DNA of 64,000 nucleotides from Fibrobacterota bacterium. Lineage in GTDB: Bacteria > Fibrobacterota > Fibrobacteria > UBA11236. Positions 1 through 64,000 of this stretch are shown piece after piece. The translations under genes and the position numbers were made by a program. The notes under the pieces are model-generated. The model did not search any database. It was not told where the DNA came from and worked only from the letters and a program-made list of their open reading frames with translations. The stretch spans positions 1-64,000 of the forward strand of contig JAQBPN010000018.1 of NCBI GenBank assembly GCA_028287505.1, read 5' to 3'. Positions within the stretch are counted from its first letter, which is position 1; every line of letters begins with the position of its first letter.

Positions 1-1
1 G

Positions 2-3000
2 CCCGTCGCCGCACCGGTAGCACCCGTGGTACCTGCCGCTCCCGTGGCCGCCGCGCCCTCCGCCGCCGACAAGGCGAAGGCCGCCGCTGAAGCCAAGGCC
101 CAGGCCGCCGCCGATCGCAAAGCCGCCGAAGTCGCCGCCGCCGCGGAGGCCAAGGCCAAAGCGGATGCCGATAAGGCCGCCAAAGCCGATGCCGCCGCCG
201 TTGCCGCGGCCGATGCGAAAGCCAAAGCGGATGCAGCGGCGGAAGCCGCCAAGATCGCCGCCGCCGACAAAAAGTCCGCCGCGGAAGCGAAAGCCAAAGC
301 GGACGCCGATGCCAAGGCCGGCGCGGAAGCCGCCAAGGCCCAGGCCGAAGCGGAGAAGAAGGCCCTGGCTGAAGCCAAAGCCAAGCTCCATGCGGATAGC
401 GTAGCCCAGGCGCAAGCCGATAAGCAGGCCAAGGCCGATGCGGCCGCCCTCGCCGCCGCCGATGCGAAAACCAAGGCGGAGATGGAAAAGAAGGCCAAAG
501 CGGACGCAGCGGCCATGGCCGCCGAGGCCGCCAAGGTCGCCGCCGCCGAAAAGAAGACCTTGGCGGAAGCCAAGGCCAAAGCACACGCGGACAGTCTCGC
601 TCTGGCGCAAGCCGATAAGAAGTCCAAGGCGGAAGCCGCCGCCCTGGCCGCCGCCGAAAAGAAGGCCGCCGCGGAAGCGAAGGTGAAAGCCGATGCGGAC
701 GCCAAGGCCGCCGCCCTGGCGCAAGCGGAAGCGGACAAGAAAGCCCGGGAAGAAGCCGCGCGTCTGGCGAAGGAAGAAGCGTCCCGCAAGGCCAAAGAAC
801 ATGCCGACAGCGTAGCCACCGTTGCGGCCGCGAAGAAAGCCGCCGATCTGGCCGCCGCCGCGGATGCCCATGCCCGAGCGGAAATCGAGAAGAAAGCCAA
901 GGAAGAAGCCATCAAGCTGGCCAAGGAAGAAGCCGCCCGCAAGGCCAAAGAGCATGCGGACAGCCTCGCCCAGGCCCAGGCGGAAAAGAAAGCCGCCGCG
1001 TTGGCAAAGGCCGAAGCCAAGGCCAAGGCCCATGCGGACAGTTTGGCCCAGGCGCAGGCCGATAAGCAGGCCCGCCTGGAAGCGGCCCGCCTCGCCAAAG
1101 AAGAAGCCGCCCGCAAGGCCAAGGAACATGCGGACAGCGTAGCCGTGGTTGTGGCGGCGAAGAAAGCGGCAGATCTGGCCGCCGCCGCGGATGCGAAGGC
1201 GCGGGCGGAAGTGGAACTGAAGGCCAGGGAAGAGGCCGCCAAACTGGCGAAGGAAGACGCCGCCCGCCGGGCGAAGGAACGCGCGGACAGCCTGGCCCAG
1301 GTGCAGGCCGAAAAGAAAGCCGCTGCGCAAGCGGAAGCCATGGCCAAGGCCGAAGCCTTGAAGTTGGCGAAGGAAGAAGCGGCCCGCAAAGCCAAGGAAC
1401 GCACCGACAGCCTGGCCCAAGTGGCGGCCGAAAAGAAGGCCGTCGCGGAAGCTGAGGCCAAGGCCAAGTTGGAAGCCCAGAAACTCGCGAAGGAAGATGC
1501 CGACCGTCGGGCCAAGGCCCGCGCGGACAGTCTTGCCGTGGTCGCAGCGGAGAAGAAAGCCACCGCGGAGGCGGAGGCCAAGGCCAAGGTGGAGGCCCAG
1601 AAGCTGGCGAAAGAAGAAGCGGATCGCCGCGCGAAGGCTCGTGCCGATAGTCTTGCTGTTGCGGCGGCGGAGAAAAAAGCTGCTGCGGAGGCGGAAGCCA
1701 AAGCCAAGCTGGAGGCCCAGAAGTTGGCCAAGGAAGAAGCGGATCGCCGGGCCAAGGCCCGTGCCGATAGTCTTGCGGTAGTGGCCGCGGAGAAAAAAGC
1801 CGCGGCGGAAGCGGAGGCCAAGGCGAAAGCCGAAGCCCAGAAACTGGCCAAGGAAGAGGCCGATCGCCGCGCCAAGGTGCGCGCGGACAGCCTGGTCCAG
1901 GTAGCCGCGGAAAAGAAGTTGGCGGCGGAAGCCAAAGCCAAGGCGGATGCGGAGGCGAAGGCCGCCGCGCTGGCCCAAGCGGCCGCGGAGAAGAAAGCCA
2001 GGGAAGAAGCCCTGAGGTTGGCCAAGGAAGAGGCGGCGCGCAAAGCCAAGGTCCGGGCCGATAGCCTGGCGCAGGTAGCCGTGGAGAAGAAAGCCGCCGC
2101 GGAAGCGGAAGCCAAAGCAAAGGCGGAAGCCGCCCGGCTTGCCAAGGAAGAAGCGGACCGCCGCGCGAAGGCCAAGGCGGACAGCCTGGCCGTGGTCGCA
2201 GCGGAGAAGAAGGCCGCCGCGGAAGCGGAAGCCAAGGCCAAGGCGGAAGCTCAGCGCTTGGCCAAGGAAGAAGCCGATCGCCGTGCCAAGGCCCGTGCCG
2301 ATAGTCTTGCGGTAGTGGCCGCGGAAAAGAAAGCCGCCGCGGAAGCCGAGGCCAAGGCCAAGGCGGAAGCCCAGCGCCTGGCCAAGGAAGAAGCCGATCG
2401 CCGCGCGAAAGCGCGCGCGGATAGCCTGGTCCAGGTTGCCGCCGAGAAGAAGGCCGCGGCGGAAGCCAAGGCCAAAGCCGATGCCGAGGCCGCGCGCCTG
2501 GCGAAGGAAGAGGCCGCCCGCGTGGCCAAGGCCAAGGCCGACAGTCTGGCCCGCGTAGCCGCGGAGAAGAAGGCTGCCGCGGAAGAAGCCGCCCGCCTGG
2601 CCAAGATCGAAATGGAACGCGTAGCCAAGGTCCGCGCCGACAGTCTTGTGCGCGTCGAAGCGGAACGCAAGGCCAAGGCCGAAGCCGAGCGTCTGGCCCG
2701 CGAAGAAGCCGCCCGTCTGGCGAAAGAGGAGGCGGACCGCCGCGCCAAGGCCAAGGCGGACAGCCTGGCCAAGGTGGAAGCGGATCGCCGCGCCGCCGCG
2801 GAAGCTGAAAAGGAATTCCAAGGCCAGGTCTCGGCCCTGATCGCGGAACAGCCCCTGAAATTGGACACCGCCGCAGTGCTCGCCAAGATCCAGGATCGTA
2901 TCGCCACGGCCAAGATCCCGGATCCCCGCATGGCGGAAGCCGAAGCCGTCATCCATTTCCGCCAATGGAATTTCCGCCTGGCAGTGGAGAATCTCCGCAA

Positions 3001-6000
3001 GCTGAAGGTGCTTTCGGTTTCCGGCAATCACATGATGGCCCTGTCCCTGTTCGAGTTGCAGGATTATCCCGGCGCCCTCAAGCATTTCCAGAAAATCCCC
3101 AATGTCTCCGCCAACCGCGTGGAGTGGGGCAAGTACATCAAGACCCTGCTGGAAAACAAACAGCGTCCCATGGCCGCTTCCCAGTACGAGGCCTACTTGG
3201 CCAAGTACCCGGATGCGGACGATGCGTTGGCCTTCCTGGTGGACTACTACCGCCAGCCCCTCCAGAAGGAAAAGCTGATTCCCAAGCTCGAACTGCAGTT
3301 GGCCAAGAATCCCAAGGATGCGCCCCTGCTCGCCGAACTCATTTCCCTGTACGACAAGGCCAGTCCCAAGTCCATCGAGTACCGCGAACGTTTCCTCCAG
3401 CAGAATCCGGAGGACACCAAGCAGGCTCTGGCCCTGGCGCAAGCCTATGAGGCCAAGAACAACCTGCCGGGCGCGCTCAAGATTTACCAGAAGCTGGCCA
3501 AGGACGCTCCCGCCGACAAGGCGCTCAACCTCAAGACCGCGGAACTCCTTTACTCCGCGCGCCAATTGGACGAGGCCGTGAAATACTTCGAACAGGCCCA
3601 CTCCGCCGACGCCGCCGACAAGAAGTTGACTCTGCGTCTCGCGGGCGTCTACGAAGAGCTGAAGCGGAACGACAAGGCTGCGGAAACCTACGGCGTGGCC
3701 CTGGAAGCCGATCCCAAGGACAAGGCCGTCCAATCCAAGCTCCTCCAGCTCTATACCGCCAAGGGGGACAAGGAACAGATCCGCGCCTTGCTCATGAAGA
3801 TGGACGACGCGGATCCCACCGCCCATCAGGTGCAATACCAGTTGGCGAAGGCATTCCTCGCCGACGGCGATCGGGACAAAGCCTACGTCTATCTGTCCAA
3901 GGCCCTCCGCAACCAGCCCGCGAATCCGGAATATCTCGCCATGCTGCCTTCCGTGGTGCAGAGCGACGAGCAGGTGGACGCCCATTTCGCGGCGCTGCAG
4001 GCCGCGGCATTGCAGCCCACCGCCAAACCGGAATTGCAGGCCATGGTGGCCCGCGGGTATTCCAAGCGCAAGAACAATGCGATGGCGGCCAAGCTCTACG
4101 CAGAAGCCTACGCCAAGAATCCCAAGCTGTTGGACGGACAGCGGGAAGCCGTGGTCGCCACCTATGAAGCCAAGAACCTGGAACTGGCCGGCGCCCTCGC
4201 CGAAAAGTACCTGGCCACGGATGACAAGGACCGCGCCATCCGCGAAATCGAAGTCAACGCGTTCATGGCCACCAACAAGCCTCCGGAAAAGATGCGCGAA
4301 GCCATCAAAGGCCTGGCCGCCCTGGATCCGGAAGGCGCCGCCAAATGGTCCATGCGCCTGGCCCAGCTGGACCTGGCCTCCCGCGATACCGCGGCCGCCA
4401 TCGGCCACGCCAAGGAATTCCTGGACAAGAATCCCAAGAACACGGAAGGCTGGCGTTTCCTGGCGCCTCTGGTCGCCAAGCGCCCGGGCCAGGAGGACAC
4501 CTATATCGCCGTGCTGGAAAAGCTGGTCCAGCTGGAACCGGCCAACCGCGGCCGTTATGATTTGGAACTGGGAAACCTGTACCTGGAGAAGGGCAGCTTC
4601 GAGGACGCGGAGAAATCCCTCCTGAGCGCCTCCAAGTCCAATCCCGCCAGCGCGGCCCTCTGGTTCAAGCTGGGCGAAACCGAGACCAAGCTCCGGAAGG
4701 ACAAGGAGGCGGCGGAAAAGTACCAGCGCGCCTATCTGCTGGACAAGGCCAACCTGACCTACGCCCGCGCCTACGCGACTTCCGTGGACACGAAGGAAGA
4801 GATCAAGCTGAACCTGCCCTTGTTCCAACTGTTGTCCCAGAACGGGCCCAGCGTGGAAGAACGCAAGAAGCTGGCCCAGGCCTATTTCCTGACGGGCGAC
4901 TACGCCAATGCGGCCAAGGAATTCGATTGGCTGCTCAAGGGAGACGCCACCCTGGCCACCAGCGAGCCCATGGTTTCGGAAGCCTACATGCGCTCCGGCC
5001 AGACCGCCAAAGCGCGCGGCCTCTTCGAACAGCGTTTGAAGGACGACCCGAACAATCTCCAGGTGCTCGAAACCGTGGCCAATATCTATAAGGCCGAAGG
5101 CAACCAGGCCGGATACGTTTCCACCGTCGAGAAAATCGTAACCGTGGATCCGAAGTTCAAAGGCTACCAGCTGGTGCTGGCCGTGGAGCGGGAAAAGGCC
5201 AAGGACTATAAAGGCGCCCTGGAACAATATTCTCAGTGGGTCTCCCGTAACGCCGGAGACATGACCGCGGTCAAGGCCATGCTCCGCCTAGCGGAGATGC
5301 AGAAGGATACCGCCTCCCTGATGGACGCCCTGGTGCGCCTCAACCGCGAGAAGGTGGTGGACAACGCCTACAAGTTCCAGCTCGCGGAATTGGATTACAA
5401 GCGCTCCGGCAACGTGGCCGGCGTGGAACGCCTTGTCAAGACGCATCCGGAGTGGAAGCGCGGCAAGGGCATCCTGGTCAAGGAATACATCCGCCAGAAT
5501 GCGAAAGTGAAGCTCCTGCCGCTGCAGGGGTTCCTGCTGGCGGAATCCAAGACCGACAAGGATCTGCTGGATCCGCTCGCGGATCTCTACGTCATGCAGA
5601 AGAAGCCGCTCCAGGCCAATATCGCCTATCATGACCTGCTGGTCGCCAATCCCAAGGACCGGGACGTCTATCTCAAGGTGTACAAGTATTCGGCGGCGAA
5701 CAATTCGCCCTATCTGCCGGACATTCTCCGCATCGGATACGAGTCCTTCCCCGAAGACATGGACATCAAGCGCTCCTACGCCGCCACCTTGGGAAAGACC
5801 GCCAAGGCGCTGGCCGTCTACCAGGAAATCCTGGCCAAGGAAACGGACGTCAAGGTCGTATCGCGCGCCCTGGACATCGCGCTGGCCCTGAACCAGACCC
5901 AGGCCGCGGCGGCCTTGCTGGACAAGTGGATCAACATCGAATCCAAGGAACCGAAAGTCTGGGAACAGGCCCTGGCCGTGCACACCCAGATGGCGAACAA

Positions 6001-9000
6001 GCCCCGCATGATCGAGGACCTGGAGCAGCTGGTCCGGTTCTATCCGGCCAAGAAGGAATACCCTCTGCAACTGGCCCGTCTCTATGAAGACCAGAAGCAG
6101 CCGGACAAGGCCGCGGACATGTACCAGAAGGCCCTGGCCCTGGATCCCAAGAACAAGGGCGTGCAATCCAAGCTGGTCTCCCTGCTTACCGCCCAGAACC
6201 GCCAGCCGGAACTGCGCGAGCTTCTGCTCGCCATCGACCGGAACGATCCCACCGCCAACGAGGCCCAGTTCCTGCTCGCCAAGTCCTATCTGGCCGAGAA
6301 CGATCGCGAGCGCGCCTACGTGTTCGCGAGCAAGGCCTTGCGCAACCAGCCGACCAATCCGGAATACCTGGCCTTGCTTCCCCAGACCGTGGTGAGCGAC
6401 GAGCAGGTGATGGCCAACTTCGCCGCCCTGGAAAAGTTCGCCCTGCAGCCCAATGCCAAACCGGAATTGCAGGCCCTGGTCGCCCGCGGCTATGCCAAGA
6501 AGAAGAATTATCCGATGGCGGCCAAACTCTTCTCGGAAGCCTACGCCAAGAGCCCCAGGCTCCTGGATGGGAACCGGGACGCCGTCATCTCCCTGAACGA
6601 AGCCAAGAATTACGAACTCGCCGGCAGACTGGCGGAAAGCTACCTGGCCAAGGATGACAAGGATCGCGTGATCAGGGAAATCCAGGTCAACGCCTATACC
6701 GTCACCAACAAGCCTCCGGAGAAGATGCGCGAGGCCATCCGCGGCCTGGCCGCATTGGATCCCGCCAGCGCCACCAAGTATTCCATGCGCCTGGCCCAGT
6801 TGGATCTCGGCGCCCGCGACACCGCGGCCGCAATCGCGCATGTCCGCGAGTGGCTCGACAAGAACCCCAAGGATGCCAATGGATGGCGCTTCCTGTTGCC
6901 CCTGGTGGCCAAGCGCACGGGCTCCGAGGACATTTATATCCAGGTGTTGGAAAAGCTGGTGCAACTGGAGCCGGCCACCCGCGCCCGTTACGATCTGGAA
7001 CTCGGGAACCTGTACTTCGACAAGGGAAGCTACGAGGACGCGCAAACGTCCCTCGGTAACGCCGTCAAGGGCAGCCCCGGCAGCGCCAAACTGTGGTACC
7101 GCCTGGGCGAAACCCTGGTGAAACTCCACAAGGAAAAGGAATCCTTCGAAAAGTTCGGCCGGGCCTACCAATTGGAGCCGACCAACCTCACCTATGCGCG
7201 CGCCTATTCCCGCAGCGTGGACACCAAGGATGAGATCAAGGCCAACCTGGCTCTCTTCAAGATCCTGGCCCTGAACGGTCCCAGCGTGGAGGAACGCAAG
7301 AAACTGGGTACGGCCTATTACCTGAACGGCGACTACACCAATGCCGCCAAGGAATTCGACTGGCAGCTCCAGGGCGATCCCTCCCTGGGCTCCACGGACG
7401 CCATGTATGCCGAGGCCTACATGAAGACCGGCCAGACCCCCAAGGCGCGCGGCCTCTATGAAGCCCGCCTGCAAACCGATCCCAACAACCTCCAGGTCCT
7501 GGAAACGCTGGCCGGCATCTACAAGGTGGAAGGCAATCAGAAAGGCTACGTGGCCACCGTCGACAAGATCGTGACCGTGGATCCCAAGTACAAGGGCTAC
7601 CAGTTGATCCTGGCCGTGGAAAAGGAAAAGGCCAAGGATTTCAAGGGAGCCTTGCAGGAGTACAGCGAGTGGGTCACCCGCAACGTCAACGACGACGTGG
7701 CGCTCAAGGCCATGCATCGCTTGGCGGATCAGCAGAAGGATACCGCCAGCCTGATGGACGCCCTCGTCCGCCTGACGCGCCAGAAGAATTCCGACCCGGC
7801 CTACGCCTTCCAGTTGGCCGAGGTGGACTATGTGCGTTCCGGCAACATCGCCGGCATCGAGCGCCTGGTCAAGTCGCATCCGACCTATACGCGCGGCAAG
7901 GTCATCCTGGTCAAGTCCTATTATAAGAAGGGCGCCCTCGCCAAGATGGTCCCTTTCCTGCCGTTCCTGAGCGCGCAGGCGAAACTGGACAAGAGCCTGT
8001 CGGAACCGTTGGCCGACCTGTACGCTTCCATGAAGAAGAGCGTTCCCGCCAACGAGGCCTATTTCGACGCCGTGCGCTTCGACAAGAAGGATCGCGACCT
8101 CTTCGACAAGGCGTACAAGTACGGCAAGGAACACGATTCCCCGTATCGCGCCGCCCTGTTGAAGCAAGGCTACGAGGCCTTCCCCGACGATATCACCATG
8201 AAGTTCGACTACGCCCTGACGTTGGGGAAGACCCAGAAGGCGTTGGACCTCTTCGTGGATATCCTGAACAAGGACCACAACAATCTGGCCGCCGTCCGCA
8301 ATGCCGCGGAGATTTCCGTCGCCCTGGGCAAGACCGCGGACGCTGCCGATCACTTGCAGCATTGGGTCACCCTGGAACCTGAACAGGTCCGCCCCTGGAC
8401 CCTGCTGGTGGATCTTTACACCCAGACCAAGAGCGACACCAAGCTGGCGGACGCGCTGGAACACCTGTCCAACCTCTCCCCGAAGAACGGCGACCTCGCC
8501 TTCCGGGCCGCCATGGTCAACAAGAAGATCGGCAACAAGGAGAAGAGCCTGGACCTCCTGACCAAGGCCGTCGCCCTCAACGGAACGAATCCCATGTACC
8601 AGAAGGAGTTCGGCTTGATGCTGTTCGGCTCCGGACAGGTGGCCAAGGCCAAGAATCCCCTCTTGATCGCGGACCGCTCCATCAAGAACGACGAAGCCAT
8701 CAACTCGGCTCTGTACAACATCTACCTGAGCGAGAAGAACAAGGGCCTGGCCCGGGAGCGCCTGCGTTTCCTCTTCGCCCTGAAACCCGCCGACAAGAAC
8801 TACGCGTTCTCCCTGGCCCGGTTGGAATCGGACCTCAAGAATCCCGCCGAAGCCGTCAAAATCCTGGAACGCCCCAACCTCAAGGAAGACCTGAACGCGG
8901 AAATGTCCTTCCTGCTCCTCGACGGCTACTTCAAGCTGGGCCAGAAGGATCGCGCAGCCAACCTGGGACCGGTGCTGATCCGGAAATACCCCGAGGAAGC

Positions 9001-11344
9001 GAAGCAATCCTTACCGCTCGCGATCCTGTTCTACGAAACCAAGAACAAGTCCAAGGCCAAGGAAATCCTCGAAACCTACGTGCGCAACACGCCTTCGGAA
9101 GAAGCCTTCTACTACCTGGGCAAGGTCTACTTCGACGAGAAGAACTGGCAGGGGACCATCAACAACCTGGATCGGGCGGATCTGAACCGGCCGGACGTGC
9201 TCAGCATGCTGGGCCAGTCCTACATCCAGAACCATGAACCCGAGCGCGCCATCAAGGCCTACGAGGACTACTACACGAAGACGAAGGACATCAAGGTGCT
9301 GGTGGAACTGTACGGCCTGTACAAGAAAATCAACGATCCGGAAGGCACGCGCGCCATCCTGGAACGCTTGATCGCGGCCGAACCCGCCAACTACGATTAT
9401 CGCGTCGAGCTGGCGGAACTGTACCGCGGCAAGGGCGACCTCAAGAAGGCGGAGGCCCAATACGAGCTGATCCTGAAGAAGATGCCGGCCCATCCCGCCT
9501 CCAACATGAACTACGGCATGATCCTGGCGGGCCGGAAGGATTACAGCAAGGCCATCCGCATGCTCGAGGTGGGTCTGGCGAAGTATCCGGACAGCGCCAC
9601 CGGCTGGCGTTTCCTGGGCGATGCCTACCGCGCGGAAAAGCGTTACGCTTCCTCCCTGCAGGCTTACAAGAAGGCTTTCAAACTGCAACCGCAGAGCCTT
9701 CCCATCGCCATCGCCAAGATGCAGATGTCCAAGGAACTGAGCGCCGCCGATGAACTGCCGACAGCCTATGCCGACGTCATCCGTCTGGATTCTTCCAATC
9801 TCGAGGCCGCGTCGGCCCTGGCGGACATCCGGTTCAACGAACGCAAATACCGCGATGCCGCGGCCTTGTATGCGAAGATCACCGTGGGCAAGAATGCGGA
9901 CAAGGGCGTCTGGGCCAACTACGGCTATGCGTTGATTGAAATCAAGAGCATCGACGAAGCCAAGCGGGCCCTGCAGCGCGCGGTGGACCTGGGGGAGAAG
10001 AGCCCCCGCGTCATGACCAGTCTGGCCCGCATCTACAAGGAGGAAGGCAACAGCGAAAAGGCCGAAGCCATCCTTTCCGAGATGGTGAAGAAGGATCCCC
10101 GCAATCACCTGGCCTATTATTGGCTGGGACAGATCGCTTCGGAACGCAACCAACCCGGCGTGGCGGAGGATTACTTCAAGAAGGCCCAGTTGCTGGCCCC
10201 CGCCAACGGGGACTATGCCGAGGCGCTGGCCCGCATGCAGTACAACAAGGACGAGTTCGCTTCCGCGGCCCGTCTCCTGGAACCGGTCAAGGCCAACCTT
10301 TCATCCTCCGGCCGCCTGATCTACGGCGACTGCCTGATGAAGCAAGGCAAGAACGAAGCAGCCCTGGCCGAGTTCAACGCCGTGTTCGCTAAGGACCCCT
10401 CGGCTCCGGTGCTGGCCAAGCTGGCCGAGTTGCAGATCAACAAGGGCAACTCCCGCGAAGCCATCCGCACCATCGAAAACTCCGAGTACAAGGAAGACAC
10501 CACGGTCCAGTTCTCTCTGGCCAAGGCGCGCATAGAGACCCGCGAGACCGAAAAGGCGCGCGAAGTCCTGGAACGCCTGATCCGGGTCAACAAGTACAGC
10601 GCGGCCTACTATCACTACCGCGGGCTCAGCTACTACTATGACCATAACTACGGAAAGGCCAAGAAGGATTTCGATCAGGCCCTGAAGTTCAACCCGGACT
10701 ACATGGACGCGGTGTACCATATCGGCCTGTGCCTCTTGCGCGACGGCAGCCCTGCCGACGCCAAGAACTACTTCAAGGAACTTTCCCAGCATGCGAATGC
10801 GACTTGGCAGGCCAAGGGATTCCTGGGTCTGGCCATGTCCTTCGAGTCGGAGAAGAAGTACGAGGCGGCGGAGAACTTCCTGCAGAAGTCCGTGATCGCG
10901 GATGAGTCTCCGGAAGCCCTGAGCCTGCTGGCGAAGGTGCTCCTGAAGATGCGCAAGCCCACCGAAGCCGAAAAGCATGCCCGCCGGGCCCTGGAACTGC
11001 AGCCCGGGAACGCCACGGCCGTGGTGGCCATGGGCGACGTGCTCCTGGCCCAGAACCGCAAGCCCGACGCGTTGGCCCTGGCCAAGAAGGCGCTGGAAGG
11101 GAATCCCAATTCCTGCGAACTCCTGATCGGGTCGGCGAAAATCAACTTCGCCGCCGGGAACTACGAGACCAGCAAATCGAACAGCACCTATGCCATCTCC
11201 ATCTGTCCCGAAGAGGCATCGCCGTATTACTATGCCGGCGTCGTGGCCGACAAGAAGTACCAGAAGAAGGAAGCCAAGGATTTCTTCCGGGCCTTCCGGA
11301 AGCATGGCGGCGACGAGGGCATGCTGCCGGCGGACTACCGCTAG
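2..11344 (+). CDS. Giant Ala/Lys-rich coiled-coil and TPR protein, 5' end outside window
   Basis: The frame is open from base 2 with no stop before it, so the true start lies upstream; the GTG at 26 is only the first in-window start-like codon. At least 3,772 residues are visible. Residues 1-925 are almost only Ala, Lys, Glu, Asp, Arg and Leu and carry 19 copies of an [H/R/K]-A-D-S-[L/V] motif, so a long helical rod is likely. From about residue 930 to the end the protein is TPR-like (repeated A-x3-Y, G-x-Y and L-x-L-D-P-x-N patterns). No catalytic motif or C-terminal membrane segment is seen. TPR solenoids usually scaffold protein complexes, and Ala/Lys rods such as TolA span the periplasm; a role in envelope, secretion or motility machinery is inference. 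The reading frame is real: codon use is consistent throughout and a strong terminator follows. Function unknown. Confidence 0.9.
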   Translation, partial: PVAAPVAPVVPAAPVAAAPSAADKAKAAAEAKAQAAADRKAAEVAAAAEAKAKADADKAAKADAAAVAAADAKAKADAAAEAAKIAAADKKSAAEAKAKADADAKAGAEAAKAQAEAEKKALAEAKAKLHADSVAQAQADKQAKADAAALAAADAKTKAEMEKKAKADAAAMAAEAAKVAAAEKKTLAEAKAKAHADSLALAQADKKSKAEAAALAAAEKKAAAEAKVKADADAKAAALAQAEADKKAREEAARLAKEEASRKAKEHADSVATVAAAKKAADLAAAADAHARAEIEKKAKEEAIKLAKEEAARKAKEHADSLAQAQAEKKAAALAKAEAKAKAHADSLAQAQADKQARLEAARLAKEEAARKAKEHADSVAVVVAAKKAADLAAAADAKARAEVELKAREEAAKLAKEDAARRAKERADSLAQVQAEKKAAAQAEAMAKAEALKLAKEEAARKAKERTDSLAQVAAEKKAVAEAEAKAKLEAQKLAKEDADRRAKARADSLAVVAAEKKATAEAEAKAKVEAQKLAKEEADRRAKARADSLAVAAAEKKAAAEAEAKAKLEAQKLAKEEADRRAKARADSLAVVAAEKKAAAEAEAKAKAEAQKLAKEEADRRAKVRADSLVQVAAEKKLAAEAKAKADAEAKAAALAQAAAEKKAREEALRLAKEEAARKAKVRADSLAQVAVEKKAAAEAEAKAKAEAARLAKEEADRRAKAKADSLAVVAAEKKAAAEAEAKAKAEAQRLAKEEADRRAKARADSLAVVAAEKKAAAEAEAKAKAEAQRLAKEEADRRAKARADSLVQVAAEKKAAAEAKAKADAEAARLAKEEAARVAKAKADSLARVAAEKKAAAEEAARLAKIEMERVAKVRADSLVRVEAERKAKAEAERLAREEAARLAKEEADRRAKAKADSLAKVEADRRAAAEAEKEFQGQVSALIAEQPLKLDTAAVLAKIQDRIATAKIPDPRMAEAEAVIHFRQWNFRLAVENLRKLKVLSVSGNHMMALSLFELQDYPGALKHFQKIPNVSANRVEWGKYIKTLLENKQRPMAASQYEAYLAKYPDADDALAFLVDYYRQPLQKEKLIPKLELQLAKNPKDAPLLAELISLYDKASPKSIEYRERFLQQNPEDTKQALALAQAYEAKNNLPGALKIYQKLAKDAPADKALNLKTAELLYSARQLDEAVKYFEQAHSADAADKKLTLRLAGVYEELKRNDKAAETYGVALEADPKDKAVQSKLLQLYTAKGDKEQIRALLMKMDDADPTAHQVQYQLAKAFLADGDRDKAYVYLSKALRNQPANPEYLAMLPSVVQSDEQVDAHFAALQAAALQPTAKPELQAMVARGYSKRKNNAMAAKLYAEAYAKNPKLLDGQREAVVATYEAKNLELAGALAEKYLATDDKDRAIREIEVNAFMATNKPPEKMREAIKGLAALDPEGAAKWSMRLAQLDLASRDTAAAIGHAKEFLDKNPKNTEGWRFLAPLVAKRPGQEDTYIAVLEKLVQLEPANRGRYDLELGNLYLEKGSFEDAEKSLLSASKSNPASAALWFKLGETETKLRKDKEAAEKYQRAYLLDKANLTYARAYATSVDTKEEIKLNLPLFQLLSQNGPSVEERKKLAQAYFLTGDYANAAKEFDWLLKGDATLATSEPMVSEAYMRSGQTAKARGLFEQRLKDDPNNLQVLETVANIYKAEGNQAGYVSTVEKIVTVDPKFKGYQLVLAVEREKAKDYKGALEQYSQWVSRNAGDMTAVKAMLRLAEMQKDTASLMDALVRLNREKVVDNAYKFQLAELDYKRSGNVAGVERLVKTHPEWKRGKGILVKEYIRQNAKVKLLPLQGFLLAESKTDKDLLDPLADLYVMQKKPLQANIAYHDLLVANPKDRDVYLKVYKYSAANNSPYLPDILRIGYESFPEDMDIKRSYAATLGKTAKALAVYQEILAKETDVKVVSRALDIALALNQTQAAAALLDKWINIESKEPKVWEQALAVHTQMANKPRMIEDLEQLVRFYPAKKEYPLQLARLYEDQKQPDKAADMYQKALALDPKNKGVQSKLVSLLTAQNRQPELRELLLAIDRNDPTANEAQFLLAKSYLAENDRERAYVFASKALRNQPTNPEYLALLPQTVVSDEQVMANFAALEKFALQPNAKPELQALVARGYAKKKNYPMAAKLFSEAYAKSPRLLDGNRDAVISLNEAKNYELAGRLAESYLAKDDKDRVIREIQVNAYTVTNKPPEKMREAIRGLAALDPASATKYSMRLAQLDLGARDTAAAIAHVREWLDKNPKDANGWRFLLPLVAKRTGSEDIYIQVLEKLVQLEPATRARYDLELGNLYFDKGSYEDAQTSLGNAVKGSPGSAKLWYRLGETLVKLHKEKESFEKFGRAYQLEPTNLTYARAYSRSVDTKDEIKANLALFKILALNGPSVEERKKLGTAYYLNGDYTNAAKEFDWQLQGDPSLGSTDAMYAEAYMKTGQTPKARGLYEARLQTDPNNLQVLETLAGIYKVEGNQKGYVATVDKIVTVDPKYKGYQLILAVEKEKAKDFKGALQEYSEWVTRNVNDDVALKAMHRLADQQKDTASLMDALVRLTRQKNSDPAYAFQLAEVDYVRSGNIAGIERLVKSHPTYTRGKVILVKSYYKKGALAKMVPFLPFLSAQAKLDKSLSEPLADLYASMKKSVPANEAYFDAVRFDKKDRDLFDKAYKYGKEHDSPYRAALLKQGYEAFPDDITMKFDYALTLGKTQKALDLFVDILNKDHNNLAAVRNAAEISVALGKTADAADHLQHWVTLEPEQVRPWTLLVDLYTQTKSDTKLADALEHLSNLSPKNGDLAFRAAMVNKKIGNKEKSLDLLTKAVALNGTNPMYQKEFGLMLFGSGQVAKAKNPLLIADRSIKNDEAINSALYNIYLSEKNKGLARERLRFLFALKPADKNYAFSLARLESDLKNPAEAVKILERPNLKEDLNAEMSFLLLDGYFKLGQKDRAANLGPVLIRKYPEEAKQSLPLAILFYETKNKSKAKEILETYVRNTPSEEAFYYLGKVYFDEKNWQGTINNLDRADLNRPDVLSMLGQSYIQNHEPERAIKAYEDYYTKTKDIKVLVELYGLYKKINDPEGTRAILERLIAAEPANYDYRVELAELYRGKGDLKKAEAQYELILKKMPAHPASNMNYGMILAGRKDYSKAIRMLEVGLAKYPDSATGWRFLGDAYRAEKRYASSLQAYKKAFKLQPQSLPIAIAKMQMSKELSAADELPTAYADVIRLDSSNLEAASALADIRFNERKYRDAAALYAKITVGKNADKGVWANYGYALIEIKSIDEAKRALQRAVDLGEKSPRVMTSLARIYKEEGNSEKAEAILSEMVKKDPRNHLAYYWLGQIASERNQPGVAEDYFKKAQLLAPANGDYAEALARMQYNKDEFASAARLLEPVKANLSSSGRLIYGDCLMKQGKNEAALAEFNAVFAKDPSAPVLAKLAELQINKGNSREAIRTIENSEYKEDTTVQFSLAKARIETRETEKAREVLERLIRVNKYSAAYYHYRGLSYYYDHNYGKAKKDFDQALKFNPDYMDAVYHIGLCLLRDGSPADAKNYFKELSQHANATWQAKGFLGLAMSFESEKKYEAAENFLQKSVIADESPEALSLLAKVLLKMRKPTEAEKHARRALELQPGNATAVVAMGDVLLAQNRKPDALALAKKALEGNPNSCELLIGSAKINFAAGNYETSKSNSTYAISICPEEASPYYYAGVVADKKYQKKEAKDFFRAFRKHGGDEGMLPADYR
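340..2800 (+). repeat. Tandem Ala/Lys/Glu coding repeat, about 120 bp (40 aa) per unit in its regular part
   Basis: The [H/R/K]ADSL motif recurs 19 times. In the best ordered part (about 1,500-2,450) it recurs every 120 bp, giving a 40-residue unit of the type LAKEEADRRAKARADSL followed by a VAAEKKAAAEAEAKAK-like stretch. Earlier units are less regular in length. The repeat sits within the giant TPR gene and makes an extended charged helix. Such arrays change copy number readily, so assembly collapse should be kept in mind. Confidence 0.85.
3680..8545 (+). repeat. Tandem duplication of an 811-residue TPR block inside the giant gene
   Basis: Protein segments starting near 3,680 and near 6,113 align end to end with a constant offset of 2,433 bp (811 codons). 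Matching landmarks include KALRNQPANPEYLA / KALRNQPTNPEYLA, TNKPPEKMREAI in both, GPSVEERKKL in both, and DPNNLQVLET in both. Similarity is high but far from identical, so the duplication is old. The two halves extend over several TPR groups, which argues for duplication of a functional block rather than of one TPR. Confidence 0.85.
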
Positions 11345-11397
11345 GCATCCTTTCCAATCGATGGATGCGGCCTGACGTCGGGCCGCGGGAATTCCGG

Positions 11398-11426
11398 GAC
11401 GGGGCTCAGGCCCCGTCTTTTTTTTT
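11398..11426 (+). terminator. Rho-independent terminator after the giant TPR gene
   Basis: GACGGGGC pairs perfectly with GCCCCGTC around a TCAG loop, followed by nine T residues (11,418-11,426). It lies about 55 bp past the TAG of the giant gene and between convergent genes. Confidence 0.92.
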
Positions 11427-11459
11427 GTCTTAGGCTTTTGTCTTAGGCCAAGACGGAAT

Positions 11460-12461
11460 TCAAACGCGGATTTTCGGGTAGGACCAATTCCACTGATCCG
11501 GCGCCGCGGCAATCGCCGCTTCCAGGAATCCCCGGATGCTTTCGGGCGTGGGTTCTTGCAAAGCCGCATGATAGCGGAAAACGGAGGTACCGTCCGCTTC
11601 CAGCCGCGTGGAAACGGGAACAAACAGGAAATCCCGATCCGCAAGGAAGCGCAGCAACCGTCCCGGATAGGGCGCCTTCACCTTGCCCCATAAGGACAGG
11701 AACTCGCAATCCCCGGATGGCCCGGGATGCTGATCGGCCATCAAGGCCAGCACGCCCTTCCCGGCTATTGCGCCCCGCAGACCGGCTTTCAGTCCGCGCG
11801 GCCCCTTGCTCCCGATCCACAGGATCCGTTTCCCGTTCCGTTCCCGGCCCCGGGCCATGAAGCCGGTGAGAGGCGGGGAGAATGCCGGCGCGGTCAGGAT
11901 GAAGAAGGGTTTGCCCGGCGCCGGCGGAGGCACGCGATGCAATTCCTCGAACAACCCCGCATGCAATCCAATCAAAGCGACGGGCCGGTCCGATTCCATG
12001 GCGGCCAGGTAATGCTGCATGCCCTCCACCCGCGGCCCGGGATCTGTTTCCCGCGCGCCCAAGGCGGACAATCCGTTGCCGGCACCGCGGCCGTGGGACT
12101 TCAGCCCCAGCAGGAGCAAGGTTAAACGGACGGCATAATATCCAGCCAGAGTCAGCTTCCCGGCGAACGGACTGGCTGCGAAGCAGGCGCGCAGGCGGGA
12201 GGCATGCCGGGGACGGAGGTACGGATAGAGGAGGAGAGCGGGCCTGAGTAACGTTTCGGTTACCCTGGAGGGAGCCCGGCGCAGCAGAGACAGTACGGCT
12301 ACGCAGGCATGGCCGGCCGCAAGCGTGAGGAGTTGGGAAAGGGGGCGTCCGGGCGCTACGGGATACGGCGGGACGGGAAGCCGCCGGACAGGAGACCGCG
12401 CCGGATCCGGCAAGGCCGGACCGATCGGCGGGGGAGAGTTAGGGAAGGCCCCGGAACGCAA
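11460..12461 (-). CDS. Lipid A biosynthesis acyltransferase-like protein (LpxL/HtrB family)
   Basis: A 333-residue protein of the lysophospholipid acyltransferase type that adds secondary acyl chains to lipid A at the inner membrane. The H-x4-E active-site motif is visible as HAGLFE around residues 167-172. The family features MADQHPG and a C-terminal QWNWSYPKIR, like the usual Q-W-x-W-x(H/Y)-x-R/K ending, are also present. A hydrophobic segment before the catalytic domain fits the N-terminal membrane anchor. The track start is a TTG that overlaps the end of the M28 peptidase gene by 23 bp; the Pro-rich first 35 residues are atypical and a later start is possible. It is probably co-transcribed with the upstream peptidase gene. 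Confidence 0.8.
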   Translation of the reverse strand: MRSGAFPNSPPPIGPALPDPARSPVRRLPVPPYPVAPGRPLSQLLTLAAGHACVAVLSLLRRAPSRVTETLLRPALLLYPYLRPRHASRLRACFAASPFAGKLTLAGYYAVRLTLLLLGLKSHGRGAGNGLSALGARETDPGPRVEGMQHYLAAMESDRPVALIGLHAGLFEELHRVPPPAPGKPFFILTAPAFSPPLTGFMARGRERNGKRILWIGSKGPRGLKAGLRGAIAGKGVLALMADQHPGPSGDCEFLSLWGKVKAPYPGRLLRFLADRDFLFVPVSTRLEADGTSVFRYHAALQEPTPESIRGFLEAAIAAAPDQWNWSYPKIRV

Positions 12462-13392
12462 GGCTGGCTGCCAATCTGCCCACCGCGCCCAGGCTGCGGG
12501 CGGAGCATTTGTCGGGCGTGTCGCCCTGGGTATGCCAAGCGGGATATTCGAAGTCGATGATGTCGATGGCGGGAACGCCCTTCGATTGCAACGGCATGTG
12601 ATCGTCGAGGACGGAGGGACCCAGCTTGGATTCGAACTGGGAAATCCCCAGGCTTTTCGCCCGGGCCCAGATCTTGGTGGTGATTTCCGGGCTTTGTTTC
12701 ATGGAGTTCTGTTCCATGGGGAGATGGAGATCCTTGTCCCCCACCATGTCGAAGAGGAGCGCGTATTCCAGATTGGGCGCGGGAAGGTTGTCCGCGAACC
12801 AGCGGGCGCCCAGGAAATATTCGTCGATGCTGCCTTCGCGGCCGTAATCCTCCCCGTCGAACAGGACCAGGTAGACGGTTTGCAGGGGCGCTTTCTTCTG
12901 GAGCAGATTGGCGAGCTCCATCACGATGGCGGTGCCGGAGGCGCCGTCGTTGGCCCCCAGGATGGGCCTGCTGCTCAACATTTCGCTGGCTTCCTGATCG
13001 GCGCGCGGCCGGGAATCCCAATGGGCGCAGAAGAGCACGGGTTTGCGTTTGGGATCCCTGCCCGGAACGGTGACGATGAAATTGGTGAGCGGGACCTGCT
13101 TGCCCGTGGCCATGTCCGAATGGACGAACGGCTGGGAAACCGTCGCCAGGCCCAGACCGTTGAAATGCGCGGTGAAATACCCGATGGCGCGGCGATGTCC
13201 CTCGCCTTCCGGATCCCGCGGCCCCATGGCGCATTGCTCCTTGAGGTAACGGAATGCCCGGGTGGAGTCGAAGACGGGATCGGCCCCGTTGGCTTTCAGG
13301 GACGGCTTCGGAGCGGCCCGGGAGGTGTCGGCGGGGGCGGTCTTTGGGGCCGCCGAAATCAGGGACGCTGCGAGTATCAAGGCCTGGATCAT
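12439..13392 (-). CDS. M28-family zinc peptidase / glutaminyl cyclase-like protein, exported
   Basis: About 317 residues from the ATG at 13,392. That start is preferred because it opens a signal peptide (MIQALILAASLISAA) and has a TACATT hexamer 6 nt upstream; an in-frame ATG eight codons earlier is less likely. Motifs fit the M28 di-zinc fold: CAHWDS (H about 124), GANDGASGT (D about 149), FDGED (E/D about 181), FDMVGD, and the late YPAWHTQGDTPD histidine. This resembles the M28C glutaminyl-peptide cyclotransferase branch more than classic aminopeptidases. The choice between cyclisation of N-terminal Gln and peptidase activity cannot be settled from motifs. The protein should act in the periplasm or outside. 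The downstream acyltransferase frame overlaps its end. Confidence 0.85.
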   Translation of the reverse strand: MIQALILAASLISAAPKTAPADTSRAAPKPSLKANGADPVFDSTRAFRYLKEQCAMGPRDPEGEGHRRAIGYFTAHFNGLGLATVSQPFVHSDMATGKQVPLTNFIVTVPGRDPKRKPVLFCAHWDSRPRADQEASEMLSSRPILGANDGASGTAIVMELANLLQKKAPLQTVYLVLFDGEDYGREGSIDEYFLGARWFADNLPAPNLEYALLFDMVGDKDLHLPMEQNSMKQSPEITTKIWARAKSLGISQFESKLGPSVLDDHMPLQSKGVPAIDIIDFEYPAWHTQGDTPDKCSARSLGAVGRLAASLAFRGLP

Positions 13393-13398
13393 GGAGTT

Positions 13399-13404
13399 AA
13401 TGTA
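13399..13404 (-). promoter_or_regulatory. -10-like hexamer TACATT for the M28 gene
   Basis: TACATT ends 6 nt before the ATG at 13,392 with no Shine-Dalgarno between, which would place transcription start at or near the A of ATG. One of a set of such sites in the window. Confidence 0.4.
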
Positions 13405-13472
13405 AAAACAATCCATGCGGAAAAAGCCGGCCGGGGTTTACATGGCGACGCCGGGTCCGCGAAAGAATCCGG

Positions 13473-14636
13473 CTACAGAATCAGGTTCGCATCCCCGAAT
13501 TCATGCCACAGGTATTTTTCCCTCAGGGCTTCCTCGTAAACGGGCCGCAGCCGTTCCGGAGGCAGGAAGGCCGTGAGGAGATCCAGATGGCTGGCGGTAG
13601 GCTCGTGGAAACCCGTCAATAGGCCATCCACCGTCTTGAGGCGGTATCCGGGGGTGATGCGCAGACGCGTATCGCCCGCTTCGGCGTGTACCCGCCCCCT
13701 GTCGTCCGCGATGCTCTCCAGGGCGCGCACTACGGTCGTTCCCACCGCCACCACCCTGCCGCCCCCGGCCTTGGCTGCATTGATGCGCGCCGCCGCCGGT
13801 CCCTCCAGGCGGAACGGTTCCACCGAGGCCGGATGTCCGGCATCGAACTCCTCGTCCATGTAGGAGGACAGTCCCGCATGCAGGACCAGGAATGCGGTCT
13901 CGATGCCCTTCCGCCGCAAGTCCATCAGCAGCTTCCAGGTGAAGGCCCTGCCCGCCGAGGGCATTTCCACCGATCCCGGTTCCCGCGCGTACACGGTCTG
14001 GTAATAGTCCAGGTCCCAGGGAGAGGATGCGTACCAGTAACGCACGGGATTCCCCAGGCGCGACAGGCTTTCCATCAGACCCTGGCCCCGGCGGGAAAAC
14101 CGGATCTTCCACAGCCGGTCCACCCAGGGGTCGCGTTGCAATACCCGGGCCGACAGATCGTGGCCCTCCGGTCCGCCGGCGGCCGATCCTGCGGCCGAGC
14201 CCGCCGCCAGTATCAGGCGCGAGCCCAGCAAGTCCCCTTGCCACGGTTCTTCATCGCCGGAAAGGACCAGCACGGACCAGTCTCCGTCTTCCCAGCGCCG
14301 CGCCAGGCGCAATTGCAGGCGCTGTCCCGCGGCCGTGCACCGATCGTCCTCGCGTTCCACCAAGGCGCCCAGGACCGCCGGCAAAGTGCGGCTGGCGTTG
14401 AAGACCAGGCAGTCTCCGGGATTGAGGAAATCGGCGATGCGGTTGAAGCGGGTATGCGTCAACGCCCCGGTGCTGCGGTCGGCGGACAGGAGGCGCACGC
14501 CGTCCCGGGAAAGCCCGCGCTTTTCGGGCGGCTCGCGGGCGGACAATTCTTCCGGCAGTTCGAACCGGAACGGGGCGCGGCCGGATGCCGGAGATGCGGT
14601 GGAAAGGAAATCCGGCGAGGCAGAGGATCGCACCAT
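13473..14636 (-). CDS. QueA-family protein (SAM:tRNA ribosyltransferase-isomerase-like)
   Basis: QueA transfers and isomerises the ribosyl part of SAM onto 7-aminomethyl-7-deazaguanine in tRNA to give epoxyqueuosine. This 387-residue protein has family landmarks in order: GDCLVFNASRTLPA, YQTVYAREPGSVEMPSAGRAFT, VVAVGTTVVRALES, TPGYRLKTVDGLLTGFHEP and a C-terminal EFGDANLIL. Where canonical QueA has the HxMHxE segment, this protein reads DAGHPASVEPFRL, and LHVGAGTF is replaced by LHAGLSSY. It is therefore a divergent member and may use another substrate. No tgt or other queuosine gene is nearby. It lies 3 nt downstream of the SDR gene, so it is probably in that operon. Confidence 0.75.
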   Translation of the reverse strand: MVRSSASPDFLSTASPASGRAPFRFELPEELSAREPPEKRGLSRDGVRLLSADRSTGALTHTRFNRIADFLNPGDCLVFNASRTLPAVLGALVEREDDRCTAAGQRLQLRLARRWEDGDWSVLVLSGDEEPWQGDLLGSRLILAAGSAAGSAAGGPEGHDLSARVLQRDPWVDRLWKIRFSRRGQGLMESLSRLGNPVRYWYASSPWDLDYYQTVYAREPGSVEMPSAGRAFTWKLLMDLRRKGIETAFLVLHAGLSSYMDEEFDAGHPASVEPFRLEGPAAARINAAKAGGGRVVAVGTTVVRALESIADDRGRVHAEAGDTRLRITPGYRLKTVDGLLTGFHEPTASHLDLLTAFLPPERLRPVYEEALREKYLWHEFGDANLIL

Positions 14637-14639
14637 GGG

Positions 14640-15413
14640 TCACGCCTCCCGTTCCGCCAGGTCCGATTCCAGGGCCCGGGGGCGCCAGTCTTCCTGGGCC
14701 TTGAAGCGGTGGCCGGAAACCGCCGCGGATTCGTCCGAGGCGAGGTACAGGAATACATCCGTGACCGTCGCCGGATCGGCCCATTGCGAGGGATCCTCGC
14801 CGGGTTCGGCGGCCCGGTGCATATCCGTATTCATGTTGCCGGGATCCACCCAGTTCACGCGGATGCCGGTTCCTTCCAGTTCCGAAGCCCAGGTCTGGGA
14901 AAGCCCCTCCAAGCCGAACTTGGAGATCCCATAGGCCCCCCATCCGGGATACCCGGTAACTCCCGCGTCACTGGTGACGTTGATCATGGAACCGCCGTGC
15001 TCGAGCATGGCGGGCAGCAGCTTCCTGGCGAGCAGGAAAGGCGCGATGAGATTGGTATCCAGGACGCGGCGGAACTCCTCCAAGGGATAGTCCAGCAGAT
15101 ACGGCATGGGGGAGGGTCCCAGGGCGGACGCATTGTTGACGAGCACGTCCAGCCGTCCCTGGAATTCCGCCAGGGTGGCGGCCGTCACGCGCTCGACGGC
15201 CTTGGAATGGCGCAAGTCCGCCGGCATCGCCAGGACCCTGGTGCGCGGGGAGATGTCGCGGATTTCCTCCCGGACCTTGTAGAGCTGGTCTCCATGGCGG
15301 GCGACCAGGCTTATGGCCGCGGCCCCTTCGCGGGCGAAGTCCAGGGCCAATTGCCTTCCCAGCCCCTTGGACGCCCCGGTTATCAGGATGTTTTTGCCTT
15401 CCACTCTTCTCAT
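14640..15413 (-). CDS. Short-chain dehydrogenase/reductase (SDR)
   Basis: Classical SDR of 257 residues. The NAD(P) motif TGASKGLG is at 12-19, NNAS at 93-96, and the catalytic triad is Ser148, Tyr161 and Lys165 (YGISK). The cofactor is NAD(H) or NADP(H); the substrate is unknown. The ATG at 15,413 overlaps the stop of the upstream regulator (ATGA), so the two are translationally coupled and the SDR is a probable target of that regulator. The longer reading frame extending to 16,202 is not coding, because it runs antisense through the regulator in another frame. Confidence 0.88.
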   Translation of the reverse strand: MRRVEGKNILITGASKGLGRQLALDFAREGAAAISLVARHGDQLYKVREEIRDISPRTRVLAMPADLRHSKAVERVTAATLAEFQGRLDVLVNNASALGPSPMPYLLDYPLEEFRRVLDTNLIAPFLLARKLLPAMLEHGGSMINVTSDAGVTGYPGWGAYGISKFGLEGLSQTWASELEGTGIRVNWVDPGNMNTDMHRAAEPGEDPSQWADPATVTDVFLYLASDESAAVSGHRFKAQEDWRPRALESDLAEREA

Positions 15414-16135
15414 TTTACGCCTCCGGTTTGTTTTCCTTTCGCCGCTCTCACGCCCTGTGCGGGCGAACCCGCTCTTTGAGCGGGCGAAATCGAATAGACG
15501 CAGCGGCGCGAACCCGAGAGCATGTGTTCCTCGCGGGTGATGCGCGCGCCCGGCCCGATTACCGTGGTGAACACCTGCCACTCGCTCTGGCAGAAACCCT
15601 GACAGGTCTTGGCCGCCGTGCAGATGGGGCAATGGTTTTCGATAAGACGGAACCCTCCGTCCGCCATGGCTTCCACCTCGGTCATATATCCTTCGCGATC
15701 GCGGAGGCGGGCCAAGGCTTTGACCTTCTCCTTCAGGGAGCCCTCCGCCGGGACTGCCTGTCCGTATTCCTCCACCTGATGGCGCGTGCGCGCATCCAAA
15801 AGCTTTTGCATGCCTTGGGCTCCGTAGATTTCCTGCAGGGACCCCAGCAACCCCGCGGTCAGCACCGCGTGGGCGTCCGGGAAGACGCGGTTGGCGGCGG
15901 AGGTAAGCCCCCAGCGATGGACGGGACGTCCGCGCTTTCCCGGCGCGGCCGGTTCCGGTTCCGCTTCCACCAGCTTCTCCTCCACCAGGGAGGACAATTG
16001 CAGGCCGACCGCCATGGGCGTAATGCCCAAGCGCTTGGCCAGACCCTTCGCTTCCTGGGGCCCTTCGCGCTTGAGGATGTCCAGAATGGCGTGGCGGGTG
16101 CTTCTCGGGGGCTGCTGCGATGGGTTGGTCTTCAT
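15410..16135 (-). CDS. SufR-like winged-helix regulator with C-terminal cysteine cluster
   Basis: About 241 residues. An N-terminal helix-turn-helix (residues about 13-60, LAKRLGITPMAVGLQLSSL) is followed by a C-terminal domain with Cys at about 169, 172, 178, 182 and 212 (CPIC, TC, GFC and RRC). This layout resembles SufR and related DeoR/ArsR-like repressors that bind an Fe-S cluster. The start is placed at the ATG at 16,135 because TATATT sits 6 nt upstream. A perfect inverted repeat just upstream is a likely operator for self-control. It is coupled by ATGA overlap to the SDR. Fe-S binding is inferred from cysteine spacing and similarity. Confidence 0.82.
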   Translation of the reverse strand: MKTNPSQQPPRSTRHAILDILKREGPQEAKGLAKRLGITPMAVGLQLSSLVEEKLVEAEPEPAAPGKRGRPVHRWGLTSAANRVFPDAHAVLTAGLLGSLQEIYGAQGMQKLLDARTRHQVEEYGQAVPAEGSLKEKVKALARLRDREGYMTEVEAMADGGFRLIENHCPICTAAKTCQGFCQSEWQVFTTVIGPGARITREEHMLSGSRRCVYSISPAQRAGSPAQGVRAAKGKQTGGVK

Positions 16136-16141
16136 GATCCG

Positions 16142-16147
16142 AATATA
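16142..16147 (-). promoter_or_regulatory. -10-like TATATT for the SufR-like regulator
   Basis: TATATT with 6 nt to the ATG at 16,135. It lies directly downstream of the 16,164-16,185 inverted repeat, so a repressor bound there would block the promoter. Confidence 0.5.
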
Positions 16148-16163
16148 CCACGTCATACCAAAT

Positions 16164-16185
16164 TAGTAAAGTAAAAACTTTACTA
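16164..16185. promoter_or_regulatory. Perfect 9-bp inverted repeat, candidate operator
   Basis: TAGTAAAGT, four A residues, then ACTTTACTA. It is perfectly symmetric in the short intergenic region upstream of the SufR-like regulator, covering roughly the -35 area of its inferred promoter. Its AT content contrasts with the GC-rich surroundings. Most simply an autoregulatory site. Confidence 0.65.
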
Positions 16186-16228
16186 TATGTGCGCCGCATC
16201 ACGGGCGTGCGGGTGAATCAGGCCGGAT

Positions 16229-17182
16229 TCAATGGGGAGCGGAGTCGGATGGCGAATGGGAAAGGAATTCCGGATACATCCGGGCGGCGCAGTCCGGGCA
16301 GATTCCATGGCTGAATTCGAGATCCGAATGGGTATGCAGGTAGACCTCGATCTGGTTCCAGTATCCGCCGTCATCGCGGATTTTCTTGCAGGACGCGCAA
16401 ATGGGCAACAGTCCCTTGAGGACCTTGATATTGGCCATCGCCTCTTCCAAGCGTTGGATCAGCGCCAGGTTCTCCCGTTCATGCTTGGTTTCCTCCGTGA
16501 TATCCTGATTGACGAAAATGGCCCCCAGGGTCCTGCCGATTTCATCCGAAACCAGGACCGAGGAATTCAGGATGGTCTTCCGGGTGCCGTCGAAAGTCTC
16601 GATATCGACGACTTCGTTCAACACGGGTTTCCCCGTTTCCAGGGTTCGGGACAAAGCCCATTCTTCCGCGGTGAGCATATGATCGGAGCGCGGCAACCAG
16701 CCCCGGTACAGTCCGAAATTCTTGCTGTCCACGTATTTGATCCCGCCCCAGATGGCCTTTTGGGCGGGGTTGGCGCCTATGATTTTCCCCTGGGCGTCGC
16801 AGAAGCCGATTCCCACCGGCAGATGTTCCAGGATCAGATCCAGGCGGTTTTTCTGCAGACGCTGCAGACGCGCATGCCGGACCACCAGCTCCGCAAGCAG
16901 GACATAGACGAAGCAGCGCAGCCCCAGATTGATCAGGATGAGCTCGGCCGAAACCGTGTCCCGCCAAAAGTGGAGGGTAAGGTAGGCGCGGGCCAGGGAA
17001 AGGGCCAGGGCGAAGAAGATGCTCCACCTTTCGCCCAGATACCAGGCGGCCAGGCCGATGGGAAAAATGTACAGAAGAGGGGTTTGCACCAACGGGCCGG
17101 AAAGGAAATCCTCTCCCACCAATGCGATGGACAGCAAGGCGATGGCAAGCAAGCGCACCCAGGCGAGATGGAACGGTTTCAT
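16229..17182 (-). CDS. Membrane PAS sensor with a C-terminal Cys-rich module
   Basis: A 317-residue protein. About four hydrophobic helices occupy residues 1-100, a PAS domain follows (about 110-235, LEHLPVGIGFCDAQGKIIGANPA through VNQDIT), then a short helix. The last about 60 residues have the pattern LLPICASCKKIRDDGGYW...HGICPDCAARMYPE. That tail is a recurring module at the ends of PAS and receiver proteins in many bacteria; its CxxC and CxxC pairs suggest metal binding. No histidine kinase, GGDEF or HTH domain is present, so any output must go through the Cys module or a partner. An 8-bp inverted repeat is in its leader. The role as a signalling protein is likely; the signal is unknown. 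Confidence 0.72.
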   Translation of the reverse strand: MKPFHLAWVRLLAIALLSIALVGEDFLSGPLVQTPLLYIFPIGLAAWYLGERWSIFFALALSLARAYLTLHFWRDTVSAELILINLGLRCFVYVLLAELVVRHARLQRLQKNRLDLILEHLPVGIGFCDAQGKIIGANPAQKAIWGGIKYVDSKNFGLYRGWLPRSDHMLTAEEWALSRTLETGKPVLNEVVDIETFDGTRKTILNSSVLVSDEIGRTLGAIFVNQDITEETKHERENLALIQRLEEAMANIKVLKGLLPICASCKKIRDDGGYWNQIEVYLHTHSDLEFSHGICPDCAARMYPEFLSHSPSDSAPH

Positions 17183-17197
17183 TTGGGATCTCCGGGA

Positions 17198-17214
17198 ATA
17201 TCCGTCACGGATAT
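17198..17214. promoter_or_regulatory. 8-bp inverted repeat in the leader of the PAS gene
   Basis: ATATCCGT-c-ACGGATAT, perfectly symmetric, about 16 bp upstream of the start codon at 17,182, with GGAG between it and the start. Could be an operator or a hairpin affecting translation. Confidence 0.4.
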
Positions 17215-17309
17215 CAGTGAGTAATATCCAAATTCCAAAACTAGGCTTTCATCCGGCAAAGGGTTAGCCTTTTCGAAACGTCACGATTCAGGGGGAATTG
17301 CGCCCTTTT

Positions 17310-18530
17310 TCAGGTTTTGGACGGGCGGCCGGTGGTGGCCAGGGCGAGGAGGAATGCGGCCAGCAGCAGGGCCGCGGCCAGGAGGAACGGGGCGCCGGGC
17401 ATGGGCTTGGGCGCGCGCGGGCCGATGGACCAGGCGAAAATGGAAGTGAAAACCGTGGGACCGATCATGCCCGAGATGCCCCGCAATCCCGCCAGGGCTC
17501 CCTGGAGACGTCCCTGTTCGGTGGGATCCACACGTTGGCTCATCAGGGCCTGGGCCGAGGGTCCGGCGAATCCCCACAGGGCCCCCAGGGGAATTCCCAT
17601 GGAGAAAATCCAGGGCGTGGGCGCCAAGCCGTAAAGCGCGAAACCGGCCGCGCCGCAGAGCAGCCCGAACCAAAGGGCCCGGCGTTCTCCCATGGCCGCC
17701 ACACCCTTGCGGATCAGGCCTCCTTGCACCACCGCGCTGAAGACGCCGACCACGGCCAGGGTGATGCCCACCATTTTCGCGCTCCAATGGTAGCGGTAGT
17801 CCGTATAGAGCACCCACATGCTGGGAAGCACTTCATGGGCCAGGTAGGAGAAGAAGGCCACCACGGCGATGGCCCACACTTCCGGATATTTCCGCAGGAG
17901 CACGAAGGACCCCACCGGATTGGCCCGGGACCAGGCGAAGGGCGCCCGCTTCTCCGGAGGCAGGGACTCCGGCAGGATGAAGAAGCCGTAGCAGGCGTTG
18001 GCCAGGCTGAGCCCGGCGGCGATCCAGAACGGCAGGCGCGGGTTCACGTCCCCCAGGAGACCGCCGAAGGCGGGACCGATGACGAAGCCGAGGCCGAAGG
18101 CCGCGCCGAGGAGACCGTAGCCGGCGGCGCGTTTTTCGAGAGGGGTAACGTCCGCGATATAGGCGCTGGGGACGCTGAAGCTGGCGGCGCAGATGCCGGA
18201 GATGGTGCGGCCCAGGAACAGCCATGCCAGGGAAGGGGCCATGGCCATGAGGATGTAGTCCAGGCCCAGGCCCAGATTGGAAAGCAGGATGGCGGGCCGC
18301 CGGCCGAAGCGATCCGAAACCGCGCCGAGAATGGGGGCGAAAAAGAACTGCATGGCCGCGAACACCGTGCCGAAAGCGCCGTAAACGGCCGCGGCCCGGG
18401 CGCTGTCCCCGCCTTTGAAGCCCAGGATCAATTTGGGCAGCACGGGAATGGTGACGCCCAACGCCAGCATGTCCAGGAGGACGGTGATGAAGATGAACGC
18501 CAGGGCCGCTTTCCGCAAGCGCGTGGGCAT
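17310..18530 (-). CDS. MFS drug/metabolite efflux transporter, TetA-like
   Basis: A 406-residue protein with about twelve hydrophobic segments and MFS signatures. [11 protein letters not shown] in the loop between helices 2 and 3 is motif A, and [11 protein letters not shown] and [10 protein letters not shown] resemble the TCR/Tet and Bcr families. The expected role is proton-driven export of a small molecule at the inner membrane; the substrate is unknown. The gene starts 5 nt after the UDP-sugar pyrophosphorylase gene, so it is probably co-transcribed with it. The last residues end in a short polar tail without unusual features. Confidence 0.85.
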
Positions 18531-18535
18531 GGCGG

Positions 18536-19930
18536 TCAGGAGACGTGGATGATGGGATTTCCGAGCTGGGATCGGATCAGGGCGGTGTTGATGCCCTCTC
18601 CGCCATAGGAGGAGAGGGGGGAGATCTCCACCAGCTTGCCTTTGAGCTCTTCTTCACTCACGCCCGCCGCCACCGCCCACTTGTGGTGGAGTTCCAGCAG
18701 TTGCGCGCGCGCCGATGCGGGGCTATCCACGCCGTCTTTGTTCTTGACGGGGGCGAATTCCTCTTCCCGGCGCACCAGCAGGCCGGCCATGGCGCCGGCC
18801 ATGGGGAAGAGATCGAACATGAACAGCTCGAACTTATAGGCGTTGGGTAGCGTGGGGGTTACTGTCTCGCCGGAGGGGGCGACGTATGCGATTTTCTTGT
18901 GGGCCAGATGGAAGGGAAGCGAGGCTCCCGCGTGGGTTTCCAGGAAAGCGCGCGTGAACAGATGCATGGCGATGTTGGCCGAATCGTACAGGTAGCGTCC
19001 GTCCGCGGTCTTGGAGTAGATCATCTCCTCGGTCATTTCCGAGTACTCGATCACGGAAGGTTTGCCGTTGCGCAGGCAAAGCACGCCCACTTTTTCTTCC
19101 GGCTGCACCTTCAGTACGGCTTTGCTGGCGGCGGGAAAGCCTTCCTGGATGGCGAACCCCACGAAATGGGGATCGCAGACGCGCACCAGGGCGTTATCGA
19201 CGCTGTAGAAGAAGACGTGCTCGATGCCCCTGCGCTTCATGTCTTCCAGGGCGCCGCTCTTGGCCAGCGCCAGGAAGCAACCGCCGTTGCCGTTGGGGCC
19301 CATGGACAGCCTGCCCTTGGAGGCCAGGAGGATCTTGCCTTCCGCGTCGACGGTGGGCATCTCGCCCTGCTTGAAAAAAAAGACGTCCCGTTCCGAGAGG
19401 CCGAAAAAGCGGCGCTCCTTGAAGAAGCCGGTGGTCTCCGCGTGGTTCTCCTCGCTGGTCATGATATACCAGGGGATGGTCTTGCCGGCTTGGCGGGAAA
19501 GCCTGAGGATGCGCTCGGCCTGGAGTTGGAACAGGGATTTGCGGGACGGCAGCCCGATATCGAAAACGCCTTTGGGTCCGTTGTGCCCCAGGCGGGTGCC
19601 TTGGCCCCCCGCCACCAGGAATGCGGCCACCTTGCCGTCGCGCAGGGCGCGCATGCCCAGGTTCGCGAGGGAGGCGCGTTCGCCCAGATCGAAATCCTCC
19701 CAGGGTTTGGCCCTGAGGGGTTCGATGCGTTCCTGGGAGGCCGTACCGCTCTGGTTCACCACCAGGTCGCGGTGCAGTTCCGCGACCTGCGCGAAATCGA
19801 CGGAGAGGATTTGATCGACCAGGGCGTCTTGTTCGGGGGCGCCCAATGAGTCGTAGAAGCGGAAAAGATGGTCCTGGCCGTGCAGGGCCGAGGCTTCGCG
19901 CGCTTGTTTCAGTTTGGCAGTATCCGGCAT
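18536..19930 (-). CDS. UDPGP-family nucleotidyltransferase (UDP-sugar or UDP-HexNAc pyrophosphorylase)
   Basis: About 464 residues of the eukaryote-like UDPGP type I fold. The nucleotide loop is LVAGGQGTRLG, followed by GPKGVFDIGLPS, as in UAP1-type enzymes. Other conserved stretches are SMGPNGNGG, FFYSVDNALV and PNAYKFELFMFD. It makes a UDP-sugar (UDP-GlcNAc or UDP-glucose) from UTP and sugar-1-phosphate. It is unrelated to bacterial GlmU or GalU. The ATG at 19,930 is chosen because the conserved protein begins there; a frame 12 codons longer exists. Neighbours mraY and an epimerase fit a role in cell-wall or surface polysaccharide precursors. The exact sugar cannot be told. Confidence 0.82.
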   Translation of the reverse strand: MPDTAKLKQAREASALHGQDHLFRFYDSLGAPEQDALVDQILSVDFAQVAELHRDLVVNQSGTASQERIEPLRAKPWEDFDLGERASLANLGMRALRDGKVAAFLVAGGQGTRLGHNGPKGVFDIGLPSRKSLFQLQAERILRLSRQAGKTIPWYIMTSEENHAETTGFFKERRFFGLSERDVFFFKQGEMPTVDAEGKILLASKGRLSMGPNGNGGCFLALAKSGALEDMKRRGIEHVFFYSVDNALVRVCDPHFVGFAIQEGFPAASKAVLKVQPEEKVGVLCLRNGKPSVIEYSEMTEEMIYSKTADGRYLYDSANIAMHLFTRAFLETHAGASLPFHLAHKKIAYVAPSGETVTPTLPNAYKFELFMFDLFPMAGAMAGLLVRREEEFAPVKNKDGVDSPASARAQLLELHHKWAVAAGVSEEELKGKLVEISPLSSYGGEGINTALIRSQLGNPIIHVS

Positions 19931-20024
19931 CAGGCCTTCATTCCCCCCCAGCAATGGTCTTCGCATCCCCCTCGAATGCTTCCGGACCGGTCAGGGAAAG
20001 ATAAGATTTTCCCCGAAATCCAGG

Positions 20025-21176
20025 CTACCGCACCTTGAAGAAAATAAGGCTCCCTATGATAAGGGCCAGGATCGAGACCAGATGGAAGCGCCAGATGATC
20101 TTGGAGTTCAGGGAATGCCCCGACTCGAAGCGCCCCTTCCATTTCAGCTGGTAATGGTGGTGCAGGGGGGCCCTCAGGAAGAGGCGCTTGCCCGTTTTTT
20201 CCTTGCCGAACTGTTTGGTGATTTTGAAGCCGCTGATCTGGAGCAGTACGGACAAAGCCTCGGCCAGGAACACCACGCCCACCACCGGGAGGAACAATTC
20301 GATTTTGAGCAGGACGAACATCATGCCGATGACGCCTCCGAACCCGATGGATCCGGCGTCGCCCATGTAAATCTCGGCCGGAGGGCTGTTATACCAGAGA
20401 TAGGCCAGCATGGACCCGATGATGGCCGTGCAGATGGGGAAGAGTTCGTCGCCGCCCGGGATGTGGGGGATGAGGAAATACCGGGCCAGGATTGCGTTGC
20501 CGGAGATATAGGCCACCACGCCGGCGAACAGGGAAGTGGTGATGATGGGGACGGAAACCAGCGAATCCAGGCCGTCGGTGAAGTTGGCGCCGTTGGCGCT
20601 GGAGGTGGTGACGATGCAGATGAGGATGATGAAGGCGAAGTTGGGAAGGCGCGGGAACCAAACCTCGGGTTTGACGAAGGGCATGGTGAGGTGGCCGGAA
20701 AGGCCCGGGATGAATTTGTACGCGAAGACGGCCACGATCAGGGAGAACAGGAAATACAGGGACAGGCGCAGGCGCGCGGAAATGCCGTCGGCCTTGAGCT
20801 GGTAGTCCGCCTTGGAAATCTTCCCCTGGTCCACGAGTTTCTTGTTGTGCACTTTCATCACGTCATCGACCCCGCCGATGGTGGCGTAGGCCAGCAGGAT
20901 CAACAGCGCCGATATGGAATAGGCATTCAGCTTGACGAAGCAAAGCGAGGCGATCAGCACCGCCGAGACCAGCAGCATGCCTCCCATGATGGGGGGCGAC
21001 TTGCGCTTGCCGTGATCGAAATCCGAAGTGGCGTCCATCCGGTTCAGGATGGCGATGTACCAGGGCATGAGCAAAAAGACCAGCAGGGAAGCGAAGAGCG
21101 AGGCCGCGCCAGCGCGGAAAAGGCGATCTTCGAACAAGTTGATTCCGGAGAGCCTGAAAAGGAGATGGGAGAGCAT
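20025..21176 (-). CDS. mraY: Phospho-N-acetylmuramoyl-pentapeptide transferase (MraY)
   Basis: Integral membrane enzyme of 383 residues that transfers phospho-MurNAc-pentapeptide from UDP to undecaprenyl phosphate, forming lipid I. Visible signatures are KSPPIMGGMLL, GGVDDVMKVHNKK, GANFTDGLDSL, YMGDAGSIGFGG and RAPLHHHYQLKWKG. The HHH motif separates MraY from WecA-type enzymes. About ten hydrophobic helices are present. The gene lies outside a division/cell-wall cluster here, which is unusual since mraY normally sits among mur genes. A second copy may exist elsewhere in the genome. Confidence 0.9.
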   Translation of the reverse strand: MLSHLLFRLSGINLFEDRLFRAGAASLFASLLVFLLMPWYIAILNRMDATSDFDHGKRKSPPIMGGMLLVSAVLIASLCFVKLNAYSISALLILLAYATIGGVDDVMKVHNKKLVDQGKISKADYQLKADGISARLRLSLYFLFSLIVAVFAYKFIPGLSGHLTMPFVKPEVWFPRLPNFAFIILICIVTTSSANGANFTDGLDSLVSVPIITTSLFAGVVAYISGNAILARYFLIPHIPGGDELFPICTAIIGSMLAYLWYNSPPAEIYMGDAGSIGFGGVIGMMFVLLKIELFLPVVGVVFLAEALSVLLQISGFKITKQFGKEKTGKRLFLRAPLHHHYQLKWKGRFESGHSLNSKIIWRFHLVSILALIIGSLIFFKVR

Positions 21177-21275
21177 GCGGCTGCGTCAGTCCTTGCGAAG
21201 TGGGGGGGATGGTTTTGCAGTTTCCATTTTACGATTTCCGCTTTTCAATATGCAATCCGGTTCTGGCCCGGGCTT

Positions 21276-22244
21276 TCAGGCCGGAGAGTGCTTTCCCTGC
21301 AACCGCAACTTGATCTCCGAATACAGGTCCTTGAGGCTGTCTTCGATGGAGATGATGGGCTTCCACCCGGTGAGGGTCATGATTTTTTCCGGGGAGCCCA
21401 CCAGCAGGGGGATGTCGATGGCCCGTTCCAGGGCGGGATCGACCCGGGTTTCGATGGGGCAGCCGGACAGGCCGATGAGGTATTGGACCAGGTCCCGGAT
21501 GGTGCGGGCCTTGCCGGAGCAGACATTGTACACCTCGCCCGTATCCGCCCGCTTGGCCAGCATGGCGATGGCGCGGGCCTGGTCGCGCACGTCCAGGTAA
21601 TCCCGGGAGACGTCCAGGTTACCGGTGTAGATGGCGGTCTCTCCGTCGTACATTTCGATGGAGGCGATCTGGGCGGCCACGGAGGGCAATACGAATTTGC
21701 GTTCCTGGTAGGGACCCGTGGAGCTGAACGGCCTGACGGTGACGATATCCAGGTTGTGGGCGTAGATGTATTGCTTGGCCAGGAGCTCGCAGGCCGCCAT
21801 GGCGGTGGCGTAGGGCGTGAAGGGGATGGGCGGGTCGGTTTCGCGGTGGATCACGTCCACCACGCCGCGTCCGGCCCCGTAGATCTCGGAGGAACTGACC
21901 AGCAGCACCCGGGCCTTCGGGACCGTAAGCCGGACGGCTTCGAACAGATTCTGCGTGCCCAGGATCAGGAATTGCAGGATGGCGTTGGGCTTGATCTGGG
22001 ACGTGCCCAGGGAAAACCCCTGGGAGACCATGTGGTAGATTTCCGTGGGCCGGTGCTCGCCCAGCACCTGCAGCAGGTTTTTGAAATCCAGGAGATCGCC
22101 CGTGATGTAGGTGGCGTGCTGCAGGGTGGCGTTGGGATCGGGATCGTCGCCGGAGTAGGAGACGAGATCCCCTTTGCCGTGGGACAGGAGGCTGAGCAGA
22201 TGGTAGCCGAGGCAGCAGGTGCCTCCGCTGAGGAAAATGCTCAC
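21276..22244 (-). CDS. NAD-dependent epimerase/dehydratase family protein with altered active site
   Basis: A 322-residue extended SDR of the GDP-mannose dehydratase/sugar epimerase type. SSSEIYG (117-123), RPFSSTGPYQ, SRDYLDVRDQARA and YNVCSGKARTIRDL are typical. The glycine motif reads SGGTCCLG, with Cys10 where the second Gly is normal. The catalytic YxxxK reads Tyr145-ATA-Met149, so the lysine is missing. I checked both on the reverse complement. Start GTG overlaps the aroKB stop (GTGA). Because all other family stretches are intact, the gene is not decaying, but it may be a non-catalytic or unusual sugar-nucleotide-binding protein. Confidence 0.8.
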   Translation of the reverse strand: MSIFLSGGTCCLGYHLLSLLSHGKGDLVSYSGDDPDPNATLQHATYITGDLLDFKNLLQVLGEHRPTEIYHMVSQGFSLGTSQIKPNAILQFLILGTQNLFEAVRLTVPKARVLLVSSSEIYGAGRGVVDVIHRETDPPIPFTPYATAMAACELLAKQYIYAHNLDIVTVRPFSSTGPYQERKFVLPSVAAQIASIEMYDGETAIYTGNLDVSRDYLDVRDQARAIAMLAKRADTGEVYNVCSGKARTIRDLVQYLIGLSGCPIETRVDPALERAIDIPLLVGSPEKIMTLTGWKPIISIEDSLKDLYSEIKLRLQGKHSPA

Positions 22245-23881
22245 GGTCCCTTGCTTTCCCTGGCCACGGCCAAGGCCTGCAAAACGGTCTCCTTGGGCAC
22301 ATCCCTAACCGGGACCACCTCGCCGATGCGCTTGGGCAGGATGTAGACGCGGCTGCCGTCGTCGACCTTCTTGTCCAATCCCATGGCGTCCCAGGCTTTG
22401 TTCTCGTCCAGTTTCCTGGGGAAGTGCTTCGGCATGCCCAGTTTGTCCAGCAGATCGTTCTGCCGTTTCTCGTCCGCGGCGGTCAGCATCCCCAAGGATA
22501 CCGCCAGGCGCGCCGCCACGCGCATGCCCAGGGCCACGGCCAGACCGTGGGGAATGGCCCCGTAGCCGCCCAGCACCTCGAAGGCATGTCCGAAGGTATG
22601 GCCGTAGTTGAGGATGGCGCGGCCGCCTTCGGCGGTTTCCCGTTCGTCCTTGCCCACCACTTCGGCCTTGATGGCGCAGGACCGCAGCACCACCTGGCGC
22701 ATGAGATCGGGGCGTTTGGCCAGGATGGCTTCCGTATTCTCTTCCAGGAACGCGAAAAATTCCGGGTCCCGGATCACCCCGTACTTGACCACCTCGGCCA
22801 TGCCGGACAGGAATTCCAGGGGCGGCAGGGTGGAAAGGGTTTCCAGGCTGATGGCCACCGCCTTGGGCTGGTAGAACGCGCCGATCAGGTTCTTGCCCAG
22901 GGGATGGTTGACCGCGGTCTTGCCTCCCACGCTGCTGTCCACCATGGAAAGCAAGGTGGTGGGCGCCTGGATGAAGTCGATGCCGCGCAGGTACACGGCC
23001 GCGGCGAAGCCGACCATGTCGCCCGTCACCCCGCCGCCGAATGCCACCAGGGTGGTCTTGCGCGGATAGGAGTGGCGAAGCATGAAGGTGAAAAGCTTGT
23101 TCAGGGACTTGAGGCTCTTCTCCTCTTCGCCGGATTTGAAGAAGAAAATGCGGCAATCGCCCAGGCAGCTGCGCAGCTGTTCCAGCATGCGTTTCTGATG
23201 GCTCTTGAGGTTCTGGTCCGTGACGATCAGGAAGCGCTGGGGACAGCCGGCCTTGGCCGCGATGGAGTCCAGGTGCCCGGCGAGGTTCTCCTCCACGTAG
23301 ATGGGATAGCTGCGCTCCGCCAGTTCCACCGTGAGCGGCTTGAGCTCATCCACCTGCAGCCTATGGATGATGCGGCGCGTCAGTACATGGTGCGGGATTT
23401 TCTCGTCCGATTCGAAGTGGAGATCAGCCAGCTGGTACAAGGGCTTGCGGAGTTCCAGCATCTCCTTTATCTTGGCCATCTTGGACTCGTCGTCCAGGTT
23501 GGCAAGCAAAGGGCGCGATTCCTTCTTGCGGTTGACCCGTTCCAGGATCACCTCCGGAGAGGCGTGCAGGCCCACCAGCACGCCGTTGCGGCGGATGAGT
23601 TCTATGGCTTCCGGGTTGATCAGGGTGCCGCCGCCCAGGGAAGCCACCATGGGACCTTGACCGCCCACTTCCCGCAACGCTTCCACCTCCATGCGGCGGA
23701 AGGCCGGCTCGCCGTCTTCGGCGAAAATCCTGGGAATGGTCTTGCCGGTCTTTTCCTCGATCAGTTTGTCGATGTCGAAGAATTTCCATCCCAGGGAGGC
23801 CGCCGTGAGCGAGCCGATGCGGCTTTTGCCGGAAGCCATGAAGCCGGTGAAATAGATGTTGCGCGCGAGAGGCAGGGTCAT
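22241..23881 (-). CDS. aroKB: Shikimate kinase / 3-dehydroquinate synthase fusion (AroK-AroB)
   Basis: A 546-residue two-domain protein. Residues 1-175 are shikimate kinase: Walker A GFMASGKS at 13-20, the DID shikimate site, and SLGGGT. Residues from about 185 are dehydroquinate synthase: GGGVTGDMVGF, QAPTTLLSMVDSSVGGK, and NYGHTFGHAFE with zinc-binding His. The two activities are steps 2 and 5 of the shikimate pathway, so the fusion joins non-consecutive steps. No internal frameshift is seen. AroE (step 4) is encoded 6 nt upstream, so the two form an aro operon, with the epimerase coupled downstream by GTGA overlap. Confidence 0.93.
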   Translation of the reverse strand: MTLPLARNIYFTGFMASGKSRIGSLTAASLGWKFFDIDKLIEEKTGKTIPRIFAEDGEPAFRRMEVEALREVGGQGPMVASLGGGTLINPEAIELIRRNGVLVGLHASPEVILERVNRKKESRPLLANLDDESKMAKIKEMLELRKPLYQLADLHFESDEKIPHHVLTRRIIHRLQVDELKPLTVELAERSYPIYVEENLAGHLDSIAAKAGCPQRFLIVTDQNLKSHQKRMLEQLRSCLGDCRIFFFKSGEEEKSLKSLNKLFTFMLRHSYPRKTTLVAFGGGVTGDMVGFAAAVYLRGIDFIQAPTTLLSMVDSSVGGKTAVNHPLGKNLIGAFYQPKAVAISLETLSTLPPLEFLSGMAEVVKYGVIRDPEFFAFLEENTEAILAKRPDLMRQVVLRSCAIKAEVVGKDERETAEGGRAILNYGHTFGHAFEVLGGYGAIPHGLAVALGMRVAARLAVSLGMLTAADEKRQNDLLDKLGMPKHFPRKLDENKAWDAMGLDKKVDDGSRVYILPKRIGEVVPVRDVPKETVLQALAVARESKGP

Positions 23882-23887
23882 GGGCCG

Positions 23888-24790
23888 TTACCGCGCGCGG
23901 GGTTCGCCGATGCCGCGCGCCAGTTTCTCCCGGGCCGACTCGTAGAACATCCCGGCATCCGGTTTGATCCCGGTCCAGAACTCGAAGGAGGAGCGCCCCT
24001 GATGCACCAGCATGCCCAGTCCGCCCACGGTCAGGAGGCCGCGGGATTCGGCGTCCTTGATCAGGCGCGTCCGCTCCGGCGCGTAAACGATATCGTAGAC
24101 TATCTGGCCGGGTTCGAGGTCGGTGGCGTTCAAAGGGCTGGCGTCGATGTTGGGATGCATCCCCACGGGAGTGGTGTTCACCACCACCTGGATTTCCTTG
24201 CGGATGCCCGGGTATTGGGCGAAGGTGACCGCTTCCGGCGCCGGCAGCGCGCCCGAACCGCCGCCCAGGTCCAATCGCTCGGCGATTTCCGCCGCCAGGC
24301 GCTTGGATTTTTCCACGTCGCGCCCCACCAGGATCACCCGGCTGGGCCTATCCTGCATCAGCAGGGCATAGGCGATGGTGCGCGCCGAACCGCCATTGCC
24401 GATTATGGCGACCGATTGGCCTATGAAGCTGTGTCCCTTTTCCCGGAAGCATTCCAGGAACCCTTCCGGATCCGTGGTGGTGCCGACAAGCCGGCCGCCT
24501 TCGTTGAGGATGGTGTTGACCGCTCCTATCACGCGCGAGATTTCCGTGACATCGTCCAGATGGGGGATGACCGCCTGTTTGTGGGGCAAGGTGACGTTGG
24601 CGCCGCGGAAATTGAAGATGCGGATGGCATCCAGAGCGATTTTCAGGTTTTCCGCCGGAACGCGCAAGGGCACGTAGGCGAAATCCAGACCGTAATGTTC
24701 GAAAGCCGGATTGTGCATGGCCGGCGACAGGGAATGGGCGACGGGATCCCCGAGTAGGGCGATGAGTCGGGTGGTGCCTAGGATTTCCAT
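23888..24790 (-). CDS. aroE: Shikimate dehydrogenase
   Basis: A 300-residue NADP-dependent enzyme that reduces 3-dehydroshikimate to shikimate. Substrate-binding residues are visible in SLSPAMHN and NVTLPHK (catalytic Lys), with a later Asp in GTTTDPEGF. The cofactor loop is GNGGSARTIAYAL, where the usual third Gly/Ala positions vary slightly. VVNTTPVGMHP and YDIVYAPERTRL follow. It stands 2 nt downstream of the BatA-like gene and 6 nt upstream of aroKB, so the aro genes seem to be transcribed from the hflX or DUF58 side. Confidence 0.92.
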   Translation of the reverse strand: MEILGTTRLIALLGDPVAHSLSPAMHNPAFEHYGLDFAYVPLRVPAENLKIALDAIRIFNFRGANVTLPHKQAVIPHLDDVTEISRVIGAVNTILNEGGRLVGTTTDPEGFLECFREKGHSFIGQSVAIIGNGGSARTIAYALLMQDRPSRVILVGRDVEKSKRLAAEIAERLDLGGGSGALPAPEAVTFAQYPGIRKEIQVVVNTTPVGMHPNIDASPLNATDLEPGQIVYDIVYAPERTRLIKDAESRGLLTVGGLGMLVHQGRSSFEFWTGIKPDAGMFYESAREKLARGIGEPRAR

Positions 24791-24792
24791 GA

Positions 24793-26868
24793 TTAAGGCC
24801 GATTCCTTCGCAAAGAGAAAGTGGCGGAGATCAACCCTTCAAGCAAAAGTAATAATATTGCCGCCAGGAAAAGCGCCGGCCACAGGCTCCGCACGGAGCC
24901 CTGCACGGTGACGGGATCGTCCGGACCCGCCACCATAAGCCTTCCGTGATAAGGTTTGAAGTCTTCCAGGAAAGACTCCTTGGCCTCTTCCTGCGCGTCA
25001 ATGCCGGCTTGCGGCGCCAGGTTTACCGCGAATGCCGCGGTATCCTTTCCGGAAATGATGCGGTGGATTCCCAACTTGTCGAAGGGCCCTATGCGCAGGC
25101 GGTTTCCATCCATGCGGACCTTGGTGAACGGCCGCCCTTCCGGGTCGCGCACTTCCACGGCCGCATCCGCCCGGGATCCGGAACCGGCCATTCCGAAGCT
25201 TGCATCCCCGGCCCCGGCGGCCGGTTCCAGCACGGTCGTATACACGGAGTCGGAGGCCACCGCCAGGTTGCCCGCGCGGTCGCCGGATCCCCCCTCCTGG
25301 AAAGCCTGATGAAGCAAGGGCGTCAACGGATTCACGCCGATGTCGGACCAATCGAGATCATCGATGTCCGTGGTCCACAACAGGGCCTGCCCGCGATGGA
25401 AATCCCGTACGGCCAATACGGCCTCTCCGGGTCCGCCTTGGGCCAGCAGCACCTCCGCGCCGGAATCCGGGGAGAATGCGAAGCGTTTGCGTACGGTTCC
25501 CAGGGATCCCAGGTCGGCGGGCAATCGTCCCAGGCGCGCCAGGGCCTGCCGGTCCGCGCTCACGGCGGCGTTCGAAGACGCATCCACCACGTTGCCCAGC
25601 CTGCCCAGGCGCAAAGGCTGCAGCAAAAACCGGTTGAGCAGGGGGATGTCGCTGTCCCGGCCCACGCCGATGATCAGGCGCCCGCCCCGTTTCACGAATT
25701 CAACCGCGCGGGCGTAGGCTTCCGGTTGCGACCCGCGCTCCGCGGACAGGTAGACCAGGCGGAGCGCGCCATGGTTTCCATTCCCCTTCGCGCCGGTTCC
25801 TCCCGCCGCCGATGCGGAGAGGCCGGACCAGGGAATGTCCTTGGCGGAGGCCACGTGCACGATGCGGCGATAATAGGATTCCCGTCCCAGGCTGGGCAGG
25901 GAGGCCAGCGCGCTGCCGGAATGGGCCAGCATCAATCCGCCGGTTTCGGGCAGGCAGAAGTGCAGATCCCGCACCGCGAAGCCGTCGTTCGGCAGGGTGA
26001 AGCGTCCCACGGTGCGCGGGCCCTCGCCCAGGGGAAGGGTAACTTCCGCGCGACCCCCCTCCGGGGCCGCTTCCTGGAAAAGGCGGCCGTTCAGGAAGAC
26101 CTGGACCTTTCCCGGGGCGCTTTCCGCCGCGGCCGCGCCCAGGCGGGCCAGGAGCGTCACCGTAGGCGCTTCCGGCGAAGGCGTCGTCCGCAATCCGGCG
26201 AAGGCATTCACCTTTTCCGCGGCGGCGGCGTAATCCGTCAGGACGATTTGCAGGCCGGTATTCTCCTTCAAGGCGCGCAACAGCGCTCCCTTGGCCTTAT
26301 CCGCGTCCTGCCAGGCGAAAACGGGAAGCCGGACCTGGACCGTGCCCGGCCTGGAACCCAGGGCGGCCAGCAGTCGTCCCACGGCCTCGCCATAGTCCCC
26401 GAAGCGTTCGGATGCTTCCTGGACCCCGGGGCCGTCCGCGATGACGGGAATCACCTGGGTGGCCACGCCTTCGCCGGAGTCCAGCGCCCGGACGCGAAGC
26501 CATTGGGTCCGCAGAAGGTCCGCCGTTTCCGACCCGGCGGCGTTTCCCGCGTCGGCGCGGAGACGGCCGTAGATGCCGTTATGGATCAGCGCCAGGGAGA
26601 GATCCGGTTTGGCCGCCGCCTGGCGGGACTCGATGGCGGGATTGGAGAGGGCCAGCAACAGGCAGAGGATCAGCAGGGTGCGCAGGATCAGGAGCAGCAG
26701 GTTTTTCAGGCGATGCCGATGCATGGACTTGGAGAACCGTTCCCGCACCAGCAGCAGGCTGGGGAAGGGCTGGCGGTTGAGCCGCTGGCGGCCCAGGAAA
26801 TGGATCATCAGGGGAACGGCCAGGGCCGCGGCGAACCAGAGACTGATGGGACTGAGCAGGGAAAACAC
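24793..26868 (-). CDS. BatA-like membrane protein with N-terminal double-TM domain
   Basis: A 691-residue protein. The N-terminus (FSLLSPISLWFAAALAVPLMI, then HFLGRQRLNRQPFPS and a second hydrophobic helix at about 60-80) matches the membrane domain that opens BatA-like proteins of DUF58/MoxR clusters. A long extracytoplasmic region follows, and a final hydrophobic helix (PALFLAAILLLLLEGL) precedes a basic tail. No MIDAS-type VWA motif is visible in the central region. It is 3 nt from the DUF58 gene, as in other Bat/aerotolerance-type operons. These clusters are linked to envelope stress or protein assembly; the exact role is unknown. Confidence 0.78.
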   Translation of the reverse strand: MFSLLSPISLWFAAALAVPLMIHFLGRQRLNRQPFPSLLLVRERFSKSMHRHRLKNLLLLILRTLLILCLLLALSNPAIESRQAAAKPDLSLALIHNGIYGRLRADAGNAAGSETADLLRTQWLRVRALDSGEGVATQVIPVIADGPGVQEASERFGDYGEAVGRLLAALGSRPGTVQVRLPVFAWQDADKAKGALLRALKENTGLQIVLTDYAAAAEKVNAFAGLRTTPSPEAPTVTLLARLGAAAAESAPGKVQVFLNGRLFQEAAPEGGRAEVTLPLGEGPRTVGRFTLPNDGFAVRDLHFCLPETGGLMLAHSGSALASLPSLGRESYYRRIVHVASAKDIPWSGLSASAAGGTGAKGNGNHGALRLVYLSAERGSQPEAYARAVEFVKRGGRLIIGVGRDSDIPLLNRFLLQPLRLGRLGNVVDASSNAAVSADRQALARLGRLPADLGSLGTVRKRFAFSPDSGAEVLLAQGGPGEAVLAVRDFHRGQALLWTTDIDDLDWSDIGVNPLTPLLHQAFQEGGSGDRAGNLAVASDSVYTTVLEPAAGAGDASFGMAGSGSRADAAVEVRDPEGRPFTKVRMDGNRLRIGPFDKLGIHRIISGKDTAAFAVNLAPQAGIDAQEEAKESFLEDFKPYHGRLMVAGPDDPVTVQGSVRSLWPALFLAAILLLLLEGLISATFSLRRNRP

Positions 26869-26871
26869 GGT

Positions 26872-27753
26872 TCAGGGGCGCTGCAGGAGCTGGCGCATGG
26901 CCTGGAAATACGGCAAGGTGGTTTCCACCCGCAGGAATTTCACGTTGAGGTTGAAGCATTCGGACCGCAGGGACTCGGTATGCGCGGCCAGGGTTTCCAG
27001 GTATTGCGGCTTGAGATGCCGGGCGGATATCTTGACGGTCTCCTTGGTTTCCATGTCCACCAGTTCCAGGTTGGTTCCGTCCAGGAAAGCGATTTCCCCG
27101 GGAGCCAGCACCTGCACCAAGGTCGCCGATTGGTTCTTGTAACGGATTTCCTTGAGCCCGGTGAGGATGGCCTTGGGATCCTGCCAGAGATCCGTGAACA
27201 GAAAAGTCATGCTTCCGGATTTCAGGCGCGCGGCCATGCGGCCGAACAGGGTTTCCAGATTGGTGACGCCGCCCGGCTTCAGGGATTCCAGGATCTGCAA
27301 GGCCTGGCGGAGATGGGCCGCGCTGTTGCGGGGAGGCAGAAAGGAGGCGGGTTCGCCCGCGCCGTGGGCCACGGAGACCGCGTCCCGCTGGCCGAAGGCC
27401 ATCAAGGCCAGGGAAGCCGCCAACACCGTGGCATATTCAAGCTTGGTCACGCCGTCGCCGCCCGCATACCCCATGGATTCGGAGCTGTCCAGCACCAGAT
27501 AGACGCTGGCGTTCGTCTCATCCCGGTACTGCCGGGTCACCAGTTGATCGTTCCGTCCGTACACCTTCCAGTCCAGGAACTTGATATCGTCGCCGGGAAC
27601 GTAGCCCTTGTACTGGGAAAACTCGGAGGAGAAACCGTGGAACGGCGAGAGATGGCGGCCGGCCATGGTCCCTTCCAACACCATCCTGGCCTTCAGGGCC
27701 AGGCCCTTGAGGCTGGACAGATAGGCGGGGCTGAGAACGGAATTCAGATCCAT
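26872..27753 (-). CDS. DUF58 protein with von Willebrand A-like fold
   Basis: A 293-residue DUF58 protein. The hallmark VPGDDIKFLDWKVYGR is present, followed by a VWA-like segment with the MIDAS-type LDSSESMGY. DUF58 proteins normally work with a MoxR AAA+ ATPase and a BatA partner in metal-dependent protein assembly or stress responses. The BatA-like gene is directly downstream, but the upstream neighbour is hflX and no MoxR gene is in the window, so the ATPase must be encoded elsewhere or is absent. Confidence 0.88.
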   Translation of the reverse strand: MDLNSVLSPAYLSSLKGLALKARMVLEGTMAGRHLSPFHGFSSEFSQYKGYVPGDDIKFLDWKVYGRNDQLVTRQYRDETNASVYLVLDSSESMGYAGGDGVTKLEYATVLAASLALMAFGQRDAVSVAHGAGEPASFLPPRNSAAHLRQALQILESLKPGGVTNLETLFGRMAARLKSGSMTFLFTDLWQDPKAILTGLKEIRYKNQSATLVQVLAPGEIAFLDGTNLELVDMETKETVKISARHLKPQYLETLAAHTESLRSECFNLNVKFLRVETTLPYFQAMRQLLQRP

Positions 27754-27814
27754 GTCGACTCTCCACCCCGCAAGGGGCGATGCTTCCGGCCTCCGGTTAC
27801 GCCGCGGCCGCGCT

Positions 27815-28999
27815 TCACTCGGCCGGTTCTTCTCCCCATCCGATATTCTGGACGGGAACGTGTTCCGCGGCGGAATTGGCGAACTGTCCCTGATCGTAGA
27901 ATTCCCGGATGCGCAGTTTCAAAAGGTCCAGGCCGATCTTGGCTTCCGCGGAGATGAACACCGCCTGGGGATGGTGGGCCCGCAGGAACTCCAGCCTCTC
28001 CGCTTCCAGCAAATCGATCTTGTTGAACACGGTCACGCGCGGCACGTCGGCGGGGCAGAGCTCCGCCAGGATGCGCGCGGTGATTTCCATCTGATCCTCG
28101 AAGTCGTCCGCGCTGGAGTCCACCACGTGCAGGATCAGGGTGGCCTGGGCCACCACGGAAAGCGTGCTCTTGAAGGAGGAGACCAGGCCCACCGGAAGCT
28201 TGCGGATGAATCCGACCGTATCCGAGACCACGGCCGTCTTTCCGGGACCCAGGTACACTTTGCGGGTGGTGGGATCCAGGGTGGCGAACAGCTTGTCGAC
28301 CGCCTCCACTCCCGCGTGCGTCAGGGCGTTCATCAGGGTGGATTTGCCCGCATTGGTGTAGCCCACCAGGGCCGCATGGAAAGTGGGGATGCGCCGGTTG
28401 TGCTGGGCCACCCGGACCTCTTCCATTTTCTCCAGCTTGCGGTTCAGTTCGGAAATGCGCTTGCGCACCAGGCGCTTGTCCGTTTCCAACTGGGTTTCGC
28501 CCGGGCCCTTCATGCCGATGCCCACGCCGCCGGCCTGCCGGGACAAATGGGTCCAGGCGTTGGTCAGGCGCGGGAGCAGGTATTCCAATTGCGCCACCTC
28601 CACCTGCACCTTGGCTTCCGCGGTGCGGGCATGCTTGGCGAAAATGTCCAGGATGATGCCGCTGCGATCCAATATTTTGCAACTGATGCGCGTTTCCAGT
28701 TTCTTGACCTGGGACCCGCTCAGATCTTCGTCGAAGATCACCAGGTCGGCCTCGTGCCGGGCCACCATTTCCGCGATCTCGGTCACCTTGCCTTCGCCCA
28801 CCAGGGTGGCCGGATCCAGGGTCTCGCGCCGCTGCATGGTGGTTTCCACCACCACGGCGCCGGCGGTGTCCGCCAGCCGTCCCAGCTCCGCCATATGTTC
28901 CTTGGCCATCTTGATGGTCACGGCGCGCGTGGCCACGCCCACCAGGATGGCTTTTTCTTTTTCGACCTTGTTGGTTTTCAGCTTGTCGGATTTGCTCAC
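27815..28999 (-). CDS. hflX: Ribosome-associated GTPase HflX
   Basis: GTPase that splits or rescues stalled 50S/70S ribosomes. Motifs in order: the N-terminal HflX domain (VVVETTMQRRETLDPATLVGEGK), the conserved SRQAGGVGIGMKGPGETQLETDKR, G1 GYTNAGKSTL, G3 DTVGFIRKLP and G4 NKID. The length is about 394 residues from the GTG at 28,999. A reading frame 20 codons longer (from 29,059) would overlap the end of guaA and begins with unconserved Arg/Pro-rich sequence, so the later start is preferred. It is probably in the same transcript as guaA. Confidence 0.92.
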   Translation of the reverse strand: MSKSDKLKTNKVEKEKAILVGVATRAVTIKMAKEHMAELGRLADTAGAVVVETTMQRRETLDPATLVGEGKVTEIAEMVARHEADLVIFDEDLSGSQVKKLETRISCKILDRSGIILDIFAKHARTAEAKVQVEVAQLEYLLPRLTNAWTHLSRQAGGVGIGMKGPGETQLETDKRLVRKRISELNRKLEKMEEVRVAQHNRRIPTFHAALVGYTNAGKSTLMNALTHAGVEAVDKLFATLDPTTRKVYLGPGKTAVVSDTVGFIRKLPVGLVSSFKSTLSVVAQATLILHVVDSSADDFEDQMEITARILAELCPADVPRVTVFNKIDLLEAERLEFLRAHHPQAVFISAEAKIGLDLLKLRIREFYDQGQFANSAAEHVPVQNIGWGEEPAE

Positions 29000-29049
29000 G
29001 GTGCGGTTTCTGTGCCTATGGCCTGGAGAGGAGCGCGGGTTGGAAGCCC

Positions 29050-30837
29050 TCACTCCCACTCGATGGTTCCCGGAGGCTTGTGGGTGATGTCATAAAGCAA
29101 CGCGCCCACGCCGGCGGTCCTGAGTTTGTCCCAGAGCTTGTCGAGCAGGGGAAAGGGCAGCACCGCGAACCGGGCCGTCATGGCTTCCGAGGAGACCACG
29201 GGCCGGAGCACGATCACGGGCTTGCCGGCTTTCTCCATCGGCACCAACACCACGGGCATCTGCCAGATGGAAGCGTAGAGGTTTTCCGCCACCAGGAATT
29301 GCGTGCAGAGATCGTCCACTTCCCGGAGCAGGTCCAGCCTCGGTTTGTCGCACAGGGCGGTCACGGATTTGTAGGCCCCGCCCGGCAGCGCGCCCAGCTC
29401 CAGCACCACGCGGTTCACCTCGCGCACGCGGTTGGTGAGCGCCACGCTGATCTTGTCGGCCCGGCCCCAGTCGCGCGGGCCTTTCAGCAGGCAGGGATGG
29501 GCATAGGTGCGGCCGTCGCCCTGCACGCCCACGCTCTCGATGGGAAGCACTTCGCCTTCCAGCCCTTCCGCGGCCAGCAGAGCCTGTATCTTTGCGGTTA
29601 CCTTGCCGTCCACGGTCCTGCCGGCTTCGCGGTTGCACAGCAAACGAACGCCCAGTCCCGGTCCCGGAAAGGGATGTCGCCAAATCAGTTTTTCGGGGAT
29701 GCCCAGGAGCAGGCCCAGTTCGCGCACCTCGTCCTTGTAAAGGTCCGCCAGCGGTTCCACCACCAGGCCCTTTTCCAGAAGCTCCATGATGGCGCCCACC
29801 CGGTTATGGTGGGTCTTGATGACGGCGGAGTTCTTGGTGGCGCCGCTTTCGATGGTATCCGGGTAGATGGTTCCCTGGGCCAGCAGCCACTCCGCGGGAT
29901 CCAGGTGCAAGGCGCCCAAGGCGTCGTCCTTCACGGTCAGGAAGGTGTCGCCGATGGCCTTGCGCTTTTGTTCGGGCGCATACACGCCTTCCAGGGCCTT
30001 GAGGAAATCGCCCGTGGCGTCCCGCACCTTGAGGTTGCGGAAGCCTTCCCGGTTCATGAACTCCAGCACGTCCGCGCTTTCGTTCTTGCGCATCAGGCCG
30101 TTGTCGATGTGCAGGCCCAGCACGCGCTCCGGTCCCAGCGCCCGGTTCAACAGGGCGAAGGCCACGGTGGAATCGACTCCGCCGGAGACCAGCAGGAACA
30201 CTTTGCGTCCCGCGCATTGCTTGCGCAGTTTTTCCTCCAGGGATCCCACGTAGTCGGCCACCTTCCATTCGAACTTGCAGCCGCACAGGGCCAGGAAGTT
30301 CTTGAAGATGATCATGCCTTCTTCGGAGTGGGTCACTTCGGGGTGGAACTGCAGGCCGTAGATTTTCCTGGTTTCATCGGCCACGGCGGCCAGATCGCAA
30401 TCCACGGTGAAGCCGATACGGTGGAAGCCCTGGGGCAATTTCTTCACTTCATCGCCATGGCTCATCCACACGACGGACGATTCCGACATTCCGGCGAAGA
30501 GGGGATGGCTGCGATCGGGATGGATTTCCGCGGGACCGAATTCGTGCACGTCGCCGCGTTCGACCTCGCCGCCCAGCTTATAGCTGATCAACTGATGCCC
30601 GTAGCAAAGCCCCAGGATGGGCAGTCCGGATTCCAGCACGGAGTCGCTGACCGTGGGCGCATCCGTATCGTAAACGGAGGAGGGCCCGCCCGAAAAAATC
30701 AGTCCGGAAAAGCCCTTCAAATGGGCCGCATCGCTGTGGGCGGGGAGCACTTCCGAATACACTCCCAATTGCCGGATGCGGCGGGCTATCAAGTGGGTAT
30801 ACTGCCCGCCTAAATCGATGACTCCGACTTTTTCCAT
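29050..30837 (-). CDS. guaA: GMP synthase (glutamine-hydrolysing)
   Basis: Converts XMP to GMP using ATP and glutamine. The N-terminal class I amidotransferase has GLCYGHQL (nucleophile Cys) and a later FHPEVTHSEEG. The ATP pyrophosphatase P-loop is LVSGGVDSTVA. RHPFPGPGLGVR and the C-terminal DITHKPPGTIEWE are diagnostic. The length is about 595 residues against about 520 for most bacterial enzymes. The extra residues lie in the C-terminal dimerisation domain (about DRTYAHPC to LPFPLLD), so it belongs to the long-insert type. Start ATG 30,837 is preferred: TATATT stands 10 nt upstream and conserved protein begins there. Confidence 0.93.
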   Translation of the reverse strand: MEKVGVIDLGGQYTHLIARRIRQLGVYSEVLPAHSDAAHLKGFSGLIFSGGPSSVYDTDAPTVSDSVLESGLPILGLCYGHQLISYKLGGEVERGDVHEFGPAEIHPDRSHPLFAGMSESSVVWMSHGDEVKKLPQGFHRIGFTVDCDLAAVADETRKIYGLQFHPEVTHSEEGMIIFKNFLALCGCKFEWKVADYVGSLEEKLRKQCAGRKVFLLVSGGVDSTVAFALLNRALGPERVLGLHIDNGLMRKNESADVLEFMNREGFRNLKVRDATGDFLKALEGVYAPEQKRKAIGDTFLTVKDDALGALHLDPAEWLLAQGTIYPDTIESGATKNSAVIKTHHNRVGAIMELLEKGLVVEPLADLYKDEVRELGLLLGIPEKLIWRHPFPGPGLGVRLLCNREAGRTVDGKVTAKIQALLAAEGLEGEVLPIESVGVQGDGRTYAHPCLLKGPRDWGRADKISVALTNRVREVNRVVLELGALPGGAYKSVTALCDKPRLDLLREVDDLCTQFLVAENLYASIWQMPVVLVPMEKAGKPVIVLRPVVSSEAMTARFAVLPFPLLDKLWDKLRTAGVGALLYDITHKPPGTIEWE

Positions 30838-30847
30838 AGGATTAGAC

Positions 30848-30853
30848 AATATA
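30848..30853 (-). promoter_or_regulatory. -10-like TATATT for guaA
   Basis: TATATT, 10 nt before the ATG at 30,837 and with no Shine-Dalgarno between. A perfect palindrome sits 25 bp further upstream. Confidence 0.5.
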
Positions 30854-30877
30854 GAAAGGGGGCGAGCAATGGAGGCT

Positions 30878-30891
30878 GGCATCCGGATGCC
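30878..30891. promoter_or_regulatory. 14-bp perfect palindrome upstream of guaA
   Basis: GGCATCCGGATGCC, followed closely by a degenerate copy GGCATTCGGATGGG. It lies at about -40 to -55 of guaA and could be an operator. The rest of the 484-bp gap between guaA and pepA (30,838-31,321) holds a 7-bp hairpin at 31,021-31,037 (ACGGCCC-cta-GGGCCGT) and repeat element A; no gene is seen. Confidence 0.4.
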
Positions 30892-31136
30892 CAAAGGCAT
30901 TCGGATGGGGTCGAGCCGCCATTCCACCGAAAAGACCGAATGTGGAATTGGTGTGTCCGCTGCGGGCGAAGAGTTTCGACCCTGGGCAGACGGCAGTGGT
31001 AGCGGTCAAGCGGGTGGCTCACGGCCCCTAGGGCCGTTCGCGGGCGTTCGGAGCCGCTTCATTGGAGTCTTAATAAAAGAACCGCGGGGCAACTTTAGGC
31101 GGGATTATTGAGGATGGAGGAATATGGAAGCGTTTC

Positions 31137-31272
31137 GTCGGGCGACGGGCGTCGGGCGTCGGGCGTCGGGCGAAAAAACCGGGGAGCGCCCTGAAATAGG
31201 GCAGCAGACGGTTTTTTCTTAGGGGCTAAATGGTGCGGAAAAAGTTTTACGCCCGACGCCCGACGCCCGACG
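31137..31272 (+). mobile_element. GTCGGGC element A (non-coding, MITE-like)
   Basis: The left end is five GTCGGGC units, the second mutated to GACGGGC (31,137-31,171). The right end is three GCCCGAC units (31,251-31,271). Inside, GAAAAAACCG (31,172-31,181) and CGGTTTTTTC (31,209-31,218) form a perfect 10-bp inverted repeat around a GCCCT/AGGGC hairpin. The A-tract/stem/T-tract form would act as a terminator in both directions, and the element lies just downstream of pepA. Homology to element B extends about 45 bp beyond the left repeats (GGCGGGATTATTGAG ... GCGTTTCG). Confidence 0.8.
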
Positions 31273-31321
31273 AAATCTCGCTGACGGAGCGCTTCGTCTC
31301 AATCCCAGCCGCTCTCGTTCG

Positions 31322-32815
31322 CTAGGGTTTTCCTTCGGTCCCGGAGAGTTGCCTCGCCACCTCGACCAACGTCTTCACTCCCCATCCCGTCCCGCCCGGC
31401 TTGTAATACTTCCAGGGGGCGGTGGTGAAGGCGGTGCCGGCGATGTCCCAGTGGGACCAGGCCGTTTTGGCGGGAACGAACTCCTGGAGGAACAGGGCCG
31501 CGGTGATGGCGCCGGCTTCCTGCTTGCCCACGTTTTTCATGTCCGCCACGGGATCGTCCAGGTACTCGCGGTATTCCTCTTCCAGGGGCAGGTTGCAGAA
31601 TTTCTCGCCCGCATTGTCCGCGGCTTTGAACATGGTCTGGATGAATCCGGCATCGTTGCTGAACATGCCCGCCATGGACGGGCCGATGGCGCGCACGATG
31701 GCGCCGGTCAACGTGGCCAGATCGATGATATGGGTCGCGCCCAATTCGCCCGCTTCCGCCAATCCGTCGGTGAGCACCAGGCGGCCTTCCGCGTCCGTGT
31801 TGTCCACCATGATGGTCTTGCCGTTCTTGGCGGTGAAGATGTCTCCCGGGAGCACGGCCGCGTTGCCGGGGCGGTTCTCCGCCAGGCACAGGACCGCGCT
31901 GACCTTGATGGGCAGTTTCAATGTGGCGATGGCGCACAGGGCGCTGAGGACGGTGGCGGCTCCGGCCATGTCGCATTTCATTTCCCACATGCCCTGGCTG
32001 GGCTTGATGCTGATGCCGCCGGTATCGAAGGTGATGCCCTTGCCCACCATGACCAGGTGCGGGGCTCCTTTTTTCGATTTCCCGCCGGCGTATCCCAAGG
32101 TCACCATGCGGGGCGGCCGGTCGGAGCCTTTGCCCACGGTCCACAGGCCGAGGAATCCTTCGCTGCGGAGTTTCTTTTCATCGCGGACCTTGATGGTCAG
32201 GCCGAATTCCTTGGCAGCCCTGCGGGCGTATTGGCTGAAATCCTCCGGATCGAGCGCGGAACCCGGCTCGTTCACCAGGTCGCGGCACAGATTGATCTGG
32301 CGGCATATGGCTTCCGCCTCTTCGAGGGCGGCGGCATTGCGTTTCATGGCCTCGCCTGAGGAGAGCAGAATCGTTTCCCCGTTTCCGTTCTTTTCCGGTT
32401 TCTTCTCGGACTTGTATTTTCTGAAATCGTAGGAGGAGATGATGAAGCCTTCGCACAAGGCGCGGAATTCCCGGGCCTGCATCAGGTCCGCGGCCACGGC
32501 CAGGCGGGGCAGGGAACGGCTCTTCTGCCATTCCCCGATGCGGGACGCGGCCAGGCGGATGCGGTCTTCGCGATTCAGACCTTTTTTCTGGGGCAGCTGG
32601 AATACGCAAACCAACAGGTCCCCGGCGACGAACAATTCCATGGAATCGCTCAATACCTTGGAAGCCTGGTTTTTTAGAATGGCCTGAACCTGGTTTTGGA
32701 GCCCGGAACGGTCCTTGGGCAGGGAGCCCATCAGTTTTTCCTGTTCCGCCAGAAGTACCAGAGCGGGGAGTCCCTCAGTACGGGATTTTTCAATTGCTTC
32801 CAAAAGCAGTTTCAT
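31322..32815 (-). CDS. pepA: Leucyl aminopeptidase (M17, cytosol aminopeptidase family)
   Basis: Manganese/zinc-dependent aminopeptidase of 497 residues, normal for the family. The catalytic C-terminal domain has the metal- and substrate-binding VGKGITFDTGGISIKPS, the diagnostic NTDAEGRLVLTDGL and the ATLTGAIVRAIG stretch. The N-terminal macro-like domain (1-170) is divergent. It probably acts as a cytosolic hexamer in peptide turnover. It is transcribed alone: a 484-bp gap with repeat element A separates it from guaA, and the divergent sigma-54 activator gene lies on the other side. Confidence 0.92.
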   Translation of the reverse strand: MKLLLEAIEKSRTEGLPALVLLAEQEKLMGSLPKDRSGLQNQVQAILKNQASKVLSDSMELFVAGDLLVCVFQLPQKKGLNREDRIRLAASRIGEWQKSRSLPRLAVAADLMQAREFRALCEGFIISSYDFRKYKSEKKPEKNGNGETILLSSGEAMKRNAAALEEAEAICRQINLCRDLVNEPGSALDPEDFSQYARRAAKEFGLTIKVRDEKKLRSEGFLGLWTVGKGSDRPPRMVTLGYAGGKSKKGAPHLVMVGKGITFDTGGISIKPSQGMWEMKCDMAGAATVLSALCAIATLKLPIKVSAVLCLAENRPGNAAVLPGDIFTAKNGKTIMVDNTDAEGRLVLTDGLAEAGELGATHIIDLATLTGAIVRAIGPSMAGMFSNDAGFIQTMFKAADNAGEKFCNLPLEEEYREYLDDPVADMKNVGKQEAGAITAALFLQEFVPAKTAWSHWDIAGTAFTTAPWKYYKPGGTGWGVKTLVEVARQLSGTEGKP

Positions 32816-32920
32816 GGGGGCCCCAAATTGGAATTTTCAGAAAAAATACAACGAAAAGCCAAGGCAATAACCCGAATTGTTGAATTAGAGGTTCTCAGGT
32901 GAAAACAGGTTCCAATTATC

Positions 32921-32936
32921 TGGTGTACAATTTGCT
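32921..32936 (+). promoter_or_regulatory. Candidate sigma-54 promoter of the activator gene
   Basis: TGGTGTACAATTTGCT has GG and GC with exactly the spacing of the -24/-12 consensus TGG-C-A-C-N5-TTGC-W. It lies 108 bp before the ATG at 33,044 in an AT-rich divergent region (32,816-33,043) that holds no gene. Because the gene encodes a sigma-54 activator, self-activation is plausible. Enhancer sites were not identified. Confidence 0.5.
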
Positions 32937-33012
32937 TTTGTAAAGATTAGGCTGTAATGAGCATGGTAAAATACAACAAAAGATGACAAAACCAGCATTT
33001 GTCTATTTTATT

Positions 33013-33027
33013 TGTCAATTATTGACA
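33013..33027. promoter_or_regulatory. 7-bp inverted repeat just before the sigma-54 activator start
   Basis: TGTCAAT-t-ATTGACA, perfectly symmetric, ending 16 bp before the ATG. Candidate operator for repression or autoregulation. Confidence 0.45.
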
Positions 33028-33043
33028 TTTCAGGATTGAGGCA

Positions 33044-34636
33044 ATGAAAGATTTCACGGTTCATCAGGCGCGCATCATGGCAGCCCTAACGGAAATCAGC
33101 AAGCTCTTCAGCTCTTCCTTGGATTACAAGGAAGTGGCGCACCAGTGTTTGCGGACTTTGTCCGAGACCCTGGACCTGGAGCGGGGCACGCTGCTAATGC
33201 CTACGACGGATAGAAAATGCCTGGTCATCAAGGCCAGCGTCGGGTTCAGCCCGGAGGAAATCCGCAGTTCCGTATATAAGATAGGCGAGGACTTCGTCGG
33301 CCGGGTATTCAGCAACTGCCTGCCCATGGCCCTTCCCGATGCCGATGAGGTTCCGGGCGTTCCCATCCCCAAGGAAAAGGATCCTGACTTCAACCTCTAC
33401 CGGATCGGCTTCATAGCCGTTCCCGTGGTGCTGGATTCGCGTCCCATCGGCGTCATCACCGCCCACCGCACTTCGCGCAGCACCACCATGGTGGACGAAG
33501 ACATCAAGGTGATGAAGATCGTGGGATCTCTCCTCTCCCAGACCCTCCGTATCGCGGAGATGATCCGCGAAGAGAACTCGAAACTCGTTCAGGAGAACAA
33601 GGAGCTCCACGCGGAGCTTGAGGAACGCTTCAATCCGGACAACCTGATCAGCAATTCCTCCGCCATGGCCAAGACCCTGGCCATGGTCAAGCGCGTCGCG
33701 GGCACGGATGCATCCGTGCTGTTGCGCGGCGAGAGCGGCACGGGAAAGACCCTGCTCGCCCGTTCCATCCATTATACCAGCCAGCGCCAGAAGGCCCCTT
33801 TTGTCATCGTCAACTGCGCGGCCCTGCCTTCCGGTCTTATCGAAAGCGAGCTGTTCGGCCATGAGAAGGGCGCCTTTACGGGAGCCCTCAACCAGCGTAT
33901 CGGCCGTTTCGAGGCCGCCGACGGCGGCACCATTTTTCTGGACGAAATCGGCGAGATCCCCCTAGAGACCCAGGCCAAGTTGCTGAGCGTGATCCAGGAC
34001 GGCACCTTCGAGCGCGTGGGCTCCTCCAAGACCATGACCGCGGACGTCCGGCTCATCTGCGCCACCAACGCCAACCTTGAGCAATTGGTGCGCGATAAGC
34101 TCTTCCGCGAAGACCTCTACTATCGTCTGATGGTGGTGCCCATCAACGTGCCGCCCCTGCGCAGCCGCAGGGAGGACGTGCTGCCCCTGGCATCGTACTT
34201 CCTCAAGAAGTTCACCACCAAGTACAACAAGCGGATTTCCATTTCCCGCGAAGTGATGGAATTCCTGGAAGGCTATCCCTGGCCCGGCAACGTGCGCGAA
34301 CTGGAGAACACCATCGAGCGCACCGTGGTGCTGGCGGGAAGCGAGGCGCTCACCGCCAAGGACATTCCCATCCTGAATTCGATGGTGGAAACGCCGGAGC
34401 CGGTTGCGGCGCCCGTCGCCACCAACGGCGTGGTGACCTTCTCCCCTCTAAGCCGGAGGTCCAAGGAACGGCAATTGTATGAGCGGGTTCCCTTGCGGGA
34501 AAAGGATATCCGCGAAGCCATGCACAATGCGGGTGGCATCCAGACCCACGCGGCGCGCATGCTGGGGGTTTCCCTGCGGCAGTTGCGGTACGCCTTGAGC
34601 CGGTTCGGGATCAAAGCGACAGAATTCAAGTATTGA
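33044..34636 (+). CDS. Sigma-54-dependent activator with GAF domain (NifA-like architecture)
   Basis: A 530-residue protein. A GAF domain (about 10-170) is followed by a linker helix and an AAA+ domain (about 205-440) with Walker A GESGTGK (about 229), the sigma-54 contact GAFTGA (about 276) and Walker [16 protein letters not shown]-terminal Fis-type helix-turn-helix ([19 protein letters not shown], about 505-525) completes it. The order matches NifA and other GAF-containing activators, which remodel sigma-54 RNA polymerase on sensing a small molecule. No nif genes are present, so the regulon is unknown. It converges with the C25 peptidase gene, overlapping by 11 bp at the 3' ends. Confidence 0.9.
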
Positions 34637-36800
34637 AGGGAAACCGCTCCGGGGGAACCCCGGAGCGGCCCTCGGCCGGCGACTTGGACCTCAGGGCCCG
34701 GTAGAAGCCCGAAATTCCCGGGCCCGCGGTTTTCACCGGCAGCGATTTGCCTTGAGCGTTGAACAATCCGGCCTCAGCCGGAGTCCCCTTTCCATCCGGC
34801 CGGCTCCCGCCCATGCGATGGAAGGCCGGTGTCGGGAAACGGGCCTGCGACAATAGCGTTTTTTCCTTTCCACCGCTCTTCGCCCCCATGGCCGTGGCGG
34901 CCGAAATGGCGATGACCTTTTCATAGGTTTCGTGGTTCGACATGGTTCCGGTGATGAAAAGCGTATCCGACGCATCCGGTTGCACCGTGATCGGGAAGGC
35001 CGCCGTGCCGCCGATCAGATCCTTGACCTCCTGGATTCCGGCCTTCGCCCGGTAGAGGCAGACGGTGGCTCCTTCCGTTCCCGATACCACTATGGTCTGG
35101 CTTCCGGTCCCGATCTCGAACGGATGGGCGATTGCCAGGGGAGCGGGTTGATCGGTGTAGATCTGCAAGGAGGGATCGCCGAAAAGGATCAAGGCGTTGC
35201 TGACCCAGGGACCGGTTTTGGGATACTTGTCGATCATTTTCATGCACCCGCTGATGGCCACGCCGCCGTAGGTCTTCTTGATGTTGTCCGGATATTTCTG
35301 GGCCAGCACGTCCGCCTGTTCCTTGAGCGCGACGTACGGTTCGTACCAGGGCGTGAGAATGGCGGCCATGAAGGCCCCGACGAATCCGGCGTCCGGTTTT
35401 TTCAGGAGCGCCTCGCCCAGGCAGTCCGCGTTGGCATTGAAGGTTCCCGGGTTGCAGGCGGAGGTGAAGTTGAACGGATACCTGCCTTTATTGGTCATCT
35501 TCCCGACGCTGATCAGGTTCAGGTTGACGATGGACGTGTTGTCGCCATGGCTGGCGTTGAAGTGGACCCCGATGCCGGCGTTGACGGCGGCAATCAGCTT
35601 GTTCTCATCGGCGGATGCGTCGTAATCGCTGATGCTGTTCGTGATCGCGGGATAGCGGAAAGCCTTCAGATCCTTCACGATATAGTCGACGGCGGCGATG
35701 TCGTCCGTTTCGGTTTTGTCCGACCCGGCGAAACCGTTTTTGAGCCAGGAGTCCTTCGCGGTGAGCGTCCTTTCATACAGGAGGGTTTTGTCGACCTGGG
35801 CCTGGATGTCGCGCGGCTCCTTGCCGGAAAACCTCCCGACCAGCATTTCCGGATAGGCGTCGTTCCCTTCGACGCATCCATAGGCATTGTCCGACGGCCC
35901 TTGATCATCCTTGGTCGGGCCGCCGTTGGTAAGACTCGGCACCTTGTCCCAATCGCCCACCAAAAGCAGATAGCGCGTGCCCTTGGTGCGATATCGGTCC
36001 GCGACAAAGGTCTTGATGGCGGCCGCATCGCCTATCTGGGCCACGTCCACCAGTTCCGTTTTCATCCCCTTCTTGTTCTTCCAGGTTACGAACGGTTTCA
36101 TGGCGTCCAGGAAGTTTTTGTGCGAAACGATGAGCATGCCGCCGCTCTCGTCCGCCGGGTGGTAATGGGTCTTTTCCCCCACCGATCCCGTTTTTCCGGA
36201 CCTTTCCTTTTCGTTGAGACCCGGCTCCAGGGAAGGAACAATCCTCACGGTGATGGAGGTGAAAACCCGCAGCTTCTTGCTTTTGAAATCGTACTGGAAG
36301 GGTTGGAAATAAACCACGTTGGCCCGGACCCCGCCGGCGATATAAGGCGAGCCCAGATAGGCGCTGGTTTGCGGGAACCGCCGCCCGGACGCATAGGCCG
36401 CGCCGAATTCGAAGGGGACGTCTTGCGGATGGACGTTCCTCAAGATCATCCCTTTGGACGGCGCGATGGGATTCGCATCCACGTCCTTGAATTCGAAGGA
36501 CGTGATTTCGAAATCCATTCTGGATCTGTCCGGAATGACAATGCTTTGGGAGACTTGGGGAACGTCCGGATCCCCTTTTTCCCCGGTATACTCCGCATCG
36601 TTCAAGAGGATGCGGCTGCATCGGACCCCATTGACGTCCAAGGGCCGGATCGAATAGTCCGTATCGCCCATGGAAAAGCCGACGCGGATTTCCGAAGGCC
36701 CCGCTTCCAGGACTTTGACGGTGTATTCCGCGAAAGCGGCGCAGGCAGCCGCTTGCAACAGCAGGCAGGAACGGTAAAGCATCGAGGCGGGGTATTTCAT
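34626..36800 (-). CDS. Secreted C25 (gingipain-like) cysteine peptidase with C-terminal sorting-like module
   Basis: A 724-residue exported protein. An N-terminal signal sequence (about 1-24) is followed by a propeptide-like region (to about 210) and a C25 catalytic domain with His in FNASHGDN (about 419) and Cys in SACNPGTF (about 448). [14 protein letters not shown]-like and GRFSG stretches are typical of the fold. A beta-sandwich-like region comes after the catalytic domain. The final segment [12 protein letters not shown]...SGFYRAL resembles type IX secretion sorting domains. C25 enzymes are extracellular proteases, and in T9SS bacteria PorU is also C25, but this protein's layout looks like a cargo enzyme. 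Start ATG 36,800 has GGGAG 9 nt upstream. Confidence 0.85.
34644..34668. terminator. Perfect 11-bp hairpin in the convergent 3' overlap region
   Basis: CCGCTCCGGGG-gaa-CCCCGGAGCGG. It is inside the last codons of the C25 gene and just past the stop of the sigma-54 activator gene. No T-run follows on either strand, so termination would be weak or Rho-assisted; it may instead stabilise 3' ends. Confidence 0.4.
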
Positions 36801-36954
36801 GCCATCTCCCGGGTTGAAAACCGATGACCGTGACGCTTCGAATCTAGCCGTAGAGGCAGGCAGGGGTGCCGGATTCCCGGGACTTGCCTTCCGTTTTCGA
36901 GTAGCGATTGCTACGCGGTTTTCCCCCCGGGCCGCGGGCCGGCGGCGGTTTTCC

Positions 36955-36960
36955 TATTTT
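36955..36960 (+). promoter_or_regulatory. -10-like TATTTT for recG
   Basis: TATTTT followed by TGGGGC and the ATG at 36,967. The gap is 6 nt, and TGGGGC is a poor Shine-Dalgarno at unusually short distance. Part of the leaderless pattern described in the findings. Confidence 0.35.
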
Positions 36961-36966
36961 TGGGGC

Positions 36967-39003
36967 ATGTCCGATTTGTCCCGGTTGACCGGTGTGGGCC
37001 CCAAGCGGGAGAAGATCCTGGCGGAAGCCGGCATTTCCACCCTGCGCGACCTCATTTACCATTTGCCCCGCCGCTACATCGACCGCACCAAATTCACGCC
37101 CATCGCGGAATTGGCGGTGGGGAAGGATGCCATCTTCCCGGCCACGGTCATCTCTCTTTCCGTGGTGCAGACGCGCATGATGGTGGAAGTGGAGGACGCC
37201 AGCGGAACGGTCGAGCTCGTTTTCTTCAACGGCGTGCAATTCCTGCGCAGCCGTTTCTTCGAAGGCCAGAAACTGCTGGTGGCCGGGGTCCCCAGCTTCT
37301 TCCGGGACCTCCAGATGGTGCATCCGGAGTTCGAAGCCATCAAGGAAGGCCAGGAAATCAAGGGCGAGGTATTGCCCCGGTATCCGCTCACCATGGACAT
37401 GTCCGAGGCCCATGTCGAGCACAAGTTCCTCCAGCGCATCGCCCTGGAGGCCTTGCAAGGATTCTCCTTTTCCGATGCGGTTCCGGAAGCGCACCGGTCG
37501 GATCTGCAACTGTTGCCGGAAGCCGAATTGCTGCGCAGCCTGCACAAGCCTCCCACCGCGGAGGAGATTCCCACCCTGCGGCGGCAACTCAAGGTGCGGG
37601 AGCTTTTGCCATTGTCCATGCGGCTGGAAGCCATCAAGCTGGAGCGGAAAAAAGTGGGCAAGCCGTGGCCTTCATCGGCGGCCCTCAAGCAAAAGCTGCG
37701 CGAGGGTTTGCCGTTCACGCTCACCGCGGGGCAAAGCGAGGCGGTAGAGGCGATCAGCAACTGCCAGGCCCAGGCCGGGCAATTCTGCGGGATGCTGATG
37801 GGGGACGTGGGTTCGGGAAAAACCGTGGTGGCCATGCTCGTCGCCGCGAACGTTCTGGAAGCCCAGGGACAGGTGGCCCTGATGGCGCCGACGGAGATCC
37901 TGGCGGCCCAGCATTACCAGACCCTGGCTCCCTTCCTGGCCAAAGCGGATATCCGCGCCGGACTCCTGACGGGGGATACACCCAAGGCGGATCGGGAGGC
38001 TTTGGTCGCGGATCTGGCGTCCGGAAAACTCCGCTTCGTGGTGGGAACCCACGCCCTGTATTCCGGGGACGTGAAGTTCCGGGAACTCGGCCTGGCGGTC
38101 ATCGATGAGCAGCATCGCTTCGGCGTGCAGCAACGGCTGGCCTTGTCCGCCAAGGGCGGGCATCCGGACATCCTCTACATGTCGGCCACGCCCATCCCGC
38201 GCACCCTGGCGCAGACCGTGTTCGGCGATCTGGAAACCTTCGTCCTGAAAGACAAACCCGCGGGACGGCTTCCCGTGAAGACGCGCCTGGTCCAGCCGGA
38301 AAAGCGCAAGGACATGCTGGGTTTCCTGGTCAAGGAAGCCTTGGGCGGCAATCAGGTGTTCTGGGTGGTGCCGCAAATCGGCGCCAAGGCGGAAACCTCC
38401 GCGGCCTCGAGCAAGGCCGCCAAGGCGGCCGCCGAAGACCCGGACATTTTCGTCCCCGCCGGCAAGCGGCCGGAGGAGGATATCGCGAGCGTGGACAAGA
38501 TCAAATCGGAGCTGGCCGCTTTTTCATCGGAATGGAAAATCGGGATCGTGCACGGCAAGCTGCCCCCGGACAAGAAGGAAGCCGCGCTGACCGCGTTCCG
38601 CAAGGGCGAACTGCATGTGCTGGTGGCCACCACCGTGATCGAAGTGGGCGTGGACGTGCCCCAGGCCAACCTGATGGTGATCGAAAGCCCGGACCGGTTC
38701 GGCGTGGCGCAATTGCATCAGCTGCGCGGCCGCACGGGCCGCGGTTCGGCCCAGGCCTGGTGTTTCCTGTCCATCCCGGACCGGGAATGGCCACCGGAAA
38801 CCTACGAACGCATCGCCGGCTTCGCGGAAACCACGGACGGGTTCAAGATCGCGGAGATGGATCTGCGCTCGCGCGGGACCGGTAACCTGGAGGGTACGGA
38901 TCAGAGCGGATACGGGGGCTTGCGTTTCACGGATTTGCTCGAAGACTTCGAATTGACCCAGGAGGTGAGGCGGTATGCTGAGGCCAAAGTTGGAGCGACT
39001 TAG
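36967..39003 (+). CDS. recG: ATP-dependent DNA helicase RecG
   Basis: A 678-residue helicase that reverses stalled replication forks and migrates branched DNA. The N-terminal wedge/OB part contains LTGVGPKREKILAEAG and LPRRYID. Walker A DVGSGKTVVA is at about 281, the DEQH box (VIDEQHRFGVQQR) at about 379, and motif VI LHQLRGRTGRGSAQ near the C-terminus. The ATG at 36,967 is chosen because conserved RecG sequence starts there; the frame extends 56 codons upstream without similarity. A small insert (KAAKAAAEDPDIFVPA) between motifs III and IV is unusual. Element B follows immediately downstream. Confidence 0.94.
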   Translation: MSDLSRLTGVGPKREKILAEAGISTLRDLIYHLPRRYIDRTKFTPIAELAVGKDAIFPATVISLSVVQTRMMVEVEDASGTVELVFFNGVQFLRSRFFEGQKLLVAGVPSFFRDLQMVHPEFEAIKEGQEIKGEVLPRYPLTMDMSEAHVEHKFLQRIALEALQGFSFSDAVPEAHRSDLQLLPEAELLRSLHKPPTAEEIPTLRRQLKVRELLPLSMRLEAIKLERKKVGKPWPSSAALKQKLREGLPFTLTAGQSEAVEAISNCQAQAGQFCGMLMGDVGSGKTVVAMLVAANVLEAQGQVALMAPTEILAAQHYQTLAPFLAKADIRAGLLTGDTPKADREALVADLASGKLRFVVGTHALYSGDVKFRELGLAVIDEQHRFGVQQRLALSAKGGHPDILYMSATPIPRTLAQTVFGDLETFVLKDKPAGRLPVKTRLVQPEKRKDMLGFLVKEALGGNQVFWVVPQIGAKAETSAASSKAAKAAAEDPDIFVPAGKRPEEDIASVDKIKSELAAFSSEWKIGIVHGKLPPDKKEAALTAFRKGELHVLVATTVIEVGVDVPQANLMVIESPDRFGVAQLHQLRGRTGRGSAQAWCFLSIPDREWPPETYERIAGFAETTDGFKIAEMDLRSRGTGNLEGTDQSGYGGLRFTDLLEDFELTQEVRRYAEAKVGAT

Positions 39004-39050
39004 GAAGAGTTGCGGAGTTGGCGGCAAGGCGACTTCGTTAGCGGGATTTC

Positions 39051-39181
39051 GTCGGGCGTCGGGCGTCGGGCGTAAAACTTTTTCCGCACCCTTTCACCTC
39101 TAAGAAAAACCGTCCGCTGTGCGAAATCTCAAGGCACTCCCCGGTTTTTTTCGCCCGACGCCCGACGCCCGACGCCCGACG
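39051..39181 (-). mobile_element. GTCGGGC element B, same family as A in opposite orientation
   Basis: Three GTCGGGC units (39,051-39,071) at one end and four GCCCGAC units (39,153-39,180) at the other. Read on the minus strand it matches element A almost throughout, including the inner pair GAAAAACCG (39,104-39,112) / CGGTTTTTTTC (39,142-39,152) and the GGTGCGGAAAAAGTTTTAC end, but the central hairpin differs. Relative to the gene it follows (recG) it has the same polarity that element A has relative to pepA. The 297-bp gap between recG and carB contains only this element and the carB promoter. Confidence 0.8.
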
Positions 39182-39285
39182 AAACGCCCCTCCAACCCTC
39201 CGCACTCAATAATCCCGCCCCAAAATCCCCCCCGGCAGGCCCATTTCCATGGCCCCGCGGCCGGGAAAGCCCGGTCCAAAAGTGT

Positions 39286-39291
39286 TATATT
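39286..39291 (+). promoter_or_regulatory. -10-like TATATT for carB
   Basis: TATATT, 9 nt (TGCCCTCCG) before the ATG at 39,301; no Shine-Dalgarno. Suggests a leaderless or near-leaderless transcript. Confidence 0.5.
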
Positions 39292-39300
39292 TGCCCTCCG

Positions 39301-42567
<3,267 letters not shown>

Positions 42568-42614
42568 GTCGAAACGCCACGGATATATAAACTCCGCGCT
42601 ATCAACCCCGAAAA

Positions 42615-42632
42615 CGTTTACAACAGTAAACG
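42615..42632. other. Hairpin after carB
   Basis: CGTTTAC-aaca-GTAAACG, a 7-bp stem 48 bp past the carB stop. A second stem, AGCGCAT-cgt-ATGCGCT followed by TTT (42,689-42,708), is a better terminator candidate. The 244-bp gap before the dehydrogenase gene otherwise shows no gene on the plus strand. Confidence 0.35.
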
Positions 42633-42688
42633 CGCTCGCCAAAGACGAAGAGTCTTCCGGCCGCTTCTCGCTTAAATTACCTAAATCG

Positions 42689-42708
42689 AGCGCATCGTAT
42701 GCGCTTTT
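42689..42708 (+). terminator. Possible terminator downstream of carB
   Basis: AGCGCAT-cgt-ATGCGCT stem with a short T-run. It lies about 120 bp past carB and 100 bp before the next start codon. The T-run is short, so strength is doubtful. Confidence 0.4.
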
Positions 42709-42811
42709 GAGAGCAGGATCGGCGAAAAACGAGGGCGCGCCCGAGGCGAGACGACGCGTCAACTCAAGATGCAATTGCTGCGCAGATACATACATCGGAC
42801 GGAGGGGAATT

Positions 42812-44551
42812 ATGAAAGCTGAGAAAGTATTTCATCCGACAGTATGGCTATTGCCGTTGCTGGTGATTTTGGGATTGCCGCAAGCGGCGAAGGCGGCTTT
42901 CACGTATCCGAATTGCCCGGACCTGACCGCCGCGGATTTCAAGGACGTCATCCTCGTCAATCAGGCCAAGGATCCCACCCTGAACGAACCCACCAGCATG
43001 ACGATTGCCAAGGACGGGCGGGTCTTCTTTACTGAGCGGGCCTTGGGGAACATCAAGATGATCGATCTGGACGGTTCCATCAAGTTGCTGGGGAATTTCA
43101 AGGTTTACAATGGGCACGAAAACGGAATGCGCTACGTGACCGTGGATCCGGATTTCGCGGCCAACCGGTGGATCTACGTGTTGATGTCGCCGCTCACGCC
43201 CCAGGTCAACCGCCTGGCGCGCATGAAGCTGAAGGCGGATTGGACCATCGATATGGCCACGGTGAAAGTGATCCTGGACCTGCCCTGGACCTACGATACG
43301 GGCCATCAGGGCGGAGCCATCGCCTGGGACAATTTCGGCGCTATGTATCTGACCGCCGGGAACAACAAATTCAACGTCGACAATTTCAACGTGACGAACG
43401 AGAGCGTGTTCATGGAGGACAACGGACAGGGCACGGCCAACACCAATGACTTCCGCGGCAAGATCCTGCATATCAAGCCGCTTCCGTTTCCCGACGCCGA
43501 AACCCCTGCGCCGGGCGCGGGCCGGACCTACGGTATACCTGCCGGCAACCTGCGGGAGTTCTATACCGCGAAGGGATTGTACGGCGCGGCGGATCAAGCG
43601 AAAATCCTCCCGGAAATCTATACCATGGGCCATCGCAATCCTTATACGGTGAGCTTCGATCCGTACACGGGCTATCTCTCCTGGGGCGACGTGGGAGCCG
43701 ATGCCGGGACGGCCCAAGCGGACCGCGGCCCGGCCGGCGTCGATGAGTTCAACCTGGTCCGCCAGCCCGGTTTCATGGGCTGGCCGTATTTCTCCGGAGC
43801 GAACCTTCCCTACACGAAGTGGGATTACGTGAACGGCAAAAGCCTGAACCAGACCTGGGACGTGAACGGGGCTGTCAACACTTCCATCAACAATACCGGG
43901 GTCGCCAAGCTGCCGCCGGCCCAACCGGCCATCCTGTGGGAAAGCCATCAGAAGAACATTTCGCCCTTCTTCCTGGAGGGAGGCGGCGCCGCGTCCATGA
44001 CCGGCCCCATCTATCATTACGACGGCAGCAATCCTTCCACCCGGAAGCTGCCGCCGCACTTCGACGGCAAGTGGCTGGTCGGGGATTTCACCAAGGATTG
44101 GGTGAAGGTCGCGACCCTGTCCGCGGATTTCACCAAGGTCACGGACCTGCAGAGTTTCCCCGGCGGCATCCCGGGCCAATACCGCATCCTGAACCTGCAA
44201 ATCGGACCCGACGGCGCATTCTACTATCTGAACTACGCGGGTTGGGGCTCGACCTCGCCTCAGACGCGCATCGGCCGCCTGGAATACACCGGCTCTTGCC
44301 GGCCGTCCACTCCGGTTCCCCAACTGCCCAGCGCCCTGGGTCGGCCATCCCCGCCTTACGCCCGGTTGAGCGCGCCGGACATCGCGGGCGGATCCTATAT
44401 CGTTCCCGAAGGGTACAGCGGCGCGGAGGCTTTCGACATCGCCGGCCGATTGGTGTTCCGGAAGGTGCTGGATGAAACCGGGTCGGACCGCATCCTCCGG
44501 ACACCTGAGGCGAAGGGCAAGGGGCTGCTCCGCATCCGGTTTTTCCGCTAG
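42812..44551 (+). CDS. Secreted PQQ-type sugar dehydrogenase (GSDH/beta-propeller family)
   Basis: A 579-residue exported protein. The ATG at 42,812 has GGAGGGG 6 nt upstream and opens a clear signal peptide (VWLLPLLVILGLPQAAKAA). The mature part is a beta-propeller of the glucose/sorbosone dehydrogenase type: DGRVFFTERALGNIKMID, GGAIAWDNFGAMYLTAGNN, MGHRNPYTVSFDP, QADRGPAGVDEFNLV, WLVGDFTKDWVKV. Such enzymes oxidise sugars with PQQ, but no PQQ synthesis genes are seen. After about residue 500 a linker leads to SGAEAFDIAGRLVFRK...GKGLLRIRFFR, which looks like a type IX sorting domain. Its 3' end overlaps the convergent esterase gene by 4 bp. Confidence 0.82.
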   Translation: MKAEKVFHPTVWLLPLLVILGLPQAAKAAFTYPNCPDLTAADFKDVILVNQAKDPTLNEPTSMTIAKDGRVFFTERALGNIKMIDLDGSIKLLGNFKVYNGHENGMRYVTVDPDFAANRWIYVLMSPLTPQVNRLARMKLKADWTIDMATVKVILDLPWTYDTGHQGGAIAWDNFGAMYLTAGNNKFNVDNFNVTNESVFMEDNGQGTANTNDFRGKILHIKPLPFPDAETPAPGAGRTYGIPAGNLREFYTAKGLYGAADQAKILPEIYTMGHRNPYTVSFDPYTGYLSWGDVGADAGTAQADRGPAGVDEFNLVRQPGFMGWPYFSGANLPYTKWDYVNGKSLNQTWDVNGAVNTSINNTGVAKLPPAQPAILWESHQKNISPFFLEGGGAASMTGPIYHYDGSNPSTRKLPPHFDGKWLVGDFTKDWVKVATLSADFTKVTDLQSFPGGIPGQYRILNLQIGPDGAFYYLNYAGWGSTSPQTRIGRLEYTGSCRPSTPVPQLPSALGRPSPPYARLSAPDIAGGSYIVPEGYSGAEAFDIAGRLVFRKVLDETGSDRILRTPEAKGKGLLRIRFFR

Positions 44552-45672
44552 GGCCGGTACCTCAGCAAAAACAAGCCGGGACGGAATCGCGTGCGCGATG
44601 ACGGCGTATCCTTGAGGCCGGCCGGGTCCAGGCTTTTCCCGCTCATATCATAAATCCCGTCCGCTTGGGAAAGCTGCGGGAGATCGGTCACGGAAAGGAC
44701 GGCGGCCAAGCGCTGCAAGGATGTGGCGGGGGCCGTCATCAGGTTGTAAACGGATTTTCCGAAGAAGTCCAAGGTGGAGTCGATACCGCCGGGTCCGCCC
44801 GGATGCGGACAATGGCAACTGGCCTGGAAGGTCAGCACCGCCGCGCTGATGCCCATGTGGATGGCCCTGGCCTTGACCGCCGAGGCTCCGAAGGACGGCA
44901 GGAAAGGGACCTGCGTGTTGGGGTTGCGCAGGGAATCCCCGCCGTCGGGCACTAATGGATCCGCGGAACATTGCACAGCCACCACCGGTACGTCCCCGGG
45001 ATTGATCCACGTTGTATCGAGCACGCCCCCCGAGAGCGAGAGGACGCCGTTGAACTTCGAACTGTATCCGGGATTGCCGCTATTGCCTTCGATGCCTCCG
45101 TCCAATGCGCCTGCATCCACATAAGGAGGAATTTCCCCGGTCTTGTCCAGATAGGCCGTGAACAGGGCCGCGTAGGCTCCCGCCGAGCAGCCTCCCACAT
45201 ATATGAAATTGGTGTCGACGCCGTACTGGGCCGCATTCTTCCGGAAGAAACGGATTGCGGCCCGCGCGTCCTGGGTGGCCATGAATCCGGGCGTGGCGAA
45301 ATTCTTGGGGCTGAACGTGCCTCCCACTCCCAAGCGGTATTCGATGGATGCCGCCACGAACCCGCGCTTGGCGAATTGTTGCGCCGTGCCGGTCTCGTCC
45401 CCGCGTCCGCCGCCCTGCATCCAACCTCCGTGCATGAAGAGGACCAAGGGGCGCTTGGTGCAGGCGTCCCCGGAGGGTTGGAAGATGTTCATCAACAGGT
45501 TTTCCACCCGGTTGGCGAAGAGCGGATTCTTGTTCTGGCCGAACTGGACGTTGTCCGTTTCCGCCACGTTTGGGAATACCTGCAGACGGAACCGGTTGGC
45601 CGGTTCCAGGCAGGACGGGCCGGCGGAAAAAACGGTTGAAACAAAGAGCAGCGGAACGAGCCATGGCTTCAT
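44548..45672 (-). CDS. Secreted carboxylesterase-like alpha/beta hydrolase with sorting-like tail
   Basis: About 374 residues from the ATG at 45,672, where a signal peptide begins (MKPWLVPLLFVSTVFSAG); the 14-codon longer frame is unlikely. Catalytic features are the oxyanion-hole VLFMHGGWMQGGG, the nucleophile elbow GGCSAGAY (Ser) and a late His-rich CHCPHPGG. The nearest families are carboxylesterases and the BD-FAE-type hydrolases; the substrate is unknown. The end, GIYDMSGKSLD...RFRPGLFLLRYRP, matches the sorting-like tails of the convergent dehydrogenase and the C25 peptidase, so all three are probably exported by the same route. Confidence 0.82.
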   Translation of the reverse strand: MKPWLVPLLFVSTVFSAGPSCLEPANRFRLQVFPNVAETDNVQFGQNKNPLFANRVENLLMNIFQPSGDACTKRPLVLFMHGGWMQGGGRGDETGTAQQFAKRGFVAASIEYRLGVGGTFSPKNFATPGFMATQDARAAIRFFRKNAAQYGVDTNFIYVGGCSAGAYAALFTAYLDKTGEIPPYVDAGALDGGIEGNSGNPGYSSKFNGVLSLSGGVLDTTWINPGDVPVVAVQCSADPLVPDGGDSLRNPNTQVPFLPSFGASAVKARAIHMGISAAVLTFQASCHCPHPGGPGGIDSTLDFFGKSVYNLMTAPATSLQRLAAVLSVTDLPQLSQADGIYDMSGKSLDPAGLKDTPSSRTRFRPGLFLLRYRP

Positions 45673-45807
45673 GATGCACCCGGTTGGAGGTACCGGTAAT
45701 CTAACCCGGCCCACAATCCTTGCAAGGAAATTCCCGATGCCATTTCCGAATTTGCATGAATAAGGCCTTTTTTAAGCGCATGCGGTGACGCGGACGGCTT
45801 AAGTTCG

Positions 45808-45813
45808 TACAAT
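45808..45813 (+). promoter_or_regulatory. -10-like TACAAT for the TPR lipoprotein gene
   Basis: TACAAT followed by 8 nt and the GTG start at 45,822, with no Shine-Dalgarno. Fits the leaderless set. Confidence 0.45.
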
Positions 45814-45821
45814 ACTTTACC

Positions 45822-47870
45822 GTGAAACAGTCCATCCCAGGCAGTCTTCTACCCCTCGTTTCCCTGGTTTCGCTCCTCCTGGGCGGATGCGTCTATTTCA
45901 ACACCTATTACAACGCGGACAAGGCCTATTCCCAGGCCATGCGGCTGCGGGAAAAACGCATCGATAAGAACCCGGAGGACACCCTGCTGGTGTCCCCGGA
46001 GGAAAAGCTCAAGCTGGAACGGGCCATCGCAAAATCCTCGAAGGTCCTGGAGCTCTATCCGGAGAAAAAAAAATACCAGCCCAAGGCCCTGTTCCTGATA
46101 GGGGAGAGCTACCTGGCCCTTGGGGAATATTCCAAGGCAATCCTCAAGTACGAAGAGCTGGCGCGCTTCTATCCGGACGCCCGGGAAATGCCCACGGCGG
46201 ATTTCCATCATGCCAAATGCCTGTTCCTCAACGGCCAGTATCTCGCGGCCCGGCCCGCCCTGGAAAAGGTGATAAACTCATCTCCATCGCCGGATTTCCG
46301 GGTGGAGGCCATGGCCTACCTGGCGAAGCTTGAGTTGGAGAACAATTCCCCCGAGGCCGCCTTGGATCTGTATGAAAAGCTGCTGAAGGATCAGGCCCGC
46401 ACTCCCGAAGCGCGCGCCACCGCGCATTTCGAGGCGGCCAAGCTCGCCTTCGGCCTGAAACAATGGCAACGGGCCCGCGGACATGCCAAGGACCAGGATA
46501 TCAAGAGCCTTCCCACCAAGTTGCGCTATCGCTGCGGAATGCTGGCGGCGGAGTGCCTGTACAATCTGGGCAAGGTTTCCGACGGCATCGGCGAGTTGGA
46601 AGGGATGAAGAAAAACCGCCTCTACTTCGCCTCCGTTCCGGAAATCGATCTTAAGCTGGCCCAGGGATTCTTCCTGCTCAACAAACCGGAAAAAGCGGTG
46701 GAGCTGCTTTCCGGGATTCCCAAGTCCGCGCCCAAGACCGCGTATTCGGCCGAGGCCTTCTATCGCCTGGGGGATCACGAATTGCGCGACCTCAAGAATG
46801 AAAAGCAGGCCAAGGTCTTTTTCGATTCCGCGGCGGCGGCCGGTTCCCTGTTCGAGTACGGCCAATTGGCCGCCGAGCGGGCCGCGGCGCTGGCCCGCCT
46901 GGCGGACCTCCGCCGGTCCACGGATACCACCGCCAAGGAAACCCACTACCGGGATTTCATGATCGCGGAGCTTTTCCTCTTCCGCCTGGAAACCGTCGAC
47001 AGCGCGCTGGGCCATCTCGACAAAATCGTCCAGGACCCGCGCCAGGATTCCAGCCATACCATGCGGGCGGCATACGCGCGGGCGTTCATCCAGGAGGAAT
47101 TCAAGCAGTCCAAGCCCATCGGCGACTCCTTGTACCGTTTCGTCCTTGAGAAGTATCCCAATACCGAATATGCCAAACAGGCCGAACGCAATCTGGGTTT
47201 GAAGCCATCGGTGCAGACCGAAGAGGATAAGGCCCACAAGCTTTTCCTGGAGGCCGAGACGGCGCGCTTCGGGGGCGGGGACATCCGCGGGGCGGTCATC
47301 CCGGCCTACGCCAAAGTGGTGTCCGAACATCCCACCACCCGCGAGGCGGCCAAGGCCCAGTTCGTCATCGCCATGCTCTACGAGCAGAATGCCCACGGGG
47401 AGGAACAGGTCGCCGGCAGCCTCGACTCCGCCATCGGCGCGTTCCAGACGGTGCGGGAGCGTTACGCCGGCACTCCTTATGGAGACGCCGCGGAGTCCAA
47501 GCTCGCCGCCGCCGGCATCAAGCCCAGACCCAAAACACCGGTCGCCCCTGCCGCCCATGCGGCTCCTGCTCCCGTTGCATCCCCGGCGCCGGGCGCTGCC
47601 GCCAAACCCGGCCCCGCCGTTGCGGCGCCCGGCTCGGGTTCCCCGGCACCTGCCGCCGTTCCCACGCCTGCTCCGGGAACGCCTGCGGCCGTCCCTTCCA
47701 CGCCCGCCGCAATGCCCGGTGAGCACCATCGCGGCGCCGGCCGCCACCCCGGCGAAAGCCAGCCTGCAACCCCCGAGACCTCTTCCACGGCGGATACTTC
47801 CGGCTACCAGTCCGAAGAGAAGCCCAAGGAAGAGCTCGACAACGATTACGAAAACGTTGACCAATACTGA
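45822..47870 (+). CDS. TPR lipoprotein of the outer envelope, Pro/Ala-rich C-terminus
   Basis: A 682-residue protein. The start is GTG. A lipoprotein signal (LVSLVSLLLGGC, Cys about 23) is followed by VYFNTYYNADKAY, then TPR-like helical repeats to about residue 560 (ALFLIGESYLALGEYSKAILKYEEL and similar). A Pro/Ala-rich linker (about 565-650) and a very acidic tail (KPKEELDNDYENVDQY) complete it. It is likely a periplasm-facing scaffold attached to the outer membrane. The rlpA gene starts inside its last codons, so both are expressed together and may act at the septum or cell wall. Function otherwise unknown. Confidence 0.85.
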   Translation: MKQSIPGSLLPLVSLVSLLLGGCVYFNTYYNADKAYSQAMRLREKRIDKNPEDTLLVSPEEKLKLERAIAKSSKVLELYPEKKKYQPKALFLIGESYLALGEYSKAILKYEELARFYPDAREMPTADFHHAKCLFLNGQYLAARPALEKVINSSPSPDFRVEAMAYLAKLELENNSPEAALDLYEKLLKDQARTPEARATAHFEAAKLAFGLKQWQRARGHAKDQDIKSLPTKLRYRCGMLAAECLYNLGKVSDGIGELEGMKKNRLYFASVPEIDLKLAQGFFLLNKPEKAVELLSGIPKSAPKTAYSAEAFYRLGDHELRDLKNEKQAKVFFDSAAAAGSLFEYGQLAAERAAALARLADLRRSTDTTAKETHYRDFMIAELFLFRLETVDSALGHLDKIVQDPRQDSSHTMRAAYARAFIQEEFKQSKPIGDSLYRFVLEKYPNTEYAKQAERNLGLKPSVQTEEDKAHKLFLEAETARFGGGDIRGAVIPAYAKVVSEHPTTREAAKAQFVIAMLYEQNAHGEEQVAGSLDSAIGAFQTVRERYAGTPYGDAAESKLAAAGIKPRPKTPVAPAAHAAPAPVASPAPGAAAKPGPAVAAPGSGSPAPAAVPTPAPGTPAAVPSTPAAMPGEHHRGAGRHPGESQPATPETSSTADTSGYQSEEKPKEELDNDYENVDQY

Positions 47871-48291
47871 TCCAAAAAGGCCGGCCCTCCTGGTCGTCTC
47901 CCTGTTGCTGGGCGCTTGCGCGATCCATCCCGGTCCGGCCCGGCCGGGATACGATCGGGACATGGGACAGCACCCGGATGAGACCCGTGAGCGCGAAGAA
48001 GGTTTTACGGAAAAGGGAATGGTGTCCTATTACGCGGACAAATTCCACGGCCGCAGGACCGCCAGCGGACAGATTTTCGACAAGAACGCCATGACGGCGG
48101 CCCATCGTTCCCTGCCCTTCGGCACCAAGCTGCAAGTCACCAATCTGGACAACGGAAAAAGCGTAGTAGTGGTGGTGAACGATCGCGGCCCATACGCCGC
48201 CAACCGTATCCTGGATGTTTCCCCCGCCGCCGCCCGTAAACTGGGCCTGATCGGCAAAGGGACCGTCAAAGCGACGATAGTCGTCCAATAA
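47857..48291 (+). CDS. rlpA: RlpA-like septal ring lipoprotein (double-psi beta-barrel)
   Basis: A small 144-residue RlpA. The double-psi beta-barrel is complete: GMVSYYADKFHGRRTASG, MTAAHRSLPFGTKLQVTNL, VVVNDRGPYAANRILDVS and AARKLGLIGKG. RlpA proteins bind or cleave glycan strands lacking stem peptides at division septa. The start is placed at the TTG at 47,857, overlapping the TPR lipoprotein gene by 14 bp; from there a lipobox (LLVVSLLLGAC) follows. No ATG or GTG is available in the right place. The C-terminal SPOR domain of many RlpA proteins is absent. Confidence 0.87.
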   Translation: MTNTDPKRPALLVVSLLLGACAIHPGPARPGYDRDMGQHPDETREREEGFTEKGMVSYYADKFHGRRTASGQIFDKNAMTAAHRSLPFGTKLQVTNLDNGKSVVVVVNDRGPYAANRILDVSPAAARKLGLIGKGTVKATIVVQ

Positions 48292-48316
48292 GACTAAACT
48301 GATCTACTCCCTGTTC

Positions 48317-48463
48317 GTCGGGCGTCGGGCGTACGGCATCTCTGCCGTCAAAAGCTACGCGCCTAGGCGTCGGGCGAAAAAAACCAAGATTAAGATCGCG
48401 ATGTATCCATTCAGCTGGAGATCTTGCTCTTTTCGCCCGACGCCCGACGCCCGACGCCCGACG
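48317..48463 (+). mobile_element. GTCGGGC element C (non-coding, divergent inside)
   Basis: Two GTCGGGC units (48,317-48,330), an inserted stretch, a third unit (48,369-48,375), then the inner part and four GCCCGAC units (48,435-48,462). The interior can form an imperfect stem (GCGAAAA/TTTTCGC and CAAGAT/ATCTTG). It lies between convergent rlpA and the glycosyltransferase gene, and its right half encodes the last residues of that glycosyltransferase. Confidence 0.75.
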
Positions 48464-49652
48464 AAGATTGTACAGACCCCGGAGACATCCTTTGCACTCG
48501 TCTTCTGTGCTTCTGACCCTTCCAGGTGAACTCCCCGAAGCTTCCCGCCACCACGGCCGCGATAATCAACGGGATGTGCACCAGGCTCGTGGCCGGAAAA
48601 TGCCGCATCAATTCAGGCTTGCTGAACAATCCGGCTCCCTTCCGCATCACCAGCCAATCGGTCCCGATTTTGACGGCCCAACTGGCCAGCCCGGCCCATA
48701 GGAACCCGCGGTTGAACGCGCCGGCCAGAATGCACAGGGGAATGGAAGCGTAATAGGCGAAGATGCCCGCCAGGAAAGCGGTTTGCTTGGGCTGGTACAG
48801 GCTGGTTTTGCTCGCCCAGCGTTTCCGCTGTTCCCAGAACTGTTCCAGGTTCAGGGGCGGTTCGGTCTGCACCTGGCTTTCCGGTTTTATGGAATATCGG
48901 ATGCGCCATTTACCCAGCTTATGGATGGCCTGGATCAGGAAATCGTCGTCGCCGCTGACGATGTCGGTGGCGAATCCCGCCGACTGGTCGTAAACCTTGC
49001 GGCGGTAGGAGATATTGTTGGCGTTGCCATGCACGGGGAAACGCAGGCCGATAAGCGCCGCCGCCACAACCCCATGGGACAGGAAATCCAGGGCCTGGAT
49101 GCCCGTTCCGGGCATTTCCTTTTCAATAGGGTAATAGGTGGTCAGGCCCAGCACCAATCCCGTGTCCTCGCCGTATTCCGAGACCAAAGTGGAGATCCAG
49201 GCGGGGGACATGATGCAATCGGCGTCCGTGGTGACGATGATTTCCCCGGTCGCTTTTTGCAAACCCCGGCTCAGGGCGTATTTCTTGGGGCTGAAGCCGG
49301 TGGCGGTTTCGGTCAGGGTGACGGGATCGAACCGCCCCGGCCAGACAGCCGCGTATTCCCGGAGGATGTCCGGGGTGGCATCGTCGGAGCGGTCGTCCAC
49401 GACGATGATTTGCAGCTTGGACATGTCGTAATCCTGGATCCGGAGGCAATCGAGGCATTTCCTGATGCGGGACTCCTCATTGCGGGCGGCGATGAGGACC
49501 GTGACCGTAGGCAACAGTTTCGTGGGCGGAATGGGCGGGGCCGAGGCAAGCCGGTTCAAACCCTTCAGGAGGTTCCGATTGAGATAGGCATAGATGGAAT
49601 TGGCGAGTCCCAAAAAGATCAAAATAGTGGGAAAAAGCATTGGGTTGGCCAT
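48411..49652 (-). CDS. Membrane glycosyltransferase, GT2 family
   Basis: A 413-residue processive-type GT2 enzyme. An N-terminal hydrophobic helix precedes the GT-A fold: VLIAARNEESRIRKCLDCL, IIVVDDRSDDAT, TTDADCIMSPAW (DxD) and a later SGDDDFLIQAI plus QRKRWASK in place of QxxRW. Two to three hydrophobic helices follow. It probably makes or modifies a polysaccharide or glycolipid at the inner membrane. The final about 15 residues ([18 protein letters not shown]) are encoded by repeat element C, so the native C-terminus has been replaced or extended by insertion. The ATG at 49,652 is the only reasonable start. Confidence 0.88.
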   Translation of the reverse strand: MANPMLFPTILIFLGLANSIYAYLNRNLLKGLNRLASAPPIPPTKLLPTVTVLIAARNEESRIRKCLDCLRIQDYDMSKLQIIVVDDRSDDATPDILREYAAVWPGRFDPVTLTETATGFSPKKYALSRGLQKATGEIIVTTDADCIMSPAWISTLVSEYGEDTGLVLGLTTYYPIEKEMPGTGIQALDFLSHGVVAAALIGLRFPVHGNANNISYRRKVYDQSAGFATDIVSGDDDFLIQAIHKLGKWRIRYSIKPESQVQTEPPLNLEQFWEQRKRWASKTSLYQPKQTAFLAGIFAYYASIPLCILAGAFNRGFLWAGLASWAVKIGTDWLVMRKGAGLFSKPELMRHFPATSLVHIPLIIAAVVAGSFGEFTWKGQKHRRRVQRMSPGSVQSSSGVGRRASGEKSKISS

Positions 49653-49719
49653 CTGTGTGCGTAGAAGGCTGTTTCATCACCCTAATCGCCCACCAAATAT
49701 ACACGAATCCTGTATTCCT

Positions 49720-49804
49720 GATTGTTGGCGCCGAAGTGGCCTTCGGCATAAATCGGGACCGCGCTTCGCGCCCGCGCCTCGCGGCGGGTCCGGCGCCAAC
49801 GATC
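49720..49804. ncRNA. Multibranch structured element 1 (orientation unknown)
   Basis: Ends GATTGTTGGC (49,720-49,729) and GCCAACGATC (49,795-49,804) pair, and pairing can extend to 14 bp. Inside are GCCGAAG-tggc-CTTCGGC (49,730-49,747) and a GGACC/GGTCC stem (49,756-49,760 with 49,787-49,791). The latter encloses two hairpins, GCGC-ttc-GCGC (49,761-49,771) and CCGCG-cct-CGCGG (49,772-49,784). Almost every base is paired in this hand folding. Could be an RNA or a DNA-level structure; it is in the divergent gap before DUF177. Confidence 0.5.
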
Positions 49805-49880
49805 AACAATGGCGCTACCGCGCCAATTGGGGCTTGGAAACCCAAAGCCCCAAACCACGCGCTTTGCGCATGGTTGTTGA
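49803..49880. ncRNA. Multibranch structured element 2, adjoining element 1
   Basis: TCAACAA (49,803-49,809) pairs with TTGTTGA (49,874-49,880). Inside are GGCGC-tacc-GCGCC (49,811-49,824), TTGGGGCTT pairing with AAGCCCCAA (49,827-49,853), and ACCA-GCGC-ttt-GCGC-TGGT (49,854-49,874, one mismatch). The end strands of elements 1 and 2 can also pair with each other, giving alternative folds. The remainder of the 269-bp gap (49,653-49,719) is plain sequence. Confidence 0.5.
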
Positions 49881-49881
49881 C

Positions 49882-49911
49882 TTGACGGAATTGCCCCAAT
49901 TTACCTACTTT
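49882..49911 (+). promoter_or_regulatory. Promoter candidate for the DUF177-rpmF-fab cluster
   Basis: TTGACG (-35, 49,882-49,887), an 18-bp spacer, then TACTTT (-10, 49,906-49,911). The TTG start at 49,922 follows 10 nt later. The promoter begins right after structured element 2. Confidence 0.5.
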
Positions 49912-49921
49912 AAACCCCGTT

Positions 49922-50473
49922 TTGGTACTTTCTCTAAGTTCAACAGGTAATGAGCCAAAGGAGTTTATACTCCAAGGCCAAAGTGATGTTCTCCCGGAAT
50001 TGCTGGAGCTTGGCTGCAGCGGCGAGTTGACTGCTAAAGTCAAATACGTACCGACCTTGACCCATCAACTGATGGATTTGTCGGTAAGGGGCTCCATCAC
50101 CTTGGATTGCGGTCGTTGCTTGGACAAGCTTACGGGCGTGTTCGTGGTTAAACTGCGGCTGCTTGTCGAGAAAAAAGATAGCCAGGGATTGGAGTGGCAG
50201 GAGGACGAAGGGCTCGGAGTCGAGGAGTACATGGTCAAGATAGGACCGGACATCCAGGATATACCCCTGGAACACCTCATCGCCGAACAGATAATCCTCA
50301 ACTACAATTTGAATCCCTTGCCTTCCCTTGACGAGAAGGACCGCTGCATCCAATGCGGCCGCCAGGCTTTCAAGGCGGAGGCCGCCCGCAGGGACAAGGA
50401 AAAGGTGGACCCTAGGTGGGAAAAGCTCCAGGCGCTGAAGAAGCCGGAGTCCGACCCCCCCAAGAGTCCATGA
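49922..50473 (+). CDS. DUF177 (YceD) family protein
   Basis: A 183-residue DUF177 protein, the usual upstream partner of rpmF, linked to ribosome and 23S rRNA maturation. It has the typical LDCGRCL and CIQCGRQ cysteine pairs and the conserved acidic middle. The start is TTG, the first possible start after an in-frame TGA at about 49,883. The rpmF gene begins 77 bp downstream, so this is the common DUF177-rpmF-plsX-fab order. Confidence 0.9.
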   Translation: MVLSLSSTGNEPKEFILQGQSDVLPELLELGCSGELTAKVKYVPTLTHQLMDLSVRGSITLDCGRCLDKLTGVFVVKLRLLVEKKDSQGLEWQEDEGLGVEEYMVKIGPDIQDIPLEHLIAEQIILNYNLNPLPSLDEKDRCIQCGRQAFKAEAARRDKEKVDPRWEKLQALKKPESDPPKSP

Positions 50474-50550
50474 CCGGAAGCGACGCGGGAGACCGCGTCT
50501 GGCCGCGGAAGACCGCGGTGGACAGCACGAAATTTTGACTGGAGTCGATC

Positions 50551-50730
50551 ATGGCAGTACCTAAACGAAAAACCTCAACGGCCCGGCGCGACAAGCGCAA
50601 GACGCACTATAAGCTGAAGGCCCCGTCCACCACGAAATGCTCGCATTGCGGGCAGATCAAAATCTCCCATCGGGTCTGCTCCAATTGCGGATACTACGCT
50701 GGGGCGGAAGTCCGCCAGCCGGCCGAGTAG
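50551..50730 (+). CDS. rpmF: 50S ribosomal protein L32
   Basis: A 59-residue L32, a small basic protein of the large ribosomal subunit. It begins [17 protein letters not shown] and has the zinc-type cysteines CSHCG and CSNCG, so it is the C+ (zinc-binding) form. GGAG lies 6 nt before the ATG. plsX starts 9 bp after its stop. Confidence 0.96.
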
Positions 50731-50739
50731 GCCCGCTCC

Positions 50740-51702
50740 ATGATTAAGGTGGCCCTAGACGCCATGGGCGGCGACCATGCCCCCAAGGCTATAGTGGAAG
50801 GCGCCATCCTGGCCGCCAAGGAAAGCCAGGGAAAATACGTCATCGTTCTGACCGGTCCGGAAGACGTGGTGAAATCCACCTTGTCCTCTTTCGGCTATAA
50901 CGGGGAAGGCATGGAAATCGTCCATGCCCCCGATCTGGTCGCCATGGACGATTCCCCCACCGCCGTTCTCAAGACCAAGCCCAATTCCGGTCTGGTCGCC
51001 TGCGTCAGCCTGCAGAAGGCCGGCAAGGTACAGGCCAGCATCAGCGCCGGCAATTCCGGGGCCATGATGGCCGCCTGCCTCATGATTCTCGGCCGGGTGG
51101 GCAACATGCCCCGCCCCGCCATCGCCTGCGATGTCCCGTCTTTCGGACAAAAGGTCACCTTGCTCGACTGCGGCGCCAATGTCGATGAAAAGGCGCCCAC
51201 CCTGGTGGCCTTTGGAATCTGCGGCAGCATCTACTCCGAGACCATGCTGGGGCGCAAGAACCCGAAGGTCGGCCTGCTCAATATGGGCGAAGAGGAAAAG
51301 AAGGGGACGGAAGTCCTCCAGGAAGCCCATCAGCTCCTCAAACAGGCGCCCATCAATTTCATCGGGAACGTGGAAGGCCGCGATATCATGAAGGGTGAAG
51401 CCGACGTGATCGTGACCGGCGGTTATACCGGCAACGTCGTCCTCAAGCTGATGGAGGGCTTCTACGAATACCACCTCAAGACCTTCGGCAAAATCGACAG
51501 CCCGGAAGGCAAACAGTTCCACATGGACTGGGACTACGCCAATTTCGGCGCCGCCATGCTCCTGGGCCTCAAGGGCACGGGACTCATCACGCACGGGCGC
51601 GCCAACGCCAAAGTGATCAAGAACGGACTCGACCTCGCCTACCGGTTGGCTTCCAACCAGGTTTCCGAGAAGATTGCCGCCAAGCTGAGCCAGGTGGCCT
51701 GA
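50740..51702 (+). CDS. plsX: Phosphate acyltransferase PlsX
   Basis: A 320-residue enzyme that converts acyl-ACP to acyl-phosphate for phospholipid synthesis. Conserved stretches are VALDAMGGDHAP, SAGNSGAMMA, LDCGANVDEKAPTLVAF, GNVEGRDIMKGEADVIVTGGYTGNV and the C-terminal HGRANAKVIKNGL. The fabH start overlaps its stop (TGATGG), so the genes are translationally coupled. Confidence 0.95.
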   Translation: MIKVALDAMGGDHAPKAIVEGAILAAKESQGKYVIVLTGPEDVVKSTLSSFGYNGEGMEIVHAPDLVAMDDSPTAVLKTKPNSGLVACVSLQKAGKVQASISAGNSGAMMAACLMILGRVGNMPRPAIACDVPSFGQKVTLLDCGANVDEKAPTLVAFGICGSIYSETMLGRKNPKVGLLNMGEEEKKGTEVLQEAHQLLKQAPINFIGNVEGRDIMKGEADVIVTGGYTGNVVLKLMEGFYEYHLKTFGKIDSPEGKQFHMDWDYANFGAAMLLGLKGTGLITHGRANAKVIKNGLDLAYRLASNQVSEKIAAKLSQVA

Positions 51703-52655
51703 TGGGCGCGGTCGTCCGCGGCATCGGGATCTACCACCCCGAGACGGTCCTCACCAATTCCGATATCGAAAAAATCGTCGAGACCACGGACGAGTGGATC
51801 ACCACCCGCACCGGCATCAAACAGCGTTATATCCTGCCCAAAGGATCCAAGCTGAAGGCTTCGGATTTCGGATCCTACGCGGCGATGGCCGCCCTGGAAA
51901 AGGCCGGCCTGACCCCCGGGGACATCGACGGCATCATTTGCGCCAACATCAATCCGGACAAGCAATTCCCGGCCACGGCCTGTTTCATCCAGGCCAAGAT
52001 CGGCGCCAAGAAAGCATTCGCCTTCGACGTCACCGCCGCCTGCGCCGGATTCGTCTACGCCGCGAACATGGCCGCCCTCCTGATCGATTCAGGACAATGC
52101 CGGAACATCCTGGTCATCGGGTCCGAGATTCTCAGCCCGGTGCTGGATTGGACCGATCGCAACACCTGCATCCTGTTCGGCGACGCCGCGGGAGCGGTGG
52201 TTTTCAGCGCGGGCCCCAAGGAACGGGGCATCCTGCTGTCGCAATTGAAAAGCGACGGAACCCAGTCCGAAGTCCTCTACCTGAACCTCTCCGGCGACGA
52301 AGGCCGGCGCGGCATGTTCATGGACGGCAAGCAGGTTTTCAAGGCCGCCGTCACCGAGATCACGGACATCGTGCGCTCCACGGTGGCCAAGGGCGGATAT
52401 GCCGTCAAGGATCTGGACTTGCTGGTGATGCACCAGGCCAACGTCCGCATCATCGGCGCCATCGCCGACAAGCTGGAGCTGCCGCCGGAAAAGGTCGTCA
52501 TCAACGTCGACCGCTTCGGAAACACCTCTTCCGCTTCCATTCCCCTCGCGCTTCATGAAGCGGACGGCCAAGGCCGTCTCAAGCCCGGCATGCTCGTGGC
52601 CCTCGCCGCCGTCGGTGGCGGCATGAGCTGGGGCTGCAACCTGATGCGCTGGTAA
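51702..52655 (+). CDS. fabH: Beta-ketoacyl-ACP synthase III
   Basis: A 317-residue enzyme that starts fatty-acid chains by joining acetyl-CoA and malonyl-ACP. The catalytic triad is Cys114 (TAACAGF), His244 (VMHQANVR) and Asn274 (FGNTSSAS). It is in the fab operon, overlapping plsX and 30 bp before fabD. Length and motifs are normal. Confidence 0.96.
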   Translation: MGAVVRGIGIYHPETVLTNSDIEKIVETTDEWITTRTGIKQRYILPKGSKLKASDFGSYAAMAALEKAGLTPGDIDGIICANINPDKQFPATACFIQAKIGAKKAFAFDVTAACAGFVYAANMAALLIDSGQCRNILVIGSEILSPVLDWTDRNTCILFGDAAGAVVFSAGPKERGILLSQLKSDGTQSEVLYLNLSGDEGRRGMFMDGKQVFKAAVTEITDIVRSTVAKGGYAVKDLDLLVMHQANVRIIGAIADKLELPPEKVVINVDRFGNTSSASIPLALHEADGQGRLKPGMLVALAAVGGGMSWGCNLMRW

Positions 52656-52685
52656 TCACCCTTCAATCATCCACAAGGTTCATCG

Positions 52686-53609
52686 ATGACCCGTAGAATC
52701 CTGTTATTCCCCGGCCAAGGCTCCCAGTACGTGGGCATGGGCAAGAAACTGGCCGAAACCTTCGCGCCCGCCAGGCTCCTGCTCGATCAGGCGAACTCGG
52801 TACTGGGTTTCGATCTGGCCGACATCCTGTTCAATGGTCCCGAGGATCGCCTCACGCGTACGGATATCACCCAGCCCGCCATTTTCACGGTCTCCATGAT
52901 GGCGATGGAAGCGGTGAAACAGGAGGGCGTCGCATTCGACTATGTGGCCGGACATTCCCTTGGCGAATACTCGGCTTTGTGCGCCGCCGGAGCGTTCAGC
53001 TTCGAAGCGGGATTGGCCGTCGTCCGCTTGCGCGGCCAATTGATGGCCCAAGCGGGAGACAAGAGCCCCGGATCCATGGCCGCCATTCTGGGCCTGGAAA
53101 CGGACAAGCTGGAATCCGTGCTCAAGGACGCGGCGGGCGCGGGAATCGTCGTGGCCGCGAATTACAACAGCCCGTCGCAAATCGTGATCTCCGGTTCCGT
53201 GTCCGGAGTGCAGGCGGCCGCCAAACTGGCCGAAGCCGCGGGCGCGAAAAAAGTGGTCATGCTCGCGGTGAGCGGGGCCTTCCACTCGCCCTTGATGGAG
53301 TTCGCCGTTCCCGGTCTCAGGGAAGGCCTGGCCAAGGTCGCCATCCAGGCGCCCAAAGTGCCTTTGATAAGCAACGTGGAAGCCAAGCCCGTAACCGATG
53401 CGGAGGCCATCCGCGGCCTGCTGCTCCGCCAGCTCACCTCGCCGGTGCGTTGGGTGGAGTCCATGCAGAACGCCTTGGCGTTGGACGCGAAGGAAGCCCT
53501 GGAAGTGGGCCCCGGAAAGGTGCTGATGGGCCTGGCCCGCGGCATCAGCCGCGATATGAAAGTCACCCCGGTGGAAAACCCGGAAGATTTGAAGGGTAAG
53601 GCCGCATGA
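52686..53609 (+). CDS. fabD: Malonyl-CoA:ACP transacylase
   Basis: A 307-residue enzyme that loads malonyl groups onto ACP. The motif FPGQGSQ is at 8-14, the nucleophile Ser91 is in GHSLGE, Arg116 in RLRGQ, and His200 in SGAFHSPLM. The fabG start overlaps its stop (ATGA). Confidence 0.96.
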   Translation: MTRRILLFPGQGSQYVGMGKKLAETFAPARLLLDQANSVLGFDLADILFNGPEDRLTRTDITQPAIFTVSMMAMEAVKQEGVAFDYVAGHSLGEYSALCAAGAFSFEAGLAVVRLRGQLMAQAGDKSPGSMAAILGLETDKLESVLKDAAGAGIVVAANYNSPSQIVISGSVSGVQAAAKLAEAAGAKKVVMLAVSGAFHSPLMEFAVPGLREGLAKVAIQAPKVPLISNVEAKPVTDAEAIRGLLLRQLTSPVRWVESMQNALALDAKEALEVGPGKVLMGLARGISRDMKVTPVENPEDLKGKAA

Positions 53610-54352
53610 GCGATCTGCAGGGACAAACCGCCATCGTGACCGGCGCCAGCCGCGGCCTGGGCTATGCCATCGCCGAGAGGCTCGCCAAATCCGGAGCCAA
53701 GGTCCATTTGCTGGCGCGCAACCTGGCCGGCGTGGAAGAAGCGGCCGCCAAGATAGCCGCCGCCACCGGCGCCTCTACCAAGGCCTGGTCGGCGGACGTG
53801 GGCGATTCGGAATCGCTGAGCGCCGCATTCTCGGCCATCCAGAAGGAATCCCCCGTCATCGAGATTCTGGTCAACAACGCCGGAATCACCCGGGACGGAT
53901 TGCTGATGCGCATGAAGGACGAGGATTTCGACGAGGTGGTGCGCATCAACCTCCGCTCGGTATTCCTGGGGACCCGCGCGGTCCTGCGCGGCATGGTCAA
54001 GCAGAAATACGGCCGCATCATCAATCTCACTTCCATCGTGGGAGTGCATGGTCAGGCCGGGCAGGCGAACTATTCGGCTTCCAAGGCCGGCATCATCGGA
54101 TTCACCAAGAGCTGCGCCAAGGAAGTGGCCTCGCGTTCCATCACCTGCAACGCGGTGGCGCCCGGCTTCATCGACTCGGACATGACCAAGGTGCTCACCG
54201 AGGATCAGAAAACCGGCATCCTGACGAGCATCCCCATGGGGCGCATGGGCGATCCGGCGGAAGTGGCCGCCCTGGTGGCTTTCCTGGCTTCGAAAGAGGC
54301 GGGTTACCTCACCGGCCAGGTTTTCAGTATAGACGGCGGCATGGGTATATAG
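53606..54352 (+). CDS. fabG: 3-oxoacyl-ACP reductase
   Basis: A 248-residue NADPH-dependent SDR of fatty-acid elongation. Nucleotide motif TGASRGLG at 12-19, NNAG at 90-93, and Ser143, Tyr156, Lys160 (YSASK). The C-terminal DGGMGI is typical. Its last codons (GGCATGGGTATATAG) are also the first part of a tandem repeat unit that continues into the gap before acpP. Confidence 0.95.
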   Translation: MSDLQGQTAIVTGASRGLGYAIAERLAKSGAKVHLLARNLAGVEEAAAKIAAATGASTKAWSADVGDSESLSAAFSAIQKESPVIEILVNNAGITRDGLLMRMKDEDFDEVVRINLRSVFLGTRAVLRGMVKQKYGRIINLTSIVGVHGQAGQANYSASKAGIIGFTKSCAKEVASRSITCNAVAPGFIDSDMTKVLTEDQKTGILTSIPMGRMGDPAEVAALVAFLASKEAGYLTGQVFSIDGGMGI

Positions 54353-54640
54353 GCATCTCGCTTCAGAGTTGCTTCGCAACTCCACGCTCGATGCAGGAAA
54401 GGATTTATAGGCGCCTTGCTTCGGAGTTGCTTTGCAACTCCACGCTCAGCGCGGCATGGGGATCTAGGCATCTCGCTCCTGAGTTGCTTCGCAACTCAAC
54501 GCTCGATGCTTTTAAGGGATTTATAGGCATCTTGTTTCGGAGTCGGTTCGCAACTCCACGCTTGGTGCGGGAATGGTCAATTGGGCGCCTTGCTTCGGGT
54601 TGGCATTGCAACTCTGCTCTTGGTGCTTTCAAAGGTCGTT
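54338..54640. repeat. Five imperfect 57-59 bp tandem repeats with hairpins between fabG and acpP
   Basis: Hairpin cores GAGTTGC-ttc-GCAACTC stand at 54,366-54,382, 54,424-54,440 and 54,481-54,497, with degenerate copies near 54,540-54,556 and 54,598-54,614. Spacings are 58, 57, 59 and 58 bp. Each unit also repeats a TTATAGGCATCTTGCTTC-like lead and a CACGCTCGATGC-like trailer. The fabG 3' end is repeated 115 bp downstream as GGCATGGGGATCTAGGCATC, so the array arose by duplication from this locus. This and a GGGCCC-gtgaa-GGGCCC hairpin near 54,664-54,682 fill the 381-bp gap before acpP; no gene is in it. Confidence 0.85.
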
Positions 54641-54700
54641 TTTCGCGGAATTTAGAGGTTTGTGGGCCCGTGAAGGGCCCTCCACTCGTACGGTTTAGAT

Positions 54701-54727
54701 TATATTTACCCCTACCTATTTAAGGAG
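54701..54727 (+). promoter_or_regulatory. -10-like TATATT and Shine-Dalgarno AAGGAG for acpP
   Basis: TATATT at 54,701-54,706 and AAGGAG at 54,722-54,727 before the ATG at 54,734. In contrast to many genes here, acpP has a leader with a good ribosome-binding site, so it can be expressed strongly and apart from the upstream fab genes. Confidence 0.55.
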
Positions 54728-54733
54728 AATTGA

Positions 54734-54970
54734 ATGTCAGAGGATATCCATCAGAAAATCACCAAGGTCATCGTCGAGAAGCTGGGAGTCTCCGAAGATC
54801 AGGTGAAGCCTGAAGCCGCTTTTATCGACGACTTGGGAGCCGATTCCCTGGATCAGGTTGAATTGGTGATGGCGCTGGAAGACGAGTTCGATATCGAAAT
54901 CCCGGACGAAGAAGCCGAGAAGCTGAAGAAAGTCAGCGACGTCATCGCCTACGTCACCTCCAAGGCTTAA
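54734..54970 (+). CDS. acpP: Acyl carrier protein
   Basis: A 78-residue acidic ACP. The phosphopantetheine site is Ser38 in [10 protein letters not shown]. It carries growing acyl chains in fatty-acid synthesis. Preceded by a repeat array and its own promoter-like sequence, followed 61 bp later by rnc. Confidence 0.97.
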
Positions 54971-55031
54971 CCCCCGTATTCAAAAACAGGATGCAGGCGC
55001 TATTTCCCGTGGATAGTGCCTTACCCCTTTG

Positions 55032-55871
55032 ATGCTCTTCGGATTTCTCCGCAAACTGTTCAAGGGAGGGCGCAAAGAGCCGTCCTTATCCGAATTGGAA
55101 AGGATTCTGGGATACCGTTTCCAGGACAATGATCTCCTGATCACGTCCCTTTCCCACCGCTCCTTCGTAAACAGCCAGCGTACGGAAAAGAAGATGGAAT
55201 CCAACGAACGGTTGGAATTCCTGGGCGACGCCGTCCTGAACATCATCGTTACCGACTACCTCTACCGGGAATATCCGGACAAGGAGGAAGGCCGGATGTC
55301 CAAGATGAAATCCCTGGTGGTGAGCTCCCGCGTACTCGGTCTTTGCGCCGATACCTGGAAGCTCGGGGAATTCATCCTGCTGAGCCGATCGGAAGAGAAA
55401 TCAGGCGGCCGCAAGCGCCTGAGCATTCTCGCGGACGCGTATGAAGCCGTGATCGGAGCCGTCTACCTGGACGGCGGTCTGGAGTCGGCCCGCAAGCTCA
55501 TCCACAGTTCCCTGATGTCCATCATGGACGAGGTGCTGGACGACGAGGAGTTGGCGAATTACAAAAGCAAACTGCTCGAATATACCCAGTCCCGCGGGAT
55601 GGGAATCCCCTCCTACGACGTTTTGCAGGAAACCGGTCCGGAGCATCAGAAAAGCTTCGTGGTGGGCGTCTATGTGCAGAACCAGGAATGGGGTCGCGGC
55701 AGCGGCAATTCCAAAAAGAGCGCGGAACAGGCAGGGGCCCGGGTGGCCCTGACCAATATGTTCGCCGACAAGGAAAAAGAGAAGGAAAAGGAAAAAGAAA
55801 AAGAAAAGGGCGCGTCCGGTACCGGCGTTTCCCGGGATCGAGCCGGCGAGGACTCCCACGGCCCACGCTGA
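55032..55871 (+). CDS. rnc: Ribonuclease III
   Basis: A 279-residue double-strand RNA endonuclease. The signature NERLEFLGDAVL is at about 58-69, and a second catalytic acidic stretch, DAYEAVIGAVYLDGG, is at about 136-150. A C-terminal dsRNA-binding domain (about 178-245, YKSKLLEYTQSRG... NSKKSAEQAGARVAL) follows. The last about 30 residues are a low-complexity KEKEKE stretch, unusual for the family. The ATG at 55,032 is used; a TTG directly before it is less likely. The order acpP-rnc is common in bacteria. Confidence 0.95.
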   Translation: MLFGFLRKLFKGGRKEPSLSELERILGYRFQDNDLLITSLSHRSFVNSQRTEKKMESNERLEFLGDAVLNIIVTDYLYREYPDKEEGRMSKMKSLVVSSRVLGLCADTWKLGEFILLSRSEEKSGGRKRLSILADAYEAVIGAVYLDGGLESARKLIHSSLMSIMDEVLDDEELANYKSKLLEYTQSRGMGIPSYDVLQETGPEHQKSFVVGVYVQNQEWGRGSGNSKKSAEQAGARVALTNMFADKEKEKEKEKEKEKGASGTGVSRDRAGEDSHGPR

Positions 55872-55969
55872 GGGGGTGGAGTCGATAAGGGCCCAAGTCG
55901 CCCTGGCCCGGCTTTTCCACTTTGGGATATTGTTCCCGTACCGCCGCTTCAAATGCCGCGGCAAATTCT

Positions 55970-56839
55970 ATGCACTGGCGAATACTCGATAGCGGCCCCC
56001 TGGATGCGGGGCATTCCGGGGCCGAAAACATGGCCATCGACGAGGCCATCCTGGCCGAGGTCGAATCCGGCCGTTCCTTGCCCACCCTCCGCGTCTATGG
56101 CTGGTCGCCCGCCTGCATCAGCCTGGGCCATTCCCAGAAGGCCGCCCAGGAACTCGACCTGGACCGCGTGCGGGACCTGGGATACGATATCGTTGTGAGG
56201 CCCACGGGGGGCAGGGCCGTCCTGCACATCGATGAATTGACCTATTCCATCATCGCTTCTCCGGATGCGGAGGATTGGTGTTCCACCCAGGCGATTTCCT
56301 ACCGGACCATTTCCCAGGCCGTGGCCCAGGCCCTGGCGGAAGCGGGATTCGGCGTGTCCCTGGACAGAGGCTATCCCGTGGAAAGGCCGCAGGCCCTGAG
56401 GGCCATGACTCCCTGCTTTTCCTCCACGGCCCGTTCGGAAGTGGTCTGGGGCGACCGGAAAGTGGTCGGTTCCGCGCAGCGGCGCCTGCGGGGCGCGTTC
56501 CTGCAACATGGATCCATCCTGGTTTCCAAAAGCCACCGCACCCTGGTGGACTGCCTGAACCTGGACCCGGAGAAACGCGCGCGATACCTGGAAATCCTGG
56601 ACCGGAACGCGGTATCCTTGGAAGAAGCGCTGGGACGCGAGTTGAGGTGGGAGGATATGGCGAAGGCATTCGAAGGACGATTTATCCAAGCGTTGGGGAT
56701 CGATTCAGCGTACGGCGGACTGAATAAGAGCGAAGCGGAAAGAGTTGCGGAGTTGAGTGGGGAGAAGGCCAGACACAGCGAGCTGTTGATGGAGATCACG
56801 TCGGGCGTCGGGCGTCGGGCGTCGGGCGCGAAGAGGTGA
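55970..56839 (+). CDS. Octanoyltransferase, LipM-like
   Basis: A 289-residue member of the biotin/lipoate ligase fold. RPTGGRAVLH-DELTYSI, TPCFSSTARSEVVWGDRKVVGSAQRR and QHGSIL match LipM-type octanoyl-ACP:protein transferases, with Cys149 at the expected nucleophile position and Lys164 in the binding site. It would start protein lipoylation. The ATG at 55,970 begins the conserved fold. The last about 12 residues ([12 protein letters not shown]) are encoded by the left repeats of element D, so the insertion altered the C-terminus. The 98-bp gap from rnc holds nothing obvious. Confidence 0.85.
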   Translation: MHWRILDSGPLDAGHSGAENMAIDEAILAEVESGRSLPTLRVYGWSPACISLGHSQKAAQELDLDRVRDLGYDIVVRPTGGRAVLHIDELTYSIIASPDAEDWCSTQAISYRTISQAVAQALAEAGFGVSLDRGYPVERPQALRAMTPCFSSTARSEVVWGDRKVVGSAQRRLRGAFLQHGSILVSKSHRTLVDCLNLDPEKRARYLEILDRNAVSLEEALGRELRWEDMAKAFEGRFIQALGIDSAYGGLNKSEAERVAELSGEKARHSELLMEITSGVGRRASGAKR

Positions 56840-57282
56840 GGTATATTCTTCGTATGGAAGAGAATACTCAAGGCTACAAACTGCTGCTTGCGTGGCAAAG
56901 AGCGATAGAGTTGGTTCCTCAGGTTTATCTATTAACCAAAAAATTCCCTTCGGACGAATTGTATGGAATCACAAGCCAGATTCGCCGGGCAATGGTTTCA
57001 GTCCCCGCGAATATTGCGGAGGGTCAGGGTCGACGTCACCCCAAAGAGTTTTTGAATTTTCTCTCAATTGCCAGGGGTAGTCTGGCTGAAGTGGATACCC
57101 TGCTTATAGTTTCATGTAAACTTGGATACGTGGATGAAGCAGCTACGAAGAAAATCGAATCCCAGATAATTCGAATTCGCCAACTTCTGCAAAAATTAAT
57201 GCAAAGTATCATAGAGCCAAGTAACGCAGGGCATAGTGGCAGAGGGCTTTCAACGCCCGACGCCCGACGCCCGACGCCCGAC
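56800..57282 (+). mobile_element. GTCGGGC element D carrying a four-helix-bundle gene
   Basis: Four GTCGGGC units (56,800-56,827) face four GCCCGAC units (57,255-57,282), so the 28-bp ends are perfect inverted repeats. Between them is one gene with its own TATATT promoter-like site. The same terminal repeats bound the non-coding elements A, B and C, making D the candidate full-length member of the family. The unit ends inside the 3' codons of both the LipM-like gene and the four-helix gene itself. Confidence 0.82.
56842..56847 (+). promoter_or_regulatory. -10-like TATATT for the four-helix-bundle gene
   Basis: TATATT with 6 nt to the ATG at 56,854, inside element D. The element therefore carries its own promoter-like sequence. 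Confidence 0.5.
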
Positions 57283-57297
57283 GAGATGCATCCATAA
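56854..57297 (+). CDS. Four-helix-bundle protein, 23S rRNA-intervening-sequence (IVP/S23) type
   Basis: A 147-residue protein. It shows the hallmark IRRAMVSVPANIAEGQGRR (about 43-61) and FLNFLSIARGSLAEVDTLL (about 66-84), with four amphipathic helices over residues 8-122. Relatives are encoded in intervening sequences of 23S rRNA genes, and the fold is shared with Avd accessory proteins of diversity-generating retroelements; both bind nucleic acid. The molecular function of free-standing members is not established. Residues from about 134 ([14 protein letters not shown]) are encoded by the element's right repeats. Its stop (TAATG) overlaps the oppD start. The AT content is a little higher than that of its neighbours. 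Confidence 0.88.
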   Translation: MEENTQGYKLLLAWQRAIELVPQVYLLTKKFPSDELYGITSQIRRAMVSVPANIAEGQGRRHPKEFLNFLSIARGSLAEVDTLLIVSCKLGYVDEAATKKIESQIIRIRQLLQKLMQSIIEPSNAGHSGRGLSTPDARRPTPDEMHP

Positions 57298-58277
57298 TGC
57301 TCGAAGTCTCAAATCTCTCCGTCGCATTCAAGTCCGATCAAGGCTTCGTCCCCGTGACCCACAACATCGGTTTCAGTCTCGAGGCCGGGGCTACGCTCGG
57401 CATAGTGGGGGAGTCCGGGAGCGGGAAGTCCGTGACGTCCATGGCGGTGATGGGTTTGCTGCCCAAGCGTAGCGCCAGGGTTACGGCCGACAGGTTGTCC
57501 TTCGCGGGCCGGGATATGTTGAAGCTGTCGGCCGGGGAGTGGAGGGGATTGCGCGGCAAGGACATCGCCATGGTGTTCCAGGATCCGATGACCAGTCTCA
57601 ATCCCCTGATGCGTTGCGGGGAACAGATTGCGGAAGCGATCCGGTTCCACCAGGGCAAGGGCCGGCATGAGGCCAGGATGGACGCCATCGGGCTGCTGGA
57701 CCGCATGGGAATTCCCAATCCCGAGCGGCGGGTCGAGGCATTCCCGTTCGAATTGTCCGGAGGCATGCGCCAGCGCGTCATGATCGCCATGGCGCTCTCG
57801 TGCCGCCCCAAGCTGCTCATCGCGGACGAGCCGACCACGGCCCTGGACGTGACCATCCAGGCGCAGATCCTGAAGCTGATCCGCGAGTTGCAGAAGGACT
57901 ATGGCATGGCGCTGATGCTGATCACCCATGACCTGGGCATCGTGCGGGACATGGTCGAAGAGCTGATCGTCATGTATGCCGGGCGCGTGGTGGAAAAGGG
58001 CCGCGCCGCCGATGTGCTCGACCATCCCACGCATCCTTATACTTTGGGTTTATTGCGATCCATTCCTTCCCTGTACCAAAAGGTACGGCGGCTCACGTCC
58101 ATCGAAGGCGTGGTCCCCAAGCCCGCCGATGTGGTTCCCGGCTGCCGCTTCCATCCCCGCTGCTTCATGGCGGTGGACGCCTGCAGGCGAACGGAGCCGC
58201 TGCTTGAAGGCGATGGTTCTCAATGTTCCGCGTGTCTGCGCAGGATGGAACTAGTGGAAAGATCCATCCCGGTTTGA
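57297..58277 (+). CDS. Peptide/nickel-type ABC transporter ATP-binding protein (OppD/DppD)
   Basis: A 326-residue ATPase. Walker A GESGSGKS, Q-loop VFQDPMTSLNP, signature LSGGMRQR, Walker B LLIADEPTTALD and the H-loop ITHDLG are intact. The C-terminal oligopeptide-transporter extension contains CRFHPRCFMAVDAC, whose cysteines may hold an Fe-S cluster as in some Dpp/Opp ATPases. It would pair with the OppF encoded at 59,745. No permease or binding-protein gene is in the window. The start overlaps the stop of the four-helix gene; whether this is the original start before element D inserted is uncertain. Confidence 0.9.
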   Translation: MLEVSNLSVAFKSDQGFVPVTHNIGFSLEAGATLGIVGESGSGKSVTSMAVMGLLPKRSARVTADRLSFAGRDMLKLSAGEWRGLRGKDIAMVFQDPMTSLNPLMRCGEQIAEAIRFHQGKGRHEARMDAIGLLDRMGIPNPERRVEAFPFELSGGMRQRVMIAMALSCRPKLLIADEPTTALDVTIQAQILKLIRELQKDYGMALMLITHDLGIVRDMVEELIVMYAGRVVEKGRAADVLDHPTHPYTLGLLRSIPSLYQKVRRLTSIEGVVPKPADVVPGCRFHPRCFMAVDACRRTEPLLEGDGSQCSACLRRMELVERSIPV

Positions 58278-58378
58278 TGATCCGTTAGCGGCCCACCCGC
58301 TCCCGCAAAAACATATTTTCATTAGGAACCCCAGCTGAAGGCTGCGGGTCAAACCTGTACTTTGGCACAGGAGCGACC

Positions 58379-59731
58379 ATGCGGGACGGGCGCTGGATTA
58401 AGATACTGATCGAACGGGTGTTCCTGTTGGCTGCCTACCAGGTGTCCGCCACGCACATGTTCCGTTCCATCGCTCTCTACCCCTGGATGTTTTCCTGGCT
58501 GCGTTCCCGCGCCGCCGCGCGCAACCGGGTCAAGCCGGAATACGATGTCATCCTGACTTGCAACTACTCCCCTTGGTCCAGGTATTCCGGAGGCGGGCAA
58601 AAGTCCGTGCATATGCTGGCCGGGGAAATGACGCGCCAGGGTTTGAAGGTGGCCGCCGTGTACAGCAAGGCGCCCTGGGAATCCATCGCGCCTCACGCGG
58701 AAACGATTTACGATGAACGCTGGGCCGGATTTTTCGCGGTGCGTCCCGGCGTCAGTTCTCCATTGCGCTTCCTGAACGGCATCCTCTTCTATTTCAAGGT
58801 CCGTTCGCTCTCGTCCCGGAAGACGGTCCTGCACGGGAACGGAGACGAAGCCAGCCTGCTCTGGTTGATCCGCGATAAGCGGAAGTTCGTCTACACCAAC
58901 CGCTACCCCGAGTTCCCGGCATTCCTTTCCGGCCGCGATTGGACCCGGGCGCGCACCTGGATGGCGATCTTTTTCCGGGAACCGCGCTTCGTCGCCATGG
59001 CCATGGGGCTTCGCAACGCGGACAAGGTCACCGTCACCAGCGGCTACTCATTGGTGGAAGCGCGGAAAGCCTTCGGGCTGGATCCGGCGCGCATGGCGGT
59101 TGTCCATAACGGAGTGGATCCGGTTTTTCTGGAAATGCCCATGGTAGCGGGCGAGGGCAAAGGCGTGCTTTTCTTCGGGCGCCTCACCCGCGCGAAAGGT
59201 CCCGATCTGGCCCTGGAAGCCTATGCGCGCCTGCCGGCGGACTTGCGGAAAGCGCATCCCCTCCGGTACATCGGCGTGGGCCCCATCCAGGCCGAGCTCG
59301 AGGCCAGAATCAAAGCGTTGGGACTGGCGCAGGTGGAATTCCTGGGTTGGAAGACCGGCGCGGATTTGGCCCGGGCCATCGTTTCAAGCGGAGCGGTCTG
59401 TCTTCCCAGCCGGGAGGAATCCTTCGGCAATTCCGTGGTGGAGGCCCTGGCCTTGGGGCAAATCCTGATCAGCACGCGGGCCGGATCCATTCCGGAAGTG
59501 GCCGGTCCCTGGGGCCACCTCGTCCCATCGGACGATCCGGAGGCGCTGGCCTCCCGCCTGGAGAAGGAGCTGCGGAAAGGGACGACCTGGATGGAGCGGT
59601 GCGGGCAACGGGAGTTCATCCGCGCCCGGTACAGTTGGGGCCGGTCCTCGCTTTGCTACCGGGCCATCTACTTCCCGATCAAGATCGCCAAGGTCCGCAG
59701 ACCGATCGGGCAATCGCTCCTCGTCGGATAG
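58379..59731 (+). CDS. Glycosyltransferase, GT4 family
   Basis: A 450-residue GT-B enzyme. The glycine-rich RYSGGGQKSVHMLAGEM is at the N-terminal donor/acceptor side. VHNGVDPVF and LFFGRLTRAKGPDLALEAY open the C-terminal domain, and PSREESFGNSVVEALALG is the EX7E sugar-nucleotide site. It probably adds a hexose to a surface glycan or glycolipid. It lies between the two ABC ATPase genes, which is odd for an Opp/Dpp system. GGAG is 6 nt before the ATG. The 101-bp gap upstream holds a CCTGT/ACAGG stem around a TACTTT-like box. Confidence 0.87.
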   Translation: MRDGRWIKILIERVFLLAAYQVSATHMFRSIALYPWMFSWLRSRAAARNRVKPEYDVILTCNYSPWSRYSGGGQKSVHMLAGEMTRQGLKVAAVYSKAPWESIAPHAETIYDERWAGFFAVRPGVSSPLRFLNGILFYFKVRSLSSRKTVLHGNGDEASLLWLIRDKRKFVYTNRYPEFPAFLSGRDWTRARTWMAIFFREPRFVAMAMGLRNADKVTVTSGYSLVEARKAFGLDPARMAVVHNGVDPVFLEMPMVAGEGKGVLFFGRLTRAKGPDLALEAYARLPADLRKAHPLRYIGVGPIQAELEARIKALGLAQVEFLGWKTGADLARAIVSSGAVCLPSREESFGNSVVEALALGQILISTRAGSIPEVAGPWGHLVPSDDPEALASRLEKELRKGTTWMERCGQREFIRARYSWGRSSLCYRAIYFPIKIAKVRRPIGQSLLVG

Positions 59732-59737
59732 TATATT
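59732..59737 (+). promoter_or_regulatory. -10-like TATATT for oppF-like gene
   Basis: TATATT, 7 nt before the ATG at 59,745, overlapping the end of the glycosyltransferase gene region. Suggests separate, leaderless transcription. Confidence 0.45.
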
Positions 59738-59744
59738 TCCCTTG

Positions 59745-60581
59745 ATGGGGCAAGACGCGCGCGACACCGCAGCCGGAACCGGAACGCTGAAAAGCGCCGA
59801 TGCGCCGGATACGCCATTGCTGCAAGTCGAAGGCTTGCGGGTCGAATTCGGAAGCGGCAAGGACCGCGTGCAGGCCGTGCGGGACGTGGGTTTCCGCATC
59901 GCCAGGAATTCCACCCTCGCTTTGGTGGGGGAGAGCGGCAGCGGCAAGACCACGGTGGGGCGCGCCATCATCCGGCTCTTGAAACCCGCGGCGGGGCGCA
60001 TCATTTTCGATGGCACCGACCTCACCGCTTTCACCGGCTTGGGCGAATCCGGTTTCCGCCCCTTCCGCAAACGCATCCAGATGATTTTCCAGGATCCTTA
60101 CTCGTCCCTGGATCCGCGCCTGTCCATCCGCGGCAGTCTCAAGGAAGCCCTGCAATTGGGCTTTCCTTCCCGGAAGGCGGAATGGGAGGACATCCTGGCG
60201 GAAAAGATGCGGCTGGTGGGATTGGCCCCGGACTATCTCAGCCGTTATCCCCATGAATTCTCGGGAGGCCAGCGCCAACGCATCGGAATCGCCCGGGCGC
60301 TTTGCGTAGAGCCGGAATTCCTGATCTGCGACGAACCGGTTTCCTCCCTGGACGTTTCCATCCAGGCGCAAATCCTCAACCTCCTGATGGACCTGCAGGA
60401 ACGCCTGGGGCTCGCCTATCTCTTCATCTCCCATGACCTGCGCGTGGTCAAGCATATCGCCCGGGAAGTGGCGGTAATGCAGCGCGGCGAAATCGTCGAA
60501 ATGAAGGAAACGGAGGAGCTGTACCGGGCCCCCGCCCATGCCTATACCCGCACCTTGCTGGAAGCCATACCCGGGCGCTGA
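59745..60581 (+). CDS. Peptide/nickel-type ABC transporter ATP-binding protein (OppF/DppF)
   Basis: A 278-residue ATPase with Walker A GESGSGKTT, Q-loop IFQDPYSSLDPRLSI, signature FSGGQRQRIGIARAL, Walker B FLICDEPVSSLDVS and H-loop FISHDLR. SSLDPR in the Q-loop region is typical of OppF. The ATG at 59,745 is chosen over the TTG directly before it. It is shorter than most OppF proteins and ends (LLEAIPGR) before the usual Cys-containing extension. Its partner OppD is encoded at 57,297, separated by the glycosyltransferase gene. Confidence 0.9.
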   Translation: MGQDARDTAAGTGTLKSADAPDTPLLQVEGLRVEFGSGKDRVQAVRDVGFRIARNSTLALVGESGSGKTTVGRAIIRLLKPAAGRIIFDGTDLTAFTGLGESGFRPFRKRIQMIFQDPYSSLDPRLSIRGSLKEALQLGFPSRKAEWEDILAEKMRLVGLAPDYLSRYPHEFSGGQRQRIGIARALCVEPEFLICDEPVSSLDVSIQAQILNLLMDLQERLGLAYLFISHDLRVVKHIAREVAVMQRGEIVEMKETEELYRAPAHAYTRTLLEAIPGR

Positions 60582-60709
60582 ATTCGCGCAACATTCGCTT
60601 TTAGGCGTTGTTCCCTGGCCGAAAAACCCTTATTTTCCCCCGCAAAGCCCGGCTCCCTTACGGTTTAAGCCGATTTTTTGTAAATTAGGCGCTTTCCAAC
60701 GAGGGCATA

Positions 60710-62422
60710 TTGACGAGTACCCAGACCGGGGCCATTCCATCCGGGCCCCTGATTGTCCAAGGCGACATGACCATCCTGCTGGAAGTCGCCCACCCGATTT
60801 ACGCCGAAGCCAGGGATAGGATAGCCCCCTTCACCGAACTCCTGAAGAGTCCGGAACACATGCACACTTACGGCATCTCCCATCTGTCTTTGTGGAATGC
60901 CGCATCCTCCGGACACGACGCCAAGGAAGTCCTGGATACGCTCCGGAAATATTCCCGCTTCGAATTGCCGCATAACCTCGTCACCGAAGTCGAGACGTTC
61001 ATGGAACGTTATGGCCAGGTGCGCATCCTCCGCGAGGACGGCAAGCTCATCCTGGAGACCATCGATCCCGCCTTGATGACGGAAATCCAGAACCATCGCC
61101 AGACCGCGCCCTTTATCGACCAGGTCCTGGACAGCCGCCGCGCAACCTTGTTCCCGCATACGCGCGGCATGGTGAAAATGGCCCTGACCAACATCGGCTT
61201 TCCCGCCGAGGATTTGGCCGGGTACGTAACCGGAGCGCCGTTGGAAGTCTCGGTCCGATCCACCACGCTGGAAGGCAAACCCCTGAACCTGCGCCAATAC
61301 CAGCTGGACGCCGGCCAGGTTTTCCACGCGGGCGGCAGTGAAAAAGGCGGCTCGGGCGTGATCGTATTGCCCTGCGGAGCCGGTAAGACCCTGGTGGGCC
61401 TTGCCACCATGGCCAAGTGCTCGTGCCATACCCTGATATTGACCACCAACGTGACCGCGGCCCGCCAATGGATCCGGGAGATCCTGGACAAGACGACCTT
61501 GCTGGCCCACCAGGTGGCGGAATATACGGGCGACAACAAGCAGATAGCGCCCGTCACCGTGGCCACCTACCAGATCATCACCTATCGCAAGCGCCAGAGC
61601 GAAGACTTCCCGCATTTCGAAATCTTCCAGAAGAACAACTGGGGACTCATCATCTATGACGAGGTCCATCTGCTTCCGGCGCCCGTGTTCCGCATTTCCG
61701 CCGACATGCAGGCCACGCGCCGTCTGGGCCTCACCGCCACGCTCATCCGCGAAGACGGGCGCCAGAAGGACGTATTCTCGCTGATCGGCCCCAAGAAGTT
61801 CGAAGTCCCTTGGAAGGTGCTCGAGCAGCAGGGATGGATCGCGACCGCCACCTGCACGGAAATCCGGGTCAGCCTGCGCCCCGAGGACAAAATGGCCTAC
61901 GCCATGGCGGACCTCCGCAAGAAGATGGCGCTGGCCGCTTCAAACCTCGAGAAATTCAAGGTCGTGAAAGAGCTGGTCGCGAAACACAAAACGGATCGCG
62001 TCCTCATCATCGGGCAATACCTGGAGCAGTTGGATGCGTTGTCCACCCTGCTCAAGGTTCCGCTCATCACGGGTGCGACGCCGAACTCGGAGCGCGAAGT
62101 GCTGTACAAGGAATTCCGCGACGGCAAAATCGAAACCCTGATGGTCTCCAAGGTCGGCAACTTCGCCGTGGACATCCCGGACGCCAACGTGCTGATCCAG
62201 GTCTCCGGCACCTTCGGAAGCCGGCAGGAAGAGGCCCAGCGCCTGGGCCGCGTGCTGCGCCCCAAATCCAACGGATCCATCGCCCATTTCTATACCATCA
62301 TCACCAAGGACACCAAGGAGCAGGAGTTCGGGATGAACCGGCAACTGTTCCTGACCGAGCAAGGCTATTCCTACGCCATCGTGGACTGGAATCGCGCCGT
62401 GCTGGAGGAAAATCAGAAATGA
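60710..62422 (+). CDS. XPB/Ssl2-type DNA repair helicase
   Basis: A 570-residue superfamily 2 helicase. An N-terminal XPB-like damage domain is followed by Walker A PCGAGKTLVG (about 222), DEVH box IIYDEVHLLP (about 317), TATLIREDG, and a second RecA domain ending FGSRQEEAQRLGRVLRPK (motif VI). In eukaryotes and archaea XPB acts in transcription and nucleotide excision repair. Bacterial forms are found in a minority of lineages and are 3'-5' helicases. The TTG at 60,710 has GAGGG upstream; an internal ATG at 60,767 is an alternative. Its stop overlaps the next gene (ATGA). Confidence 0.92.
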   Translation: MTSTQTGAIPSGPLIVQGDMTILLEVAHPIYAEARDRIAPFTELLKSPEHMHTYGISHLSLWNAASSGHDAKEVLDTLRKYSRFELPHNLVTEVETFMERYGQVRILREDGKLILETIDPALMTEIQNHRQTAPFIDQVLDSRRATLFPHTRGMVKMALTNIGFPAEDLAGYVTGAPLEVSVRSTTLEGKPLNLRQYQLDAGQVFHAGGSEKGGSGVIVLPCGAGKTLVGLATMAKCSCHTLILTTNVTAARQWIREILDKTTLLAHQVAEYTGDNKQIAPVTVATYQIITYRKRQSEDFPHFEIFQKNNWGLIIYDEVHLLPAPVFRISADMQATRRLGLTATLIREDGRQKDVFSLIGPKKFEVPWKVLEQQGWIATATCTEIRVSLRPEDKMAYAMADLRKKMALAASNLEKFKVVKELVAKHKTDRVLIIGQYLEQLDALSTLLKVPLITGATPNSEREVLYKEFRDGKIETLMVSKVGNFAVDIPDANVLIQVSGTFGSRQEEAQRLGRVLRPKSNGSIAHFYTIITKDTKEQEFGMNRQLFLTEQGYSYAIVDWNRAVLEENQK

Positions 62423-63984
62423 AAAACAAAACCTGGTTCCTTACCGTACTGGCCGCGGCTTCGATGGCGGCGACGTCCGCCAATGCCGTGATCAAGGCGG
62501 AATACGCCCAGCTCGACAACGGGCTCAAGGTCATCCTGTTCCCGGATCGACAGTCGCCCACCGTGGCCTGCCGTCTCTTCTACGTTACCGGATCGGTCCA
62601 TGAGAATTTCGAGAACAACGGTATCGCGCACCTTCTCGAGCACATGCTCTTCAAGGGCACCAAGAAGGTGGGCGTGACGGATCCCGAGAAGGACGCCGTC
62701 TACGTCAAGAAGATCGACGACGTGATGGCTCGCTACCGCAGTCTCACACCCGGTGACAGCGCCGAGGCCAGGACCCTGAAGCGCCGTTACGATTCCCTCA
62801 TCACGGAAGAGCGCAAACTGCTCATCAAATATGAATTGTGGGAAGCCTATGAAAAGGCGGGAGGCACGGGACTCAATGCCTTCACATCGGATTTGATGAC
62901 GGCGTACTTCGTCACCCTGCCCAAGAACAAGCTGGACCTGTTTCTTTGGCTCGAATCCGACCGCATGCAGAACGCCGTGCTGCGCGAGTTCTATTCCGAG
63001 CGGGACGTGGTCATGGAAGAGCGGCGCATGCGCGTCGAAGACAGCCCCACGGGCCGCTATTGGGAGAGTCTGATGGGCGTCTTCTACGAAGCCCATCCGT
63101 TCCGCCTGCCCACCATCGGCTATCCTTCCAACATCCGCAATCTCACGCGCGAGATGGCCGACGAGCATTACCGCAAATATTACAAGCCCAACAACGCCAT
63201 CCTGGTCCTGGCCGGGGACATCGATATGGCTTCCGCGCTGGCGGACATCAAGAAATATTTCGGCGCCATCCCCCGCGGAGCCGAGTTCCCGCCCGTTGTG
63301 GTCGAAGAGCCCCAGCAGGCCGGCGAGAAGCGGATGACGGTTCTCAAGAACAACGCCAAGCCGCGCTACGACCTGATGTTCCATACTCCCGGTTTCGATC
63401 ATCCGGATCTTTACGCCTTGGATATCGTGGAAGGCGTGCTTTCCGGAAAGAGCGGCCGCCTGTACCGCAAGCTGGTCAAGGATCTGAAGATCGCGCTCAA
63501 CGCCAGCGGCGGCAACGGCCTGGACAAATACACCTCCAACTTCAGCGTCAGCGTGGACCTGGACGGTAGCGCCCCGCAATTGGACAAGGTGGAGAAGGCC
63601 GTTTGGGATGTGCTGTACGACCTGGGGCAGAAGCCCATCACCGATCGCGAATTGACCCGCGCCAAGAACCAGGTGGTGGCCCGGACCCTCAGGCAACTGC
63701 TGGACAAGGAAGAGCTGGCAACCGAGCTGGCCTTCTGGGAAATGCGCGGAGGCTGGGACTACATCAACAAGTTCCCGGATCGGGTGCAGCAGGTGACGGC
63801 CCAGCAGGTGCAGGACGTGTGCAAGAAATACTTCTATCGCAAGAATTCCACGGCCGGCGTGATCCTTCCCGAGGAAGAGGCGGCGCCCGCCAAATCCAAG
63901 TCCGCCAAATCCGCCAAGGGCGGAAGCGCCGGAGGGACCCCCAAGAGCGTCCCGGCCGCAACCACGGAAGGGGGTGCCCAGTGA
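62419..63984 (+). CDS. M16 zinc metallopeptidase, exported
   Basis: A 521-residue protein with signal peptide MKNKTWFLTVLAAASMAATSANA. The inverted zinc motif HLLEHM is at about 71-76, and the third ligand is in RDVVMEERRM (about 200). Between them is a helical insert of about 60 residues. A C-terminal Lys/Ala/Ser-rich tail (AAPAKSKSAKSAKGG) may associate with envelope or partners. M16 genes often come in pairs, and the next gene begins in overlap (GTGA), which fits a heterodimer. The ATG at 62,419 overlaps the helicase stop. Confidence 0.9.
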   Translation: MKNKTWFLTVLAAASMAATSANAVIKAEYAQLDNGLKVILFPDRQSPTVACRLFYVTGSVHENFENNGIAHLLEHMLFKGTKKVGVTDPEKDAVYVKKIDDVMARYRSLTPGDSAEARTLKRRYDSLITEERKLLIKYELWEAYEKAGGTGLNAFTSDLMTAYFVTLPKNKLDLFLWLESDRMQNAVLREFYSERDVVMEERRMRVEDSPTGRYWESLMGVFYEAHPFRLPTIGYPSNIRNLTREMADEHYRKYYKPNNAILVLAGDIDMASALADIKKYFGAIPRGAEFPPVVVEEPQQAGEKRMTVLKNNAKPRYDLMFHTPGFDHPDLYALDIVEGVLSGKSGRLYRKLVKDLKIALNASGGNGLDKYTSNFSVSVDLDGSAPQLDKVEKAVWDVLYDLGQKPITDRELTRAKNQVVARTLRQLLDKEELATELAFWEMRGGWDYINKFPDRVQQVTAQQVQDVCKKYFYRKNSTAGVILPEEEAAPAKSKSAKSAKGGSAGGTPKSVPAATTEGGAQ

Positions 63985-64000
63985 ACCGCTTGATGACCAT
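63981..64000 (+). CDS. Start of the next gene, cut by the window end
   Basis: GTG AAC CGC TTG ATG ACC begins in overlap with the M16 stop (GTGA). Only six codons are visible. By context a second M16 subunit is likely, but this cannot be seen here. Confidence 0.4.

Follow-up and report, generated by a model that had tools for sequence, protein, structure and literature searches.

A structured 163-bp element beside a Fibrobacterota operon promoter is very probably a non-autonomous relative of IS200/IS605 transposons

Results

Fold and borders of the intergenic element

The window analysed here, a whole stretch of 64,000 nucleotides from contig JAQBPN010000018.1, belongs to a draft genome (G000) with 6.07 Mb in 130 contigs, the nearest relatives of which are Fibrobacteria MAGs. 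It contains a DUF177-rpmF-fab cluster, whose gene names come from the reading of its open reading frames and from the assignment in the original prediction. In the gap preceding this cluster, positions 49720-49880 had been proposed to form nested multibranch structures, and these are present as drawn: the outer stem GATTGTTGGCGCCG/CGGCGCCAACGATC closes one structure, and the 7-bp stem TTGTTGA/TCAACAA closes an adjoining structure with three hairpins. On the minus strand, which is the preferred reading of the element, the three-hairpin structure lies 5′ of the other multibranch structure. Alignment with the other copies described below places the element borders at 49719-49881. The features are as follows.

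49719..49881, minus strand: whole element, very probably mobile DNA, 163 bp, 5′ GTCAACAACC ... CCAACAATCA 3′; gene-free; borders common to other copies; orthologous site empty in five congeners (G001-G005)
49803..49880, minus strand: part A, three hairpins closed by TCAACAA/TTGTTGA, corresponding to an IS200-type right end (downstream of tnpA, antisense)
49855..49873, minus strand: hairpin 1, CCATGCGC-AAA-GCGCGTGG
49828..49852, minus strand: hairpin 2, TGGGGCTTTGG-GTTT-CCAAGCCCCA
49810..49825, minus strand: hairpin 3, TGGCGC-GGTA-GCGCCA
49724..49800, minus strand: part B, a left-end-like module with the outer stem GTTGGCGCCG/CGGCGCCAAC around further hairpins
49755..49791, minus strand: inner stem of part B, GGGACC...GGGTCC on the plus strand, at the place where other copies have hairpin 4
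49730..49747, minus strand: inner palindrome of part B, GCCGAAGGCCACTTCGGC
49882..49911, plus strand, outside the element: putative promoter, with TTGACG at 49882-49887 and TACTTT 18 bp further, kept in five congeners

Subterminal hairpins, a feature of non-autonomous elements derived from IS200/IS605, are present at both ends of the element. It contains no transposase gene and, with 163 bp, is too short for tnpA (about 400 bp); the element is therefore not an autonomous IS200/IS605 insertion sequence.

The predicted RNA folding energy of 49720-49880 is −85.8 kcal/mol on the plus strand and −91.3 kcal/mol on the minus strand, as compared to means of −64.9 and −66.8 kcal/mol for dinucleotide shuffles. 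The stretch thus lies 20-25 kcal/mol below its shuffles on both strands (z = −5.25 and −5.26, respectively), and none of the 200 shuffles folded as well on either strand. Moreover, in a GC-corrected scan of 160-bp stretches over the whole window, it is among the top two folding outliers.

The strongest folds of the window also include long inverted repeats of tandem CGTCGGG heptamers, with three or four heptamers per arm, at about 31136-31280, 39050-39190 and 48316-48470, and further arms at 56799 and 57255. Their loops span ~90-100 nt, or 440 nt for the 56799/57255 pair. They are unrelated to the element studied here and look like another dispersed repeat family.

The element is an insertion beside a putative promoter

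The orthologous intergenic site was found in five of five genomes of the same genus. In each, the flanks align and the structured block is missing; the distance between the anchors is about 15 bp in the nearest relative versus 174 bp in the window. The empty site in all five congeners indicates that the element is an insertion. The end of the element abuts TTGACG at 49882, which, judged from the sequence, is likely the −35 box of the operon starting with the DUF177 gene, and the promoter-like TTGACGG and the sequence after it are kept in all five congeners. The proposed position directly upstream of the operon promoter is consistent with this arrangement, and any effect of the element on the adjoining promoter would be a side effect.

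Dispersed copies in four other genomes

In order to find copies in other genomes, we used a covariance model, R1, which was refined to R2 and then to R3. A BLAST search with the element found no second copy in its own genome, and the covariance models likewise detected only the copy in the window. They identified six copies in G001 (three full and three truncated) and three in G005, as well as 15 in G156 and three in G147, which represent two other families of the phylum. The search of other genomes suggested in the original prediction thus revealed relatives of the structure in four genomes, but none at the orthologous site in the congeners.

The G001 copies lie at unrelated loci and have the ends GTCAACAACC...AACAAT and a similar architecture, with much changed sequence. 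Typical ends are GTAAAG...ACAAAATGA in G156 and GTAAGC...GGAAATCA in G147, and the hairpin feet across the copies are mostly GTCA, GTAA or GTAC. No target duplication was seen in the flanks of the copies examined. A search around the three truncated copies gave no partner half, and a version carrying an open reading frame was therefore not seen by that route. In addition, no transposase-like gene was evident near the G001 and G005 copies, as judged by eye from the open reading frames of partial sequences. Searches of plasmids and phages with copies of the G001 and G156 types gave no match, nor did two pattern scans of viral contigs.

Several copies carry additions. Between hairpins 1 and 2, the G001 copy at L079:1501-1695 contains one more perfect hairpin, CGATTGGCAAAGCCAATCG, which also occurs in the truncated copy L084; this is modular growth of the structure. 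In five G156 copies (L143, L144, L151, L152 and L154, from position 1501), the hairpin 2 loop holds ~45 nt extra with a hairpin of its own, as if a second small element had been inserted. A truncated G001 copy at L090:7478 starts at the stop codon of a long open reading frame (4458-7478), and its insertion may therefore supply that stop codon.

The fold is maintained by compensatory changes

Among the 53 base pairs of the fold, 19 had changed on both sides in an alignment of six copies and 40 in an alignment of 17 copies, in which none of 500 shuffles reached any of the measures. In the 17 copies, 90.7% of the cells are paired versus 35-38% for slid partners, although the alignment was fitted to the structure and hence favours pairing counts. 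In hairpin 1, where the alignment is unambiguous, C-G/G-C/A-U exchanges are plainly visible. The proposed structure is real, non-random and evolutionarily maintained.

The original prediction had also pointed to switch-like partner swapping. The alternative pairing of ATTGTTG, CAACAAT and TTGTTGA exists in the window copy, but the stem concerned, helix 1, is one of the most weakly conserved stems of the wider family, with eight of the 17 copies unpaired at one pair, and the switch reading was therefore dropped. In Rfam 15, no match in the window exceeded the gathering score, and a lax threshold over the elements in the loci with further copies gave no convincing match, in agreement with the earlier statement that no known family was recognised.

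Similarity to the ends of IS200-type transposons

With a G147 copy as the query, we detected a 31-nt match on Pediococcus plasmids, adjoining an apparent decayed IS200-like tnpA. In the Enterococcus relatives, tnpA is annotated as IS200/IS605, and the outer end on its downstream side, in antisense orientation, forms three hairpins as in the element, for example GTAAATATCCACCCGCATAGCGGGTGGCTTTTTAATAGCCCTAGAAGGGCT. The IS200-type element of another genome, G010, likewise has a three-hairpin end beside tnpA. In G010, the hairpin end of the IS200 element also adjoins a group II intron reverse transcriptase (L094:3-1340 and 1387-1443), which has a domain V-like end.

R3 was built solely from gene-less copies, without any IS sequence. 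We applied it to 29 IS200 loci across Fibrobacterota, retrieved by the TnpA protein, and obtained 28 matches. In 27 of them, the distance to a tnpA border does not exceed 250 bp, a zone that makes up 17.9% of the area (binomial p about 1e-19, which is overstated because the IS copies are related to each other). The matches occur at both the downstream and upstream ends and are antisense to tnpA in 27 of 28 cases. In contrast, 30 unrelated control loci of equal total size yielded a single match, at 9.1 bits. Individual IS ends score modestly against R3 (11.8-27 bits), mostly through hairpin 1. Placed side by side, the G159 IS end reads GTCAACTACCAC and the window element GTCAACAACCAT. Part B and the IS left ends observed have different inner orders. 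A short GCC..GGC hairpin in part B was considered as a homologue of the GCCAGAAGGC motif in IS left ends and rejected; given the different order, this likeness is not used as evidence.

Search for a transposase

Does the host encode a fitting enzyme? No Y1 transposase (Y1_Tnp) or relative of IS200 TnpA was found in the draft assembly of G000. No cognate Y1 transposase was found in G156 or G147, where the Y1 genes are of other types, and the Y1 genes of G001 (L093 and L095) lack ends of the element's type. The fitting enzyme, found in none of G000, G156 and G147, may be absent from these draft assemblies, or else the copies could be old. In G156, a RAYT-like Y1 transposase gene (L155:1141-2110) has its own short palindromes, which are arrayed on either side of it and are unlike the element.

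Discussion

The structure, its compensatory evolution, the dispersed copies, the empty orthologous sites and the strand-matched similarity to IS200 ends together support the interpretation that the element is non-autonomous mobile DNA derived from IS200/IS605 (MITE/PATE-like), in which the structured ends were kept and tnpA was lost. We consider this very probable. We further infer a transposase acting by a single-strand mechanism and a fold kept for recognition by that enzyme.

The fold itself hardly arises by chance from GC-rich DNA. The window does hold other strong inverted repeats, but z is about −5.3 on both strands and related structured copies exist in four other genomes; the family and its covariation refute this explanation, to which we assign practically no probability. 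The strong RNA fold, the compensatory changes and the adjoining promoter would also suit selection at the RNA level, either of a non-coding RNA gene that is mobile or repeated or of a riboregulator acting on the DUF177-rpmF-fab operon. The original prediction had offered a regulatory RNA or small RNA gene of the operon as one option. However, the same site is empty in five congeners that keep the promoter, copies lie at unrelated loci, Rfam gave no match and the ends are shared with IS200 elements. Moreover, the element lies upstream of the promoter and is thus probably outside the operon mRNA. A function as RNA is therefore very improbable, and the DNA-folding site, another option of that prediction, is very probably the right one.

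A closer alternative is that the element resembles REP/BIME (REPIN) and owes its spread to a domesticated Y1 transposase (TnpA-REP/RAYT) instead of an IS200 transposase. The enzyme superfamily and the hairpin logic are common to both (PMC6006769), and hairpin 1 has GT at its 5′ foot. The element also resembles REP/BIME in being palindromic, intergenic and Y1-linked, but it is larger, has IS-like ends and lacks the GTAG/GTGG foot, for which the GTCA, GTAA and GTAC feet mostly stand. As for copies flanking a TnpA-REP gene, only one of about 16 G156 copies is near a Y1 gene, at ~350 bp, and the palindromes by that gene are its own, of another type. Furthermore, the ends match IS200-type elements on either side of tnpA. 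We accordingly regard spread by a domesticated enzyme as improbable.

Among known systems, the bcr1 repeat of the Bacillus cereus group is a mobile element of about 155 bp with a reported multi-stem structure. The element studied here is, by description, alike in its size, its multi-stem fold and its probable mobility. The IS200-type insertion sequences of Fibrobacterota, Enterococcus and Pediococcus share with it the three-hairpin right end, a left-end hairpin and the matching relative strand, but they carry tnpA and have another inner order in the part corresponding to part B. PATEs are transposase-free relatives of IS605-type transposons in Haloquadratum walsbyi (PMC3119063) and Halanaerobium (PMC7290912); in Haloquadratum, transposase-free elements outnumber the transposons, and some PATEs arise by deletion of the core (PMC3119063). 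Like PATEs, the element is short, dispersed and without a transposase gene, and has near-terminal palindromes related to IS200/IS605 ends. No target duplication is seen in PATEs. Unlike PATEs, as compared by architecture, the element has one end made of three hairpins and another made of a closed multibranch module, and compensatory change has preserved its fold across families within one bacterial phylum.

How would such an element move? Insertion without target duplication is established for IS200/IS605, and single-strand excision and insertion of this kind are known for IS608 and ISDra2. Based on these systems and on the element that is very probably IS200-derived, we propose the following model.

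Recognition: Part A, with its three hairpins, would serve as the right end and part B as the left-end-like module. A Y1 (HUH) transposase supplied in trans would recognise both ends as folded single-stranded DNA. The shape is presumably what the enzyme reads, which would explain why the fold is kept by compensatory change.

Excision and insertion: The cut ends would be joined into a single-strand circle, which would then be inserted into a single-stranded target without target duplication. Y1 HUH transposases of the IS200/IS605 family bind subterminal single-stranded hairpins and cut out a circle of single-stranded DNA, which they then insert on the 3′ side of a short target (PMC6006769, PMC7290912).

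A more far-reaching idea, which we regard as rather unlikely, is that these copies form a phylum-wide, self-evolving lineage of structure-only elements, with the multibranch fold kept across families. Such elements would use diverse IS200-type transposases through their shape and would sometimes come to lie beside promoters, insulating or tuning them.

The element very probably belongs to an already known kind of mobile element, and its reading as a regulatory RNA is not supported. A strongly folding, covarying intergenic sequence beside an essential operon can thus be the ends of a single-strand transposon, and RNA discovery that relies on covariation may be misled by it. To the Fibrobacterota the finding adds a family of non-autonomous IS200-type elements defined by their structure, for which Rfam and a limited literature search gave no earlier description, and its divergent copies are numerous enough to test which features of the fold the Y1 transposase recognises.
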